Source: Desulfoscipio geothermicus | GTDB lineage: Bacteria > Bacillota > Desulfotomaculia > Desulfotomaculales > Desulfallaceae | Assembly: GCA_016841205.1 (NCBI GenBank) | Contig: JAENZP010000002.1 | Location: forward strand, 186,001-250,000 | Direction: 5' to 3' | DNA: 64,000 bases | In this document: positions 1 to 64,000 of the stretch, one piece after another | Position numbering within the stretch: the stretch's first letter is position 1 | Layout of the letters: each line of letters starts with the position of its first letter | Notes under the pieces: generated by a model | The model's database searches: none | What the model was told of the DNA's origin: nothing | Seen by the model: the letters and a program-made list of their open reading frames with translations, nothing else | Made by a program: the position numbers and the translations under genes

Positions 1-178
1 ACCCGGCACTTTTCAACTCATCCATAACCTTGTCATAAAGACCGATTTTCTTGATGGAACCGCCGCCATAAGTCAGCAGTACACGAGTGCCATATTGTTT
101 TAGTTCATCTCCTAAATGCTCAAGCTGATTTTCACCAAAGTAGATTTTTGTTGTGTTTTGAAAAGTAAAATTATACAT
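1..178 (-). CDS. Iron-containing alcohol dehydrogenase, N-terminal part (cut by window edge)
   Basis: Only the first 59 codons lie in the window; the gene runs off the left edge. The protein begins MYNFTFQNTTKIYFGENQ and continues with YGTRVLLTYGGGSIKKIGLYDKV. This is the typical start of the YqhD/butanol-dehydrogenase branch of iron-dependent alcohol dehydrogenases, with the GGGS nucleotide-binding loop. The family reduces aldehydes with NAD(P)H in the cytoplasm. The ATG at 178 follows an AGGAGGA ribosome site that lies inside the last codons of the upstream RibD-like gene, only 2 nt after its stop, so the two are surely co-transcribed. The active-site metal ligands are outside the window. 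Confidence 0.85.
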   Translation of the reverse strand, partial: MYNFTFQNTTKIYFGENQLEHLGDELKQYGTRVLLTYGGGSIKKIGLYDKVMDELKSAG

Positions 179-180
179 GT

Positions 181-906
181 TTATTCCTCCTGATTCTTTC
201 GATAGGTCAGCCATATGCTGCCGCTGTCTAATTTTTCTGCAGCTTTCAACTGAAAAGCAGCTGATTTTGCATCTGCAGATGTATACTTGCTTGTTTGAAA
301 TAACGGGATTGCTTGTTCTGATGTCTCTACTGCTGGAATTACTACAAGGCTGATTTCGTCAATCAAGCCATCCTCTTGAAATGAGCCATTGACGATACCG
401 CCGCCCTCCAGAAGCAGCTTATCAATACCAAATAAGCTCTTGAGTTTTTGGACAGCCTGCTCCAGATTGAGCGTATCTTTGCCTGAAAAAACATACGAAA
501 CACCTTTGGAACGCAAGTGGGCCAGGAAAGCATCGGATACCTGTTCTGTCAGTACTTCGATGATATGCGCGCCATCATATCCTTCATCCGAATCGGAAAT
601 GACGCGATCATTCCACAATAATTTCCCGTGTGGATCAACGGCCACTGCATAAAATGCAGCTTTTTCTGCTATAAAATCATTCCTGTCGATAGCTGGTCCT
701 TCATACTCAGTTAGCTGGAGAGACGGTTGCGGAAAACTACCTTCCATTGTGATGCGTCCACATATGAAGCCATCCGCATCGTAATTTTTGTGAATCTGGT
801 AATAGGTCTCGATGGAACCGCTGTATTCGCTTTTTTCTAGAAAACCACCGGTGACCTTCCCGTTCAACGATGTTACCATGTGACATATAATAAAAGGTCT
901 CGTCAT
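181..906 (-). CDS. RibD C-terminal/dihydrofolate-reductase-fold protein
   Basis: A 241-residue protein with the fold of the reductase half of RibD. It starts MTRPFIICHMVTSLNGKV, where the TSLNGK segment matches the substrate/NADPH loop of the family, and has LLLEGGGIVNGSF near residue 165, the glycine-rich NADPH site, followed by DEISLVVIPA. No deaminase domain is present, so it is not a full riboflavin enzyme. Stand-alone members are NADPH-dependent reductases of uncertain substrate. It sits in a run of small redox genes on the same strand, between the carboxymuconolactone decarboxylase-like gene and the alcohol dehydrogenase. The start ATG at 906 gives the usual family length. A degraded C-terminal end of a similar gene occurs at 9418-9534. 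Confidence 0.8.
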   Translation of the reverse strand: MTRPFIICHMVTSLNGKVTGGFLEKSEYSGSIETYYQIHKNYDADGFICGRITMEGSFPQPSLQLTEYEGPAIDRNDFIAEKAAFYAVAVDPHGKLLWNDRVISDSDEGYDGAHIIEVLTEQVSDAFLAHLRSKGVSYVFSGKDTLNLEQAVQKLKSLFGIDKLLLEGGGIVNGSFQEDGLIDEISLVVIPAVETSEQAIPLFQTSKYTSADAKSAAFQLKAAEKLDSGSIWLTYRKNQEE

Positions 907-937
907 GTCTTACCTCGTTTTCCTTGTTAAGTTCCCC

Positions 938-1687
938 TTATTTGCATGCTTCATTGACACACCGAAGTGCATTCAGACTACGGGGATAGCCGATATATGG
1001 AAGACATTGTGAAATGACCTTGATAAGAAAGGTTTTATCATTACCAATCCTGATATTCACTGCCGCATGACTGACGAGCTGCGGCTCACAGCCGCCTTGT
1101 GCGGCCAGAAAACAAAATGTGACCATTTCACGCTGCTTGTAGTCAAGCCCCGAGCGGGTGTAGTAATCACCAAAGCAATTGTCAGCCAACCAATGATTGA
1201 TATGACGGCTTTCTTCCGGGCCGGATTTCCAAAAATCATTCATGCCTTCTCCGAAAATGTCTACCTGAGCTTGAATTCCGGCTGCTAAACGAGTTTCTGA
1301 ATTTGTGGTGGACTGCGGTGGCAGAGGTAGTTCAACACCTCGCGCGGTCAGCATATCGTTCGTTGCCTTCAAAAAGGGGAAAACCCTTCCGATTCCTAAG
1401 TATGCAACTGCCTGATATACAATTTCCTTTATCTCCACTTGTGTAACACCAAGGTTCAATGCCGCAGTCAGCAACGCTTTGAATTCATCAACACCCTGAC
1501 AGCCTACTAGGGTTGCCAAAATCGCCATCATCCGGGTGCGGTCGTCAAGATCATCGCTGTTCACAACTTCATCAAAGGCGAAGTTGTCAAAGAGCTCTAT
1601 GAATTCCGGATCGGTCTCAAAGAATTTCGAGACATAACCGGGGAACATTCTTTCATGAAGTTTTTTTGTGTTTTCTGTAATTGGCAT
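938..1687 (-). CDS. Carboxymuconolactone decarboxylase/AhpD-like protein, two domains
   Basis: A 249-residue protein with two repeats of the CMD fold. The first covers about residues 25-115 (DLDDRTRMMAILATLVGCQG, then VTQVEIKEIVYQAVAYLGIG). The second covers about 145-245 (LDYKQREMVTFCFLAAQGG, then NDKTFLIKVISQCLPYIGYP). The CxxC pair of peroxidase-active AhpD is absent, so peroxidase activity is doubtful. In anaerobes such proteins often sit beside flavodoxin and aldo/keto reductase genes, as here. It begins 3 nt after the stop of the small protein gene at 1691-2056, so they form one transcription unit. The exact reaction cannot be read from the sequence. Confidence 0.8.
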   Translation of the reverse strand: MPITENTKKLHERMFPGYVSKFFETDPEFIELFDNFAFDEVVNSDDLDDRTRMMAILATLVGCQGVDEFKALLTAALNLGVTQVEIKEIVYQAVAYLGIGRVFPFLKATNDMLTARGVELPLPPQSTTNSETRLAAGIQAQVDIFGEGMNDFWKSGPEESRHINHWLADNCFGDYYTRSGLDYKQREMVTFCFLAAQGGCEPQLVSHAAVNIRIGNDKTFLIKVISQCLPYIGYPRSLNALRCVNEACK

Positions 1688-1690
1688 AGC

Positions 1691-2056
1691 TTATTCCTCC
1701 ACTTCGCAACGAATACGGACCATAGCACCCGAATGCTTTAGCTGCGGAACAACATCTTCCACCATGTCACCCAGATGCACCACGTCAAATGGCGCGGTGT
1801 TGAAGTCGCTGAACAGGATGGTGAAAGCATTCCAACCCTGGAAGTAAAACACCTGATTCTTATAAGCCGTATGCGTCAGTTCGCAACCGTCCTGACTCGC
1901 CCTATTTGGCAGGCGTGTAAAATATTCGTGCTCTGCATACCGTTCGTAGTGCGCTTCGAACGGACACATGGCGGTAATTTTTTCGACCAGCGGATTATTG
2001 ACCATCTTTGCGTGATCAACGACATCGTCAATCGTGAATTTGAATGTCCGCTCCAT
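1691..2056 (-). CDS. Small protein, possibly cyclophilin-like fold
   Basis: A 121-residue soluble protein lying 3 nt from both neighbours (flavodoxin upstream, CMD protein downstream), so clearly one operon. The C-terminal half (RLPNRAS, then a central beta-rich part and HLGDMVEDVVPQL) recalls the small cyclophilin-like fold proteins that often occur with flavodoxin and CMD genes, which carry LPTNAS and LGxID at similar spacing. The match is by eye and weak, and no catalytic residues can be named. The N-terminal 45 residues, with several acidic and aromatic positions, look like nothing I recognise. Confidence 0.5.
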   Translation of the reverse strand: MERTFKFTIDDVVDHAKMVNNPLVEKITAMCPFEAHYERYAEHEYFTRLPNRASQDGCELTHTAYKNQVFYFQGWNAFTILFSDFNTAPFDVVHLGDMVEDVVPQLKHSGAMVRIRCEVEE

Positions 2057-2059
2057 ATA

Positions 2060-2575
2060 TCACACCATTTTCTCCGCCCAGGTGGCTACCTTGCTCTCAG
2101 ACTGTGCAGCCTCCGCACCATGAATGGAAAGCCCAGGCATGACAATGCCTCCGGTGCAGATCTTTTTCAAGTCGCGTTCACTCCCACCCATGCCGCTGCC
2201 CTCGTGGGTGCAGAACGGAACGATCTTTTTGCCGGATAGATCATAATGCTCCAGAAAGGTAAACATGACCATAGGCATGGTACCCCACCAATTCGGGTAA
2301 CCTACAAAAATAATGTCATAGTCCTCCAGATCGTCCTTGAAGTTTTTTACTGCGATGCGTTCCTTCGCTCGCAGCTCTGCTTTTGCTTCCTCTGTGCAGG
2401 CGGTGTAGTCGGCGGAATAGGTTTTAACAGTTTCCACCTCGAACAGATCGCCGCCCACGGCTTTCTGGATCATTTCCGCGACGACCTCGGTGTTGCCCTT
2501 CTTCAGATTGCGGATGCTACCATTCCAGTAGTTCTCACCCTTGCGGGAATAGTAAACAGTTAGTATTTTACTCAT
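2060..2575 (-). CDS. Flavodoxin family protein
   Basis: A 171-residue single-domain flavodoxin of the long-insert type seen in anaerobes. YYSRKGENYWNGSIRNLKKG at the N-terminus supplies the FMN phosphate loop, and YDIIFVGYPNWWGTMPM near residue 85 is the typical second FMN loop. It probably carries electrons or acts as a small FMN reductase for the neighbouring reductases. The AAGGAG ribosome site lies just upstream of ATG 2575 and touches the end of the upstream Fe-S aldo/keto reductase pseudogene. The former operon order therefore was aldo/keto reductase, flavodoxin, small protein, CMD protein, RibD-like, alcohol dehydrogenase. Confidence 0.88.
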   Translation of the reverse strand: MSKILTVYYSRKGENYWNGSIRNLKKGNTEVVAEMIQKAVGGDLFEVETVKTYSADYTACTEEAKAELRAKERIAVKNFKDDLEDYDIIFVGYPNWWGTMPMVMFTFLEHYDLSGKKIVPFCTHEGSGMGGSERDLKKICTGGIVMPGLSIHGAEAAQSESKVATWAEKMV

Positions 2576-2589
2576 ATTTCATAATCTCC

Positions 2590-3702
2590 TTATTTTCGTT
2601 CAGATTCGTTAGCCACACCCACCAGCAGTTCTCTGATTGGGAGGTGCTGGGGGCAGGCCTTTTCACATTTACTGCATTTGAATGCAGTCAGAGGCTTTCC
2701 CGTTATTCTTGGTATAAACCTGGTTATAGTAATTAGTCTGTGTTCCAGTTGTGGAACATATTCTTAGCGTTCATACAGGCGAACAAGTCAGGAATTGCGA
2801 TGTGCTCCGGGCAGCTGTCTACACAGTAGCGGCAGGCGGTACAGGGAATCATATTCTTAGCTTTAAAAATTTCACGTACCTGTTCAACGGCGGATAACTC
2901 TTCATCGTTGAGAGGGCAGAAGTCTTTTATAAAGCTGATGTTATCCATCATTTGCGCAATGTCGCTCATACCAGAGAGTACCATCATAATACCCTCGAAC
3001 CCAACAGCGTAACGAATAGCGTAGCTGGTCGGGCTTCCGCCATGGAGAGCATCAAAAACTGCCTTGGCGTCCTCAGGGAGGTTGGCCAAGTTGCCGCCCT
3101 TGACCGGCTCCATGACAATAACCGGCTTTCCGAATTTGCGGCAGATTTCCAGACACTTTCAACTCTCAACAACGGGATCGTCGTAATCCACATAGTTAAA
3201 TTGAATCTGTACGACCTCGACTTGTGTATATTCGGTCAGAATCTGTTCAAGTACCTCCGCCTTGTCGTGGAATGAGATACCAAAGTGTCGGATTTTACCT
3301 TCCGCCTTAAACTCCAGCGCGGTTTCATAGGCCCGGCATCGCTTGAAGAAGGCGAAGTTTTCAACGCCTTGGGCATGCATGAGATAGAAATCGAAATAAT
3401 CCACACCGCAAGCCGCAAGCTGGCTTTCGAAAAACGGTCGGCTATCCGTACTCCTGCTTAAAGTAGAAATTAGTTAACTTGTTGGTCAAGACATAACGAT
3501 CTCGGGGGTACCGATTCGTAAGGCATGTTATTAGTGCAGTTTCACTTTTTCCGCCAAGATAGCCGTGTGCGGTATCGAAATAGCTGAATCGGTTATCCAG
3601 AAAAGCGTCTGCCATGGCCGAGAACTCAGCGGTATTGACCTCTCCATTTTTCATCGGCAGGCGTATACAGCCGAAGCCGAAATTCTTCTTAATTCTGTCC
3701 AT
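2590..3702 (-). pseudogene. Aldo/keto reductase with C-terminal 4Fe-4S domain, broken
   Basis: The region is 1113 nt long, the full length of a ~370-residue ferredoxin-type aldo/keto reductase, but is split over several frames. The N-terminal piece starts MDRIKKNFGFGCIRLPMKN (3702) and breaks near 3443 through one extra G. The middle piece (MDYFDFYLMHAQG, GKIRHFGISFHDK) hits an in-frame TGA at 3159-3161 where an Arg codon is expected (S-stop-KCLEICRKFG). The next piece carries CTACRYCVDSCPEHIAIPDLFACMNA, then a short insertion after HNWNTD. The last cluster (CSKCEKACPQHLPIREL) is restored only by skipping one A near 2670. The terminal stop is TAA at 2590-2592. At least four lesions make this a decayed gene. 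Both Fe-S motifs are still readable, so decay is recent. Confidence 0.85.
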
Positions 3703-3723
3703 ACAGAAAACCTCCTTTCGCTC

Positions 3724-3875
3724 TTACCGGATAAAATTTGTGAATATACGCTCCTCGCGTGTTGGAAAGGAAACACCGCCTTTTATACCGGCTTCCTTGT
3801 ATTTGAGAAACCAAGCCATGTTTACATGTTTCGTGCCAGCGTCCGCATAATACTAATAGAACCTTCATGTTCTGT
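3724..3875 (-). pseudogene. C-terminal remnant of NADPH-dependent FMN reductase (flavodoxin-like fold)
   Basis: The two reading segments here are IMRTLARNM and, after a 5-nt slip, AWFLKYKEAGIKGGVSFP followed by REERIFTNFIR and a TAA stop at 3724. Together they match the characteristic C-terminus of the anaerobic NADPH-dependent FMN reductase family (pattern TLARNMAWLLKCIEAG, ending TNFIR). Only about 45 codons remain and no N-terminal flavin site is present. It lies directly after the broken aldo/keto reductase at 3888-4726. Identification rests on recalled family pattern. Confidence 0.6.
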
Positions 3876-3887
3876 CTCCCTCACTAT

Positions 3888-4726
3888 TTACGAAAGCCCA
3901 GTAATTAATTCGACCGTCGCAGGATCATAGTGTGAGAAGAATGCGCTCTCCTGTGTATCCAAAGAGGCGATCGCCTTCATATCTTCTTCTTTCAGGCTAA
4001 AATCAAACACATTTAAATTCTCGGCCATACGTTCTTTATGCGTAGTTTTTGGAATCACAACAACATCACTTTGAATGAGGAATCGAAGAATAACCTGAGC
4101 AACAGATTTACTATACTTATCGCCGATTACCTTGATAGCTGGATTAGTAAACATATCCTTACGGCCCTCAGCAAAGGGTCCCCATGACTCGTGCTGCACG
4201 CCATATTTTTTCATGAATTCATGCGCGGCTTTCTGCTGCTGGAATGGATGAGTCTCAACCTGGTTGACGGCAGGAATAACCTTCTGGAACTGGCAGAAAT
4301 CAATCAATCGGTCCGGATAGAAATTACTGACTCCAATAGCCCTGATTTTACCTTCCTTGTAAGCTTCCATCATGGACGGTAAGTACCATAGTAATCATTG
4401 AATGGCTGATGGATCAACAACAAGTCGATATAGTCCGTTTTTAACTTTTTCAATGATTCCGATATGGACGCTTTTGCTTTTTCATAGCCAGCGTTTGAAA
4501 TCCAGACCTTAGTTGTAATAAACAATTCCGAACGTGTCACGCCACATTTTTCAATGGCGTTTCCAACACCTTCCTCGTTGTGGTAAGCCTGTGCGGTATC
4601 GATAGAACGATAGCCCACGGATATAGCATCCAGTACGCAGCGCTCGCATTCAGCCGGGTCTACCTGATAGACACCATAGCCGAGAACCGGCATTTCAACA
4701 CTATTATTCAAAACCTTTTAATCCAT
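3888..4726 (-). pseudogene. Aldo/keto reductase (AKR5-like), stop at codon 3 and frameshift
   Basis: This resembles the 2,5-diketogluconate-reductase branch of aldo/keto reductases, NADPH-dependent carbonyl reductases. The Asp-Tyr-Lys-His set is readable: DTAQAY, TTKVW and LLLIHQP. Translation from the natural start (ATG 4726, 8 nt after GGAGG) meets TAA at the third codon, so MD-stop-KVLNNSVEMP. A TTG at 4711 has no good ribosome site. A second lesion at about 4372 is a lost base, turning the expected YRAMMEAYK into YRP-stop with a restart at ATG 4373 in the other frame. The C-terminal half (GKIRAIGVSNF through DPATVELITGLS) is otherwise intact. It is probably inactive unless an unusual restart rescues two halves. 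An intact paralog lies at 8600-9400. Confidence 0.8.
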
Positions 4727-5054
4727 TTTCTATACCTCCAGTTAAAGGCCGTTATCTGAACAGGGAAAGTATGCAATCAATATAGGTTTTTTCATTATAT
4801 TACTTCCCAGCTTTAATCGGCTGATGTATTCATAAATGCAGTCTAATACCTGGAGTTAGCTCTAAGTCAATAGGTGTTTTATATTTTTTTAAAAAAGAAT
4901 TAGTTCGGTCGTCAATGGATTAAGGTCGAACAGTCGTAGAGGTGGGATTGAAAACAATTCCCAATATAGAAAACCCAAAGATGATAGCAATTTAACTGCA
5001 CTGTCTTGGGGTTTTTATAGAAGTATAGACTTTAACTCTTGATAACGTTCTGTT
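4727..5054. other. Intergenic region upstream of the broken aldo/keto reductase
   Basis: No coding sequence is visible. The part next to 4740 contains the ribosome site of the broken aldo/keto reductase, and a promoter for that unit should lie here. The only clear structure is the plus-strand terminator-like hairpin at 4972-5017. Confidence 0.5.
4972..5017 (+). terminator. Rho-independent terminator-like hairpin
   Basis: AACCCAAAGA (4972-4981) pairs with TCTTGGGGTT (5003-5012) with one mismatch and is followed by a run of T. It points along the plus strand, but no plus-strand gene lies before it, so it may be a relic. Confidence 0.5.
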
Positions 5055-5534
5055 CTATTTAGTAAATTTTGTACCATCCTTAAACACGAAATACAATTTC
5101 CCATCCTGTTGAACAGTTACGGTCTCGATTGCCACTATCCAAAGCCTGTCATCAAATTCCTCGAGCGCTTCCTGTTGGCCTTCAAGATTCTGAACAAAGC
5201 CCTCAATCATGAGACTTTTGCTTTGCCGTTCGCGCTTCAGGCTTTCAAGTTCGGATACACGCTCTGGGGCCTTGCGGTGTCTCTCTAGATAGCTATTGTT
5301 CCGTTCATACCACTCATCCTGATCAATTACAGTATGGGCGTTTTCGTAGATTACCTTTCTTGAAAGCTCCACAACAACTTCAATTTCCCGCTGCAACTCA
5401 TCTAATTCGGTGTCGATATCTGACCAGTCACATAGCGCCTCTTGTGCCCACAAGGGACCCCCGAAAAACTTTCGGGAGTCCCTTGGTTCAAGCCTTCTCA
5501 GGGCAAAATAAAACCACCCACCGATAAAATTCAT
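5055..5534 (-). pseudogene. C-terminal remnant of a large serine recombinase
   Basis: The open frame codes for 159 residues. From about residue 35 on it matches the C-terminal coiled part of large serine recombinases: a charged helical stretch (TELDELQREIEVVVELSRKV, then IDQDEWYERNNSYLERHRKA), then LEEFDDRLWIVAIETVTV and the terminal KLYFVFKDGTKF, the common ending of these phage/ICE integrases. The catalytic Ser domain, recombinase domain and zinc ribbon are missing. The first ~35 codons are not recombinase: they cover a 33-nt palindrome at 5452-5484 (arms AAGGGAC..., one mismatch). It is therefore a truncated, rearranged mobile-element relic. Confidence 0.7.
5452..5484. repeat. Strong palindrome inside the recombinase remnant
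   Basis: AAGGGACCCCCGAAA (5452-5466) and TTTCGGGAGTCCCTT (5470-5484) form a 15-bp stem with one mismatch and a 3-nt loop. It is placed where the recombinase similarity stops, so it may mark a junction or be an old terminator. Confidence 0.6.
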
Positions 5535-5556
5535 TTTATCAATAGATGGTAGTTAA

Positions 5557-5573
5557 TTTGGTAGAGGCGGGGG
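5557..5573. repeat. Near-copy of the tmRNA 3' end (possible attachment-site remnant)
   Basis: TTTGGTAGAGGCGGGGG here differs by one base from TTTGGTGGAGGCGGGGG at 12927-12943, which is the 3' end (CCA side) of ssrA read on the plus strand. Both copies have the same orientation. Duplication of a tRNA/tmRNA 3' end is the usual scar of island integration. It lies 23 nt beyond the serine recombinase remnant and 7.4 kb from ssrA. Confidence 0.5.
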
Positions 5574-5782
5574 AAATATTGTATCCAAAAAATTAACACC
5601 TTATTAGATTTCTTGTTCCTTCTCTTTTATTAAAGCCGGTATATTCATTGGCGTTGAATCATCCATCATAGGAATTCCAATAGTCTGTCCCAGCTCAATA
5701 TCTACATTCTCCCCATCTATAATGAAAGAATGGCAAACCCTTTTAGCCTAATCAAAGACCGCAAAAAACAAGTTTCTCTTTG
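5574..5782. other. Short region with an unrecognised reading-frame remnant
   Basis: On the minus strand, roughly 5600-5745, about 45 codons are open (containing IIDGENVDIELGQTIGIPMM and ending KEKEQEI) before a TAA, without a start codon or ribosome site. It may be the tail of a lost gene. I do not recognise it. Confidence 0.3.
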
Positions 5783-6457
5783 TTACCCCATCATTGTTCT
5801 AGACATATCAGATCTCTTCTGCATATCATACGCACGTCCTGAAAAGATCATCAAGAGCAGAGAGATAGCAGCAAAGAAAAAGCTGTTGGTGAACAATTGG
5901 GGGTTATTAAAATCGAAGAAATACACCAGGATCAGTGAGCCGATCACTAGAAACACGCCGTTTATTACAGCAATGCCAAAAATCCACGGCCATAATGTAC
6001 CAATAAATTTTTGAATGTTAATGGGAAGATGTTTAAGCCACCAGGTTGAAGGTGCCTCAATCCCAGACCCGGCTACACCTGCCAGAATGCCCATTACTGG
6101 AGGTCCGATACCCCCACCCACAAGGAGCATTATGATCGAAAGGAAAGTCAGGATCCAACCTCCGCTCTTTCTTTGAACAAAAGCAACTGCCCATGTAATG
6201 ACTAGCAGAGAAACAATAAGTGTAAGAGTCCCTGTTATCAAAAGGTTAGGAATAATGGTTATTCCCGGCTCACCCCCCATATTGGTAGCGATTGGCCCTT
6301 GAGTCCAGGAATATATCCACAGTTCTTCCGAAGCTACATTGCCCTGCAAGACCTCACCTACACCATGAGTGAGACCGCCCAGCCCTGCCAATAAGCCAAA
6401 AATAGAAGCAGTAGCTTTTGCCGCACTAATATTGGTTAGAGCATTCTTACTTTTCAT
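5783..6457 (-). CDS. Hypothetical multi-spanning membrane protein
   Basis: A 224-residue protein with an N-terminal hydrophobic segment (ATASIFGLLAGLGGLTHGVG), an extracytoplasmic stretch with WIYSWTQGP, and then about four membrane helices (around residues 70-95, 103-125, 155-180 and 188-210). The good ribosome site AAAGGAG stands 9 nt before ATG 6457, and base composition is normal, so it is probably expressed. No catalytic or transport motif is visible and I cannot assign a family. It stands alone between two broken genes. Confidence 0.6.
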   Translation of the reverse strand: MKSKNALTNISAAKATASIFGLLAGLGGLTHGVGEVLQGNVASEELWIYSWTQGPIATNMGGEPGITIIPNLLITGTLTLIVSLLVITWAVAFVQRKSGGWILTFLSIIMLLVGGGIGPPVMGILAGVAGSGIEAPSTWWLKHLPINIQKFIGTLWPWIFGIAVINGVFLVIGSLILVYFFDFNNPQLFTNSFFFAAISLLLMIFSGRAYDMQKRSDMSRTMMG

Positions 6458-6669
6458 ATTAACTCAATCTCCTTTCTTTTGCCGGACACACCATTTTCAT
6501 ATAACCTATACCCGCCAGCCTCAAGGCAATGGTCAAACCTTACTAGCTACTAAGTCAGGCTCTAGCAAGTTGGTCACTGCCGGAATGAAGCCCAGGGGTG
6601 TGAGCTCACGCCTCAAACACTTGCCCCTCGTGCCACGGGAACACAGATTTATATGAAGTAGTGCGCAAA

Positions 6670-7826
6670 TTATTGACCAATTTTATGGATCGTCATGACT
6701 ATTGTTCTTAATATATAGGGTTGATTCATGGCGGATATATTCCCTAAAATTGCAATATAATAACCCTTCTCCGGACAATAAAAAGCAGCCCCCCCAAAAC
6801 CAGGTATCGTACCGGTATGAGCAATTAATGTGTCTTGTTCTATCACCAATCTTCTTAAACCCAATCCATAACCTGTTTGTTCTGGGATATCGGGATCTTT
6901 AAAATTTTGAAATACCTGCATTTTTTCAACAGTTTGCCGTTCTAATATTCTAAAGTTAAATAATGCACTTAAGGAGCTTACTACATCCCTTTGTATCTGA
7001 TGCCATGCCTCCAGCTGAATAGCCGTAACTGGCCCAAGACTTATTAGCTGGCGAAATTCTATGCGTTCCTATAGGGACGTAGTCCCTATCCTACCCGGCA
7101 ATAAGGAGTTCTAGTGACTTATCATTAGGCAAAAGGTATGTATCCTGCAAGTTTATCTTGTGGAGAATTACTTCGTTAAGCAGTGTTTCATACTTTTTGC
7201 CTGTTACTTTTTCTGCTAACAATCCTAACAGTATATAATTGGAGTTTGAATAATAATAATCCTGCCCAGGTTCAAAATACGGCTTTTCCTTAACAATTAA
7301 TTGATATATCTCTTCCGTCTGCCATACTTTGTTAGGAAATAATGTTATTTTTACTCAAGATATATAATTTTCAGTGTAATTATATATTCTACTGGTTTGA
7401 TTTAAAAGGTTTTTATGGTTATCTTATCCGAATTTGGAATTTCAGGAAACCACTTATCAATAGTACCATTCAGGCTAATATTTCCACACTCAATCAGCTT
7501 CATAATTAAAACTGCTGTATAGATTTTAGTTATGCTTCCCGCCTTGAACACATGAGCACTACTAATTTCAATTTTCCTATCATAATCTACCGTACCAATG
7601 GCAAAATCAGTTTCTCTTTCGTTTAGAATAATGGAAACCTGAAGTGCGGAATCTTTAGCGTATTTATATCTTTTATCAAACGCTCACACAGTATTTCTAC
7701 AAATTTCTCCTTTTAATCAAGACCTGAGGAGGCGGTATATTCTTTTAACGTCGGACATAGCGTAAGGGAAAATATTATTAATATCACCCCAATTCCTACC
7801 AGAAATTCTATTCTTTTAAATAGCAT
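6670..7826 (-). pseudogene. Serine hydrolase/class C beta-lactamase-like protein, broken
   Basis: A ~385-codon gene in pieces. The start at 7826 (ATG after AGGGTGG) gives a signal peptide, MLFKRIEFLVGIGVILIIFS. A TAA follows after YTASSGLD near 7715, then a frameshift. The catalytic SxxK motif is present as KAGSITKIYTA (about 7530), and the YxN region as YYYSNSNYILLG (about 7240). Further damage is a frameshift near 7410 (KITIKT/LLNQTS), an in-frame TGA after NYTENYIS near 7360, and a disturbed stretch near 7070-7090. The C-terminal end reads freely from 6921 (GYGLGLRRL, HTGTIPGFGGAAFYC). The intact protein would be a secreted penicillin-binding-fold hydrolase. It is clearly dead now. Confidence 0.8.
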
Positions 7827-8599
7827 TCCACCCTTGAATAACAGCCAGCTCTCCCCTTATCACTTCACCATTCCCGCGTTACGGCACTCATTAGCGCAAG
7901 ACCATCGTATAGGTTTGCGGCGACCGCCTGGACTGCAAACCACGGCGGTTACGGTTTTATAATGTTTACCAAAAGATTTATTAGTGGAGGAAAGCTTATT
8001 GTAGCCAAAACATTGCTATCAAAAGGCACAGGAAAGAAACTTGAAGAAATAAAATATAATGAATGACTTGAGCTTGTCCAGCTTCATTTGCAGGTAAACT
8101 AATAAAACTTCTTTTTGATTATTTAGTATTTTTAGGATATTTAAGCATTTATTTGTATATCCCTGCAGCAAAAGAATGAAATCGCTGCCGCGATAACCCT
8201 TCCCTATTGCCCAACTGTGTTTAGTTCCAACGTGCCTATTTTCTTAACCCGACCAATAACGAGTGCGAGAATTAAAACGAGTAAGCCGGATATAACAAAA
8301 AAGACCCCTTCTAGGGTCCTTAATTTTATATTCGGCGTGAACTCGCGTTGCATTTGGCTACTCTACTATCAAATGATACAAATGAACACCCCTAGTCAAT
8401 CTTTTAACGATTTCATTGTGGGGGTGTGCATTTGCTTCAAGGGGGTGTTCATCTGAAGGATTTCTCGAAAAAGATGCTGTACTTGATCTGCTGTCCACTA
8501 TTGTGGGACCGGCAGTAGATGAATTCCCGTTCCAGCACTTCAATTACATAGACGATCATCTTCTAACGCTATCGTAATTCGTGCTGTCATTCGACTGCA
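7827..8599. other. Gene-poor stretch with fragments
   Basis: No intact gene. The minus strand at about 8217-8340 encodes a tail with one membrane helix (GVFFVISGLLVLILALVIG) followed by a stop, perhaps the end of a lost membrane protein. The plus strand at about 8453-8577 reads EGFLEKDAVLDLLSTIVGPA and on to DDHLLTLS-stop without a start. Neither is recognised. A short inverted repeat lies at 8382-8452. Confidence 0.4.
8382..8452. repeat. 11-bp inverted repeat ATGAACACCCC/GGGGTGTTCAT
   Basis: Perfect arms at 8382-8392 and 8442-8452 enclose 49 nt, inside which GGGGGTGT occurs again as a direct copy. It could be the ends of a tiny mobile element or a regulatory site. No transposase or target duplication is visible. 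Confidence 0.4.
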
Positions 8600-9400
8600 T
8601 CAGTACCATCCAAATAAGGTCTTGTCCTGATCCAGCTTTCTGATGCGGCTCATATCATCATCTATCAGCTGAAAATCAAAAATGTCCATGTTTTCAATCA
8701 TCCTGTTTCTATGTGAGGTTTTTGGAATCACGGCAAAGCCCATCTGTACTAGATACTTCAAGGCGATTTGGGTTGCTGTTTTTCTATATTTCTGTCCGAT
8801 GGCAGCCAACACTGTATCCTCGAAAATGTTGTTTTTCCCCGCCGCAAAGGGACTCCAAGCCTCTATGTGTGTACCATGCTCGGACATCCTTTGACGAAGC
8901 TTATTTTGCTGAAAAAACACGTGTGCCTCCACCTGATTGACTGCTGGAATCACGCCACAGTCCAGGATAAAATCGCTATACCATCTTGCATTGAAATTAG
9001 AAATGCCGATAGCTCTGATCTTTCCGTTCTGATAGGCCTCTTTCATGGCGCTATACATTTCCTGTGCTTCTCGATAAGGTTCGTGAATTAAAAGCAGGTC
9101 GATATAGTCCAACTGCAGCTCTTTCAATGAGACTTCAATAGCTGATTTTGTGCCTTGATAGCTGTTGTTGGGGCGGCATATTTTCGTTGTTATAAACAGT
9201 TCCTCGCGAGGAACACCGCATCTTTTAATAGCATTTCCGACTTGACGCTCGTTTTCGTACATCTGCGCGGTGTCAATCAATTGGTATCCTAATCCTACAG
9301 CCTCAAGGATACTTTCTTCACATTCCCGTCCCCGAAGATCCCATGTACCGAGTCCCAAAATCGGCATTTGAACACCGTTATTAAGTGTAATATAATTCAT
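8600..9400 (-). CDS. Aldo/keto reductase, intact (AKR5-like)
   Basis: A 266-residue single-domain (alpha/beta)8 NADPH-dependent reductase. Catalytic residues are visible: Asp in LIDTAQMYENE (about 44), Tyr 4-5 residues later, Lys in FITTKICR (about 74), and His in LLLIHEPYREA (about 107). GKIRAIGISNF and VIPAVNQVEAH are family signatures, and VIPKTSHRNRMIENM forms the NADPH phosphate-binding part. It is the intact relative of the broken copy at 3888-4726. The ribosome site CCGGAGG before ATG 9400 follows 17 nt after the stop of a RibD-like gene end (9418), repeating the RibD-like/aldo-keto pairing at the left of the window. Physiological substrate unknown. Confidence 0.88.
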   Translation of the reverse strand: MNYITLNNGVQMPILGLGTWDLRGRECEESILEAVGLGYQLIDTAQMYENERQVGNAIKRCGVPREELFITTKICRPNNSYQGTKSAIEVSLKELQLDYIDLLLIHEPYREAQEMYSAMKEAYQNGKIRAIGISNFNARWYSDFILDCGVIPAVNQVEAHVFFQQNKLRQRMSEHGTHIEAWSPFAAGKNNIFEDTVLAAIGQKYRKTATQIALKYLVQMGFAVIPKTSHRNRMIENMDIFDFQLIDDDMSRIRKLDQDKTLFGWY

Positions 9401-9417
9401 TGTCTGCCTCCGGTTTC

Positions 9418-9534
9418 TTATTTCTGTTTGACGATTTGGTATCTTAACCAGATACTGTCGCCTTTTTTTACTTCCATATGCAGGAGTCTGAAGCGAACTG
9501 CCAGCTCTTCATCCAGCCCTTCTTTGGTTCCAAA
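9418..9534 (-). pseudogene. C-terminal remnant of a RibD-like reductase
   Basis: The frame GLDEELAVRFRLLHMEVKKG then DSIWLRYQIVKQK and TAA at 9418 matches the end of RibD-type reductases; compare the tail SGSIWLTYRKNQ of the gene at 181-906. An in-frame TAG interrupts it about 35 codons upstream and no further similarity follows. Only the tail survives, directly before the intact aldo/keto reductase. Confidence 0.55.
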
Positions 9535-9703
9535 TAGCTATTGCCAATAAAGTACTGTGCGAAAGCCACTATTTTTGTTCATCTTAATTCCTTCATTGAA
9601 TTGAATTATTGTTTGTGTTCAACTTTGATTATTGAGTTCGATATGATTCTACAACTTAAAGTAAACTTTAAGTCAATGCTTTTTTCAAAAAAACTTCGAG
9701 AAA

Positions 9704-9744
9704 TTTATATCCATTCCTTTGCTTTGCTCAAGGCACAAAACGGC
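9704..9744. repeat. Direct repeat copy 1 (pair with 11227-11268)
   Basis: A 41-nt segment (starting TTTATATCCATTCC and ending CAAGGCACAAAACGGC) is repeated at 11227-11268 with a single extra C in the second copy. The copies flank the prs fragment and nudC. Confidence 0.8.
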
Positions 9745-9863
9745 TTGAACTTCCATTGACACCCGATTTTGTGGGCATGAAAGTCGGACGACGGAAATTC
9801 AATGATTTCCACTGTGTCGGCAGTCAAAGAAGTTGCTAATTTTTCTTGTGTAATCTCGTACAT
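9705..9863 (-). pseudogene. Possible N-terminal remnant of a SAM-dependent methyltransferase
   Basis: The frame from ATG 9863 reads MYEITQEKLATSLTADTVEI and resembles the start of a group of small class I methyltransferases (pattern TQEKLATSLTADTTEII). Similarity stops after about 22 codons, and the rest runs into the 41-nt direct repeat at 9704-9744, where the stop lies. No SAM motif remains and there is no clear ribosome site. Identification is from memory and weak. Confidence 0.35.
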
Positions 9864-9935
9864 TAAAATGTTCTCACTTTCAGCTGATAGTATTTGTTGC
9901 ATCACAAATATCTGTAACATTAGTCTGATAAATGA

Positions 9936-10166
9936 AATGAGAGGGCGGAGGATATATACGCTGGTTGCACCCATCCTGTGTTCAGCGGCACTGCCGTGGA
10001 TTGGCTTGCGCGTGCGCCCATCAGGGAAGTAATTGTTACTAATACTATCCCCCTGCCGGAAAGCAAAAGGATTAATAAGCTAAAAATACTGTCATTAGCA
10101 CCGCTTTTGGGAGATGCCATTAAGCTCATACATGAGAATCAGCCGGTAAGTACACTTTTTGTTTAG
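9936..10166 (+). pseudogene. prs: C-terminal fragment of ribose-phosphate pyrophosphokinase
   Basis: The plus-strand frame between an in-frame TGA at 9933 and TAG at 10164 reads ERAEDIYAGCTHPVFSGTAV, then APIREVIVTNTIPLPES, then LSLAPLLGDAIKLIHENQPV and STLFV. This is the standard C-terminus of PRPP synthetase (HxVFSG..., VxTNTIP..., SVAPLLAEAIxRI). About 76 codons remain of roughly 315, without start or active-site loop. A functional copy must exist elsewhere. The fragment ends 4 nt inside the converging nudC stop region. Confidence 0.75.
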
Positions 10167-10993
10167 TACTGCTTAAAGGCTTCAATCATTTCACCGGTCA
10201 GGGAAATGTTAGAATCCGCCTCCGGAATCTCATCCCTTTGCAGCCAAACTCCGATAGCCAGCTCATCCTCATCTAGACGAATCGTATCATCACCATCAAG
10301 TTCGGCAAAAAACCCCGCCAGGATGATGTCTGTAAACGGCCAGGGCTGGCTTTTATAATAACGGATATTTTTAACCTTCAGCCCCACTTCCTCCATGACC
10401 TCCCTGCGCACTGTCTGCTCAAGGCTTTCGCCAATTTCTGCAAAACCGGCAATAAGCGCATATTTGCGATATTCACGATTGGCATATTTGGTCAAAAGCA
10501 ACCTGTCCCCATCATGCACCGCGACGATGACACAGGGAGAAATGGTGGGATAGACTGTCAAACCACAGCTTTCGCAGTAGAGCAGACGGTCTTTTTCTGA
10601 TCGTTTAAGTGGTTTGCTGCACCGACTGCAGAACCGGTGATTGCTGTACCAGCGATTTACTTGCCAGCCGACCGCACCGGCAAAGGATCGCCAGTATTTT
10701 TTCTCCGACAGAAATTGGTTGGTACTCACATAGGTCCAGCCTAGAACCTCATCAAGTCCATCTTCTTCAACCAGATAATAATTTATCTCATCAATGGTAA
10801 ATAAAAACTGTGCATCCCGCATCAAATTCGGGTGACTAATTGAGAAATCAGAAAAGGACGGATACCACAGCTTATCCTTATCCTCCCGGATCAGGACAGT
10901 ATCGCCCTGATAAGCCAGAAACAAGTCTTCCGGACTCGTCTTATTATTTTTAAATTCATTATGGAAAACTCTTGGTTCAATATCCTGGATCAT
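10163..10993 (-). CDS. nudC: NAD+ diphosphatase (NADH pyrophosphatase)
   Basis: A 276-residue Nudix hydrolase that cleaves NAD(H) to NMN(H) and AMP and in other bacteria removes NAD caps from RNA. The N-terminal domain is followed by a zinc ribbon with four cysteines (FCSRCSKP and LYCESCG, about residues 121-141). The Nudix box GFAEIGESLEQTVRREVMEE stands at about 180-200. The NudC-specific SQPWPF motif follows at about 215. Length and order are those of the family. The start ATG at 10993 has only a modest ribosome site (AAAAAGAGGTATAGCCG region). It is the first clearly intact enzyme left of ssrA. Confidence 0.92.
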   Translation of the reverse strand: MIQDIEPRVFHNEFKNNKTSPEDLFLAYQGDTVLIREDKDKLWYPSFSDFSISHPNLMRDAQFLFTIDEINYYLVEEDGLDEVLGWTYVSTNQFLSEKKYWRSFAGAVGWQVNRWYSNHRFCSRCSKPLKRSEKDRLLYCESCGLTVYPTISPCVIVAVHDGDRLLLTKYANREYRKYALIAGFAEIGESLEQTVRREVMEEVGLKVKNIRYYKSQPWPFTDIILAGFFAELDGDDTIRLDEDELAIGVWLQRDEIPEADSNISLTGEMIEAFKQY

Positions 10994-11437
10994 CGGCTAT
11001 ACCTCTTTTTCGGTTCATTTTTCCACTCCAAAATTATCCCTTTCCACAAGCGTACCCCTAACGATATCACTTGGCTGCTTGCCAATTTCATGTTTCCAGT
11101 ATAACTTACATTTTTAATTTTGTGTCTTACTATATGGGAGCATTATAGAAAGTACACAAGGAATTTCTTTGAACTGGTCAAAAATAAATTTAATGAACCC
11201 AACATCAATTAAAAGTTTTGTTCATCTTTATATCCATTCCTTTCGCTTTGCTCAAGGCACAAAACGGCATGAAACCCGGCACTTTTCAGCCGGCTAGAGC
11301 AATATTACCCAACCTCACCGCCCATACATAAGATATTTAACGGTAAGCCTTTGGCCCATATTCATTGCTTTTTGTTTAGTCCACGCTTTGCAATGTGGAT
11401 AAAAATATGGTAAATTTATCATACTCATGGTGGGTAT
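10994..11437. other. Intergenic region with repeat, no gene
   Basis: It contains the upstream region of nudC and the second copy of the 41-nt direct repeat (11227-11268). No reading frame with a credible start was seen on either strand. Confidence 0.5.
11227..11268. repeat. Direct repeat copy 2 (pair with 9704-9744)
   Basis: Same sequence as 9704-9744 except one inserted C (CCTTTCGCTTTG against CCTTTGCTTTG). The copies are 1.5 kb apart in direct orientation. Confidence 0.8.
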
Positions 11438-11488
11438 GCCCTCTTGGTTGTTGACTGCCAGGTCCTTAAGAACCAAAAGGGCATTTTT
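11438..11488 (+). terminator. Terminator-like hairpin
   Basis: GCCCTCTTGGTT (11438-11449) pairs with AACCAAAAGGGC (11471-11482) with one mismatch, followed by ATTTTTAT on the plus strand. There is no obvious plus-strand gene upstream. It lies just beyond the stop of the HxlR gene. Confidence 0.6.
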
Positions 11489-11512
11489 ATGTACTTTACC
11501 TCCTCCGTATTT

Positions 11513-11857
11513 TTAATCGTATTCTGTAAAGCTAAACACTTCCTTTGCCCAAATTTTTGACCACTCCCCAAATGTTAGTAATAGTTTAGTGAGTTCATTA
11601 CCTCGTTCAGTCAATTGGTAGCCATCAAGTGTTCGCTCTACAATACCAGCTTCTTTTAATTCCTTGATTCGGCTGTTTAGAATAGAAGGGGAAATCGACT
11701 CACATCGTTCCTGAAGTTCTCTGAATGTATAAGGACCGTTTTGTAATTGCCAAATGACCCCCATCGCCCAAGTTCTACCCAGCAAATCAAAAATAGCCAT
11801 AATCGGTACTCCTGATTTAGATCCTCTAACAGGTTTTCCTGGAATTGGTATTGACAT
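11513..11857 (-). CDS. HxlR-family winged-helix regulator
   Basis: A 114-residue DNA-binding protein of the HxlR/MarR-like group. MAIFDLLGRTWAMGVIWQLQ is the family opening (helix with conserved W near residue 32). YTFRELQERCESISPSILNS and RIKELKEAGIVER (about 43-75) are the recognition helices, with the wing ending GYQLTERG. Such regulators act as dimers, often sensing electrophiles or redox state. It lies 79 nt upstream of, but transcribed away from, nothing obvious: the tautomerase gene at 11938-12129 precedes it on the same strand, so the pair may be one operon controlled by the palindromes at 12144-12200. The ribosome site TAAGGAGG stands 10 nt before ATG 11857. Confidence 0.85.
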   Translation of the reverse strand: MSIPIPGKPVRGSKSGVPIMAIFDLLGRTWAMGVIWQLQNGPYTFRELQERCESISPSILNSRIKELKEAGIVERTLDGYQLTERGNELTKLLLTFGEWSKIWAKEVFSFTEYD

Positions 11858-11937
11858 AATAGCCTCCTTAATCCGATGTTTTTAAAATAGTGAAACATCC
11901 TTCCCGAGATAGCTTCTTGAGAAGGACGTTTGAGATC

Positions 11938-12129
11938 TTACTTATTAGACATTTCAGATAATGGCTGGCCGCCAACACCTACGCTTTCATTTTCATACTC
12001 CTCAATAAAAACCGTATAAGCTTCTGCAGGAAAAGATGTTACTTCAACAGCAGCTTTAGTAAGCTTCTCAATCAACTCTTTTTTCTGGTCGGGCAGGGTT
12101 TTTCCAGTTTTCATAGTTATTACTGGCAT
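11938..12129 (-). CDS. 4-oxalocrotonate tautomerase family protein
   Basis: A small tautomerase of 63 residues beginning MPVITMKTGKTLPDQKKELI. After Met removal, Pro-1 is the catalytic base, which decides the start: the ATG at 12129 rather than the upstream GTG at 12135, and GGAGG is 7 nt before it. The family's helix-strand pattern follows (KLTKAAVEVTSFPAEAYTVF), and Arg pairs are replaced by EEYENES. Hexamers of such subunits perform keto-enol shifts of 2-oxo acids, but stand-alone members have unknown substrates. The large nested operator directly upstream (12144-12200) suggests tight control, plausibly by the HxlR regulator next to it. Confidence 0.8.
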   Translation of the reverse strand: MPVITMKTGKTLPDQKKELIEKLTKAAVEVTSFPAEAYTVFIEEYENESVGVGGQPLSEMSNK

Positions 12130-12143
12130 ATGCACACCTCCTT

Positions 12144-12200
12144 TGCTATAAATTTAGTAGCTTGATATTAATATCATAGCATGCTACTAAATTTATAGCA
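12144..12200. promoter_or_regulatory. Nested palindromic operator upstream of tautomerase gene
   Basis: TGCTATAAATTTAGTAGC (12144-12161) is repeated exactly in reverse at 12183-12200: 18 of 18 bases pair, with a 21-nt spacer. Inside the spacer, TGATATTAATATCA (12163-12176) is itself a perfect 14-bp palindrome. The element starts 15 nt before the tautomerase start codon, covering the likely promoter and leader. A dimeric regulator, best candidate the adjacent HxlR protein, could bind. An attenuator is less likely because no T-run follows. Confidence 0.75.
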
Positions 12201-12812
12201 AACAATTTTTATTTATGTTATTTCCTTAACTTCCGCAGGACGAAAGTTGAAGTCGTCCCTTTAAAAATGCTGGTAGACAGGAAATAAACTCATTAATCAT
12301 ATCCTGTAAAGCACCATCGGATAGTTGCCTATGACCCATGAATCTGTCGGAAACCCCAGATCGACACGATTAATGAAGTTTGCGTCGAGATACTGTAATA
12401 GACAACTTCCACTTGAGGCCAAGGAGTTTATGACAGTCCCGGCATTAATTTACCGGACATTACAATTTATACAATAGATCCCAGTTGCATTATCAACCAG
12501 CTATATTTTTTTTATTAGCAATAAGTTTCATTTTAATACTAACACCAATAGACCCCACTTGTTTATTGAATAATAATCCCGAGCATTTGAGTGCAAGAGG
12601 AAGAAATTAATAATTTTCCATTTTCTTTCTGATTAAATATAGCCGGCCATGCTTCACAGTGTCCCATTTGAATGATCCAAATGAGTATCTACCCAGTGCG
12701 CCGGGATCCCATAGCTGGCCACAACCATAAACACCCAATAGTCATACAAGAAAAATTCACCATCCTTCTACCCTCTCTATCTGATGATAATAAACATTTA
12801 CGACATAAAAAC
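12201..12812. other. Non-coding, degenerate stretch before ssrA
   Basis: No intact gene. A minus-strand frame near 12232-12345 reads MGHRQLSDGALQDMINEF then SCLPAFLKGRLQ and a stop, without a ribosome site. It may be the end of a lost gene but I do not recognise it. The rest is A+T-rich with no clear signals. Confidence 0.4.
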
Positions 12813-12851
12813 AAAGCCGTAGTTCCTTACTTCACAAGGAACTACGGCTTT
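12813..12851. terminator. Bidirectional terminator between the accessory region and ssrA
   Basis: AAAGCCGTAGTTCCTT (12813-12828) pairs perfectly with AAGGAACTACGGCTTT (12836-12851), 16 bp with a 7-nt loop. On the minus strand it follows the 3' end of tmRNA by 78 nt and is followed by T-rich sequence, so it probably ends the ssrA transcript. Confidence 0.85.
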
Positions 12852-12928
12852 TGCGACCTACATTATAACCAAAAACCCATAAAAGTGAGCTTTATTGTTT
12901 AGACACTCGCTGACTTATTTCCAAATTT

Positions 12929-13287
12929 TGGTGGAGGCGGGGGGAGTTGAACCCGCCGTCCGAAAGAAGAGCCACAAGACCTTCTACGAGCATAGATTGT
13001 GTTTTAAACTTCGCTCCGTTGGCGCCCACAATCAGGCTTCGCCGGAACTATCTCGATGGATGTCCCCGTTAGCCTCCGAGAATTGGCTAAAGAGTAAGCC
13101 TGCTCATATGACACCCCAGGATCCGCTCCACAGGCAAGTGCGGGTGGGATGCTAGCTGCAACTAAGCAGCTAGAGCGTAATTATCTTCGTTGGCAGTTAT
13201 ATTAACTGTTCCACCGTTTAACGGGCTGATGGAACCCCGGCTCGCTTATCCTGCCACAACTTCCCCCGTCGAAACCATTTCGCCCCC
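12929..13287 (-). ncRNA. ssrA: tmRNA (transfer-messenger RNA)
   Basis: The RNA starts GGGGGCGAAATGGTTTCGAC (13287 downward) and ends with the T-arm and CCA-side GCCTCCACCA (12929). The 5' GGGGGCG pairs with CGCCTCC near the 3' end as a 7-bp acceptor stem. The tag frame reads ANEDNYALAA-stop (GCCAACGAAGATAATTACGC..., about 13196-13164), preceded by the resume codon. It releases stalled ribosomes and tags the nascent chain for proteolysis together with SmpB. The gene begins only 15 nt after the smpB stop codon, so it is probably processed from a joint transcript or driven from within smpB. Its 3' end is duplicated at 5557-5573. Confidence 0.97.
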
Positions 13288-13302
13288 AAATAATTAAAAA
13301 TG

Positions 13303-13761
13303 TTACTGCCTTTGCCTATCCCTCATGGCCCGGTCCATATCCCTTTGGGCATCTCTCGCAGCAATATCTTCCCTCTTGTCATACTGTTTTTTGCCCCGGG
13401 CCAGGGCTAGCTCAACTTTAGCCCATTTACCATTTTTAAAATACACTTTAAGAGGAATCAGAGAAAAACCTTTTTCTCTGGTTTGGCCAAACAATCGCAT
13501 GATTTCCCGCTTGTGCATTAATAGCTTGCGCGGTCGCTTGGGTTCGTGATTGAACCGGTTGCCCTGCTCATAAGGGCTGATATGCATATTATACAACACC
13601 AGTTCGCCATTTTCAATTCTTGCATAACTATCTTGAAGATTGGCCTTGCCGGCCCGGATAGATTTTATTTCCGTGCCATACAATGCAATACCGGCTTCAT
13701 AAGTTTCATCAATATGATATTCATGGCGTGCCTTACGATTAACAATTGTTTTAGCCGACAT
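13303..13761 (-). CDS. smpB: SsrA-binding protein
   Basis: A 153-residue SmpB starting [20 protein letters not shown]. The start at 13761 is chosen because GAGGTG lies 6 nt before it; the longer frame adds seven unlikely residues. Family signatures are [20 protein letters not shown] and [20 protein letters not shown], and the C-terminal basic tail ([18 protein letters not shown]) enters the mRNA channel during trans-translation. It binds the tRNA-like domain of tmRNA, whose gene follows immediately. Length and motifs are normal. Confidence 0.97.
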
Positions 13762-13884
13762 GAACAACACCTCGATAATCAAAGCCCTGCCAGTTTTTTA
13801 TAGGCTAGGGCTTTCATCACAAAATACTTTCTATAATACCAGGTAATTATTAATTATATCATTATCTATTTCTTTGTCAACCAC

Positions 13885-14436
13885 CTACAGCCCCATTTCA
13901 TCTGCAATGCCCTGCATAGCTTCCAACCCCAGCCTGAGAAATTCACCCAACTCCAGACCCATTTCCGAACAAGACGCAATTATTTCGCGATTGGCACCAC
14001 GGGCGAAGGCCTTTTCACCAAACCTTTTTTTCAGGAAGTCTACATCTATAGCCGACAGCTTTTTCTCCGGCCTAATTAACGCTCCAGCTACGATTAACCC
14101 GGTCAGCGGGTCAGTGGAATACAAAGCCTTGTCCATTAAAGAATTACGAGGCAGGCCATGCGCCTCATTATGCACCCGCACAGCATATACCACATCCTCA
14201 GGCAGCCCGTGTTCCGCCAGCAAATCTGCGCCCTCCAGACTATGCCTTTGCGGGTCGTCCTTTGTCCGATCGTAATCAATATCATGCAGTAATCCTGCCA
14301 AGCCCCATTTTTCTACATCCTCGTTAAAATGCAGGGCTAAATGCCTCATTACAGCCTCTACGGCCAGTGAGTGCTTAATTAAATTTTTATTTTTTAAATG
14401 CTGCTTTAAAAGTGAATAAGCCTCTTTCCTGGTCAT
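13885..14436 (-). CDS. HD-domain (HDIG) phosphohydrolase
   Basis: A 183-residue protein with a single HD domain. The metal ligands are visible as H24 (LIKHSLAVEAVMRHLA), the HD pair in AGLLHDIDYDRT (about 49-50), H66 (DPQRHSLEGADLL) and H-x-E near residue 90 (VRVHNEAHG). Proteins of this type hydrolyse nucleotides or phosphate monoesters, but the substrate is unknown. ATG 14436 with GGAGG 7 nt upstream is preferred over a TTG two codons earlier. It lies 26 nt downstream of the thioesterase gene on the same strand. Confidence 0.85.
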   Translation of the reverse strand: MTRKEAYSLLKQHLKNKNLIKHSLAVEAVMRHLALHFNEDVEKWGLAGLLHDIDYDRTKDDPQRHSLEGADLLAEHGLPEDVVYAVRVHNEAHGLPRNSLMDKALYSTDPLTGLIVAGALIRPEKKLSAIDVDFLKKRFGEKAFARGANREIIASCSEMGLELGEFLRLGLEAMQGIADEMGL

Positions 14437-14462
14437 ACACAAGCCTCCAATATATTTAAAAA

Positions 14463-14924
14463 TTATTTCGGGTCAACTTTCATAAATTTGGCATTGGCTT
14501 TAACAGCAGCTTTGCCATCGGGCAGTATTATCCGCCCGGCCATCAAAAAAAGCCGGCCTCTTTTTTCCTCTTCGCACCATGATTCCACTACTAGCCTGGT
14601 TTTAACCGGCACCCCAAAGCTGTACCGGGTTTTCATTTCCACCGTCATAATGGAAATATCCTTAAACCACAGCCACCAGGCCATTGTTTCATCCAGCAAT
14701 GCGGCAATTAGGCCGCCGTGCATATAACCGTTCCAACCCTGGTGCTCTTCCCCCGCCTCAAATTCGGTGCGGCAAATGTCGCCATCCATTTGGAATTTTA
14801 ACTTCAGGCCAATGGGATTGGCCTGGCTGCAGCCAAAGCACATATTGTTGTCGTCCTTAATTCTGTTTTGCAGAAGTTTCACCCCCCGTACAATATCATT
14901 ACATATTATAACCCTTTGTGGCAA
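14463..14924 (-). CDS. PaaI-type hotdog thioesterase
   Basis: A hotdog-fold acyl-CoA thioesterase-like protein. The core reads MCFGCSQANPIGLKLKF, then GWNGYMHGGLIAALLDETMA, with the conserved HGG and the catalytic-region Asp/Glu of DET. ISIMTVEMKTRYSFGVPV is the long strand of the family. The frame is open from 14924, but the real start is uncertain: a GTG at about 14882 behind CGGGGG, or a codon just after it, would make a ~135-residue protein of normal length, while the upstream part (MPQRVIICNDIV) is not family-like. It is likely co-transcribed with the HD gene. Substrate unknown. Confidence 0.8.
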   Translation of the reverse strand: MPQRVIICNDIVRGVKLLQNRIKDDNNMCFGCSQANPIGLKLKFQMDGDICRTEFEAGEEHQGWNGYMHGGLIAALLDETMAWWLWFKDISIMTVEMKTRYSFGVPVKTRLVVESWCEEEKRGRLFLMAGRIILPDGKAAVKANAKFMKVDPK

Positions 14925-14984
14925 TAGTTACCTGATGAGCAAGCAGCAAAATATAATAGCATACTTTATGCTTTAGTAAAACAA

Positions 14985-15018
14985 AGTAAATAAAAAGTCG
15001 TCCCTACCCGGACGACCC
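14985..15018 (-). terminator. Rho-independent terminator (distal of two)
   Basis: On the minus strand GTCGTCC and GGACGAC (15016-15010 and 15003-14997) form a stem followed by TTTTTATTT. It is the second of two terminators after the gene at 15121-15345. Confidence 0.75.
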
Positions 15019-15072
15019 ATTTTGGGGATAAAAAGTTTTAATAACAAACTTTCCCAACAAATCCTGTATTAA

Positions 15073-15100
15073 TTAACAAAACCCGGCCAAAGCCGGGTAT
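15073..15100 (-). terminator. Rho-independent terminator of the small coiled-coil gene
   Basis: ACCCGGC and GCCGGGT (15098-15092 and 15087-15081 on the minus strand) form a tight hairpin followed by TTTTGTT, 20 nt after the stop codon at 15121. Confidence 0.8.
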
Positions 15101-15120
15101 GTTACCATCGCTGCTTGTCA

Positions 15121-15345
15121 TTAGAGCCCGTGAATATCGTTTTGCACATCTTGGAGCAGTATTTCATTTTTTTTAATACGCTTTGATAAATCCTCAACAC
15201 GCGCATTATCTTCGCCACGTTCTTTTAGCTCGGCAAGCTCATCTTTATTTTCCATAATTTCTTGCTCCAGCTCGTATGAAAAGTTAATTTTATCATCAAA
15301 GTTCATGCCTTTTTGGTAACGCTGCCCGGGATCACTGTAATCCAA
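15121..15345 (-). CDS. Small hypothetical protein with coiled coil
   Basis: A 74-residue, strongly charged protein (MDYSDPGQRYQKGMNFDDKI, then a long helix with ELEQEIMENKDELAELKERG and RIKKNEILLQDVQNDI). It begins at TTG 15345 with a perfect GGAGGGG ribosome site 6 nt upstream, and two terminators follow it, so it is a real monocistronic gene. It has no membrane or catalytic motif. The helix suggests dimerisation or a partner protein. No family recognised. Confidence 0.7.
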   Translation of the reverse strand: MDYSDPGQRYQKGMNFDDKINFSYELEQEIMENKDELAELKERGEDNARVEDLSKRIKKNEILLQDVQNDIHGL

Positions 15346-15504
15346 AAATACCCCTCCGCTCCTCTATTTTTAATTTATTGTGCCCGGGATACAAAAAAAT
15401 ATGCATAATTACATAAATTTACCGTCGTGAACACAGGCTGGCATTTAAGGACAAAAAGTTTTATAATCAACTTTAATTAAAGCTAGTCATGGGGGGGAGT
15501 TGCC

Positions 15505-15687
15505 TTGGAGAATAAGCTATCGTTTATTATCGCTTTAATTGCCTTTATCTTCGCCACCAGCCTAATACCCATGAGTAAGCTGAAAATGCGCGGTAAGGGC
15601 GTACGCATTTGGCGCCTAATTACAATGGCGTTGCTAGTTGTCGCAGCTTTTTTAGCTATGTTCGCACCGGCGCTAAGCGGTAAATAA
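15505..15687 (+). CDS. Small two-helix membrane protein
   Basis: A 60-residue protein starting at TTG 15505, six nt behind GGGGGGGAG. It reads MENKLSFIIALIAFIFATSL, a short basic loop (SKLKMRGKGVRIWR), then MALLVVAAFLAMFAPAL. Two hydrophobic helices with a positive loop indicate an inner-membrane hairpin with the loop in the cytoplasm. It is the only plus-strand gene in this stretch and converges on hppA. Function unknown. Confidence 0.6.
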   Translation: MENKLSFIIALIAFIFATSLIPMSKLKMRGKGVRIWRLITMALLVVAAFLAMFAPALSGK

Positions 15688-15766
15688 TGTTCGCGACCGC
15701 CACAGCCATACCTCATGCCGCCGCATCGTTACAAAAATATAAATCTATCTCATCAAGCATAAAGAA

Positions 15767-15797
15767 AAAAGCCGGGCATCAAGCCCGGCTTTCTATA
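15767..15797 (-). terminator. Terminator of hppA
   Basis: On the minus strand GCCGGGC and GCCCGGC flank a short loop and are followed by TTTTTTCTTT, directly after the hppA stop at 15801. Confidence 0.88.
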
Positions 15798-15800
15798 CTT

Positions 15801-17954
15801 TTACAGTCTGGTGAGCAGGGGACCAAGGATCAGGGAAATAGTACCTGCCACTTTGATCAGCGGGTTCATAGCAGGACCGGAGGTATCTTTACAAGGGTCA
15901 CCTACGGTATCACCGATAACCGCCGCCTGGTGAATCGGGTTGGGTTTGCCGTCAATCTTCTTGCCGCCCAGGGCGCCGCCTTCAATGTATTTTTTAGCAT
16001 TGTCCCAAGCACCGCCGGCGTTGGCCAGGAACAGGGCCAGCAGCACACCGGTGGTGGTAAGACCGGTCAGGAAACCAGCCAGCGCCATAGCACCAAGACC
16101 AAAACCAACGAGAGGCGGAACGACAACGGCTATAACGCCGGGGAAGATCATCTTGCTGATTGCGGAGCGGGTAGCAATGTCCACACAGCGAGCGTAGTCA
16201 GGCTTGCCGGTACCTTCCATAATACCGGGGATTTCCCGGAACTGGCGACGAACTTCTTCCACCATTCCGAATGCGGCTTCACCCACCGCACGCATGGTGC
16301 GGGCGCCAATCAGGAAAGGTACTGCGCCGCCAATGAAAACACCTACCAAAACCATGGGATCAGTTACGTTAACAATGAAGTTGCCGCCGGTAGCTGCCAA
16401 AGCATCATGCATATTTGGATTATGCTTAATACCGTCAACAAAGGCACTAAACAGCGCCAAAGCGGTCAAAGCAGCGGAGCCAATGGCGAAGCCTTTGGCA
16501 ATGGCCGCAGTGGTGTTACCCACGGCATCCAGTTTATCAGTTCTCTCACGCACTTTCGGGGGCAACTCGGCCATTTCGGCGATACCACCGGCGTTATCAG
16601 CCACAGGGCCAAAGGAGTCCATAGCCACAACCATACCGGCTGTGGAGAGCATGCCCATAGCCGCCATAGCAATACCATAGATGGACCAAAGGGCAGCCTG
16701 TCCTTCAGGAGCGTTCGACAATACGGACCAGAAGGAGAAGTAAATAGCGCCGGCAAATACCAGCATGGGGAAGAATGTAGATTCCATACCCACTGCCAGA
16801 CCGTTAATAATGTTGGTGGCAGGGCCGGATTTGGAAGCTTCGGCAATTTTCAATACCGGGGTTTTATTATTTGCTGTATAGAATTCGGTTAGCCAACCTA
16901 CGGCCACGTTAACGATCAAACCGGCTGCAACGGCCATAAAAATACCGAAGGAAACATTACCGAAGGCCACACCGCTCGGTTCGGCAATACCGGTTGCAGG
17001 AAAAACAGCCTTGGCCGCAAACCAAGTGCCAATTAGGGTCATAACATTAGTGCTCCACAGGCCTATGTTCAAAGCAACCTGCGGGTTGCCGCCTTCACTT
17101 GTGCGCACGGTAAAGGTACCAAGAATGGCAGCGATAATACCAACCGCTCCTATCAGCAGCGGGAAGATAACACCGGAGAAACCAAACAGTGTGTTACCAA
17201 TCAACATGGCTGCGATGGTAGTTGCAGCATAAGATTCAAATAAGTCAGCACCCATACCGGCGGTGTCACCAACGTTGTCACCAACGTTGTCAGCAATGGT
17301 AGCAGGGTTGCGCGGGTCGTCTTCCGGAATACCGGCTTCAACTTTACCCACCAGGTCAGCGCCCACGTCGGCAGCTTTGGTATAGATACCACCGCCAACC
17401 CTGGCGAAAAACGCAATAACAGATGCGCCAAAAGCGAAGCTGTTAATAATCAGCGGGCTCTTGAAAATAATAAACAATACGGAAACACCCAGCAAGCCTA
17501 ATCCGGCTACGGACAGCCCCATAACAGCGCCGGCCCGGAAGGAAACCTGCAAAGCTTTGCCCAGACCGAAGCTGCGGGCAGCTTCAGCGGTACGAGCGTT
17601 AGATTTGGTGGTACTATTCATGCCAATATAACCGGCAATGGCAGAGCAAACCGCGCCCACCAGGAATGAAATAGCTGACGCCGGACCTACGGGCAGATGG
17701 GAACCTGGACGTTGTTCAATAAAAAATCCGGCAATCCATAATAAAATAAAAATTACAATTGCGAAGGGAGCAAGTGTTTTGTACTGGCGGTTCATATACG
17801 CCATTGCACCCTCTTGAATAGCCTCGGAAAGCTGCTTCATTTTGAGTGTACCCATACTCTCTTTCAGAACCTGGGACATTGTGAAAAGGGCGAACAGCAG
17901 CGCCAGGGCACCTGCTCCAGCAGCATAGTAGGCCAAAGTAATATTAAAGTCCAC
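15801..17954 (-). CDS. hppA: K+-stimulated membrane-bound ion-translocating pyrophosphatase
   Basis: A 717-residue integral membrane pyrophosphatase with about 16 helices that couples PPi hydrolysis to H+ or Na+ export. The acidic catalytic motifs are clear: [13 protein letters not shown] and [19 protein letters not shown] (about 190-225), then [17 protein letters not shown] (about 440) and [18 protein letters not shown] (about 680). [10 protein letters not shown] (about 475), with Ala in place of Lys, is the mark of the K+-dependent subfamily. Which ion is pumped cannot be decided by eye. GTG start at 17954 follows AGGAGGATAATTATAA. It saves energy from biosynthetic PPi, common in energy-limited anaerobes. 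It stands alone between a terminator and secG. Confidence 0.96.
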
Positions 17955-18141
17955 TTATAATTATCCTCCTCTTCCCCCTAAAATAAGCATTCTTTTAACA
18001 AATAACTATTAATATAATACCCAAACGACAACGGGTCCTATATTCACCTCCTAAAAAATTTTTTAGCAAAAATTATAGCATAGTGCATAAATAATATTGT
18101 CGATTAACCTTAGCAAATATTGCCTTACAATAAACTTAAAT

Positions 18142-18170
18142 AAAAATCCGGGAATACCCCGGATTTTTAT
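18142..18170 (-). terminator. Terminator of the pgk-secG unit
   Basis: AAAATCCGGGGTATTCCCGGATTTTT on the minus strand (stem ATCCGGG/CCCGGAT) is followed by ATTT. It overlaps the last codons of secG. Confidence 0.8.
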
Positions 18171-18409
18171 CTGGCCAAAACTACAAGTATCAATGAAACG
18201 GCAGCGAAAGCAATAGCCACAAAGACAGTAATTTTAGCTAGAAAATCATCCAAACCTTTTTTCTTGCCGAAGAAAGTTTCAGCGCCTCCGGCGATGGCTC
18301 CCGATAAACCTGCGCTTTTGCCCGATTGCAATAAAATTACTGCTATTAACCCTATACTAAGGATTACTTGAAGCACAGTTAAAATTATTTGCCAAACAGC
18401 CAATTTCAC
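18167..18409 (-). CDS. secG: Protein translocase subunit SecG
   Basis: An 80-residue protein with two membrane helices: VWQIILTVLQVILSIGLIAV and ITVFVAIAFAAVSLILVVLA. The cytoplasmic loop QSGKSAGLSGAIAGGAETFF then GKKKGLDDFL is the family hallmark. It is the auxiliary subunit of SecYEG. The frame starts at GTG 18409, but the ribosome site GGGGGA is better placed for the TTG two codons later. It follows enolase, as is typical for Firmicutes (eno-secG). Confidence 0.95.
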   Translation of the reverse strand: MKLAVWQIILTVLQVILSIGLIAVILLQSGKSAGLSGAIAGGAETFFGKKKGLDDFLAKITVFVAIAFAAVSLILVVLAR

Positions 18410-18506
18410 TCCCCCTTAATAACATAAAAACATTTTAATATACCGGAGTAGATAAAGCAACACTTGTACTAAAGAACGGGGCAATATAGCACGGGAAGTG
18501 CAGAGG

Positions 18507-19793
<1,287 letters not shown>

Positions 19794-19852
19794 TTAATAA
19801 CCTCCTCGGAACATTTTGACTTTTTATTTTCAACATTCAACACCTGGCGGCA

Positions 19853-21400
19853 TTAATCTGAATCCAACAGACTATGTCCCGTCATTTCCGGTGGTTTTTC
19901 TAAATTGAGCAGGTGCAGCACTGTGGGAGCTAGGTCTTCTAGGCGCCCTGGGCTTAATTTAGCATTTTTGTGCTCCCGGCTTACCAGTATAAATGGGGCG
20001 GGGTCTGTAGTATGGGCCGTGAATGGCTCACCGTTTTCATCAAGCATAATTTCAGCGTTGCCGTGGTCAGCGGTGATCAGCGCTATACCGCCCGCCTGCT
20101 GTACGGCCTGCACTCCCCGGCCGATACACCGGTCTACCGTTTCCACAGCTTTAATGGCTGCGGGAAGCACCCCGGTATGCCCCACCATATCCGGGTTGGC
20201 ATAATTAACTATAATTACATCATATACTTGCTCATTTATTTTATCCAGCAGAACATCGGTGACTTTCTCAGCGCTCATTCCAGGCTGCATATCATAGGTA
20301 GCCACGCTGGGCGATGGTACTAATATCCGGTCCTCACCCTCATTCGGCTTTTCCACGCCGCCGTTAAAAAAAAAGGTGACATGAGCATATTTTTCGGTTT
20401 CAGCCAAACGTAACTGCTTAAGATTATGGTAACTAAGCACTTCGCCCAGAGTATTGACCAGCACCTTGGGACGGTAAGCCACCGGCGCATCGATGGTTTT
20501 ATCGTACTGGGTCATACAAACATAATGTACCAAAGGCCGGTCGGCTGGCCGCTCAAAGCCTTCAAAATCATTGTCCACAAAGGCACGGGTGATTTGCCTG
20601 GCCCGGTCGGGCCGGAAGTTAAAGAAAATAATGGCATCTCCGCCGGCTACCCGTCCAACGGGATTGCCCTGTCCATCTACCACCACGGTAGGTTTCACAA
20701 ATTCATCGGTCTCCTGGCGTTCGTAAGCCTGCTCCAATGCTTCCAGGCCCGATGAGGCCCGGTACCCCTCACCCCGTACCATAGCATAATAAGCAGCTTT
20801 AGTACGCTCCCAGCGATGATCCCGGTCCATGGCATAATATCTTCCCATTACGGTAGCCACTTGCCCGGTTTCCAATTTGATCATGCGTTCGGTAAGGGGC
20901 ATAATGTATTCCCGCGCGTTGGCAGGGGGCACATCCCGGCCATCCAGAAAAACATGTACAAATACCCGTGACAAACCCTGGTCACGGGCCAACTCCAAAA
21001 GTGCATATAAATGTTCAATGTGGCTATGCACGCCACCGTCAGAAAGCAAACCCATCAAATGCAAGGCAGATTGACGATCCCGTACTTTATCCATGGCCTC
21101 CAGCAACACCGGGTTATCGTAAAAGGTGTGCTCCCGAATAGCCTTTGTAATTCTGGTTAATTCCTGATAGACCACTCGCCCGGCACCGATGTTTAAATGC
21201 CCCACCTCGGAATTGCCCATTTGCCCCTCGGGCAGCCCCACATCCTCACCGGAAGTGCCCAGGACAGTATGAGGATATTGGGCGAACAGTTTGTCCATGT
21301 TTGGCTTTTTAGCCAAGGCAATGGCATTGCCCCGGCTCTTTTCACATATGCCCCAGCCATCTAAGATAAAGAGCGCCAAAGGACGCTTATTGGTAACCAA
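19853..21400 (-). CDS. gpmI: 2,3-BPG-independent phosphoglycerate mutase
   Basis: A 515-residue, two-domain, Mn-dependent mutase interconverting 3- and 2-phosphoglycerate. ALFILDGWG holds the first metal ligands. GNSEVGHLNIGAGRVVYQEL carries the phosphoserine (Ser of NSEVG, about 62). HVFLDGRDVPP, FFNFRPDRARQ and ITADHGNAE are further signatures. Translation starts at TTG 21400 behind GAGGAGG. Spacing to tpiA is 12 nt, so it is co-transcribed. Confidence 0.97.
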   Translation of the reverse strand: MVTNKRPLALFILDGWGICEKSRGNAIALAKKPNMDKLFAQYPHTVLGTSGEDVGLPEGQMGNSEVGHLNIGAGRVVYQELTRITKAIREHTFYDNPVLLEAMDKVRDRQSALHLMGLLSDGGVHSHIEHLYALLELARDQGLSRVFVHVFLDGRDVPPANAREYIMPLTERMIKLETGQVATVMGRYYAMDRDHRWERTKAAYYAMVRGEGYRASSGLEALEQAYERQETDEFVKPTVVVDGQGNPVGRVAGGDAIIFFNFRPDRARQITRAFVDNDFEGFERPADRPLVHYVCMTQYDKTIDAPVAYRPKVLVNTLGEVLSYHNLKQLRLAETEKYAHVTFFFNGGVEKPNEGEDRILVPSPSVATYDMQPGMSAEKVTDVLLDKINEQVYDVIIVNYANPDMVGHTGVLPAAIKAVETVDRCIGRGVQAVQQAGGIALITADHGNAEIMLDENGEPFTAHTTDPAPFILVSREHKNAKLSPGRLEDLAPTVLHLLNLEKPPEMTGHSLLDSD

Positions 21401-21412
21401 AACATTTCCTCC

Positions 21413-22186
21413 TCAATAGCCGACAACAGCGTTTTTGATAATATCGGTGAAGCTGTCGACTTCCAGACTGGCACCACCCACCAGCGCCCCGTCAATATCG
21501 GGCTGAGCCATTAATTCAGCAGTATTACCCGGCTTAACACTGCCCCCGTACTGGATTCGGACTGCCTGAGCCGCCGCTTCACCAAACAGGTTGCGCAACA
21601 AACCCCGGATGAACTTGTTCACCTGCTGGGCATCAGCGGCTGATGCCGTGCGCCCGGTGCCGATAGCCCATACAGGTTCGTAAGCAACTACCAGCCCGGC
21701 GGCAGCCTGCCGGGCAGTCAATTCTGCCAGAGAGCCTTCCACCTGGCGGCGCACAACTTCTTCTGTGTTGCCAGACTCCCGCTCCTCCAGCCGCTCGCCG
21801 ACACAAACAATCGGAATTAACTCATGAGCCAGCGCGGCATGCACCTTTTTATTCACCACCGCATCAGTTTCCCCGAAATACTGCCGGCGCTCCGAATGAC
21901 CCAAAATAACATAGCGGCAGCCGATCTCTTTTAACATTCCGGGGGCAACTTCTCCGGTGTACGCACCCTCGTCCTCCCAGTACATATTCTGGGCCCCCAG
22001 AGCAATGCCGGCTCCCTGGTCCCGCAACTGTCCGGCCACCGCCGCTAGGGCGGTAAATGGCGGGCATACCACCATTTCCACCCCTTTTATTCCGGCCACT
22101 CGGACCGCGAGCTCACTCACAAAATTGACCGCCTCGCCAACGGTCTTGAACATTTTCCAGTTACCCGCTATGATGGGTGTACCCAT
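21413..22186 (-). CDS. tpiA: Triosephosphate isomerase
   Basis: A 257-residue (alpha/beta)8 isomerase. Asn-Lys pair in IIAGNWKMFKT (about 8-14), catalytic His in YVILGHSERR (about 97), catalytic Glu in VVAYEPVWAIGTG (about 169), and phosphate loop IQYGGSVKPGN are all present. Its start (ATG 22186, behind GGAGAG) lies 19 nt inside the end of pgk, indicating translational coupling. Confidence 0.97.
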   Translation of the reverse strand: MGTPIIAGNWKMFKTVGEAVNFVSELAVRVAGIKGVEMVVCPPFTALAAVAGQLRDQGAGIALGAQNMYWEDEGAYTGEVAPGMLKEIGCRYVILGHSERRQYFGETDAVVNKKVHAALAHELIPIVCVGERLEERESGNTEEVVRRQVEGSLAELTARQAAAGLVVAYEPVWAIGTGRTASAADAQQVNKFIRGLLRNLFGEAAAQAVRIQYGGSVKPGNTAELMAQPDIDGALVGGASLEVDSFTDIIKNAVVGY

Positions 22187-23415
22187 GACACACTCTCCTC
22201 TGGATACTGCGGAAAGACCTCGCTGCGGTCTATCTCTTGTAGGACCGCCAAACCAGGCAATTCTTTGCCCTCTAAAAAGGCTAGTGACGCGCCACCACCC
22301 GTGGAGACATGCGTAATTTTATCGGCCACCCCGGCCTTTTCCACCGCCGCCGCCGAATCACCGCCGCCGATGATGGTGATGGCATTAAGCTCGGCCAGCG
22401 CCCGGGCGATTTCCATGGTACCGTTAGCAAATGGTTCCATTTCAAATACGCCCATGGGGCCATTCCATAGCACGGTAGCCACCTTATCAAACTGGGCAGT
22501 GAACTTTTTCACGGTTTCCGGTCCTATATCCAGTATCATATAATCCTTAGGTACAGCGTTCACCGGCACTACTTGGGCATCGGCATCGGGAGACATTTCC
22601 CGGGCCACCACCACATCCACGGGTAACACCAGTTCTACGCCTTTATCCCGGGCATTTTGCATCAACTGCCCGGCTAACTCCACTTTATCTGCTTCCAAAA
22701 ATGATTTGCCTATTTCAAGACCGCTAGCTTTAAGAAAGGTGTTCGCCATACCACCGCCAATTAACAAGGTGCATACCTTGCTTAATAAATTGTTTATCAC
22801 TGTTATTTTATCTGAGACTTTGGCCCCGCCCATAATGGCCACAAAGGGACATTTCGGCGAACTTAGCACCTGTCCCAACATGGTAATTTCCTTTTCCATT
22901 AAAAGACCAGCCACTACAGGGAGAAATTGCGCAACCCCATAATTGGACGCATGGGCCCGGTGAACCATGCCAAAGGCATCATCTACCAGCACTTCAGCCA
23001 GAGAGGCCAACTGGCGGGCAAAACCGTCATCGTTTGCTTTTTCCTCGGGATGAAACCGCAGGTTCTCAAGCAGAAGTACTTCGCCTTCCCTAAGCTGACT
23101 CACCGCCTGCTGAGCTTGCTCTCCAACACAGTCGTCGGCCTTTTGCACTGGAACCCCCAGCAGCCGTTCAAGACAGGCGGCCACAACATCCATCCGGTAA
23201 ATTCCATTTGACTGCCCACCCTTTGGCCTACCCAAGTGCGACATTAATATTACCTTAGCTTTTTCATCAATCAGATACTTTATTGTAGGCAACGTCGCCT
23301 TTACACGAGTATCGTCGGTAACATTGCCCTCTTTATCCAAAGGAACGTTGAAATCCACCCTTACCAGCACCCGTTTGCCGGACACATCCACATCCCGGAT
23401 TGTCTTTTTGGACAT
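22168..23415 (-). CDS. pgk: Phosphoglycerate kinase
   Basis: A 415-residue kinase transferring phosphate from 1,3-bisphosphoglycerate to ADP. RVLVRVDFNVPLDKEGN opens the N-domain, MSHLGRPKGG holds the substrate site, AIMGGAKVSDKI the hinge, and IGGGDSAAAVEKAG the nucleotide loop. The C-terminus (ALAVLQEI..., ending VSWVHPS) runs about 20 residues beyond the usual end because the stop lies inside the tpiA start region. GGAGGGATCTT precedes ATG 23415. Unlike the common order, no gapA or cggR precedes it: rpoN is the upstream gene. Confidence 0.97.
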   Translation of the reverse strand: MSKKTIRDVDVSGKRVLVRVDFNVPLDKEGNVTDDTRVKATLPTIKYLIDEKAKVILMSHLGRPKGGQSNGIYRMDVVAACLERLLGVPVQKADDCVGEQAQQAVSQLREGEVLLLENLRFHPEEKANDDGFARQLASLAEVLVDDAFGMVHRAHASNYGVAQFLPVVAGLLMEKEITMLGQVLSSPKCPFVAIMGGAKVSDKITVINNLLSKVCTLLIGGGMANTFLKASGLEIGKSFLEADKVELAGQLMQNARDKGVELVLPVDVVVAREMSPDADAQVVPVNAVPKDYMILDIGPETVKKFTAQFDKVATVLWNGPMGVFEMEPFANGTMEIARALAELNAITIIGGGDSAAAVEKAGVADKITHVSTGGGASLAFLEGKELPGLAVLQEIDRSEVFPQYPEESVSWVHPS

Positions 23416-23735
23416 AAGATCCCTCCTTCAGAAATATTATAAACATATCACCATCGTGGAAAGCGCATCTACAATAGAGAAATGTAAGTCAACATTATAA
23501 CCGGAGGAAACGAGTGTTAATTAGCCGTATTTAGTATGCCCTTAATTTTTCTTCGGATGCATTTTGCATAACCGCGCTTATTTCCTCCAAAATTACTTTT
23601 TCTGAGCTATTTCATCACCACTATTACTGCCGCTACTTTTAATAGTATACATCAGTAGCTATTATTTAATCAAATATGTTATACTCTATTCGCTCATTTC
23701 TATATTAGTTCCTTCTTTTATGTATACAAGAATAC
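23416..23735. other. Intergenic region between rpoN and pgk (place where gapA is usually found)
   Basis: No intact gene. A short minus-strand frame reads SEEKLRAY-stop after GGAGGAAATA but has no clear start. TTGACT with nearby TATAAT-like words (about 23485-23500 on the minus strand) could form the pgk promoter, but I cannot fix it. Confidence 0.4.
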
Positions 23736-23772
23736 AAAAAAAAATTAAAAAAAGAACCGCCAAGCGGTTCCC
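23735..23772 (-). terminator. Terminator of rpoN
   Basis: GAACCGC and GCGGTTC (23770-23764 and 23760-23754 on the minus strand) form a 7-bp stem with a 3-nt loop, followed by a long T-rich run. Confidence 0.88.
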
Positions 23773-23783
23773 CTTTCTTAATG

Positions 23784-25214
23784 CTAATACCGTTTTCTTT
23801 TTCTAATAGGTGGTATATTCATCTCATCACGATATTTGGCCACTGTACGCCGGGAAATCTTAACACCACGCGTGTTAAACATATCTGCAATCTGCTGATC
23901 GTTTAACGGCGTTTTGGTATCTTCCCCTTCGACAATCTCTTGTAAGGTTTTTTTAATGCTTTCGGCAGAAACCGCGGACCCTTCAATGCTGCTCAAACCG
24001 GAAGAAAAAAAGTATTTCATTTCAAAAACACCCAAGGGAGTCTGAATATATTTATTCGATGTTGCCCTGGATACAGTAGACTCATGCAAGCCCACAATAT
24101 CCGCCACTGTCTTAAGATTTAGCGGTTTTAAATGTTTAACCCCATAATCCAGAAAATCACGCTGCAGGTCAATAAGACATTTAGTAACCTTGTACAGGGT
24201 CAAACGGCGCTGCTCGATGCTTTTAATCAACCAGGCCGCAGCATTTAGTTTATTTTCCACAAATTTTTTGGTCTGGCTGTCACCCTTACCCTGGCCCAGC
24301 ACGGCACGATATGTGCTGTTGATAGTTAAACGGGGCACAGAAGTATCATTGGTGATAATTTCATATTCACCATCCACTTTATTTAACACAATATCCGGAA
24401 CAATGTAACGATTATCACACAGATTGCTGAAATTACGCCCGGGTTTAGGGTCCAGGGTTTTCAGTAAATCAGCCACCCGCTGGACCTCTTGTACCGGCAC
24501 ACCCAACACCTGAGCGATACGGTTGTACTTGCCATCGGCCAGGTCCGTAAGATAGCTTTCCACTACCACGCAAACAAGTAGGTCATCGTCAAGGTTTAGG
24601 TATTTCAATTGCAGCAGCAGGCATTCCTGCAGCGAACGGGCCCCCACCCCCGGCGGGTCGAAGGTTTGCACAATCTTCAAAGCATTCAGCACCTCATCAG
24701 TAGAGGCACCTACTTGTTTCGCTATATCATTAATTGAATAACTAAGATAACCATGATCATTAATATTCCCGATGATATATTCAGCAATGATTCTTTTACG
24801 CTCAACACACTTAACCAGGCCAAGCTGACGCATCAGATGTTCCATTAAATTCGGTGCAATGCTGATATAATTTTCATAGCTGTAATCATTTTGTTCCCGA
24901 CACATTTCAGACCTGGTCATTCCCAGGTCGCTGCTGTCTTGAAAATAATCCTGCCAGTCTATATCATATTCATTTTCCCTTTCTTTTTCCTTATCCTTTC
25001 CTCCAATTTCTGATTCAGCAAGTGACTGCCCTTCAATGTTCACATTTTCGAAATCTTCCCCAATTTCCAGCAATGGATTCTCCTGAAGCTGCTGTTCCAC
25101 GTACGTACCCAGTTCCAGGGAAGAAAACTGTAAAATAGCAATGGCTTGGCGCAATTCGGGAGTCATAATTAGTTTTTGAGTTTGTACAACATCAAGCACA
25201 TAACCCATGCGCAT
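23784..25214 (-). CDS. rpoN: RNA polymerase sigma-54 factor
   Basis: A ~476-residue sigma-54. Region I is QTQKLIMTPELRQAIAILQF and SSLELGTYVEQQLQENPLLE, with the Gln-rich activator contact. An acidic region II follows. The core-binding domain contains FDPPGVGARSLQECLLLQL. The C-terminal helix-turn-helix (VADIVGLHESTVSRATSNKY) and RpoN box (SRRTVAKYRDEMNIP) bind the -24/-12 promoter. The start ATG 25214 (MRMGYVLDV) is chosen because of GGGGGGG about 9 nt upstream; a longer frame begins at 25238. It sits between whiA and the glycolytic genes. Confidence 0.96.
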   Translation of the reverse strand: MRMGYVLDVVQTQKLIMTPELRQAIAILQFSSLELGTYVEQQLQENPLLEIGEDFENVNIEGQSLAESEIGGKDKEKERENEYDIDWQDYFQDSSDLGMTRSEMCREQNDYSYENYISIAPNLMEHLMRQLGLVKCVERKRIIAEYIIGNINDHGYLSYSINDIAKQVGASTDEVLNALKIVQTFDPPGVGARSLQECLLLQLKYLNLDDDLLVCVVVESYLTDLADGKYNRIAQVLGVPVQEVQRVADLLKTLDPKPGRNFSNLCDNRYIVPDIVLNKVDGEYEIITNDTSVPRLTINSTYRAVLGQGKGDSQTKKFVENKLNAAAWLIKSIEQRRLTLYKVTKCLIDLQRDFLDYGVKHLKPLNLKTVADIVGLHESTVSRATSNKYIQTPLGVFEMKYFFSSGLSSIEGSAVSAESIKKTLQEIVEGEDTKTPLNDQQIADMFNTRGVKISRRTVAKYRDEMNIPPIRKRKRY

Positions 25215-25357
25215 TAGCCAAATACCCCCCCAATTCATTCAAACATTTTAACATTTTAAATCTTAATTCGACATACACTAGCAAAAATCCTGCCTGTAAT
25301 TTTATATTCAGTTGCAAGGAAATAAATTACATATTATCCAATAACTAATAATTCAGA

Positions 25358-26311
25358 CTATGACCCTGATGAAATATCACCGGAACGCAGCTTTTCAGCA
25401 ATCCGGTCCAGTTTACGCAGGCGGTGGTTGACCCCCGATTTACCCAGCGGTGGGTTGGCTTTTTCGCCAAGTTCTTTTAAACTATCATCAGGAAATTTCA
25501 TGCGCAGCTCAGCTATCTCCCTAAGTCCGGAAGGCAATTTCTCTATACCGATAGTTCGGGCAACCAGAGCAATACTTTCAGTTTGGCGCAGCGAGGCATC
25601 CACAGTTTTATTCAAGTTGGCGGTTTCACAGTTGACCAACCGGTTTACCTGGTTGCGCATACCCTTATATATCCTGGTGTTCTCAAATTCAAGCAACGCC
25701 GAGTGGGCGCCCATCAGGTTAAGACACTCCACGATCTGCTCACTGTCTTTTAAATAAACCACAAACCATGCCTTGCGCCTGCTGATTTTAGCCGTTAAAC
25801 CAAACTTTTTCATCAAACGGCATAGGTCGGCGGCGTGCCTTCCTTTGCCGGTAATAATCTCCATATGATAATTGCCACCCGGGCTGTTAACCGAACCGCC
25901 ACCCAAAAAAGCACCCCGCAGATAAGCGCGCCGACAGCAATTACGATTTACCAAATCTTGTTGTAAAACTTCTTGCAGGGTTCCGTCCGGTTTTAGCAAG
26001 CCAAGCTGTACCAGCATGTCCCGCAGGCCCTCCTGAGGTGGTATGCGCACCCAATAAACATTGTTCTTCCGCAGGCGCAACTTCTTTTTTACCAGTACCT
26101 CAGCATGTATGCCGAAAAGTTCTTTCACCAGCTTAAATAACTTACGGGCCACGGCGGCATTATGGTTTAATATATTTAACGACACCTGCCGACCGCTCAC
26201 CTGAAGGGAACCGTCCATTTTAATCAGGGCAACCAGCTCAGCCATTTTACAACACTGTCGTGAGTCTATCACCCTGGCCAGTTCGTTTTTAGTCAGTGTG
26301 GAAAAACTCAA
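25358..26311 (-). CDS. whiA: WhiA-type DNA-binding regulator
   Basis: A ~317-residue WhiA: N-terminal degenerate LAGLIDADG homing-endonuclease-like domain ([32 protein letters not shown]) and C-terminal helix-turn-helix ([20 protein letters not shown] then [12 protein letters not shown]). In Gram-positives it affects cell division and, in actinobacteria, sporulation. TTG 26311 is chosen since GGGAGGTGG stands 4-5 nt before it. The usual neighbours rapZ and yvcK lie upstream, but here a cysteine desulfurase and thiI are inserted in between. Confidence 0.95.
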
Positions 26312-26389
26312 CAGACCACCTCCCAAAAGAAAAACCAGCTCATCAAGTGCATTAATGCATAGTCTAAAAAATACACCATCTACAAGCCT

Positions 26390-27583
26390 TTAAGGCAGTA
26401 GCTGTTGAATATCCTCCACCACTGTCCGCTCCAGCGCCCCGGCCAGCAAGCTTTCGATATCCAGCGTTTGCTCGGCTTCCAGCGCCTGTTCCAGGCGGGG
26501 CCTGGTGGCCGGGTGTTTGGGCAAAAATAAAGTGCAACAGTCCTCATATGGAAGTATCGATGTTTGGTATGTTCCTATCGCCTGTGCCCGGCTGATAATC
26601 TCGAGCTTGTCCATGCCCACCAGCGGGCGCAACACGGGAATGTCAATTACATGGTTAATCACCCGCATGCTTTCCAACGTCTGGCTGGCCACCTGCCCCA
26701 CACTTTCCCCGGTTACCAGCGCCAATGCCCCCTGCCTATCTGCAATCCGTGCGGCCAGGCGAAACATCATGCGCCGCATTATGGTCACTCGCAGTTCCTC
26801 GGGGCAGTTTTTTTGGATTTCCTTTTGAATGTCGGTAAAATGCACTATATGGATTTTAACCCTGGATGTATAGTCTGTTAGAATGCGACACAAGTCACGT
26901 ACTTTTTCCAAAGATTTCTCACCTGTAAAAGGGAAACTGTAAAAGTGCACAGCTTCAATTTCAATACCCCGCTTCATGGCCATCCAGCCGGCCACCGGGC
27001 TGTCAATCCCCCCGGAAAGCAGCAGCAGAGCCTTGCCGCTCACACCAACGGGCAGGCCGCCCACACCCGATATATCATCGGCATAAACAAAGGCGTTTTT
27101 CTCCCGGATTTCCACCCGCACCTTGATCCGGGGTGTATGCACGTCCACTTGAAGCCCAGGAAAATTATCCAGCAAATAGCCGCCAATCAGGCCGTTAAGC
27201 TCCGGGGAAGTGCGCGGAAATTGTTTATTGGAACGCCTCGCTTCTACCTTAAAGGTCAGCGTTTCCCCGGCAGGCAGCAGTACATGAGCTGCGGCATCTT
27301 TGATAGTCGCCAGCGCCCCATCACAAATAGCCTGTTCCTCAAGGGGCAGGCGCAAAGCCGGGCTGACGCCCACAATACCGAAAACTTTACTTAATATATC
27401 CAATACCCGGGTAGACTCAGCTTCACTTTCCACCAAAATACGGCCATACACCCGCAGCACCCGGGACGACCCCAATTTCCTGAGCGCCCGGTTAATATTA
27501 TCCATTAACCGGCGCTCGAAGGCCGGCCTGTTTTTGCCCTTGAGCCCGATTTCCCCATAACGAATCATATATGTATTATACAT
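26390..27583 (-). CDS. thiI: tRNA 4-thiouridine synthetase (ThiI)
   Basis: A 397-residue protein: N-terminal ferredoxin-like and THUMP domain (RRSNKQFPRTSPELNGLIGG), then a PP-loop adenylation domain with ALLLLSGGIDSPVAGWMAMK at about 185. It activates U8 of tRNA and transfers sulfur. The short Gram-positive form lacks the rhodanese domain found in E. coli; the conserved CPEELR and CCTLFLPKHP cysteines may carry sulfur. Its upstream neighbour is a cysteine desulfurase, the natural sulfur donor. The stop-donating palindrome at 27604-27656 lies between the two genes. Confidence 0.95.
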   Translation of the reverse strand: MYNTYMIRYGEIGLKGKNRPAFERRLMDNINRALRKLGSSRVLRVYGRILVESEAESTRVLDILSKVFGIVGVSPALRLPLEEQAICDGALATIKDAAAHVLLPAGETLTFKVEARRSNKQFPRTSPELNGLIGGYLLDNFPGLQVDVHTPRIKVRVEIREKNAFVYADDISGVGGLPVGVSGKALLLLSGGIDSPVAGWMAMKRGIEIEAVHFYSFPFTGEKSLEKVRDLCRILTDYTSRVKIHIVHFTDIQKEIQKNCPEELRVTIMRRMMFRLAARIADRQGALALVTGESVGQVASQTLESMRVINHVIDIPVLRPLVGMDKLEIISRAQAIGTYQTSILPYEDCCTLFLPKHPATRPRLEQALEAEQTLDIESLLAGALERTVVEDIQQLLP

Positions 27584-27602
27584 AACCTATCGTTCCTTTC
27601 AC

Positions 27603-27690
27603 GGGGTCAGACCTTGACATTTGACATATTTTATGTCAAATGTCAAGGTCTGACCCAATTTTACTGTCAAGGTCTGAACCCAATTTTTTT
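27603..27690. repeat. Dispersed palindromic repeat, copy A (with a partial third arm)
   Basis: Two 25-nt arms, 27604-27628 and 27632-27656, are perfectly complementary (GGGTCAGACCTTGACATTTG and on), with a TTT loop. A shortened further arm follows at about 27666-27680 (TGTCAAGGTCTGAACCC) and a fourth scrap TTTTTTTGACCCC after it. That arm forms the last codons of the cysteine desulfurase gene. Other copies are at 41853-41876 and 43899-43950. Confidence 0.92.
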
Positions 27691-28869
27691 GACCCCATAC
27701 AAAGCGTATAGTTCCTGGACCACCGCTGCTGTTTGCTCCACCACGTAATCAATTTCCTCTTCAGTAGTCTTCGGTGATAAGCTAAATCGAACCGCCCCTT
27801 CCAGCAGGTCACCTTTTACGCCCATAGCTTTTAAAACATGACTGCCCGGATTTTTCCGGCTGGCACAGGCAGACCCGGTTGAAACATAAATACCCCGCTC
27901 CTCCAGTGAGTGCAGCACTATCTCACCGCGTAGCCCCGGAAAGGATAGGTTGGCAATATGCGGAGCGCAGCGCGAACTATTCTGGTGACACGGAGGGCCG
28001 TTTAATAAAACGCCAGGTACGGCTGCCAGAATGCCCTCCACAAGCTTCTTTTTCAGGGGAAATAGTTTCCCCTGTGCCCCGCGGGCCTCCCGGGCAATTA
28101 CCGCGGCCGCCACGCCAAAACCGGCAATGCCGGGCACATTTTCAGTACCCGAGCGCCAGCCGTGTTCCTGCCCGCCACCGGCCACCAGGGGCCGCAACTG
28201 AGTGTGCGGTGCCACATATAGTGCCCCAACCCCTTTAGGGCCATGCACCTTGTGGGCGCTCACCGACAATAAATCCACGCCCAGCTCCCCGGGCAGCACG
28301 GGCATTTTACCATAAGCCTGCACCGCGTCTACATGCCATAGCAGTTTGCGCCCGCCCTTACGAAAACCAGCCAGCACTACGGAGATTTCTTCCAGCGGCT
28401 GTACCGCACCCACCTCATTATTCACGTACATCACGGACACTAGATAAGTTTCCTCCCGCAAAGCTTCCTGCAATTGTTGGGGATCCACCACCCCCTGCCC
28501 GTCAACAGGTAGCACCGTTACCTCAACGCCTTGCTCTTTTAACTGTTCTAAGGCACTTAAAACTGCGGGGTGCTCTACGGCTGTGGTTACCACATGCCTT
28601 CCATGACGGCCAGGCAACGCCCCCTTGATGGCTAAATTGATCGCCTCGGTGCCCCCACCGGTGAACACAATTTCACTGGGGCTCACGCCCAAACTAGTGG
28701 CCACCGCTTCCCGTGCCTGGCTCAACAACCTGCCGGCCTCTACACCTTTTTTATGCAGCGAGGAAGGGTTTCCATAATGTTCTTCCATCGCCTCCACCAC
28801 GGCCCGGATTACTGCGGGATAAGGACAGGTGGTGGCGCTATTGTCCAGATATACTTGTCGACCTGTCAT
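27667..28869 (-). CDS. Cysteine desulfurase (IscS/NifS type)
   Basis: A ~400-residue PLP enzyme that removes sulfur from cysteine as a protein persulfide. YLDNSATTCPYPAVI opens it, the PLP Lys is in LLSVSAHKVHGPKGVGALY (about 205), and the sulfur-accepting Cys in STGSACASRKN (about 330). The next gene, thiI, would receive the sulfur. ATG 28869 (MTGRQVYLDNS) is preferred; a GTG three codons earlier is possible. Its C-terminus ends YGVKKIGFRP-stop, and the final codons GGG TTC AGA CCT TGA belong to the dispersed palindromic repeat, so the original end of the gene was overwritten. Confidence 0.94.
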   Translation of the reverse strand: MTGRQVYLDNSATTCPYPAVIRAVVEAMEEHYGNPSSLHKKGVEAGRLLSQAREAVATSLGVSPSEIVFTGGGTEAINLAIKGALPGRHGRHVVTTAVEHPAVLSALEQLKEQGVEVTVLPVDGQGVVDPQQLQEALREETYLVSVMYVNNEVGAVQPLEEISVVLAGFRKGGRKLLWHVDAVQAYGKMPVLPGELGVDLLSVSAHKVHGPKGVGALYVAPHTQLRPLVAGGGQEHGWRSGTENVPGIAGFGVAAAVIAREARGAQGKLFPLKKKLVEGILAAVPGVLLNGPPCHQNSSRCAPHIANLSFPGLRGEIVLHSLEERGIYVSTGSACASRKNPGSHVLKAMGVKGDLLEGAVRFSLSPKTTEEEIDYVVEQTAAVVQELYALYGVKKIGFRP

Positions 28870-29008
28870 TATTGCCACTTCCCCAAATAATTCTTAATTA
28901 AACCATACGTTTTTCACATTATTTCATAGTATACCGCAAACCAAACAGCGTCAAGCAACATATCGGGCAGCATCCATCATATATCATTCAGGTGAACTTG
29001 CCGTAAGA

Positions 29009-29036
29009 AAGGCACCGGAAACTTATCCCGGCGCCT
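29009..29036 (-). terminator. Terminator after yvcK
   Basis: GGCGCCGG and CCGGTGCC (29035-29028 and 29018-29011 on the minus strand) pair with one G-T and are followed by TTTCTT. Confidence 0.75.
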
Positions 29037-29077
29037 TCACATTATCTCCCAATTATGGGCAGAGATAGCTAATACCT

Positions 29078-30415
29078 TTATAAAACCATATTGTCATGTC
29101 TACCATCAGCTTGTTCAAAGCGGAGATAATTATTCAAATACACCACCCTCTCCGGATGGTGGCGATCATACACCAGCCTGATGAGTAGATGAGCCAGCTT
29201 GTCGGGGTGATGGCGCACAACTCCACCCTCCTGCAGCAACTCGTCGAAAACAGGTGTCACCCCCAAATCGGTAATAGCTTCAAGATCCGCCTTAACCGGT
29301 GTGGCACCCTCCCTGTGATACCGCTCCACCAACCAGACCGGCACGATTTGTGTGTTAACAACCATGTAATCAACTATTTCACCGGCATGCTCAATGATGG
29401 CCTGCAAGTGCCGAGAAGCAGAATATCCGTCGGTTTCCCCGGGCTGGGTCATTACATTGCAAACATAAATTTTAGCAGCCCGGGCACGGGTTATAGCCTC
29501 TGGTATACCCTGCACCATGAGACCGGGCAGAATACTGGTATAAAGGCTTCCCGGTCCCATAATAATGGCATCGGCCTCTTCAATCGCTTTCAAGACCTCC
29601 TCGGTAGAGCGGCAATTATCCGGATCTAAATATACGCGTTTTATTTTATTATGGCCTTTCGAAATTTTGGATTCCCCGCAAACCACTGAACCGTCTTCCA
29701 TTTCCGCACACAACCGGACATCGGCCAAAGTGGCCGGAAAAACCTGCCCCCGCACCGCCAGCACCCGGCTTAGACTGCGCACCGCCTGGTCAAAGCCGCC
29801 GCTAATACCAGACAAAGCCGCCAGCAAAAGATTACCCATATTATGCCCTTTAAGTTCACCCATAGTGAAACGATACTGCAGCAGATCTTTCATCAGAGGC
29901 TCCCGGTCGGCCAAGGCCACCAGACAGTTACGGATGTCACCGGGGGGCAAAATACCCAAATCACCCCGCAGCCGGCCAGAGCTGCCTCCATCATCGGCGA
30001 CCGTAACAACGGCTGTCAGATTATCAGTATATAGCTTAAGACCCCGCAATAAAACAGGAATTCCCGTGCCACCGCCGATGACCACCACCCGAGGTCCTTT
30101 TTCCAAACGACGCCGGTTATAAATAACATCCACCAACCTGTCCCCGCTCGGCATGATAGCGTTAATCACCGAATGCATAGTCCGCCACAACCCGTAAACC
30201 ACTAAAACAGCTCCGACGGCCATAGCAGCAATGCCAGGCAGCAGTAACCAGCTTAAGCCCGTCATATCGTAAATTAAATTTTTTAGCAAAAAACCCGGGG
30301 CCGGAATATAAGAATAAAATATCAGCGCCATTCCGGCAAATAACAACACGCACCCCAATACCGCCATTAAGAGCCAACGTTTGATATACATGCCAGGATA
30401 AAGCCATTTAATCAT
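29078..30415 (-). CDS. yvcK: YvcK/CofD-like protein (gluconeogenesis factor family)
   Basis: A 445-residue protein. Two N-terminal membrane helices (WLLMAVLGCVLLFAGMALIF and LLPGIAAMAVGAVLVVYGLW) are followed by the CofD-like domain VVVIGGGTGIPVLLRGLKLY and VTVADDGGSSGRLRGDLG, with PPGDIRNCLVAL. In Bacillus, YvcK binds UDP-GlcNAc and is needed for growth on gluconeogenic carbon and for cell-wall placement. The membrane anchor is an addition seen in part of the family. It is coupled to rapZ, 46 nt away. Confidence 0.94.
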   Translation of the reverse strand: MIKWLYPGMYIKRWLLMAVLGCVLLFAGMALIFYSYIPAPGFLLKNLIYDMTGLSWLLLPGIAAMAVGAVLVVYGLWRTMHSVINAIMPSGDRLVDVIYNRRRLEKGPRVVVIGGGTGIPVLLRGLKLYTDNLTAVVTVADDGGSSGRLRGDLGILPPGDIRNCLVALADREPLMKDLLQYRFTMGELKGHNMGNLLLAALSGISGGFDQAVRSLSRVLAVRGQVFPATLADVRLCAEMEDGSVVCGESKISKGHNKIKRVYLDPDNCRSTEEVLKAIEEADAIIMGPGSLYTSILPGLMVQGIPEAITRARAAKIYVCNVMTQPGETDGYSASRHLQAIIEHAGEIVDYMVVNTQIVPVWLVERYHREGATPVKADLEAITDLGVTPVFDELLQEGGVVRHHPDKLAHLLIRLVYDRHHPERVVYLNNYLRFEQADGRHDNMVL

Positions 30416-30461
30416 CTTTTTATAGCCCCCCGTATGTCTTCCGCATTATCTAGAGACGCAC

Positions 30462-31328
30462 CTAACCAACCCGGCTGATATCCCTGTGAGTGACCGCCAC
30501 CCGGTACTCCTTAGTCTGCAATATCTCCCCCAACCGGTTCGCCAGAGCCACAGAGCGATGCATACCGCCGGTGCACCCGATGGCGATCATTAATGTGGTC
30601 TTACCTTCCTCTATATAGCACGGGATAAGAAATTCCACCAGGTCGGTAAATTTCTCTATAAATCTTGTTGTAACCGGTGAATTAAATATAAAATCACGCA
30701 CTACCGGTTCATTACCGGATAATTGCCGCATAGCCGGGTCATAGAAAGGATTGGGCAAGAAACGCACATCAATTACCAGATCACTATCCAAGGGAATACC
30801 ATATTTAAAGCCAAAGGAAATAACGGTGATGAGCAGCTGAGAATTAGCTGTTTCGCTGCCGAACAAGTCAACCAGCTTATCCTTGAGCTCCTGGGGCTTT
30901 AAATTAGAAGTATCGATAATTTTATCGGCCCGGCCCTTGATTTCCGCCAACAATACCTGTTCCTCAAGAATGTTAGGCAACACTTCGCCATGCGTACCGA
31001 GTGGATGGCGGCGGCGAGATTCTTTAAAGCGCCTGACCAGCACCTCATCCGAGGCCTCCAGAAATAATATCTCGTACTTAATAGCACACTGTTCCAGCTG
31101 CCCCAGTACATCGGATAAGGCTTGAAAAAACTCCCCGCCCCGAATATCTACAACTAATGCCATATTATTAATACCCCGGTTTGTTTGTGCACAAAGTTCG
31201 GCGAACTTGGGGATCAAGGTTGGTGGTAAATTATCCACGCAAAAATAACCCATGTCTTCCAGGTAGCGCAGCGCTTGAGTTTTTCCGGCACCGGACTGGC
31301 CGGTGACGATAACCATATGAGCATTCAA
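30462..31328 (-). CDS. rapZ: RNase adapter/nucleotide-binding protein RapZ (YvcJ)
   Basis: A 288-residue P-loop protein. Walker A is [20 protein letters not shown], followed by [23 protein letters not shown] and [20 protein letters not shown] then LPNPFYDP are family signatures. The C-terminal domain has [17 protein letters not shown], the metabolite/RNA-binding part. In Firmicutes (YvcJ) it binds nucleotides and its link to GlmS control is less clear than in E. coli. It starts at TTG 31328 and is followed by yvcK, as usual. Confidence 0.95.
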
Positions 31329-31368
31329 TAGAACTTACCCTTTCTATGTAAACTTATCCGGCAACGAT

Positions 31369-32178
31369 TCATGAACCGGCGGATACTGTTCTCCTAACCA
31401 AACCACCGACGGCACCTGGTAAATACCCCGGCACTGCATTCTGGCCGGCCGGGCGGGCATTTAACACCCGTTCCGAGGGCACCCGGTACTTGTCCAGCAG
31501 CTGGATACCAATACCCAGCTCACCTACAGTTCCGGGGTAATGGGCATCACTGTTCACCACCAGTAGCGCCCCTTTGCGCAGCGCGGCCCGAACCACCTCA
31601 TCCCGGTCGTAATGGTGGCCGGAGTTTATTTCCATAGCACATCCGGTTCCGGCGCAGGCCCGGGCCACCTCGTCCAGATCCACAGCCATAACCAAACCGG
31701 GGTGGGAGATAAAAGTCAGCGGGTTATTGCGCACGGCGGCCACCAGTGCCATGGTATTTGATTCGCGCATCTTTTCCCGCACCCACCCGGACGTTTTGCC
31801 AATCCGGTTGGGCAATATCCAGGTCAGCGTTTCCCACCATGGCTTACACCAAACTTGAGGATGAAGGCCGGCAATCAATACATCGAGCTCATTGATTATG
31901 GGCTCCGGCACATCGATCTCCCCGCGCAGGCTGATCACATTAGCTTCGGCGCCCACCAGCACCCGCACCGGGTAAAGTTCAGAAAGCCGGGCCGCCTGAT
32001 CCTTTAGCTCCCGGTATACCCCCGCATCACGGACACCGATAAACATGCCCCGGGGACCGTGATCGGTTATAGCTACCTCCGCCAGACCGCGCCGGGCCGC
32101 CGCAGCCACTATTTCCTCCGGCGTGGCGTGCCCATCACTGTAGCTGGTATGCACATGCCAATCAGCAAACAACTGCAT
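31369..32178 (-). CDS. PHP-domain phosphoesterase
   Basis: A 269-residue protein with the PHP fold. The metal-binding histidines are in DWHVHTSYSDGHATPEEIVA and ITDHGPRG, with further ligands in HPGLVMAVD, INSGHHYDRDEV and VNSDAHYPG. Such proteins hydrolyse phosphate esters (histidinol phosphatase- or nucleotidase-like), but the substrate cannot be read. It heads the rapZ-yvcK group (40 nt to rapZ) and diverges from pgi. Confidence 0.85.
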   Translation of the reverse strand: MQLFADWHVHTSYSDGHATPEEIVAAAARRGLAEVAITDHGPRGMFIGVRDAGVYRELKDQAARLSELYPVRVLVGAEANVISLRGEIDVPEPIINELDVLIAGLHPQVWCKPWWETLTWILPNRIGKTSGWVREKMRESNTMALVAAVRNNPLTFISHPGLVMAVDLDEVARACAGTGCAMEINSGHHYDRDEVVRAALRKGALLVVNSDAHYPGTVGELGIGIQLLDKYRVPSERVLNARPAGQNAVPGYLPGAVGGLVRRTVSAGS

Positions 32179-32567
32179 ACAGCATTACTCCTGTTTGTGC
32201 TCATGCACTGTTTATATTTTACCATATCCGAGCTTAAATACAATTTCCTTCCGATGGCACTATGTTTACCAAGGCAAAAAACTTTATTCCGGTCATCATA
32301 ATATTTTTGAGGATTAACACATAAATATTTAACTGGCCATACCGGATTATGCAATAATAGATGTATTTTCTGCCAGCGTGGCTTTAAAAGTTATGTAAAA
32401 ACATCTATACTATAATGGTAAAATAACCAATTTAGAACAGCGCGATTTTTTAGCTATCAATCTTGCCTGTTAATTATAACGTTAATTTAAATTACAAAAA
32501 CAATTACGTAAATAACCCCTGGCATGCGGATATACTAAAACAGAAATTTTACTAAGGATGTGAGCAA
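32179..32567. other. Divergent promoter region of the PHP gene and pgi
   Basis: No gene is visible. The sequence is A+T-rich and should hold promoters in both directions. AAGGATGTGAGCAA before 32568 is the pgi ribosome site. No convincing operator or riboswitch was seen. Confidence 0.5.
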
Positions 32568-33959
32568 ATGCAAGAATTAATTACTATTGACATAGGCAGT
32601 TTGTTAAGTAATCAAGACCCGGCCCACTTTATTCCCCGGGCTGATTTTGATCAATTTGCCGCTAAATACGGGCAGGCATTTGAAAAGTTCCAGGCACCCC
32701 TAAAGGATGGGCAATCCCCGATTACCCTTTCCTTGAGCGAGGCCGGCGCCCTCCCCCAGATAAAAGAGCTGGCCCAAGCGCTGAGCGAAAAATATGACAA
32801 TATACTGCTCCTGGGCATTGGCGGGTCAGCGCTGGGGGCCAAAGCAGTGCTGCAGTTTTTGCATGGTCCCTTTTACAACCTGGAAAAGCGTGCTCATCCC
32901 CGCTTGTTTATACTCGATAACCTGGACCCGGTGCTGGTAACCAAGGCCCTGGAGGTTGTTGATATTGCTAAAACCGCTATCATTTACACCAGCAAATCAG
33001 GTTCCACCCCGGAAACAGCAGCGCAATTTATTTTCTTCTACAACAAATACAAAGCAGCAGGCGGCCGCATGGAAGATATCGTGATTATCTGCGACCCCGG
33101 CGACAACGGCATTAATCATATTGCCCAACAGCTGGGCTGCCACTTGCTGCATATCCCCAAGGACCTGCCCGGCCGGTATTCCGTTTTATCTTCCGTGGGC
33201 TTTTTGCCCGCTGAAATTACCGGTATAGACAGCACCCGGCTGCTTGCCGGCGCAGTAGAAGTGCATCAATCCATCCTTGATACACCGATGCCGCAAAATG
33301 CACTTTTCGCCCTTGGCAACTGCCTTTATGAACTGGCCATGAAGGGCAAATCCATCCATGCGCTGTTTAATTACAGCAGCCTGCTGTTTGAATTTGGTTT
33401 ATGGTTTGTGCAATTATGGGCGGAAAGCCTGGGTAAAAAAATGAATCTGGACGGCCAGGAAGTTTACGCCGGCACCACGCCGCTGACCAGCCTGGGGGCC
33501 ACGGACCAGCACTCCATATTGCAGCTTTTTAAAGAAGGCCCTGCTGATAAGGTGCTGGGATTTGTGAGGATAAACAGCCTGCCCGTAGATGTTACTTTGC
33601 CGGAAGCCTTCCCTGCGGAAAAAGAATACGCTTACTTTACAGGACATACCATGAGCGAGCAGCTCAGTATTGAGCAGCTCGCCACCGAAATGACCCTGGT
33701 TGGAGCAGGTCGGCCCTGCTACCGGATCACCTTAAAGGAGGTATCCCCGGAGGCGCTGGGTGCACTGTTATATTTCTATGAAGCACTGGTAGTATACACA
33801 GCCGGCTTATGGCACATCAATCCCTTCGACCAGCCCGGCGTGGAAGAAGGCAAAAACATTACTTATGCGCTAATGGGCCGAAAAGACTACAGCCAAAAGC
33901 GTTCGGATTACGAAAAAGCGGTGGCGCAATACAACGGGGTCAGGCTGATACTTTCTTAA
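32568..33959 (+). CDS. pgi: Glucose-6-phosphate isomerase
   Basis: A 463-residue isomerase interconverting glucose-6-phosphate and fructose-6-phosphate. LLLGIGGSALGAKAVLQFLH holds the substrate loop, YTSKSGSTPETAAQF the SIS phosphate-binding serine/threonine cluster, and GTTPLTSLGATDQHSILQLF the signature near the active site. NPFDQPGVEEGK at the end matches the family. It is the short (~450 residue) bacterial form. It is a single gene, opposite in direction to its neighbours, closed by a strong terminator. Confidence 0.97.
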   Translation: MQELITIDIGSLLSNQDPAHFIPRADFDQFAAKYGQAFEKFQAPLKDGQSPITLSLSEAGALPQIKELAQALSEKYDNILLLGIGGSALGAKAVLQFLHGPFYNLEKRAHPRLFILDNLDPVLVTKALEVVDIAKTAIIYTSKSGSTPETAAQFIFFYNKYKAAGGRMEDIVIICDPGDNGINHIAQQLGCHLLHIPKDLPGRYSVLSSVGFLPAEITGIDSTRLLAGAVEVHQSILDTPMPQNALFALGNCLYELAMKGKSIHALFNYSSLLFEFGLWFVQLWAESLGKKMNLDGQEVYAGTTPLTSLGATDQHSILQLFKEGPADKVLGFVRINSLPVDVTLPEAFPAEKEYAYFTGHTMSEQLSIEQLATEMTLVGAGRPCYRITLKEVSPEALGALLYFYEALVVYTAGLWHINPFDQPGVEEGKNITYALMGRKDYSQKRSDYEKAVAQYNGVRLILS

Positions 33960-33997
33960 ACTAACAGCCAAATTATAATATATCATTATATAAATAT

Positions 33998-34032
33998 AGC
34001 CTGACCAAACAACAAAAATGGTCAGGCTTTAC
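33998..34032 (+). terminator. Terminator of pgi
   Basis: AGCCTGACCA (33998-34007) pairs perfectly with TGGTCAGGCT (34019-34028), followed by TTACTTCTTT. Confidence 0.9.
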
Positions 34033-34071
34033 TTCTTTAAGTTAGCGCGCTTATTGCGTATACCCATTGCC

Positions 34072-34893
34072 TTACGAGGTGGTTAATATAAATTTCTCTA
34101 CCACTTCGGCCACTCCACACTCATCGTTGCTGCGGCATACGTAATCAGCCCGTGCTTTGATTTCCGGGCGGGCATTGCCCACCACCACACTTAACCCGGC
34201 ATAATCAATCATTTCCAGGTCATTGTAACTGTCTCCCACCGCGATAATCTCATCCCGCCCCACGCCATAGTACTCGGCAATGGCCGCCAGAGCATCGCCT
34301 TTATTCCCCAGCGGGTGGGAAAACTCCAAAAAATGGGGTTTAGACTTGGAGATGTGCAGTTGGTCCCCAAATATGGGCCGCACCTCGGCAAGCAGGCGAT
34401 CAATCAACTCCTCCCGGGTAACCACCACTATCTTGGTGGGGTCCTGGCCCCGCTCCTGGAGAAAAGCCCCCAGGTCTCCCACCTCTTCCATAGGAATGCG
34501 GGAAATAGCGGTGTAAAGCTCGCTTTCCTTGGTTTGTTGCGCTATGTAGGGTAGGTCATCCAGGTAAATATTAACATGATAGCCATACCGGTTCACTAAT
34601 TCGATCACTTCCAGGGCGAGATTAAGAGGCACGGGCCGATGAAACAAAACATCACCGGTCACAGCATGCTTCACCAGGGCCCCCTGGTAGGTCATTAAAT
34701 ATTCCTCTACCCCCAATTCCCGGGCAAAGGGTAGCGCCGAGCAGAACATCCGGCCTGTAGCCAGAGTCACGCGCACCCCTGCCTTCCGCGCCTGTTCAAC
34801 AGCCCGGCGCGAGTCCTCGGGTATCATTAATCGGGAATTCAGCATGGTATCGTCCAAATCAACGGCCAGCAATTTATATTTGCATTTACTCAA
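34072..34893 (-). CDS. Cof-type HAD phosphatase
   Basis: A 273-residue HAD-superfamily hydrolase of the Cof/YidA group. Motif I with nucleophile Asp is LLAVDLDDTMLNSR, motif II is VTLATGRMF, and motifs III/IV are GNKGDALAAIAEYYG and IIAVGDSYNDLEMIDYAG. The C2 cap lies between about 85 and 190. Such enzymes dephosphorylate sugar phosphates or flavin/PLP-type cofactors, and the true substrate is unknown. Start is TTG 34893 behind GGGAGG. It lies 39 nt downstream of uvrC and is probably co-transcribed. Confidence 0.88.
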   Translation of the reverse strand: MSKCKYKLLAVDLDDTMLNSRLMIPEDSRRAVEQARKAGVRVTLATGRMFCSALPFARELGVEEYLMTYQGALVKHAVTGDVLFHRPVPLNLALEVIELVNRYGYHVNIYLDDLPYIAQQTKESELYTAISRIPMEEVGDLGAFLQERGQDPTKIVVVTREELIDRLLAEVRPIFGDQLHISKSKPHFLEFSHPLGNKGDALAAIAEYYGVGRDEIIAVGDSYNDLEMIDYAGLSVVVGNARPEIKARADYVCRSNDECGVAEVVEKFILTTS

Positions 34894-34932
34894 TTTTTAG
34901 CCTCCCAATAACCAATAGCTCCCTATTCAGAT

Positions 34933-36786
34933 CTAATCCCTGAAAAAATCGTACACCGCCCTGGCTGCTCGGTGGTTCATGCCCGGCACCGCAACCAGTT
35001 CCTCCAATTCGGCTGCCTGGATTTTTTCTACCGAACCAAAGGCCTTAAGCAGTTCCCGGCGGCGCACTGCGCCAATGCCCTCGATTTCTTCCAGCATGGA
35101 CTTGAGATTGCGCTTGCCCCGCAGCTGGCGATGATAGGTCACGGCAAACCGGTGCGCCTCGTCCCGCAGCCGCTGCAGCATTTTCAAGGCCGGGGAACTT
35201 TCAGGCAAACGCACGGGCTCTGAACGGCCAGGCAGAAACACTAATTCCTCCTCCTTGGCCAACCCGCAAACGTGTAGATCACTGAAGCCCTGCTCCTCAA
35301 GGGCCGCTACTGCAGAAGAAAGCTGTCCCTTACCACCGTCCACTACCACCAGGTCGGGGAAACGGTAAAACTTGGCCTCCCGGCTGGACATTTGTCCTGT
35401 ATTGACCAGCTCACGCTCCTCTCGTCCCCGGGCCAACCGCCGGTTCAGCACCTCACGCATAGAGGCAAAGTCGTCCGGCCCGGTTACGGTTTTAATCTTA
35501 AACCGCCGGTATTGTTGGGGTACAGGCTTACCTTCCTCAAATACCACCATGGAAGCCACAGATTCCGTGCCCTGGGTATTGGAAATATCGTAGCACTCCA
35601 TCCGCAGGGGCAGGGTCTTCAATTCCAGGGTCTCGACCAACTGCTCCATAGCCTTCTGCAGCTCATCCTTCCGGACCGCCCGCCCGGCTTCCACCTCCTG
35701 CAGCACCAATAAGGCATTACGGCCCGCCAAATCCACCAGGCGTTTTTTATCCCCCCGCTGCGGTCGGGCCAGGTAAACCCGCCCGCCGCGCTTATCGGAA
35801 AGCCAGCGCTCCAGCACCTCAACTTCTCCAAGCAGCACATCCTCCACCAGCACCTCCCGGGGAACAAACTCAGCCCGAAGGTAATATTGTTTAATGAAAC
35901 CCGTAAGTATTTCATCCCGTCCCATGTCCGAGGTGCCGTCCACCATAAAGTGCTCCCGACCAATAAGCTTGCCACCCCGCACATAGAACACCATTACGCA
36001 GGCTTCATCCTGCCCCCTGGCCATAGCCAGCACATCCCGGTCATTTTGGTCAGCGGTCACTATTTTTTGCCGTTCCATAACCTGTTCTACCGCTTGCAGT
36101 TGGTCCCGCAGTTCGGCAGCCCGCTCAAACTCCAGGTTTTCCGAAGCTTCTCCCATCCGCTGGCGCAACCCCTGCACCAAGTCCTCTTGTTTGCCCTCCA
36201 AAAATAACAGCACCCCGTCTACCAACTTGCGGTATTCCTCAGGGGTCACCATAGCGCAGCAGGGGCCCAGACACCGCTTAATATGCTGATTTAAACAAGG
36301 CCGGCTGCGCGGTGCCGGCACCTGCTGCTTGCACGTGCGCAACGGGAAAATGCGTCTCAGCAACCTCAGCGTTTCGTGCACTGCCCCCACCTGAGTGTAG
36401 GGGCCGAAATACCGGGCCCCGTCCTTAACCACCCGCCGGGTTATGAACACCCTGGGGAATTGCTCGTTGGTAGTTACCTTGATATAAGGATAACTTTTGT
36501 CGTCCTTAAGAATAATATTATACCGAGGGCGATGCTCCTTAATTAAATTAGACTCCAGGATAAGGGCCTCCACCTCGGAATCGGTAGTGATGAATTCAAA
36601 ATCCCGGGCCCGCTCCATCATGGACCGTACCTTGGCATTACGCTCCACTGCAGCGCTGAAATAGGACCTTACCCGGTTCTTCAGTGACACCGCTTTGCCT
36701 ACATATATAATTTGCCCGGCACCGTCCCGAAACAAATACACCCCTGGACTCTCGGGCAGCTGAGCCAGCTTATCACGCACTCCCAC
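34933..36786 (-). CDS. uvrC: Excinuclease ABC subunit C
   Basis: A 617-residue nuclease making both incisions in nucleotide-excision repair. GIY-YIG domain at the N-terminus (PESPGVYLFRDGAGQIIYVG), a cysteine cluster CLNQHIKRCLGPCCA (about 163-177), UVR domain (ENLEFERAAELRDQLQAVEQ), an RNase H-like nuclease (MECYDISNTQGTESVASMVV and VVDGGKGQLSSA), and a C-terminal helix-hairpin-helix (EEIEGIGAVRRRELLKAFGS). GTG 36786 or the GTG two codons later is the start; GGGGGT favours the latter. It is 58 nt after uvrA. Confidence 0.97.
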   Translation of the reverse strand: MGVRDKLAQLPESPGVYLFRDGAGQIIYVGKAVSLKNRVRSYFSAAVERNAKVRSMMERARDFEFITTDSEVEALILESNLIKEHRPRYNIILKDDKSYPYIKVTTNEQFPRVFITRRVVKDGARYFGPYTQVGAVHETLRLLRRIFPLRTCKQQVPAPRSRPCLNQHIKRCLGPCCAMVTPEEYRKLVDGVLLFLEGKQEDLVQGLRQRMGEASENLEFERAAELRDQLQAVEQVMERQKIVTADQNDRDVLAMARGQDEACVMVFYVRGGKLIGREHFMVDGTSDMGRDEILTGFIKQYYLRAEFVPREVLVEDVLLGEVEVLERWLSDKRGGRVYLARPQRGDKKRLVDLAGRNALLVLQEVEAGRAVRKDELQKAMEQLVETLELKTLPLRMECYDISNTQGTESVASMVVFEEGKPVPQQYRRFKIKTVTGPDDFASMREVLNRRLARGREERELVNTGQMSSREAKFYRFPDLVVVDGGKGQLSSAVAALEEQGFSDLHVCGLAKEEELVFLPGRSEPVRLPESSPALKMLQRLRDEAHRFAVTYHRQLRGKRNLKSMLEEIEGIGAVRRRELLKAFGSVEKIQAAELEELVAVPGMNHRAARAVYDFFRD

Positions 36787-36844
36787 ACCCCCTTTAACCC
36801 GGCATTCAATCCTTTAACCTGTCAATCCTTCAACCGCTAACCTT

Positions 36845-39661
36845 TCAGCACCCGGCACCAAGTCGACTTAAATAATGAGCGGTGTAAGAAATGGGGGACC
36901 GGGCTACTTCTTCAGGAGTGCCGGCAGCCAGTACTTCACCGCCACGGTAGCCTCCTTCGGGACCCAGGTCGATGATATAATCCGCAGTTTTTATAACATC
37001 CAGGTTATGTTCAATCACCAGCACGGTATCCCCGGCATCCACCAAGCGGTGCAGCACATTAAGCAGGCGGTGAATGTCCGCGACGTGCAAGCCGGTGGTG
37101 GGCTCGTCCAGGATATACAATGTTTTACCGTTGGAGCGCCTGGACAGTTCGGTGGCCAACTTGACCCGCTGGGCCTCCCCCCCGGACAGCTCGGGCGCGG
37201 GCTGGCCAAGTCTGATATACCCCAGCCCTACATCAAATAAAGTCTGCAGCTTGCGCTGAATTTTAGGCAGGTGTTGGAAAAATTCCAGGGCCTGCTCCAC
37301 CGTCATGTTCAGCACATCAGAAATACTTTTGCCCTTATACTTAACCTCCAGAGTCTCACGGTTATAGCGTTTGCCCTTGCACACCTCACAGGGCACGTAT
37401 ACATCGGGTAAAAAGTGCATTTCTATTTTAATAATCCCGTCCCCGTGGCAGGCCTCGCACCGGCCGCCCTTAACGTTAAAGCTGAACCGGCCCGGCCGGT
37501 AGCCCCGGGCCCGGGCCTCGGGCGTTTGGGCAAAAAGATCCCGAATGTCCGTAAACACCCCGGTATAAGTGGCCGGATTGGAGCGGGGTGTACGCCCGAT
37601 AGGCGATTGGTTTACTTCGATTACCTTATCCAAGTGCTCCAGGCCCCGGATTTCCTTACAATCACCAGGCTTCACTTTAGAGCGGTGCAGCTCCTGGGCC
37701 AGTTTTTTATAAAGAATTTCGTTCACCAGCGTGCTTTTGCCCGAACCGGACACCCCGGTGACGCAAATGAACAGTCCCAGGGGAAAGGTTATATCGAGGT
37801 TCTTTAAATTATGCTCTTTAGCCCCAATCACTGTGATAGATTTACTGTTTGGTTGGCGGCGCACAGCGGGTACAGGAATAAATTTTTGGCCGCTCAAATA
37901 CTGGCCTGTTACAGATTCAGGCACTTCCATGATATCCTGCACTGTGCCGCTGGCTACCAAATGACCACCGTGTTCACCGGCGCCGGGTCCAATATCAATA
38001 ATATGGTCGGCAGCATAAATAGTTTCCTCGTCATGCTCCACCACAATCAGCGTGTTGCCCAGATCCCGCAGATGCTCCAAAGTATCCAGCAACCGGCGGT
38101 TGTCCCGCTGGTGCAGCCCAATACTGGGCTCGTCCAATATATACAGCACCCCCATGAGACCACTGCCAATCTGGGTAGCCAGCCTGATCCTCTGTGCCTC
38201 GCCGCCTGACAAAGTGCCCGCAGTCCGGTCTAAAGTCAGGTAATCCAGACCCACGTTAATTAAAAAACTCAACCGGGCCTCAATTTCCTTGAGCACCTGT
38301 CGGGCAATCAGCTGCTCCCGCTCGTTCAGCTCCAGCCCCTGCAAAAAGCTTTGCGCATCCAGCACCGATAAGGCGGTTACCTCGTTAATCGAACGGTCGC
38401 CCAATTTCACCGCCAGCGCCTCGGGCTTGAGCCGGGCCCCGCTGCAGACAGGGCAGAGGCGGGTACTCATATACTGTTCAATTTCCTCGCGCATATAATC
38501 CGAGTTGGTTTCCCGATACCGGCGGTTCAGATTATTAATTACGCCCTCAAAGGGCACCCGGTAGCTATGCTGGATGCCCATGGAATTAGACAGAGTCATT
38601 TTGATAATATCCTTACCCGTGCCGTACAACAGCTTGTCCAGATGGGCGGTATCCATTTCCCGCACCGGGGTGTCCAGGTCAAACCCGTAATGCTCCGCCA
38701 CGGCATTCAGGTAACGCATACCGTTTAAACTCTTCAGCCAGGGCTCGATGGCTCCCTGGTGCACCGACAAATCCTTATCCGGTATTACCAAGTCCGGGTC
38801 CAGCTCTAATTTGAATCCAAGCCCGGTGCATTCCGGGCAGGCTCCGTAAGGACTATTAAAGGAAAACAGCCGCGGGGCAATCTCAGTGATATTCACACCG
38901 CAGTCGGTGCAAGCAAAGTTTTCGCTAAATACGATTTCCTCGCCATCTATTACGGCAGCAACAGCCACCCCGCCCCCGTGTTTGAGCGCGGTTTCTAGAG
39001 AGTCAGCCAGCCGCTTGGCTGAGCCCGGGCGGATCACCACCCGGTCCACCACGATTTCTATGGTATGCTTTTTATTTTTATCCAGCTTGATATCATCGTT
39101 AACATCCAGCACTTCGCCATCCACCCGCACCCGGACGAACCCTTCCCGGCGGGTTTCCTCCAACAATTTAACATGCTCGCCTTTTTTACCCCGCACCACA
39201 GGAGCCAAAAGCTGCAGCCTGGTCCCTTCGGGCAGAGCCAACAGCTGATCCACAATTTGCTGAACCGTCTGGCGAGCAATGGGTTTGCCGCACTTGGGAC
39301 AATGGGGCCTCCCGGCCCGTGCAAACAGCAACCGCAAATAGTCATAAATCTCGGTGACCGTACCCACAGTGGAGCGGGGGTTGTGGCTGGTGGTCTTCTG
39401 GTCAATTGAGATGGCCGGGGACAACCCTTCTATATAGTCCACATCGGGCTTATCCATCTGACCCAAAAACTGCCGGGCGTAGGCCGACAGCGACTCCACA
39501 TACCGGCGCTGGCCCTCGGCGTAAATGGTATCGAAAGCCAGAGAGGACTTGCCCGACCCCGACAAGCCGGTAATAACCACCAGTTTATCCCGGGGGATTT
39601 CCACGTTAATGTTCTTCAAATTATGGGCGCGGGCGCCCCGGACCACAATTTTGTCCTGCAT
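36845..39661 (-). CDS. uvrA: Excinuclease ABC subunit A
   Basis: A 938-residue damage-recognition ATPase with two ABC modules. Walker A sites are [20 protein letters not shown] and [17 protein letters not shown], and signatures [19 protein letters not shown] and [19 protein letters not shown]. Zinc sites are [29 protein letters not shown] with CPECTG, and CEACHGDGI with [13 protein letters not shown] 39661 ([17 protein letters not shown]) is chosen because GGAGG stands 8 nt before it; the open frame extends 16 codons further without similarity. It forms an operon with uvrC. uvrB lies apart, behind psd-pssA and a VapBC pair. Confidence 0.98.
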
Positions 39662-39903
39662 GAAAGGCCTCCGTAAATATATAATAAATATAATAATCAC
39701 CCGGCCCATAAGCTAGTTCAAGTACCTGGTTAATCTGCCGAGCGTAAAGCGTTGACAAAAAAAAGAACCTTTATTACATTTTACTACATCAAATCACACG
39801 GTGTTATGATACAATAGTAGACATATCGTTTGTTACCAGTATCAAGCAAGTAAATATAATTAGCTATTTGTATAATATAATAAGCGGAGGGACTAAAAAA
39901 GGC

Positions 39904-40530
39904 ATGTTAGCCAGGGAGTGTATGTCATATTTAGCAATATTATTAATAATGAGCCTTGTTTTTTATACCCTTAGCCCTGCATTGGCCATTCTACCAGTTT
40001 TTTTATTGCTATTTGTGATGTTCTTTTTCCGCAACCCTCCCCGGCAGGTTGCACCAAACATCAATCATATTTTATCTGCAGCCGACGGAACGGTCCAAAC
40101 CATTGAGGAAATCGAGGAGAATACGTTTATTCAAGGCCGGGCGATAAAAGTAAGCATATTTTTATCCCTATTTAATGCGCATATTAATCGCAGCCCGCTA
40201 AGTGGGCAAATTACTTACACGTCCTACAGGCCGGGCAAGTATTTACCGGCTTTTAAAGGCCATGCCTCCGATATTAACGAAAGAAACACTCTGGGCATTG
40301 AAAACGGTGACATAAAAGTGCTGGTCCACCAAATTACCGGTTTTGTGGCCAGGCGCATTGTATTTTATTATCATCAGGGTGATTACTTAAAGCAGGGACA
40401 AATTTTTGGACTGATTAAATTTGGTTCTTGCACTGAAATAATTGTACCTGCCGACACCAAAATAGTAGTACAATTGGGTCAAAAGGTGCGGGCGGGAATA
40501 ACCGTCATTGGAGTGTTAATGAATGACTAA
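39904..40530 (+). CDS. psd: Phosphatidylserine decarboxylase (short, archaeal-type)
   Basis: A ~208-residue membrane-associated decarboxylase producing phosphatidylethanolamine. An N-terminal hydrophobic hairpin (LAILLIMSLVFYTLSPALAI) precedes FFFRNPPRQVAPN, LSAADGTVQTIEEIEEN, VSIFLSLFNAHINRSPLSGQ and the self-cleavage site LIKFGSCTEIIVP. Gly-Ser at about residue 177 is where the chain splits to form the pyruvoyl group, and most homologs have GST here while this has GSC. ATG 39904 is chosen since GGAGGG lies upstream; the spacing of 11 nt is long. It overlaps pssA by 8 nt. Confidence 0.92.
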   Translation: MLARECMSYLAILLIMSLVFYTLSPALAILPVFLLLFVMFFFRNPPRQVAPNINHILSAADGTVQTIEEIEENTFIQGRAIKVSIFLSLFNAHINRSPLSGQITYTSYRPGKYLPAFKGHASDINERNTLGIENGDIKVLVHQITGFVARRIVFYYHQGDYLKQGQIFGLIKFGSCTEIIVPADTKIVVQLGQKVRAGITVIGVLMND

Positions 40531-41044
40531 CAGCAACCCCATAACTCAGCTGCCCAACGTTTTAACCCTATGCAACATAACCATGGGTTTAAGTTCCATT
40601 ATAACCGCATCTTTGGGTAATTTTACACTGGCCGGATTGCTCATCATCATCGGTGCCATTTTCGACCGCCTGGACGGTCAAGTCGCCCGTAAGTACCAGT
40701 TAACCAGCGAAATAGGCAAGCAGCTGGATTCGTTGTCCGACCTGATTACCTTTGGCATTGCCCCGGCTATTGCTATATTCCTACTTAGCTTTATTGATAC
40801 TTTTGTATTAGGCTTTATCATGACCGTTTTATTTGTCACCTGCGGGGCCTATCGGCTGGCCCGCTACAATACCCTTGAATTTTCCGGCGTTTTTATTGGC
40901 CTGCCCATAACCATTGCCGGCTTTTTACTTGCCCTGCTCACTTTATTGCAAACACACATGGTTGTTCACCCTTACTGGATAGCTATTAGTATGCTGCTAT
41001 TAAGTTATTTAATGGTATGCAAAAAGGAAATTAAAAAAGTATGA
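40523..41044 (+). CDS. pssA: CDP-diacylglycerol-serine O-phosphatidyltransferase
   Basis: A 173-residue membrane enzyme of the CDP-alcohol phosphatidyltransferase family making phosphatidylserine from CDP-diacylglycerol and serine. The catalytic motif D-G-x2-A-R-x8-G-x3-D-x3-D appears as FDRLDGQVARKYQLTSEIGK then QLDSLSDLITFG. The TM helices continue to LLLSYLMVCKKEIKK. It starts within psd, so product and consumer enzymes of phosphatidylserine are translated together. Confidence 0.94.
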   Translation: MTNSNPITQLPNVLTLCNITMGLSSIITASLGNFTLAGLLIIIGAIFDRLDGQVARKYQLTSEIGKQLDSLSDLITFGIAPAIAIFLLSFIDTFVLGFIMTVLFVTCGAYRLARYNTLEFSGVFIGLPITIAGFLLALLTLLQTHMVVHPYWIAISMLLLSYLMVCKKEIKKV

Positions 41045-41058
41045 CGGGACCGGGTCAA

Positions 41059-41460
41059 CTATACGGTCCCAACTATTTTAAAACCGTAATTAGCAAAATT
41101 TATATCAAAAGTAAAGGCTGTGTCCATGTCGAGCCGCTCCATCACCGCAAAACTAATCGCATCGACGATGGTGCAATCCCCACCGCGGCCGGACAGCAGT
41201 ATTTCCATAGCCCGCTTTTCATCAACAGCAACGGCCTGTTCCATCGGCCAAATATTACTGCGTACCCACAGCCTGGCTGCATCCGGTCCCAGACGGGCAG
41301 CCAACAGCGTATGTGTCTCAGCCAATATATAATTAGTTAGCACAGGCAAGGCCCGCTGTCTTTGCATTTTTCGCAAACCAGCCACCGCGGCCGGGTGGTT
41401 ATGATCATCCCGGCAAAGCAGGGCAAATACTGCCCCTGAATCCACTAATATCTTTTCCAT
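41059..41460 (-). CDS. PIN-domain RNase toxin (VapC-like)
   Basis: A 133-residue PIN-domain protein. The acidic residues of the Mg2+ site are visible: MEKILVDSGAVFALL (Asp about 7), ILAETHTLLAARLG (Glu about 48), GGDCTIVDAISFAVM (Asp about 94 and 98) and AFTFDINFANYGFK (Asp about 117). VapC proteins cut tRNA or rRNA. Its start overlaps the stop of the AbrB-type gene upstream (TGATG), the standard antitoxin-toxin arrangement. It converges on pssA with only 14 nt between stops. Confidence 0.85.
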   Translation of the reverse strand: MEKILVDSGAVFALLCRDDHNHPAAVAGLRKMQRQRALPVLTNYILAETHTLLAARLGPDAARLWVRSNIWPMEQAVAVDEKRAMEILLSGRGGDCTIVDAISFAVMERLDMDTAFTFDINFANYGFKIVGTV

Positions 41461-41726
41461 CAGCCCAGCTCCCCGTCTGCCACGCAGTTGTCATGTTCCA
41501 TTGAAACAGCGGCGGCACGGCGGCGGTCATCAAAAATCCCCACCATATCCCAGATGGGGTCATTTTCACTTAGTGGCTCCAATTCATAAACTTTTTTAAG
41601 CATTAATGTGTCGCCCTTGACGCTAACAGATAAGTGAGACCCTTTATCCAATCGTAATTTATCCCGGTACTCCTTGGGTAAAGTAAGCTGTCCTTTGCTG
41701 GTTAGCGTTACCAATTCAGCTTGCAA
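41460..41726 (-). CDS. AbrB-type antitoxin (VapB-like)
   Basis: An 88-residue protein. The N-terminal swapped-hairpin DNA-binding domain reads VTLTSKGQLTLPKEYRDKLR then LDKGSHLSVSVKGDTLML, typical of AbrB/MazE-like antitoxins. The acidic C-terminal tail (ENDPIWDMVGIFDDRRRAAA) would bind the PIN toxin. It is first in the pair and probably autoregulates. It lies downstream of uvrB, in the same direction, 135 nt beyond the uvrB stop. Confidence 0.85.
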   Translation of the reverse strand: MQAELVTLTSKGQLTLPKEYRDKLRLDKGSHLSVSVKGDTLMLKKVYELEPLSENDPIWDMVGIFDDRRRAAAVSMEHDNCVADGELG

Positions 41727-41852
41727 GGTAAAACTCCCCTTTCAAACATTCGCTTTTTATCCTTACTTATTTCCTTACTATACCAAAGGTATTTTTTGGA
41801 ATCAAGGGCTAGCCGATAGATTAAGCAATAATATAACGTTAATCAGTAATCG

Positions 41853-41876
41853 TGTCAAATGTCAAGGTCTGACCCC
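41853..41876. repeat. Dispersed palindromic repeat, single arm (copy B)
   Basis: TGTCAAATGTCAAGGTCTGACCCC, one 24-nt arm of the palindrome at 43899-43950, without a partner. It overlaps the uvrB 3' end: the last codons GGG GTC AGA CCT TGA of uvrB are this arm read on the minus strand. Confidence 0.92.
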
Positions 41877-43853
41877 TCTTAGTTCGATGATAGCGTCACG
41901 AAGTTGGGCGGCTTGCTCGAATTCCAAGCGCCGGGCTGCTTCTTGCATTTCTTTCTCCAACCGGGCCAGCAGTGTTTTAATTTCTTTTTTGCTCAGCTTG
42001 CCTTTTTTGGCCTCTATGGCGGTGTCATAAACAGCCGGCGTTTCGGCCACCTTGGTGGCCTCAATAACACTATGCACCGCCTTGCGGATGGTTTGGGGCG
42101 TAATACCGTGGGCCAGATTGAATTCGTTCTGCAGCTTGCGGCGGCGCTCGGTTTCATTAATCGCCCTGGCCATGGAATCGGTGATTGTATCGCCGTACAG
42201 TATCACCCGCCCGTTGACGTTACGGGCCGCCCGGCCGATAGTCTGAATCAGTGAGCGCTCGGAACGCAAAAATCCCTCTTTGTCTGCATCGAGAATGGCT
42301 ACCAAGCTTACCTCGGGTAAGTCCAATCCCTCCCGCAGCAAGTTGATACCCACCAGCACATCGAAAGTACCCAAGCGGAGGTCTCGGATTATCTCCATCC
42401 GTTCTATGGTATGCACCTCCGAGTGCATATAACGCACCTTGATACCTGATTCTCGAAGGTAATCGGTAAGGTCCTCGGCCATTTTTTTAGTTAAGGTAGT
42501 GATTAATACTCGCTCATGCCTGGCCACCCGCTGGTTGATTTCACCGATTAAATCATCGATCTGACTCCGGGTGGTCCGGACAAATAATTCCGGATCCACC
42601 AGACCGGTGGGACGGATTATTTGCTCCACCACCTGGCCGCTGTGCTCCATTTCATACGGGCCGGGGGTAGCCGAAACGTAAATCACTTGGCCCAGATGCT
42701 CTTCAAATTCCTCAAAGGTGAGGGGGCGGTTATCAAAAGCCGAAGGCAGGCGAAAACCGTACCCCACCAGCGATTCCTTGCGGGAGCGGTCCCCGGCATA
42801 CATAGCCCGCACCTGGGGAATGCTCACATGGGATTCATCGATCATCATTAAAAAGTCATCCGGGAAATAGTCCAACAGCGTGTATGGCGGCTGGCCTGGC
42901 TGCCGCCCGGTAAGATGTCGGGAGTAATTCTCAATACCGCTGCAAAAACCCATCTCCCGCATCATCTCGATATCGTAACGGGTACGCTGTTCAAGCCGCT
43001 GGGCCTCCAGCAGCTTTTCCTGACCGCGCAGCCCGGCCAGGCGCTGCTCCAGTTCCTCCTCAATACTGGCAATGGCCACCTCCATGCGCTCCCTGGAAAT
43101 GGCATAGTGACTGGCCGGAAAAACCGAAACATGCTGCCGCTCACCGATAATCTCCCCGGTAAGCACATCGAACTCAAGCAAGCGCTCAATTTCATCGCCA
43201 AAAAAATCTACCCGGATGGCCTGCTCTGAATTGCCTGCCGGGAATATTTCCACCACATCGCCCCGCACCCGGAAAGTGCCCCGGGTGAAGTTGATATCGT
43301 TGCGCTCGTACTGGATGTCCACCAGCCGGCGCAGCACGGCGTCCCGGTCATATTCCGCTCCCTTGCGCAGGGACAGCACCAGGGTGCTGTATTGTTCGGG
43401 GTCACCCAGGCCGTATATACAAGAAACGCTGGCCACAATAATTACGTCCCTCCGCTCGAACAAAGCACAGGTGGCCGAGTGGCGCAGTTTATCAATCTCG
43501 TCATTCACCGAGGAATCTTTTTCAATATAGGTATCGGTATGGGCAATATATGCCTCAGGCTGGTAATAATCGTAATAACTCACAAAGTAATCCACCGCGT
43601 TATTCGGGAAAAACTCTTTAAACTCACTGCACAACTGTGCGGCCAATGTTTTGTTATGTGCCAGCACCAGCGTGGGCCGCTGCACCCGCTGGATCACCTG
43701 AGCCATAGTATATGTCTTACCGCTGCCGGTTACACCCAACAGCGTTTGGTGCTTCAGTCCGTCATTGAGCCCCTCAACCAGCTCATTGATCGCCCGGGGC
43801 TGGTCACCCCGGGGTACATAGGAGGATTTTAATTCAAATTGCATAACTTTCAC
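41862..43853 (-). CDS. uvrB: Excinuclease ABC subunit B
   Basis: A 663-residue helicase-like subunit that loads UvrC onto damage. Walker A is [20 protein letters not shown], the beta-hairpin region [20 protein letters not shown], motif [18 protein letters not shown], and motifs [23 protein letters not shown] and [19 protein letters not shown]. The C-terminal UVR domain binds UvrC ([20 protein letters not shown]). The protein ends [12 protein letters not shown], where GVRP and the stop come from the dispersed repeat arm, replacing the native end. Otherwise it is intact. It is separated from uvrAC by psd-pssA and the VapBC pair. Confidence 0.97.
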
Positions 43854-43898
43854 CCCAGCGTATTATATCACACCAGGCAATGGTTAGATAAGGATAAG

Positions 43899-43950
43899 GG
43901 GGTCAGACCTTGACATTTGACAATGATGTCAAATGTCAAGGTCTGACCCC
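43899..43950. repeat. Dispersed palindromic repeat, full copy C
   Basis: GGGGTCAGACCTTGACATTT and four more bases (43899-43922) pair perfectly over 24 bp with 43927-43950; the loop is ATGA. It lies in the divergent region between uvrB and the spore coat-like genes. Confidence 0.92.
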
Positions 43951-44027
43951 TACCAAAACCCCACTGCATACTATTGCCGTAATTAGGCAAGATATAATTA
44001 ACTTTTGTTAAGGGAGATGATATATTC

Positions 44028-44285
44028 ATGAGTTCACCATATTACCGGCAGCAACCGGGGCAAATTATGCCTGAACCACCCAATGTAAACAGCACCAAGG
44101 ACCATCTTTATCTGAAAGACGCCCTATCCTGGGAGCTCACCGCTATGAAGATGATCCACCACGGTGCCAGGAACTGTACGGACCCGGAAATCAGGGATTA
44201 CATGGACCGGGCCGGCCAGATGCACCAAATGCATTACCAAATTCTGTTGAACCACTTAAACCCCGCCAATACGGCTAATCACTAA
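44028..44285 (+). CDS. CotF-like small spore coat protein, paralog 1
   Basis: An 85-residue protein with a short Pro/Gln-rich start and one helical hairpin (STKDHLYLKDALSWELTAMK, then EIRDYMDRAGQMHQMHYQIL). This is the ferritin-like/CotF helical pattern of small spore coat proteins. GGGAGATGATATATTC precedes the ATG. It is followed after 24 nt by a longer CotF-like gene. Probably made during sporulation, but no sporulation promoter could be identified with confidence. Confidence 0.65.
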   Translation: MSSPYYRQQPGQIMPEPPNVNSTKDHLYLKDALSWELTAMKMIHHGARNCTDPEIRDYMDRAGQMHQMHYQILLNHLNPANTANH

Positions 44286-44309
44286 GGTCTATTAAGGGAG
44301 GCTTTAATT

Positions 44310-44753
44310 ATGTTCAATCAACAGCAAAGCATGATGGGCATGCCGGGTATGCCGGGCGGCCAATACGTACCAGGCCAGCAAAGTATGTCAAGCCAACAAG
44401 GCATGACAAACCAGCAACAGCAAAATATGATTAAAAATCCCCAGGCCAATCTGCTGCCCGAGGTAAAAAGCAGCCGCGTCAATGACCGGGATACCTTAAA
44501 TTTCGCCCTATCCCAGGAAAAATATATCACGGACAATTTAAATGTATTTGCCCGTGAAGCCAGCCACAGGCAGTTGCACAACGATGTGATGCGTATTTTT
44601 AATGAAACCCACGCCATGACCCGTGAGCTGTTTGACCTTATGTTCAGAAAAGGCTGGTATGCCCTGGAACCCGATCAACCGCAAAAGATGGCGCAAACGC
44701 ACCAGCAGTTCAGCCAATATAGCTCCCAGTTTCCTTATCCCATGTATCAGTAA
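44310..44753 (+). CDS. Spore coat protein CotF-like, paralog 2
   Basis: A 147-residue protein. The first ~50 residues are Met/Gln/Gly-rich low-complexity sequence (MFNQQQSMMGMPGMPGGQYV, GQQSMSSQQGMTNQQQQ). The C-terminal CotF domain has NDRDTLNFALSQEKYITDNL, NVFAREASHRQLHNDVMRIF and MTRELFDLMFRKGWYALEP, the last being the family signature. Coat or spore-surface role inferred from family. A strong bidirectional terminator follows. Confidence 0.8.
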   Translation: MFNQQQSMMGMPGMPGGQYVPGQQSMSSQQGMTNQQQQNMIKNPQANLLPEVKSSRVNDRDTLNFALSQEKYITDNLNVFAREASHRQLHNDVMRIFNETHAMTRELFDLMFRKGWYALEPDQPQKMAQTHQQFSQYSSQFPYPMYQ

Positions 44754-44756
44754 AAC

Positions 44757-44795
44757 GGCAAGAGGCTGTTTAAAAACAGCCTCTTGCCATTACCA
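44757..44795. terminator. Bidirectional terminator between cotF-like and TetR genes
   Basis: GGCAAGAGGCTGTTT and AACAGCCTCTTGCC (about 44758-44771 and 44777-44790) form a 14-bp stem with a short A-rich loop. It serves the converging units from both sides. Confidence 0.88.
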
Positions 44796-44802
44796 AAACC
44801 AA

Positions 44803-45366
44803 TCAAGAGGTACCGTTTTGACCTACCAAGCCATATGTAAAAATTTCAACCAGCTGGCTAACAGCCCCGTCAAAGGTCAGTCCATTGTCCAGGATAAATT
44901 CAGGATTAATTACTGCCTGGATGGAAGCTAAAAATGCCGCCATAAAAATTTGTGGATCAATATCCCGGGCATAACCTTTTTTAGCCATGATCAGTTTGAT
45001 AAAATGTTGAATTTTTTCCGTTCTAAAATCCTCTATTTTATGCCAAAAGTGTGGGTAATGTACCCGTAAATCCTGCAGTACCAGCGGATTAATTAATCTC
45101 CCACTGGTTTGCGTTAGATGTTTGACCAGTGCTGCAAACATTTCCGCGGGATTTTTTCCTTCACTGACAATACTTCCAATACCACCGGCAACATCAGCCA
45201 TAAACTGGTCCAGCGCAGCTTCAATTATTTCTTCCTTACTGGAAAAATACCGGTAAACAGTTCTTTTGCTCATGCCTGCCTGGCCGGCCAGCTCATCCAT
45301 GGTAAAATTATAAAAACCCCGGGTGTAAGATAATTCGGTTAAAGCAGCTATAATGCGTTCCTTCAT
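44803..45366 (-). CDS. TetR-family transcriptional regulator
   Basis: A 187-residue regulator. The N-terminal helix-turn-helix is YNFTMDELAGQAGMSKRTVY then RYFSSKEEIIEAALDQFM, clear TetR/AcrR. The C-terminal ligand domain is hydrophobic, with no recognisable ligand type. It is last in the exporter operon (HlyD, two ATPases, permease, TetR), like the YbhGFSR-CecR arrangement of E. coli. A 36-bp palindrome in front of the HlyD gene (49440-49475) is its likely operator. It may also be transcribed from its own promoter within the 88-nt gap. Confidence 0.88.
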   Translation of the reverse strand: MKERIIAALTELSYTRGFYNFTMDELAGQAGMSKRTVYRYFSSKEEIIEAALDQFMADVAGGIGSIVSEGKNPAEMFAALVKHLTQTSGRLINPLVLQDLRVHYPHFWHKIEDFRTEKIQHFIKLIMAKKGYARDIDPQIFMAAFLASIQAVINPEFILDNGLTFDGAVSQLVEIFTYGLVGQNGTS

Positions 45367-45454
45367 CGAAACCCGGCACTCCTTTAAGCAAGTAAATTTG
45401 GTACTATAGGATAATATGGTTTCCCGTTGTGCAGCTTAGCTTGTCATTTACCTG

Positions 45455-46564
45455 CTAAGCAATTTTTTTCTTAAACTTTAATATGCTGAGCGTTAAAAGC
45501 ACTACCGAAAAAATCAGCAGCGAAATAACCTGCCCCACCAGGTAGGGAAATCCGATGCCCTTTAATACTATCCCCCTAATTATATCCAGGTAATAGGTTA
45601 GTGGTATAATACTGCTCAGGTAATAAATAAATTTAGGCATGGCATCCCGGGGAAACATGAAACCGGACAGCAATATGCTGGGCAGCATAACAAAAAAGGA
45701 CATCTGGAAGGCCTGCATCTGATTTTTGGCAATATTGGAAATCAATATGCCCAGACCCAGTGAAGCGGTGATAAAGAAAAGAGTTAATAGATACAGTTCC
45801 AGCAAACTGCCCCTGATAGGCACGTGAAATACAAGCACCCCCACCAGCAGGGCCACTGTGATTTGCAGGTAACCCAGAACGATATAGGGTACTATTTTAC
45901 CGATCATCAACTCGTAAGACTTGATTGGTGTGACTATGAGCTGTTCCAGGGTACCCCGCTCCCGCTCACGCACAATACCCATAGAAGTCATGATCACCAT
46001 CGTCATGGTCACAATTATCCCTAGTATGGCCGGCACCATGTAAAAAGCGGTAATACCATCCGGATTATACCAGGGGCGTACCCTGATATCATAGGGAAGG
46101 CCTTTAAACTGTTTGCTTTGCAATAGCACTTTTTGGGACTCAATGAGCCCAATGGAATTAGCCACGGCCACGGCTTGGTTAGCCACCATATTATCACTGG
46201 CGTCTACAATTACCTGAACCTGTCCGGATTCGCCCCGTTTGATATTGCGGGCAAAATCCGGCGGGAAAATTATGCCTACTTTGGCCGCACCGCTGTCAAT
46301 CATTTTATTAACTTCGGTATAGCTGTTTACCGCACAGGTCGTATCAAAATAGCCCGAAGCCCCAAAAGCGTCCAACAAATCCCGACTCTCCACTGAAAGT
46401 GACTGGTCAAACACTACGGTTGGTATGTGTTTAACCTCGGTCTGAATGGCATAGCCAAACAACAGCAGCTGCACCAGCGGAAGCATAAAGATTAAACCCA
46501 GCGTCATCCGGTCACGGCGCATCTGTAATATTTCCTTATGTAAAACCGCAATTATCCTGCTCAT
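45455..46564 (-). CDS. ABC-2 type exporter permease
   Basis: A 369-residue permease of the YbhR/YbhS type. An N-terminal membrane helix (LGLIFMLPLVQLLLFGYAIQ) is followed by a large outside domain (about 40-170) and five membrane helices (ITAFYMVPAILGIIVTMTMV and on). RERERGTLEQLIVTPIKSYE is the typical coupling segment. It forms the pore for the two ATPases upstream. Only one permease gene is present, so a homodimer is implied. GAGGTG precedes ATG 46564. Confidence 0.9.
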   Translation of the reverse strand: MSRIIAVLHKEILQMRRDRMTLGLIFMLPLVQLLLFGYAIQTEVKHIPTVVFDQSLSVESRDLLDAFGASGYFDTTCAVNSYTEVNKMIDSGAAKVGIIFPPDFARNIKRGESGQVQVIVDASDNMVANQAVAVANSIGLIESQKVLLQSKQFKGLPYDIRVRPWYNPDGITAFYMVPAILGIIVTMTMVIMTSMGIVRERERGTLEQLIVTPIKSYELMIGKIVPYIVLGYLQITVALLVGVLVFHVPIRGSLLELYLLTLFFITASLGLGILISNIAKNQMQAFQMSFFVMLPSILLSGFMFPRDAMPKFIYYLSSIIPLTYYLDIIRGIVLKGIGFPYLVGQVISLLIFSVVLLTLSILKFKKKIA

Positions 46565-46584
46565 CGGGCACCTCTCGTCAACCG

Positions 46585-47487
46585 TTAAATTTTGTTAGCC
46601 AGGGCAATAAAAACGTCTTCCAGCGAGGGTGCGATAGGCTTGGCCGGCACCCCCGTAAATTCCTCGATAACCGCCAGGCCGGCCACGTCCTCAAGCAGCA
46701 CGTGCAGCAGAAGACCGTGCACAGAGCATTCTTTTACATAAGGGAGCTGCTCGATGCTTTCCAAACGGTCCATAACATCAGGCAAATCCAACTCTACCAG
46801 GAAGCCTTCCAAAACGTTTTGCTTTAAATTGTCCGGAGTATCCACTGCCATCAGCCGGCCGGATGAGATAAAGGCAATTTTATCGCAGTACTCGGCCTCA
46901 TCCATAAAATGAGTGGTAACCATCACCGTAGTACCCTCGCCGGCCAAGCGCCTGATGATGTTGAAAAAACGGCGCCTGCTGGTGGGGCTGACTCCGCTGG
47001 TGGGCTCATCCAGGAACACGATAGCAGGACGGGCAATAATGGCACAGCCTAAAGCCAGCCTCTGCTTCCAGCCGCCGCTTAAATTGGCCGCCAGCTCATC
47101 CTCCCGGCCGGTCAGTCCGGCCATGTCCAGCATTTCCCGCACCCGGCTTTTTCTTTCCCGGCGGGGTATATTATATAGCCCGGCATAAAAATGCAGGTTT
47201 TCCGCTGCAGTTAAGTCATTGTACAGGCTGAATTTCTGGGACATGTAACCAATGCGTCGCTTAATTTTCTCGGTTTCCCGCGCCAGGTCGTAGCCTAATA
47301 CAGTTGCTGTGCCAGAGGTCGGCTCCAGTATGCCGCAAAGCATCCGGATAGCTGTGGTTTTTCCCGACCCGTTGGGCCCCAAAAAACCGTAAATTTCCCC
47401 AGGTTTAATCTGTAGGGTAAGTTTATCGACAGCTGTAAAATTGCCGAAAACTCTGGTCAGACGGTCGGTAGTTACCGCATATTCCAC
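46585..47487 (-). CDS. ABC exporter ATP-binding protein 2
   Basis: A 300-residue ATPase. Walker A is GFLGPNGSGKTTAIRMLCG, signature ANLSGGWKQRLALGCAIIAR, Walker B PAIVFLDEPTSGVSPTSRRR, and H-loop VTTHFMDEAEYC. The GTG start 47487 overlaps the stop of the preceding ATPase gene by one base (TAGTG) and has AGAGGTGG 4 nt upstream; a longer frame to 47556 is not credible. The C-terminal part resembles drug-exporter ATPases of the YbhF type. Confidence 0.92.
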   Translation of the reverse strand: MEYAVTTDRLTRVFGNFTAVDKLTLQIKPGEIYGFLGPNGSGKTTAIRMLCGILEPTSGTATVLGYDLARETEKIKRRIGYMSQKFSLYNDLTAAENLHFYAGLYNIPRRERKSRVREMLDMAGLTGREDELAANLSGGWKQRLALGCAIIARPAIVFLDEPTSGVSPTSRRRFFNIIRRLAGEGTTVMVTTHFMDEAEYCDKIAFISSGRLMAVDTPDNLKQNVLEGFLVELDLPDVMDRLESIEQLPYVKECSVHGLLLHVLLEDVAGLAVIEEFTGVPAKPIAPSLEDVFIALANKI

Positions 47488-48401
47488 TAAACCACCTCTT
47501 TTTCGGCCAGCACAATAAATACATCTTCCATTGTGGGGTTTACCTCCGACCAGCATAGCCCGCTTCCTAGACCACTTGCTTCCAGACGCTGTTCCATAGC
47601 CTGCCGGGCTGTCTGCACATCCTCCACCACCACGCGGTATTTATCACCGTAATAAGATACATCCACCAACTGGGGTAAACCGTTAAACAGCTCGGGCTGG
47701 CGAACATCAACCCGTACCTCCAGCACCCGATATGGGAAGCTGCTTTTCAGCCGGGCCGGCGAATCGGCCGCCACCACCCTGCCCCGGTCCATAAAAGCCA
47801 CCTTGGCACACAACTCGGCTTCATCCATGTAGGGCGTGGAAACTAAAATGGTCATACCCTTCCTGTTCAGCCCGTATAATACACGCCAAAATTCCTTACG
47901 GGACCCGGGGTCTACTCCATAGGTAGGCTCATCCAGCACCAACAGGCCGGGACGGGTAACCAGGGCACAAGTCAGAGCCAGTTTTTGCTTCATGCCGCCG
48001 GACAAATTATCGGCCAAACGGTCTTTAAAGGGCAATAGCCCGGTCATTTCCAGTATTTCTTCAGCACGTTCTTTTATCGTTGACCGGTTTATTTTATACA
48101 AGGCACCAAAAAAATTAATATTTTCCATTACCGTCAGGTCACCATAAAGACCGAACCGCTGGGGCATATAGCCAAGCATAGACCCGCCGGACCGTTTCTC
48201 GTGCCCTGCGGCGGGAGCTGTCAAAAGCACCCTTCCTCGATCAGGTACGATAAGCCCGCAAATCATACGCATCAGAGTAGTTTTACCAGCCCCGTCCGGG
48301 CCAACCAGACCGTAGATATCCCCTGCGGGCACATGTAAATTTACTTCATTAACTGCAATGACCGGGCCAAAACTTTTGCCCAGGTCTTCTGTTTTAATCA
48401 T
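47487..48401 (-). CDS. ABC exporter ATP-binding protein 1
   Basis: A ~304-residue ATPase. Walker A is [19 protein letters not shown], signature [20 protein letters not shown], Walker [21 protein letters not shown]. It pairs with the next gene; together they correspond to the two halves of the fused YbhF protein, so the active unit is probably a heterodimer. The start ATG 48401 lies 8 nt inside the end of the HlyD gene, with GAGGGA before it. Confidence 0.92.
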
Positions 48402-49398
48402 TGGCTTCCCTCGGCCCAAAAGTCACGTCCGCCGGCATGCCCGGTTTTAAAACGCCCTCGGTATCATCAATTTTTATTTTTACGGCAAAAACCACGTTGG
48501 CCCGCTCTTGCTGTGTTTGGATAGTCTTGGGAGTAAATTCGCCCTGGGTGGCGATTTCCTCCACCACCCCTTTAAAGACTTTATCCATACCGCTAACAGC
48601 AAACTGTACCTGCTGGCCAAGTTTAATATGGGGCAGGTCAACGGTAGGTATATATACCTTGATCCAGAGGTCCTTTAAGTCGGCCACGGTGGCCAGGGAA
48701 GCTCCCATCTGCACGTATTCCCCCACCTCATAATTACTGGAAAGCACCACCCCTGCGATAGGAGAATAAACCTTCAAATCAGCCAGCATGGCGTCACTTG
48801 CCTTGAGTACAGCCTTGCTGCGCTCCACCTCCGCTTGGGCGGCCTTGATCTGCTCCGGCCGGCTGCCCGCCTCCAGCAGGTTCAGCTTGGCCTCGGCAGC
48901 CGCCAGCTGGTTTTTGGCCAACTCCGCGTTCGTCTTGGCTTTATCATAGTCCGCCTGGGGAACAGCGCCGTTTTGGAAAAGGGTCTCTATTCTGCCCAGG
49001 TCCGTAGTGGCCTCATCCAAATTTACCCGTGCAATGCTGACTCCGGACTCAGCCTCATTTTTCTCCTGCTCCCGGGCTCCGGATTGCAAATCAGCCAGCT
49101 GAGCCTCGGCCATTAACACGCCCAAAGCATCCCTCTCCCGCTGGGCCGCCAGATCACTGCGGGAAAGCTCGGCTACCAGCTGACCACCGGTAACGGTGTC
49201 GCCGGTGTCTGCGGCCAACATGGCAATCGTCCCCGCCGTTTTTACGTTTAGCTCCACCGTGGTGGCCTCGATAGTACCGGTGGCTTGGATAAGTGCAGCT
49301 TCACGTTGGTAATAATGTTCATAAGCCCAGTAAGCGCCTGCCGCCAGCAATAATAACACCAACACAGCCGCAGCCTTTTTTTTGATATTCATAGTCAT
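48394..49398 (-). CDS. HlyD/YbhG-type membrane fusion protein
   Basis: A ~334-residue periplasmic-adaptor-like protein, anchored by one N-terminal helix ([20 protein letters not shown]). The biotinyl-lipoyl half-motifs are [20 protein letters not shown] and [20 protein letters not shown], separated by a coiled-coil hairpin (about 80-200). In a Gram-positive cell it probably works as an extracytoplasmic partner of the exporter. The start is ATG 49398 or the next ATG two codons later. It is first in the operon behind the palindromic operator. Confidence 0.88.
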
Positions 49399-49439
49399 CA
49401 CTCTTTTCGCTAACTGGTTTATTAAGCAGTCAAACAAAA

Positions 49440-49475
49440 CTAAGTAAACTAAATATACTAAATTAGTTTACTTAG
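49440..49475. promoter_or_regulatory. 36-bp palindromic operator for the exporter operon
   Basis: CTAAGTAAACTAA (49440-49452) and TTAGTTTACTTAG (49463-49475) are a perfect 13-bp inverted repeat with a 10-nt spacer. It lies 42 nt upstream of the HlyD start, where a promoter should be. Size and position fit a TetR-family operator, and the regulator encoded at the end of the same operon is the candidate. Confidence 0.8.
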
Positions 49476-49568
49476 CAATATAATAACACTGCATCTGATT
49501 AATGGCAATATTTTTAATATTACCTACCGGCATTTTCCGCAACACCCGTTTGCTGTGGAAAAAAGATA

Positions 49569-49599
49569 AACGCACCGTACATTCAGTTAACGGTGCGTT
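49569..49599 (-). terminator. Terminator of the M48 peptidase gene
   Basis: AACGCACCGT and ACGGTGCGTT pair perfectly over 10 bp; on the minus strand a T-rich stretch (TTTATCTTTTTT) follows. Confidence 0.82.
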
Positions 49600-49687
49600 G
49601 GCAATTACCAATGTTTAAGTTAAGCGCTCATTGTTAACAACATCTTAAAGTTTTCCGCTGCCCTCAGTACATCATATGATACTTCTA

Positions 49688-50917
49688 TTATTTAGCAGCC
49701 TGATGTATGGCCTTGATCCTGGCTAGGGCCGGTGGGTGACTATAACTAAACCATTCTATAAAAGCAGGCGGAGCAACGTCGGACAAGTTCTTGCCGGCCA
49801 GGTCCACCTGCAGCCGCTCAGCAGCCGGGGCATCACCAGTCAGCTGCACTGCCACCCGATCGGCCTCAAACTCCATGTTCCGGGAAAAGTGGTTCATTAG
49901 AGGGCTGGCGGCAAAGGAAACCAGCGTCATAAATAAGACAATGACCGACCATGTGTAAGGCGGGTAATGCCCGTAAGGTAATATATTTGGTATAGTGGTT
50001 TTCAATGCTATAAACAACAGACCCCAGATGATGAAATTGGCCAGCACTCCCAAGCCCAGTCCTATAACAATATGCCCCTGGCGCCAGTGAGCCATTTCAT
50101 GGGCTACCACCGCCTTAACTTCATCAGGAGAGTAATCAGCAAGCAGGTTATCATACAATACAATGCGTCTGGTGCTGCCAAGGCCGGTGAAATAAGCGTT
50201 GGCCTTGGTGGTACGCTGGCTGGCGTCCATCACCAGCACCCGATTCACCGGCAGAAGCGCTTTTTGGGAAAGCTCATCCACCATAGCTAATACCGCCGGG
50301 TCTTTGGTTGGCTCAAAGCGGTTAAACAATGGGGAAACCAGCACCGGCCAGAGAAAACTCTGTACCACCAGCCACAGTGATAAAAAAGCCGCGCCCACCA
50401 GCCACCAGGTACTGGACCAGCGTCCCATAATCCAAAACAGCAAGGCCACTCCCACAGCGGACAGCACCACTTCTAAACCGGCGGATTTGAAATAGTCCAG
50501 CCACCAACTTCCCAGCGATTGAGTAGAAAATCCCCAGCGATGCTGCCAGTAGAAGCTGCCAAACAGGTCAAAGGGCAGGTTAATCATCCGCAGCAGCAGC
50601 CACAGTACTAAAAAGAAGGCGACATAGCTCACCAACCCACTCCCGGTGAACTGCTGAATCCACCGGGAAAGTGCCGCAGCCCGGCCCCCAAACACCAACC
50701 ACAGCAAAAAAGCTATTTGCACGATAAAGCCGCCAATAAACACCAACCGCATTCCCCGCACATAGTCACGTCCTTGACTTACCTGCCGGGCGCTAAAATA
50801 TTGGCTGATCTCCGGGTTTACCCGGCCGGGGAACAGCGTAAACCATAGAAAAAGCAGGCTGAATACGCCGGTCAGCATAATCAGCATTAACCAGATGCTG
50901 TTTAATTTTAGCTGCAA
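49688..50917 (-). CDS. M48-family (Ste24/HtpX-type) membrane metalloprotease
   Basis: A ~409-residue integral membrane protease. The zinc motif HExxH is AVVAHEMAHWRQGHIVIGLG (about 275), and the third ligand Glu is in MEFEADRVAVQLTGD. There are six or more membrane helices (IWLMLIMLTGVFSLLFLWFT, VRGMRLVFIGGFIVQIAFLL and on). It resembles CAAX-protease-type Ste24 more than HtpX in length. The start is TTG 50917, 7 nt after GGGAGG; ATGs at 50932 and 50923 are too close to or upstream of that site. Probably quality control of membrane proteins. Confidence 0.88.
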   Translation of the reverse strand: MQLKLNSIWLMLIMLTGVFSLLFLWFTLFPGRVNPEISQYFSARQVSQGRDYVRGMRLVFIGGFIVQIAFLLWLVFGGRAAALSRWIQQFTGSGLVSYVAFFLVLWLLLRMINLPFDLFGSFYWQHRWGFSTQSLGSWWLDYFKSAGLEVVLSAVGVALLFWIMGRWSSTWWLVGAAFLSLWLVVQSFLWPVLVSPLFNRFEPTKDPAVLAMVDELSQKALLPVNRVLVMDASQRTTKANAYFTGLGSTRRIVLYDNLLADYSPDEVKAVVAHEMAHWRQGHIVIGLGLGVLANFIIWGLLFIALKTTIPNILPYGHYPPYTWSVIVLFMTLVSFAASPLMNHFSRNMEFEADRVAVQLTGDAPAAERLQVDLAGKNLSDVAPPAFIEWFSYSHPPALARIKAIHQAAK

Positions 50918-51042
50918 ATGCATTCCTCCCATGCTATAAAATAAAATCCAAGCTGTATATCAGGTTATGTATAAATGCATTGCATTATGCCATTTAACAA
51001 TATAGTAGGAAAGCACAACCGGGCACCATAGGCCGGTGGCGC

Positions 51043-51681
51043 TTAAATTAAGTTTAAACGATCTCCGGCATCCCCCAGTCCAGGTACTATATATGCGTTG
51101 TCGTTTAGGCCCGGGTCAATAACCGCCGTGATTATCTTAATTTCCGGAAACCTTTTATGCACCTGGGTAATCCCCTGTTCTACCGCCAAAGCGCAAACTA
51201 ATGTAATTTGCTCCGGTTTATAGCCTTTAGCAGTGATTAATTCCAGGGTTTTAACGCTGCTGTTACCTGTAGCCAGCATGGGATCCACTACAAATACATG
51301 GTCAAAATCTACATAGCGATCCGGCACGGTATCCAGATAAACAACTGCCTGTAAGGTGTCGTGATCCCGGGCGACACCGATATGGGCCACTTTGGCGGCA
51401 GGCAAAATGGCCAAAAAGCTGTCCACGAACCCCAGGCCGGCACGCAAAATAGGCACCAGCAGTACTCTGCCGTCGCGCAACCTGGAACAGTTTATCTCCA
51501 TGTCCAGCGGCGTCACCACAGGCTCCGTTACACATTCAATATCCCTGGTAGCTTCTATAGCTAAAAGCAGGCCCAACCTTTTTAATTCCTTGCGAAAGGA
51601 TTCGGTTTCCGTCCGTTTGTCTCGTAAAATACGCAAACAGTTTCCGGCCACCGGGTGGTTCAACACAACTACTGAACTCAT
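51043..51681 (-). CDS. upp: Uracil phosphoribosyltransferase
   Basis: A 212-residue salvage enzyme forming UMP from uracil and PRPP. It starts MSSVVVLNHPVAGNCLRIL (ATG 51681 behind GGAGG). VLLVPILRAGLGFVDSFL, the PRPP loop VFVVDPMLATGNSSVKTLEL, and the uracil-binding end TAVIDPGLNDNAYIVPGLGD with AGDRLN are all present. It is a single gene; the usual neighbours (glyA, atp genes) are absent. Confidence 0.97.
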   Translation of the reverse strand: MSSVVVLNHPVAGNCLRILRDKRTETESFRKELKRLGLLLAIEATRDIECVTEPVVTPLDMEINCSRLRDGRVLLVPILRAGLGFVDSFLAILPAAKVAHIGVARDHDTLQAVVYLDTVPDRYVDFDHVFVVDPMLATGNSSVKTLELITAKGYKPEQITLVCALAVEQGITQVHKRFPEIKIITAVIDPGLNDNAYIVPGLGDAGDRLNLI

Positions 51682-51779
51682 ATGCTTAAACCTCCATTTC
51701 ATTACATTTATATAACTTATTAAGTAATGTCAGCAAATACTACGTGTTTTTTACTTTCATTTTACCACAGCATAAGAAA

Positions 51780-51801
51780 CCCTCCTCCCAAAGGAAGAGG
51801 G
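51780..51801 (-). terminator. Terminator-like hairpin after the hairpin array
   Basis: On the minus strand CCCTCTTCC and GGGAGGAGGG form a GC-rich stem with one mismatch and a 4-nt loop, followed by TTTCTTATG. It would end a transcript coming through thiC and the array at 51810-52228. Confidence 0.6.
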
Positions 51802-51809
51802 TCTCTATG

Positions 51810-52228
51810 TTATAAGCCCGTAATGACCTTCGCTACGACTATTACGCGTATCTACGTAGCCCATGACAATCTTTCGACTGCCATGAACCATTACGACACC
51901 CGCAATAATCTTTGCTCGACTATTATGGATACCTGATGAGCCTGCACCAATCTCTCGACTGATACAAACCCAAACAAAATTTAATTAAATTTTTCGGCAC
52001 CCATAATAATCTTAGCTCGACCGATAAACATCCCTTACGACCATATGACAATCTTTAGGACTGCCATACAGCCTGCCGGAACATTTACCGATCTGCCCGC
52101 CGGCTAATACCGAGCCTGTTTGACCCGATATTAACCTTTGGCCGACTGTTACAAAGCCTTGCGACCTTGTAACAATCTTGGCTCGGCCATTACGAACCTT
52201 ACGATAGTTATTATGACCTGATAATGAA
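51810..52228 (-). ncRNA. Tandem array of ~10 RNA hairpins, ~41-nt period (unknown)
   Basis: Between thiC and upp lies 419 nt with no coding frame. Hairpin centres are near 51833, 51874, 51914, 51955, 52015, 52056, 52097, 52140, 52181 and 52218, so steps are about 41 nt, except one 60-nt step with an A+T insert and a short last step. On the minus strand (the thiC strand) the units share AGTCGAGCAAAGATT-like cores: AGTC and GATT pair, closed by GAAA or GAGA tetraloops or a 5-7-nt loop. Outer stems change in sequence but keep pairing: CATGGCAGTC/GATTGTCATG, TATGGCAGTC/GATTGTCATA, GTAATGGCC/GATTGTTAC, AATAGTC/GATTATT. Linkers also share GTCGTAAGG or CAGGCTC words. This compensatory change argues for a structured RNA. 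I know no described family of this form. Confidence 0.65.
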
Positions 52229-52258
52229 CAATTATAAGTGGAATATTATTGAAATTTT

Positions 52259-53557
52259 TTAGCACAATGGACCTGATCTTTGAAGTACCTTATTCATATT
52301 GCGCACAGCGCACATTTTACCGCACATGGTACAGGTGTCTTCATTTTCGGGTTGCGACTCGGCCCGGTATTGCCTGGCTTTTTCCGGATCAATGGCCAGC
52401 TCAAACATCCGGGGCCAGTCCAAACAGCGCCTGGCATCGCTCATATCATCGTCCCACTGCCGTGCCCCGGCAATTCCTTTGGCTATATCACCGGCGTGAG
52501 CAGCAATACGGGAAGCCATAATCCCTTCTTTCATGTCTTCCAGCGTAGGCAGGCGAAGGTGTTCGGCAGGTGTAACGTAGCAAAGGAAATCCGCGCCGCT
52601 GGCCGCAGCAATAGCCCCGCCAATAGCGCTGGTAATGTGGTCGTAACCGGGCGCGATATCTGTGACCAGCGGGCCAAGCACGTAAAAGGGAGCACCATGA
52701 CAGAGTTTCTTTTCTAAAATCATATTAGCGGCAATTTCATTTAAGGGCATATGTCCGGGGCCTTCGATCATCACCTGTACACCTCTCGCCCAGGCTCTGC
52801 GGGTTAGTTCACCCAGGACGATCAGTTCATGAACCTGCATGGGATCAGTGGCATCTTTAAGACTGCCCGGGCGGCAGGCATCACCCAGGCTGATCGTTAC
52901 ATCATAACGACTGCATATATCCAGCAGATCATCATAATATTCATAAAAAGGATTTTCCCGGTCATTCAGTTCCATCCAGGTGTACAAAAGAGCGCCTCCC
53001 CTGGAAACAATATTGGTCAAACGGCTGTTTTTTTTGAATGTGGCCGCAATATCCCGGTTTATCCCCGCATGGATGGTCATAAAATCCACACCATCCCGGG
53101 CATGCTTTTCCACTACGCCCAATAATTCGTCTACAGTAATGGTTTCCAGCTCTTTATCGTATAAGCCTACCGCATCATAAACCGGGACGGTGCCAATAGC
53201 CGCGCTTGACATATCAATCAGGCGGCGCCTGAACTCTTCGGTTTTGCCATAACAGCTTAAATCCATTATGGCATCTGCTTGCAGCTGCAGAGCATAGCGC
53301 ACTTTTTCCAATTCGGTCTCTATATTGCAGCAATCCTGGGAAACGCCAAGGTTAACATTGATTTTGGTTTTCATTCCCTCACCAATCCCGCAGGGGTCCA
53401 GGGAAAAGTGGTTCTTGTTGGCCGGAATAACCACCCGGCCCCTGGCCACCAGTTCCAGAAGCCTGGTCACATCTATATTTTCTTTGCGGGCTACTGCCTC
53501 CATTTGCCCGGTTATTATACCCTGACGGGCAGCATCCATTTGGGTATTATAACTCAT
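52259..53557 (-). CDS. thiC: Phosphomethylpyrimidine synthase (ThiC)
   Basis: A 432-residue radical SAM enzyme turning aminoimidazole ribotide into HMP-phosphate for thiamine. ATG 53557 has AAGGAGG 6 nt upstream. Signatures: [11 protein letters not shown]-type [41 protein letters not shown], and [20 protein letters not shown]. The C-terminal Fe-S motif reads [12 protein letters not shown], that is C-x2-C-x3-C, one residue shorter than the classical C-x2-C-x4-C. This is the short form found in archaea and many anaerobes. It is controlled by the TPP riboswitch at 53643-53727. Confidence 0.96.
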
Positions 53558-53599
53558 CAAAATCCTCCTTGCGTCATATTTCATTAGGTTAATCAAGCA

Positions 53600-53633
53600 C
53601 AAAAAACGCACCATGTAAGTCAGGTGCGCTTTT
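53600..53633 (-). terminator. Attenuator terminator of the thiC riboswitch
   Basis: GCGCACC and GGTGCG (53628-53623 and 53612-53607 on the minus strand) form a stem followed by TTTTTT, between the TPP aptamer and the thiC ribosome site. TPP binding would favour it. Confidence 0.85.
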
Positions 53634-53642
53634 TTCACTATA

Positions 53643-53727
53643 CCTTCCCTACGCGGGCATTACCCCGATCAGGTTCATGGGTCAGGACTCAAAAGCCCTT
53701 TCTCAGCCCATAACATGAGCTCCCCAA
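53643..53727 (-). promoter_or_regulatory. TPP riboswitch (THI element)
   Basis: The minus strand contains, in order, GGGGAGC, GGGCTGAGA, an ACCCATGAACCTGATC segment, GGGTAATGCC and CGCGTAGGGAA, the conserved parts of the thiamine pyrophosphate aptamer. Helices P1-P5 can be drawn. A terminator follows, so control is by premature termination of thiC. Confidence 0.95.
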
Positions 53728-54124
53728 ATTTTTATTTAGTTATATGTAATTAAATTTAGCATTTCTTTAATGTACCAGATGTTTATCCCTTACGCGATCC
53801 ATATTTACCACCTGGTATTTCTATAACTATAGTGTAGCACTTATCTAATTACAGAACAAGGGTTAGACCACCGGTAACCTACCTCAGTAATTATCGCTTA
53901 ATATCTCCGGCAACTCCCGGCGGGAAGGGCGCTTACTACGCCTCCTTAGGTGGTATTAATGAGACATGGGCAGACATGGGGACTTTTTGTTTAATAATAG
54001 TGAGGTAGATAATAAAAACAAGTGATATAGGAATTTACCATTATGTCGAGAGGTACAGACCAGAAACTAATTTTTTGTGATGGGGATTTTGTGATGAGAA
54101 TAATGAAATAAAAGGATTATCTCA
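53728..54124. other. Intergenic region with a possible structured element
   Basis: No gene. At 53867-53954, ACCACC and GGTGGT close an 88-nt stretch that contains CCGG/CCGG and GGCG/CGCC short hairpins. The remainder up to 54124 has several open but start-less frames and no recognisable product. Confidence 0.35.
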
Positions 54125-54180
54125 GCAGACAGGAACAAACCTAAGACAATTGGCACGATATTAGGAATAGGCCTGTCTGC
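54125..54180 (-). terminator. Long imperfect hairpin after the orphan gene
   Basis: GCAGACAGG (54125-54133) pairs with CCTGTCTGC (54172-54180), with an inner CCTAA/TTAGG pair. It lies 18 nt beyond the stop of the orphan gene (54198) and may end that transcript, although the T-run is poor. Confidence 0.45.
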
Positions 54181-54197
54181 TTAACTCTCGTATTTGT

Positions 54198-54611
54198 TTA
54201 GGCATTTTTTTTTCTCTTAATAGTATTTTTAAGGCTCTTCTCAATGTAAGCAAGTTTAAAATTGCCATCTTTATTAATAACGACAACATAGCCTTTCAAA
54301 AACAACTTGTAATCGTTTTTAGCCTCGTTCAATATATAATTTATAATTTTTCTTCTTATTTCGTTTTGATTTTTATCAATGGGATAGAAAAAAAATGTAG
54401 TCCTGGACCCATTAAGATTTTTAATTTCAACCCTAACTAAGAGTTTGTTATCAGCCAAATTCGAATATGCCTTATAAGGGTTAAGAACTTTGCAGTTAAG
54501 CCCTCCTAACCTGGTACATATATCATTAAGTTCCACCTCTTTCTCATTATGCATTCCAATAACCTCGCCGCGCCTAAACGAAACAAGAAAGTCACCAAAT
54601 TTATACTCCAC
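54198..54611 (-). CDS. Orphan protein under Moco-type riboswitch control
   Basis: A 137-residue protein starting at GTG 54611, seven nt after AGGAGGTGA (VEYKFGDFLVSFRRGEVIGM). It has no signal peptide or membrane helix. It shows alternating beta-rich segments (LLVRVEIKNLNGSRTTFFFY, YKLFLKGYVVVINKDGNFKL) and a basic tail (EKSLKNTIKRKKNA). Cys are at LNDICTRLGGLNCKVL. I recognise no family. Directly upstream are a Moco-type riboswitch (54683-54780) and its terminator (54639-54671), the same control as tupA. A role in molybdenum/tungsten uptake or cofactor use is therefore likely but not shown. Candidates: metal or cofactor binding, or a small regulator. Confidence 0.7.
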   Translation of the reverse strand: MEYKFGDFLVSFRRGEVIGMHNEKEVELNDICTRLGGLNCKVLNPYKAYSNLADNKLLVRVEIKNLNGSRTTFFFYPIDKNQNEIRRKIINYILNEAKNDYKLFLKGYVVVINKDGNFKLAYIEKSLKNTIKRKKNA

Positions 54612-54638
54612 TTTGTCACCTCCTAATAAAAATAGAAA

Positions 54639-54671
54639 AAGCTTTGCCCCATTACAAAAGGACAAAGCTTT
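54639..54671 (-). terminator. Attenuator terminator of riboswitch copy 1
   Basis: AAGCTTTG and CAAAGCTT (54670-54663 and 54646-54639 on the minus strand) form a stem followed by TTTTCTATTTTT, between the aptamer and the orphan gene. Confidence 0.8.
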
Positions 54672-54682
54672 ACAGCAAAATA

Positions 54683-54780
54683 AAGCTCAATTCTCCTTTC
54701 CACAATGGGAGGCACAATAGTTTCCCCATGCACCCTAAAGGCCGGGCAACCATACCTTTGGCTAAGGTCACCGAGCTCAG
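54683..54780 (-). promoter_or_regulatory. Moco/Tuco-type riboswitch, copy 1
   Basis: Minus strand: GAGCTC (P1), GGTATGGTTGCC, CCTTTAGGGT, GGGGAAAC, GTGCCTCCCATTGTGGAAAG and closing GAGCTT. The same blocks in the same order occur in copy 2 (55985-56087) in front of tupA. The GGTTGCC, GGGAAAC, GCCTCCC and GGAAAG blocks correspond to the molybdenum/tungsten cofactor aptamer as I recall it. Two copies in one locus, one before a tungstate-binding protein, strengthen the call. Confidence 0.78.
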
Positions 54781-54881
54781 AGATTTGATTTATGTATATT
54801 CTTATGACTGACGTGGTTAAACAGAAATATAGCAAAGAGTGATTGGTAATTAGGCCTTACTACCGCTTAGGAGTGGGAAAT

Positions 54882-54931
54882 GGTTATGGAAGCCGGCTTC
54901 AACTTAACCTAACGGCCGGCTTTCCATAACC
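54882..54931 (-). terminator. Long terminator hairpin after tupA
   Basis: GGTTATGGAAGCCGGC (from 54882) pairs with GCCGGCTTTCCATAACC (to 54931) with one bulge, 16 bp, 18 nt downstream of the tupA stop. Confidence 0.75.
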
Positions 54932-54948
54932 TTTAAAAATTACGGGTA

Positions 54949-55833
54949 TTAACCATTCAGCCTGTCGGGGAAGAACAGCGGTTGGCCAAATTTGTCTACG
55001 CCAAATTCTTTAATTGTCTGCTGAGTATCACTATCGATCATAAACTCTACGAACGCCTTGGCTCCTTCTTCATTAATCCTTTCAAATTTTTCCGGGTTGA
55101 CCTGCATAACATGGTAAATGTTTTTCAGCGCATCATCGCCCTCGGAAGCAATTTGCAGATCTATATTTTCAGATTGAGCTAGGAATGTAGCGCGGTCGCT
55201 TAATATATAGGCCTGTTTTTCATTGGCCACAGTAATGCTGGCGCCCATACCCTGTCCAGTTTCCTGATACCAGTTTTGTCCCTTGGGGTCAATGCCTGTT
55301 TCGGCCCAAATACCTTTCTCCTTTTTATCTGTTCCCGAATCGTCTCCACGGGAAACAAACGTCGCTCCCTTATCGGCTATTTTCTTGAAAGCTTCGGCTA
55401 TGTCGGTGGTGCCTTTTACCTGGGCCGGATCCTGGGAAGGTCCCAGCAGCACGAAATCATTGTGCATAACCAGTTGGTAGTTAATTACCACATTGCTATC
55501 CACCAGCGGCTTTTCAGAAGCCGGGGCATGTACCAATAACACGTCGGCGTTACCCATTTCCCCCATTTCCAAGGCCTTCCCGGTGCCTACGGCCACTGTT
55601 TTTACCGTGTAGCCGGTTTGTTCCTGGAACTTTGGTACCAGTACATCCAATAGTCCACTATCCTGAGTGCTGGTGGTAGTGGCCAGTATGATATCCTTGT
55701 TCTGTGGTTGGGCTGCTTGTTGTTCTTGCTTATCTTGACTTGCTTGATTATTGGTACTTTGGCCGCAACCGACCAGTGCTAAGACCAACGCCAGCAATAA
55801 AACTAGGACTATAAGGGGGCTTCTCTTTTTCAT
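54949..55833 (-). CDS. tupA: Tungstate ABC transporter substrate-binding lipoprotein
   Basis: A 294-residue lipoprotein. The signal peptide ends in a lipobox (LVLALVGCGQ), followed by a linker rich in Gln/Asn. The mature part starts IILATTTSTQDSGLLDVLVP, the TupA/ModA-like oxyanion-binding opening, with VGTGKALEMGEMGNADVLLV and FVSRGDDSGTDKKEKGIWAE as further ligand loops. It binds tungstate or molybdate at the cell surface. ATG 55833 (MKKRSPLIVLV), nine nt after GGAGG, is chosen over earlier ATGs. No tupB or tupC permease/ATPase gene follows, so its partners lie elsewhere. It is controlled by the riboswitch at 55985-56087. Confidence 0.92.
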   Translation of the reverse strand: MKKRSPLIVLVLLLALVLALVGCGQSTNNQASQDKQEQQAAQPQNKDIILATTTSTQDSGLLDVLVPKFQEQTGYTVKTVAVGTGKALEMGEMGNADVLLVHAPASEKPLVDSNVVINYQLVMHNDFVLLGPSQDPAQVKGTTDIAEAFKKIADKGATFVSRGDDSGTDKKEKGIWAETGIDPKGQNWYQETGQGMGASITVANEKQAYILSDRATFLAQSENIDLQIASEGDDALKNIYHVMQVNPEKFERINEEGAKAFVEFMIDSDTQQTIKEFGVDKFGQPLFFPDRLNG

Positions 55834-55943
55834 TGACATATTCCTCCATTTCTTTATTAAGCTTTTTATATTTCGGCCCACAAGTTTCTAGCTAGTAAAG
55901 TGTCACATCCTTTCTACCCTGTGGTATCAAAATATAAAAAATA

Positions 55944-55982
55944 AAAGTCCTGCATTGCTCCAAAAGAAGAACGCAGGACTTT
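55944..55982 (-). terminator. Attenuator terminator of riboswitch copy 2
   Basis: AAAGTCCTGC and GCAGGACTTT (10 bp, perfect) are followed on the minus strand by TATTTTTTATA. Placed between aptamer and tupA. Confidence 0.88.
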
Positions 55983-55984
55983 AA

Positions 55985-56087
55985 GCTTCTCTTCTTTCCG
56001 CAATGGGAGGCATGTGGGTTTCCCGACATACCCTAAGGGTCGGCAACCATAACATTAACGTTTAAGGCATGCCCGACTCGAAGAGCT
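55985..56087 (-). promoter_or_regulatory. Moco/Tuco-type riboswitch, copy 2 (tupA leader)
   Basis: Minus strand: GCTCTTC (P1), GGTTGCC, CCTTAGGGTA, GGGAAAC, GCCTCCCATTGCGGAAAG and closing GAAGAG. It is nearly the same in its core as copy 1, with changed but still pairing outer stem. Followed by a strong terminator, so ligand presence likely stops tupA transcription. Confidence 0.82.
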
Positions 56088-56204
56088 ATTTTTTTAATTA
56101 AATATAATATACCTTAGGAGGTGTGGATATGCAATACTGAATAATCTTTGCTTGTCTTAAAATATTATTTTAGTAACTTATTTTTAAATAACCTTCCCCT
56201 GTTG

Positions 56205-58673
56205 TTACTTGAAACGCCGTGCGGGTTCCGGTATTAAGCTATGCCGGCTTTTTTCGCCGGCCCGAAATTCCCGGTAGGGATCGAAACGCTTTAACCGAAG
56301 CGCATTGGTTACCACTGATACTGAGCTGAAGGCCATCGCGGCCCCGGCCAGCACAGGCGATAGAAAGCCGGAGGCAGCCACTGGTATACCCAGCGAATTG
56401 TATATCAGCGCCCAGAAAAGATTTTGTTTGATATTGCGCATCGTACCGCGGCTCAAGCTAATACTGGCGGCCACGCCCCGTAAGTCACCCCGCATCAAAG
56501 TAATGTCCGCCGCTTCCATAGCCACGTCGGTGCCGGTGCCGATGGCAAAGCCCACATCGGCAGTAGCTAGAGCCGGAGCGTCATTGATACCGTCGCCCAC
56601 CATACCGACTACCCGTCCCTGTTCTTTAAGTATACTTACCTGCCGAGCCTTGTCCCGGGGCAGTACCTCGGCCAGTACATTTTCCGGCGCAATACCCACC
56701 TGGCGGGCTATGGCCTCGGCAGTGCGACGATTGTCACCGGTAATTATCATGGTTTGTACGCCCATATCCTGCAAAACACGGATAGCCTCAGCAGAATGTT
56801 TTTTGACGGTATCGGCCACGGCCACCACCCCGGCAGCCTGGCTATCCACGGCTACCAGCATGGCCGTTTTGCCGCTCTTTTCCAGTCCGTCCACTGATTT
56901 ATCCAGGTCACCGTTATCCACCTTGCGTTCGGCCATTAACCTGCGGTTGCCAATTAACAGCGCCCGCCCGTTAACCATAGCGGAAATGCCATAGCCAGGT
57001 ATAGCCTCAAAGCTTTGCGCATCCATTAGCGTCAGATTCCGTTCTCTGGCTCCACGTACAATAGCTTCGCCCAATGGGTGTTCAGAGGCCCTCTCCGCCG
57101 ATGCCACCAACTGCAGCAGTTCATTTCGGGAAACCACATCCCCGACCGAAATAACATCGGTAAGTGAGGGCTCGCCCCTGGTAATGGTGCCGGTTTTATC
57201 CAGCACTACCGTGTTGATGGCGTGGGCCTTTTCCAGATGCTCGCCACCCTTGATTAAAATACCGTTTTCAGCGCCTCGGCCGGTACCTACCATAATGGAA
57301 GTGGGCGTGGCCAAACCTAAAGCGCAAGGACAGGCAATGACCAGCACCGCTGTAAAGCTAATCAAGGCCCGGGCCAGGTCGCCCGGTTCAACAATAAAGT
57401 ACCAAATCAGAAAGGTGACTGCGGCAATGCCCACTACCACTGGTACAAAATAAGCCGAAATAACGTCGGCCAGCCGCTGGATGGGCGCCTTGGAACCCTG
57501 GGCCTCTTCCACAATTTTAATAATTTGGGCCAGGGCGGTGTCCGAGCCCACCCTGGTGGCTGCAAATTTTAACACGCCGTGCTTGTTGATAGTGCCGCCG
57601 ATCACCTCGTCACCCGCGTGCTTGTCCACAGGTATACTCTCACCTGTAAGCATGGATTCATCAACTGAAGACACGCCTTCACGAATAACACCGTCCACGG
57701 GCACTTTTTCCCCAGGGCGCACCAGCACAACATCGCCAACCTGCACGTCCTCCACCGGAATATCGATTTCCTGCCCGTCCCGCATCACCCTGGCCGTACG
57801 GGGTGCAAGCCCCATCAGCTTTTTAATAGCATCGGAAGTTCGCCCTTTGGCTGCGGATTCAAGCAGCCGGCCCAGCAGAATTAGGGTAATAATGATGGCA
57901 CCGGTTTCATAATAAACATGGCCCGAAAAAAAGAAGGTGGTTCCCACACTGTAGAAATAGGCGGCGGAGGTACCCATGACCACCAGTACATCCATGTTGG
58001 CGCTGCCGTGTTTTAAAGATTTATAAGCGCCCCGGTAAAACTGGTAACCCGCGATAAACTGCACCGGTGTTGCCATAGTAAATTGAAACACTTTATTATG
58101 GAAGATCTGGGGCAGGTGGATATTGAACAATTCCCCGAACATCATGCTGAGCAGAGGCAGCGACAACAATATTGACATTACCAGCAGCATTAACTGGCGC
58201 CGGGTTTCCCGTTCCCGCTCCAGCTTTTCCCTGTCCCCGCTAAAACCCCCGTCTGTCTCATCAGCACGGTATCCCGCATCAGCCACGGTTTTTTTAATAT
58301 CAATCAAACTAAGCTGGGCCGGGTTGTAATCCACAGCCGCTCGTTCCATAGCCAGGTTCACGTTGGCCCGGAGCACCCCGTCCAGGCCCACCAGGGCTCT
58401 TTCCACCCGGGCCGAGCAAGCCGCGCAGGACATGCCGCTGATTTTTAAATCCACCCGCTCGGTAGGCACCCGAAAACCTAGATCCACTATGGTGTGCACC
58501 AGCTGGCCGGCTCCCACCCGGTCGGGATCGTAATGCACGGTAGCCTTTTCCGCGGCCAGGTTAACCGCCGCGTCAGCCACCCCGTCTGTCTTTTTCAGCT
58601 GGCGCTCAATCCTGGCCGCGCAGGCCGCGCACTCCATGCCATTTATTTTCAGGGTTATTTTTTTGCTGCTCAT
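56205..58673 (-). CDS. copA: Cu+-exporting P1B-type ATPase
   Basis: An 822-residue copper exporter. Two N-terminal HMA domains ([15 protein letters not shown] and [15 protein letters not shown]) bind Cu+. Eight membrane helices follow, with the CPC ion motif in ITACPCALG-type [15 protein letters not shown]. Phosphorylation site is [16 protein letters not shown] actuator motif [11 protein letters not shown], the nucleotide-domain HP in [11 protein letters not shown], and the hinge [12 protein letters not shown]. All key residues are present. It stands alone; no copZ or csoR neighbour is visible. The C-terminus is a basic tail after YREFRAGEK. Confidence 0.96.
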
Positions 58674-58828
58674 CCGGCGAATGCCCCCATTTTAGTATAA
58701 ATCCAATATAGGCAGAAATTTCCCTTAATTCATATTCTACAGCAAAGCAACTATTATGATGCCAGTAATATAAAAATAAATTCAAATATTATAGCCGCGG
58801 ACGGATCAGGAAACACTTGCCAGGCTGC

Positions 58829-59632
58829 TCAATATGCCGGATAGATTTCTTGCTTTAGGTCCAAAAGTACTTTAACAAGGTAATCAGCGCCGGTTCCTAA
58901 AATTCGAACAATTAATCCAAACTTTTTTGTTTTAGTCAAACCAAACTCAATACCACAAGTCCCTTTTAAAATATTATATAGCCGTTCAATCAATTGCCCA
59001 TTAAGATTATCATAAAAATATGCTAAAGTTGCTTGATGTGAATAACCCTCAAAACAACCGATACCCTCGAGATCCTGACAGCCGGGCATAAGCACTTGAT
59101 GATCAAAAAAAATCAAATCTCCTTGATAATAAACCTTGGTACAGTTTTTATACTCCTTAAATTCAAAGCGTTCTCCTCTCTTTGCTCTCCCGCAAGCGAA
59201 GATATCCGAATACAAAAATGCGGAACCATTATGTAAAAAACATTCCGAAAAACATTGAAAACTTGAACCGGCATAAGGAATGGTAGGGTTTTGCGCGTAG
59301 TCCAAAATAGCTCCTTCCGCTAAAAAAAATTGATTGAACTGACTTGCCTGACCTTCTTGCATATGATGGATCTTGGTATAAGATTGGCCACGCAGCGCAA
59401 CCTTCGCGCCTGCACCCAACTCAATTCTTGTTCGATAACAATCTCCTTCCATTATTCCGGCGGAAGCGCTCATAATGATAATACTCATTAAACCCTTTTC
59501 TTCATCCCAAAAAGGTTTCCCTATTTTGTATGGAGCCGTAAAAAAACAATCCTCCAGACAGGTCTTGCCATTTATATTCCTAGCTTTAATATACAATTCA
59601 CTGTCCTGTCCAAATTTATTAATCATAGTCAT
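58829..59632 (-). CDS. ureD: Urease accessory protein UreD (UreH)
   Basis: A 267-residue member of the UreD family that assembles with UreF and UreG on apo-urease for nickel delivery. Family features are [40 protein letters not shown] and [20 protein letters not shown], with [20 protein letters not shown] later. Its ATG overlaps the ureG stop (ATGA), so it is translated with it. It is the last gene of the operon. Confidence 0.93.
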
Positions 59633-60237
59633 AGCTCTTCTAAAAGTACGCTTTGTTTAATCCATTGAATCACTTCATCAACACCTTCACCGGTATAAAG
59701 GTTGGTGAAAAAAAATGGTTTGTCGCCCCGCATTTTTTTCGCATCCCTTTGCATTACTTCAAGATTTGCCCCAACATAAGGGGCTAAATCTATTTTATTA
59801 ATAACCAGCAAATCGGATCGGGTAATTCCCGGTCCGCCTTTGCGCGGTATTTTATCTCCTTCGGCAACATCAATGACATAAATAGCCGCATCGGCCAGAT
59901 CAGGACTAAATGTGGCCGACAAGTTATCGCCGCCGCTTTCGATAAATAGAATTTGAATGTCCGGAAAACTTTTTATCAACTCATCAACCGCCTCCAAATT
60001 CATGGAAGCGTCTTCACGAATCGCCGTATGCGGACACCCCCCGGTTTCAATACCCATGATCCTCTCCGGGGGAAGTACGCTGTTTTGCACTAAAAACTCC
60101 GCATCTTCCTTGGTATAGATATCATTTGTAATCACGCCGATACTGTAGTCGGACGTCAATAACCTTGTCAGGCGCTCGATTAACGCAGTTTTCCCGGAAC
60201 CAACCGGTCCGCCGATACCGATTTTGACGAATGCCAT
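59629..60237 (-). CDS. ureG: Urease accessory GTPase UreG
   Basis: A 202-residue SIMIBI-class GTPase driving nickel insertion. P-loop [20 protein letters not shown]. The metal site CPH is in [16 protein letters not shown], the switch region [17 protein letters not shown], and the guanine motif [12 protein letters not shown]. All intact. GGAGG lies upstream of ATG 60237, 19 nt after ureF. Confidence 0.97.
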
Positions 60238-60256
60238 ATAATATTACCTCCAAAAA

Positions 60257-60970
60257 CTATGATATATACAATCTTGTATATAATCTTTCATGCTGCATGG
60301 ACCTTAGATCAAAGCCGACAAAGGAAATCCCCAGGCTGGTCTCAGTTAGCGTTTCTACTTTATTGATGATCCGCTGAAATATTGTTTGCGCTCCAAACAA
60401 AATCTTCTGACCGTCGTTCTGACTTATTGGTACCAGCTTGACACTGTTATTAACGATTTGTGCGGCTGTGCCATAAGTAGCCGCCGATAGGGCAAGGGTC
60501 TTATCTATTTTTAAAAGTTTTGCAGCCAAGCCGTAAATTACGCTGTAATGTCCGGCGCATTGCCCGCTTATAACCCTTTGCAGGTATGCATTAAAAAAAG
60601 GATAATCCTTCAATACAGATTCTACAACAATTAAAAACCGCTTTCCCAATTTCGTGCCGGCAGTTCTAATTTCCCTCGGTGCCTTAGCCGCGCTAATAAT
60701 ATTTTCCAAATTGCTTATCCCAGCCAAATTGGCTTCACCGGTATATTCCCAGGCAAGTTTAACCGCCAGCAAATCATTATAGAGAAAATTGTTCAGGAGA
60801 TAACTCTCCAGATACTTCTTGGCAGAACAGGCATCATGGACAATACCTTTTTGGACATAAGTTTCTAAACCAAACGACTGGGTAAACCCGCCGATGGGCA
60901 GCAATGGGTCGCTTATTTGGAACAGGCTAAAAAGTGGATCAGTCTTTACTGCAGCTTCAGAAGTGTTCAT
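60257..60970 (-). CDS. ureF: Urease accessory protein UreF
   Basis: A ~237-residue all-helical protein that bridges UreD and UreG. PLFSLFQISDPLLPIGGFTQ then SFGLETYVQKG is the family opening, with AAKAPREIRTAGTKLGKRF and LSAATYGTAAQIVNNSVKLV later. The start is uncertain: ATG 60970 overlaps the ureE end by 14 nt; a longer frame from GTG 61006 reuses the His-rich coding of ureE (HTDIHMDTHMNT). The ribosome site is weak, suggesting translational coupling. Confidence 0.92.
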   Translation of the reverse strand: MNTSEAAVKTDPLFSLFQISDPLLPIGGFTQSFGLETYVQKGIVHDACSAKKYLESYLLNNFLYNDLLAVKLAWEYTGEANLAGISNLENIISAAKAPREIRTAGTKLGKRFLIVVESVLKDYPFFNAYLQRVISGQCAGHYSVIYGLAAKLLKIDKTLALSAATYGTAAQIVNNSVKLVPISQNDGQKILFGAQTIFQRIINKVETLTETSLGISFVGFDLRSMQHERLYTRLYIS

Positions 60971-61427
60971 GTGAGTGTCCATGTGAATGTCCGTGTGTAA
61001 GACCACCTAAAGGCGTTTTTAATTTGGCGGTTTTCCTATATGGCGCAAACCCAAATTTCTCAAGCACATTTAATAGTGGCGCGTCAAAGGGGGTGAGTAA
61101 TTCTCCATCTTCCATAAATAAGGGAGCATGCCTGTTGCCAATCTCATAACAGGCTTTTGCTATTTGGCTTATGGTATTCGGTTTAAGCGCTATGCAATCG
61201 CAGGGCAAGATTTCCACAACCAAAGCCTTGTGGGTGTCATGATACAAAATATCACCGTCACGCAAAGGGCGCCCATTATGATTGCGAATTCCTACATTCA
61301 AACCCTTGCGGCTTGTTTTATGCAGCACCTTCTTTTCAACTTCATACCACTCCAGGGCAACATAATCACGCTCTATATCACCAATGTCCTGTTCATTAAG
61401 ATCATGAACAATATTTTCAATCAGCAC
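60957..61427 (-). CDS. ureE: Urease accessory nickel chaperone UreE
   Basis: A 156-residue metallochaperone. An N-terminal peptide-binding domain precedes the metal domain (ILPCDCIALKPNTISQIAKA, CYEIGNRHAPLF with the nickel His). The C-terminal tail is His-rich, GGLTHGHSHGHSHEHF, with six His, giving extra nickel binding. This tail's coding region is read in a second frame at the beginning of ureF. It is 25 nt after ureC. Confidence 0.95.
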   Translation of the reverse strand: MLIENIVHDLNEQDIGDIERDYVALEWYEVEKKVLHKTSRKGLNVGIRNHNGRPLRDGDILYHDTHKALVVEILPCDCIALKPNTISQIAKACYEIGNRHAPLFMEDGELLTPFDAPLLNVLEKFGFAPYRKTAKLKTPLGGLTHGHSHGHSHEHF

Positions 61428-61452
61428 AGGCTCACCTCTCTCCGGAAAATAA

Positions 61453-63171
61453 TTAAAATAAAAAGTACCTCTGGGCTAAAGAAAGTGTTTGCATAGGTTC
61501 ACAGGTTAAATGTTCCCCGTCGACTCTCACTTCGTATGTTTCGGGATCTACTTCGATGTCAGGCGTGGCGTTATTTAAAACCATATCTTTCTTCGTCACA
61601 TTTCTGCAGCCTATCACCGGTACAACTTGCTTTTGAAGTTTTAATTCTTGAAGAGCTCCCGATTCCAGCGCCGCCTTGGATACAAAGGTCAGACATGAGC
61701 TATAAATGGCCCGGCCCAGAGCGCCAAACATGTTCCGATAAATTACCGGTTGCGGTGTAGGTATTGACGCGTTGGCATCTCCCATTTTACTGGCGATTAT
61801 AAAGCCTCCCTTAATAATCATCTCCGGTTTAACCCCAAACATAGCCGGTTTCCATAATACCACATCAGCAAGCTTGCCTTTTTCCAAAGAACCTACATAA
61901 TTAGCTATGCCATGTGTCAATGCGGGATTAATCGTGTATTTGGCTACGTATCTTTTTACACGGAAGTTATCATTTTGATCACTATCCTCAGGTAACGGGC
62001 CTCTTTGTTTTTTCATTTTGTCGGCGGTCTGCCAGGTTCTGATAATAACCTCGCCAACTCTGCCCATAGCCTGAGAATCGGAACTAATCATGCTGAATAC
62101 GCCTAGATCATGCAAAATATCTTCGGCAGCGATAGTTTCCGGCCGTATTCTCGAGTCGGCAAAGGCAACATCTTCGGCCACCTTGCTGTCCAGGTGGTGA
62201 CAAACCATCAGCATATCCAAATGTTCGTCAATCGTGTTAACGGTAAAAGGCATGGTCGGGTTTGTGGAAGAAGGCAGCACATTCGGTTGCGCGGCAATCT
62301 TGATGATGTCGGGCGCATGCCCGCCGCCGGCGCCTTCCGTATGATAAGTATGAATTACCCTGCCGTTAATGGCTCGAATGGTATCTTCAACAAAACCTGC
62401 TTCGTTTAATGTATCGGTATGGATGGCAACTTGCACATCATACATGTCCGCTACCTGTAAGCATGTATCTATGGCTTGCGGTGTTGTTCCCCAGTCTTCA
62501 TGCAATTTAAGCCCTATCGCTCCCGCTTCAACCTGCTCAGCCAGCGGCCCCGCAAAGGATGCATTGCCCTTGCCTAAAAAGCCAAGATTCATGGGTAAAC
62601 TCTCCGCAGCTTCCAGCATTCTATGAATATTAAAACTGCCGGGTGTGCATGTGGTGGCGTTGGTGCCGTCAGCCGGTCCCGTTCCTCCGCCAAGCATGGT
62701 CGTAATTCCGCTGTATAACGCTGTTTCAACCTGCTGCGGGCAAATGAAATGAATATGCGTGTCAATACCGCCCGGCGTGGCTATGAGCCCTTCGCCGGCT
62801 ATTACTTCCGTCGAGGCGCCGATAACTAAATCCGGCGCTACACCGTCCATTACATCCTGATTTCCCGACTTGCCGATACGGACAATTTTGCCGTCCCGAA
62901 TACCGATATCGCCTTTCACTATCCCCCATGAATCAATTACGACGACATTGGTGATAACCAAATCTAAAGCACCATCTTGCCTAGCCGCCGACGAAGATTG
63001 ACCCATGCCGTCCCGGATTGACTTGCCGCCTCCGAACTTGCATTCATCTCCGTAAACCGTAAAATCATCTTCAATCTCTATGGTTAAATCGGTATCGGCA
63101 AGTCTTATCCGATCTCCCTTTGTCGGACCGTACATGCCTGCATAATCCCGACCCGGCATTTGATAGCTCAT
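61453..63171 (-). CDS. ureC: Urease subunit alpha
   Basis: A 572-residue catalytic subunit hydrolysing urea to ammonia and CO2. The nickel ligands are complete: HIHFICPQQ (two His), the carbamylated Lys in [27 protein letters not shown] and [14 protein letters not shown] (His), and [13 protein letters not shown] (Asp). The mobile flap [14 protein letters not shown] holds the catalytic His. The ATG overlaps the ureB stop (TAATG). Confidence 0.98.
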
Positions 63172-63545
63172 TAATCTTCAACTCCTTTAAAACCCAAACT
63201 GCCGGCTTTCAATAAACTATTATGCAAGACCTCCGTGTCCTTAACGCTGCCGCCGGTTAGAGAATTCAAACCATGGATGACGGCGTTGCCGCCAATAGAA
63301 ACCAGCTCAACTTTTTTCTCTTCGCCAGGTTCAAACCTTACCGCCGTTCCGGATGGAATGTTCAGCCTCATGCCGAATGCTTGACCCCTTGGAAAATCCA
63401 AACATTTATTGACTTCAAAAAAGTGATAATGCGAGCCTACTTGAACAGGTCTATCGCCGGTATTGGCAACTTTCAAGACAGATTTCTTCCGCCCGCGGTT
63501 TAAAGTCACGTATTCATTTTTTATAAAATATTCTCCAGGTATCAT
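63171..63545 (-). CDS. ureB: Urease subunit beta
   Basis: A 124-residue structural subunit. [20 protein letters not shown], then [20 protein letters not shown] and [20 protein letters not shown] are the canonical motifs. The C-terminus ([20 protein letters not shown] and on) is about 20 residues longer than the shortest homologs. It overlaps ureC by one base. Confidence 0.97.
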
Positions 63546-63565
63546 TTAGTCTGCGCCCCTTTACA

Positions 63566-63868
63566 TTAACGAATTGGGTTATGCACGGTAACCAGTTTGG
63601 TGCCGTCGGGAAAGGTCGCTTCAATTTGGACTTCAGGAATCATAGCGTCCACTCCATCCATGACATCATCTTTAGTCAGGATTGTGGCGCCAAACCGCAT
63701 CAACTCGGTAACAGTTTTACCGTCCCTGGCGGCCTCGAGCAACTCTGCACTAATCAAGGCAACCGCTTCCGGATAATTTAGTTTAAGTCCCCTTGCCCTT
63801 CTTTTTTTAGCCAGTTCGCCTGCCAAATGAAGCATTAGTTTTTCTTTTTCAATTGGTGTCAGGTGCAT
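63566..63868 (-). CDS. ureA: Urease subunit gamma
   Basis: A 100-residue structural subunit: [40 protein letters not shown] and [20 protein letters not shown] are family signatures. ATG 63868 is chosen, with GAGGTGA 6 nt upstream, over two TTG codons before it. It follows urtE closely (13 nt), so urea import and urease appear to be one transcription unit. Confidence 0.97.
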
Positions 63869-63881
63869 CAACAATCACCTC

Positions 63882-64000
63882 TCAAATAGCTATTTTCGCC
63901 TGAATTTGTTGGGGCTCATTATCTTTTGTAGCGCCCTCCATGACAATGCAGCCTTTATCCAGCACATAAAAGTAATCAGCAACTCCTAAAACAAACTCAA
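63882..64000 (-). CDS. urtE: Urea ABC transporter ATP-binding protein, C-terminal end (cut by window edge)
   Basis: The last 38 codons (EFVLGVADYFYVLDKGCIVM, EGATKDNEPQQIQAKIAI) match the end of UrtE/LivF-type ATPases, where the H-loop-following strand LDKGxVVxEG and the tail are typical. Position directly before ureA makes UrtE the best call. The catalytic part lies outside the window. Confidence 0.8.
   Translation of the reverse strand, partial: EFVLGVADYFYVLDKGCIVMEGATKDNEPQQIQAKIAI

Follow-up and report, generated by a model that had tools for sequence, protein, structure and literature searches.

A widespread family of ~410-nt structured RNAs in spore-forming Bacillota with a predicted forespore-type promoter

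The window, a stretch of 64,000 nucleotides from Desulfoscipio geothermicus, holds several RNA elements known to Rfam. A TPP riboswitch precedes thiC (53629–53736, minus strand), and two Moco riboswitches lie in a row (54677–54794 and 55975–56095, both minus strand). A match to 5_ureB_sRNA (62721–63016, plus strand; 58.2 bits against a cut-off of 40) is unexpected in this lineage and perhaps corresponds to another structured or antisense RNA.

In the region between thiC and upp, the minus strand (51810–52228) encodes a conserved structured RNA. It forms one closed branched fold of ~410 nt with nine long helices of 15–16 bp. In the closed structure, which spans minus-strand positions 52199 to 51814, the outer helix P1 encloses five arms, named P2 to P6. 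Arms P4 and P6 comprise two 15–16-bp segments each with a 4x4 internal loop between them, and the linkers between helices are GAGCNAAG-like. The features of the RNA gene are as follows:

52243–52238, minus strand: TACCAC-like box (here TTCCAC), which precedes and touches the -35-like element
52233–52238, minus strand: -35-like element CTTATA, 17 nt from CATAATA
52209–52218, minus strand: -10-like element GGTCATAATA, of forespore (sigma-F/sigma-G) type
~52202, minus strand: predicted transcription start, downstream of the -10-like element
51774–52202, minus strand: putative transcript, ~430 nt including the terminator, with both ends predicted
52185–52199, minus strand: 5′ strand of the closing helix P1, with wobble motif; 15 bp with 51814–51828
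52144–52177, minus strand: P2, 15-bp hairpin with GCAA tetraloop
52102–52136, minus strand: P3, 15-bp hairpin
52019–52093, minus strand: P4 arm, 16-bp helix, 4x4 internal loop (GGCA/GUAA) and 15-bp hairpin
51918–52011, minus strand: P5 arm, 16-bp helix around a variable short hairpin (51976–51993) and a 16-bp GAGA-tetraloop hairpin (51937–51972)
51837–51910, minus strand: P6 arm, 15-bp helix interrupted by a 1x1 mismatch, then a 4x4 internal loop (GUAA/CGUA) and a 15-bp GAAA-tetraloop hairpin
51814–51828, minus strand: 3′ strand of the closing helix P1
51776–51805, minus strand: intrinsic terminator hairpin of the RNA

The minus strand between 51770 and 52262, terminator included, folds with a minimum free energy (MFE) of -232.4 kcal/mol, as compared to -123.1 +/- 5.3 kcal/mol for 100 dinucleotide shuffles (z = -20.7); the plus strand of the same region reaches z = -2.6. 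The periodic, non-coding and base-paired element that an earlier note had described on the minus strand is therefore real and far above chance, and the palindromic words given there are found in the sequence. Formation of cruciform DNA, which had also been considered, is contradicted by the strand specificity of the pairing and by its content of ~24% G·U pairs. The proposed array of ten tandem local hairpins gives way to a global fold, which is favoured both by energy and by the covariation of its long-range pairs: when pairs are limited to a span of 50 nt, the energy is -149.1 kcal/mol instead of -203.4 kcal/mol without the limit, making local-only folding worse by ~54 kcal/mol. Three of the ten presumed hairpin centres (51874, 51955 and 52056) are indeed hairpin tips, while the remaining seven are not; 51833, 51914, 52015, 52097, 52140 and 52181 are junctions between long helices, and 52218 lies within the promoter, at its -10. 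The ~41-nt rhythm itself is genuine and arises because 15–16-nt helix strands, which mostly begin with G(A/G)U and end with (A/G)UC, are separated by short loops and linkers. A decayed gene was rejected as the source of the pattern, as no ORF of at least 80 aa lies over the RNA on either strand and base pairing is the conserved feature.

The genome of the window contains three copies of the RNA, the two others at 82% and 80% identity. BLAST matches (E <= 0.001) were found in 46 of 60 genomes, the own genome included, with one to four matches per matching genome, and an iterative profile search of the fetched loci yielded 67 distinct near-full-length copies. Two models were used across a wider range, namely R1, a covariance model of P2–P4 built from 47 sequences, and R2, which was trained on 74 phylum-wide sequences taken from R1 matches. 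Both cover the 5′ half of the RNA only, and their training sequences match them by construction; a sequence profile of the whole RNA covers nearly the full length in most fetched loci. R1 finds the RNA in 84 of the 113 class genomes and in 145 of the 398 genomes sampled across the phylum, and R2 matches 169 of these 398 genomes, representing 120 of 266 genera. In the class of a Rummeliibacillus genome (G501), 5 of 121 genomes have an R2 match, of which four reach E <= 4e-31 and the fifth 1.4e-12. Among nine genomes taken from named records, a Peptococcaceae bacterium alone had an R1 match; there was none in Thermosyntropha, a Syntrophomonadaceae bacterium, one Bacillota bacterium or the five genomes of Kurthia and Rummeliibacillus.

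Individual copies vary in their architecture. The upper hairpin of P4 is missing from two of them (L077 and L079), with the rest of the fold kept, and one locus (L011, G004:C8) carries very similar tandem copies at 986–1398 and 1494–1905, each followed by a terminator-like hairpin. Many copies show weaker second R1 matches just downstream of the main match, which suggests an internal duplication in which the 5′ half resembles the 3′ half; such a duplication is not claimed here, since the window copy has no second R2 match at E <= 1.

Rfam 15, which includes OLE, GOLLD, ROOL, raiA, 6S and CsrB, gave no match over the window RNA at the gathering cut-off and only matches of E 0.85 or worse below it, nor did it match the RNA in 20 divergent loci. 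The window RNA is thus a member of a large structured RNA family across spore-forming Bacillota that is absent from Rfam 15, in agreement with the earlier note, whose author knew of no described class of this form. Literature searches at the level of titles and abstracts brought up no paper that describes it.

The fold is strongly backed by covariation. An alignment of 61 of the 67 distinct copies (A1) has 143 consensus pairs, in which 98.2% of cells are standard pairs and 102 pairs show double compensatory changes. Not one of 500 shuffles reached any of five covariation measures, and a shift of the partner by a single column lowers pairing from 98% to about 40% (32–41% in the slid registers). 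At the phylum level, 54 of 62 pairs carry double changes and 96.5% of cells are paired. Seven distant members, folded by MFE, have arms that closely resemble one another apart from local differences. These results support selection on the RNA structure of the family, as the earlier note had suspected. Computation thus shows an autonomous RNA of ~410 nt that is placed independently, is deeply conserved with covariation and folds into a branched structure of 15–16-bp helices.

Most copies have a -10 of the form GGnCATAATA upstream, with xxATA ~17 nt before it. A TACCA(C)-like box, which is found in many copies just upstream of the -35 or touching it, is possibly a site for a regulator. Similar promoter elements lie before the SASP genes of these genomes. 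The promoter comparisons covered 55 non-redundant upstream regions from the class (65 of the 67 copies could be located) and 61 non-redundant phylum loci, at least two of which (L213 and L218) come from the class itself. A relaxed forespore-type pattern, written post hoc after viewing the upstream regions of the RNA, fits 49/55 class and 48/61 phylum copies as well as 23/27 SASP genes, and occurs in 11/254 upstream regions of other ORFs, about as often as in shuffled sequences. The strict consensus patterns fit fewer sites: 6/55 class copies, 14/61 phylum copies, 3/27 SASP genes and 0/254 other ORFs for sigma-G, and 4/55, 8/61, 1/27 and 1/254, respectively, for sigma-F. A matrix trained on SASP genes separates moderately from other ORFs (AUC 0.72 and 0.75) and does so in a shifted, odd register, which is attributed to the close relatedness of many SASP upstream regions. 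By promoter type, the RNA would hence fall within the forespore (sigma-F/sigma-G) regulon when the relaxed post hoc pattern is applied. Terminator-like hairpins with a stem of at least 8 follow 66/67 class copies and 40/68 phylum copies, as compared to 8–9% in shuffled sequences. The RNA is predicted to be a transcription unit of its own, equipped with a promoter and, in most copies, a terminator; the terminator-like hairpin noticed earlier (51805–51776) is present, and closes this unit rather than that of thiC.

The distribution of the RNA follows that of sporulation genes. SASP genes (PF00269) occur in 345 of the 398 sampled genomes, including all 169 RNA carriers, and none of the 53 genomes without PF00269 carries the RNA (Fisher p = 1.6e-14, uncorrected for kinship). 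With PF00269 as a proxy, presence is confined to endospore formers. Conversely, 176 SASP-positive genomes of the phylum sample have no detectable copy and the RNA is absent from 7 of the 9 genus g17 genomes listed, so sporulation does not require it in all cases. First neighbours were assigned from ORFs of at least 75 aa after removal of duplicate loci (122 of 128 upstream, 120 of 125 downstream). The 25 most frequent families include, upstream, SpoVT (7/122), SpoVB (3/122; one neighbour scored singly lies below NCBIfam's own cut-off) and SASP (2/122) and, downstream, SpoIVA (7/120), all given as raw counts. Most neighbours are non-sporulation genes, as expected of an independent gene, and the genomic contexts vary between genera and recur within lineages. 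Promoter type, phyletic nesting and neighbours together point to synthesis by the forespore sigma-F/sigma-G during endospore formation, and transcription in the forespore is considered very probable on these grounds.

The helices themselves are strikingly regular. With one-base bulges and 1x1 mismatches allowed, helix lengths in 132 folded copies peak at 15 bp (385 helices) and 16 bp (434 helices). The same copies contain a directional motif, G·U–N:N–U·G, on average 7.2 times per RNA (range 1–12), as compared to 1.2 for the reverse order. At three places, the flanking wobbles are kept in 69, 67, 65, 63, 66 and 67 of 74 sequences and the middle pair varies; among the 143 pairs of the class alignment, 24 are wobbles in at least 75% of copies. 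A single substitution would be enough to turn a wobble into a Watson–Crick pair, yet the wobbles are kept, which suggests that they serve recognition or packing and not stability. Conservation also extends to unpaired A's in the junctions and loops.

The best explanation for these features is a structural RNA made in the forespore and equipped with repeated docking sites, a reading that is considered reasonably probable. The RNA would be transcribed by sigma-F/sigma-G in the forespore during endospore formation and would function there, or in the spore core, as a scaffold or sink that is both rigid and multivalent. The directional motif, present roughly once per helix, would constitute a repeated docking site, at which either a single double-strand-binding protein would bind in several copies or helices would pack together with divalent ions, so that one RNA would organise or sequester about seven or eight partner copies. 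This multivalent function, drawn from the anatomy of the RNA, is put forward tentatively. CsrB/C and 6S RNA are multivalent sequestration RNAs, and their repeated or mimicking docking in a stable RNA resembles the mode proposed here. The present RNA differs from them in that its motif is a double-stranded wobble sandwich and in that it has no Rfam match.

A rather unlikely alternative dispenses with a dedicated protein partner and has the 15–16-bp rods, GNRA tetraloops and wobbles pack helices into a compact particle or homo-oligomer. The helix-length ruler, the wobble pairs at fixed places and the conserved unpaired A's would all suit such an RNA-only assembly, and G-U pairs are described as sites of minor-groove or along-groove packing and as major-groove metal-ion sites (PMC8793689). 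Precedents are provided by OLE, GOLLD and ROOL, which are reported to form homo-oligomers (PMC12286853). The present RNA is likewise large (~410 nt), branched, highly structured and non-coding; it is set apart by the missing Rfam 15 match, the uniform 15–16-bp rods, the repeated wobble motif and the forespore-type promoter. GOLLD and ROOL are also reported to occur in phages (PMC12286853), whereas the present RNA has no blastn match in the phage collection. The raiA-motif RNA, or ModT of Clostridioides difficile, is described as another widespread structured RNA of Bacillota, and here too the difference is that the present RNA matches no Rfam family.

It is improbable that the RNA is a base-pairing regulatory sRNA of late sporulation that acts on mRNAs. 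The precedent for it is Bvs196 (S357 in Bacillus subtilis), a forespore sRNA of Bacillus velezensis that is reported to depend on sigma-F/sigma-G, to have spore-resistance phenotypes and to bind two mRNAs in vitro (PMC9147052). Bvs196 has a length of 294 nt and a reported MFE of -82.3 kcal/mol, and lies between hinT and ecsA (PMC9147052). Independent transcription, forespore type and a conserved stable structure, as described for Bvs196 (PMC9147052), are shared by the present RNA, where independent transcription and the forespore type are predicted, and its terminator fits an sRNA as well. However, most of its conserved nucleotides are tied up in strong helices, and nothing resembling a long, conserved single-stranded seed was seen. 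Furthermore, none of 30 ecsB loci from Bacilli was matched by R2 even at E <= 10, a comparison of loci rather than with the Bvs196 sequence itself. Other repeats were seen in two (L242 and L243) of six ecsA-upstream regions viewed; these ATGAGGTGTnTGT and GGGGATGG repeats lie on the strand opposite ecsA, do not resemble the present RNA in sequence and presumably correspond to the Bvs196/S357 RNA.

It is just as improbable that the RNA is a vegetative housekeeping RNA transcribed by sigma-A, with a link to spores that reflects shared ancestry only. Loose sigma-A-like matches do exceed expectation in its upstream regions (21/55 in the class, 11.2 expected; 16/61 in the phylum, 10.9 expected), that is 1.5–1.9 times the shuffled level, but other ORFs show them to much the same extent (47/254 as compared to 25 in shuffled sequences). 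Far more copies conform to the forespore-type pattern, as do the SASP genes; the RNA carriers form a subset of the SASP-positive genomes, and a promoter scanner found no sigma-70 promoter where the window copy begins. The two proposals of a 3′ tail or cis-regulatory element of thiC and of a selfish REP/MITE-like hairpin repeat can practically be set aside, despite three dispersed copies in the own genome and the tandem pair in G004, because the RNA is conserved across the phylum with its own promoter and usually a terminator, stands beside many other genes in relatives with contexts that differ between genera but recur within lineages (spoVT, spoIVA), occurs at only one to four BLAST matches per matching genome, and was not found by blastn among phage or plasmid records.

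The forespore-made RNA with docking sites thus remains the preferred reading. It can be extended, with due reserve, to an ancient, phylum-wide RNA that may be an architectural component of the endospore: 15–16-bp A-form rods, each with a directional docking site, would organise a spore-core protein or the RNA itself into particles and thereby aid dormancy or resistance. The sharply defined repeated motif makes identification of a partner and structure determination directly feasible. An RNA of ~410 nt with a regular fold, whose 5′ half is detected in 169 of 398 phylum genomes and which is yet absent from Rfam 15, is noteworthy in itself. If made in the forespore, it raises the question of what role a structural RNA plays in bacterial spores and, if the proposal is true, it would join the small number of structural RNAs with a link to a programme of cell differentiation in bacteria.
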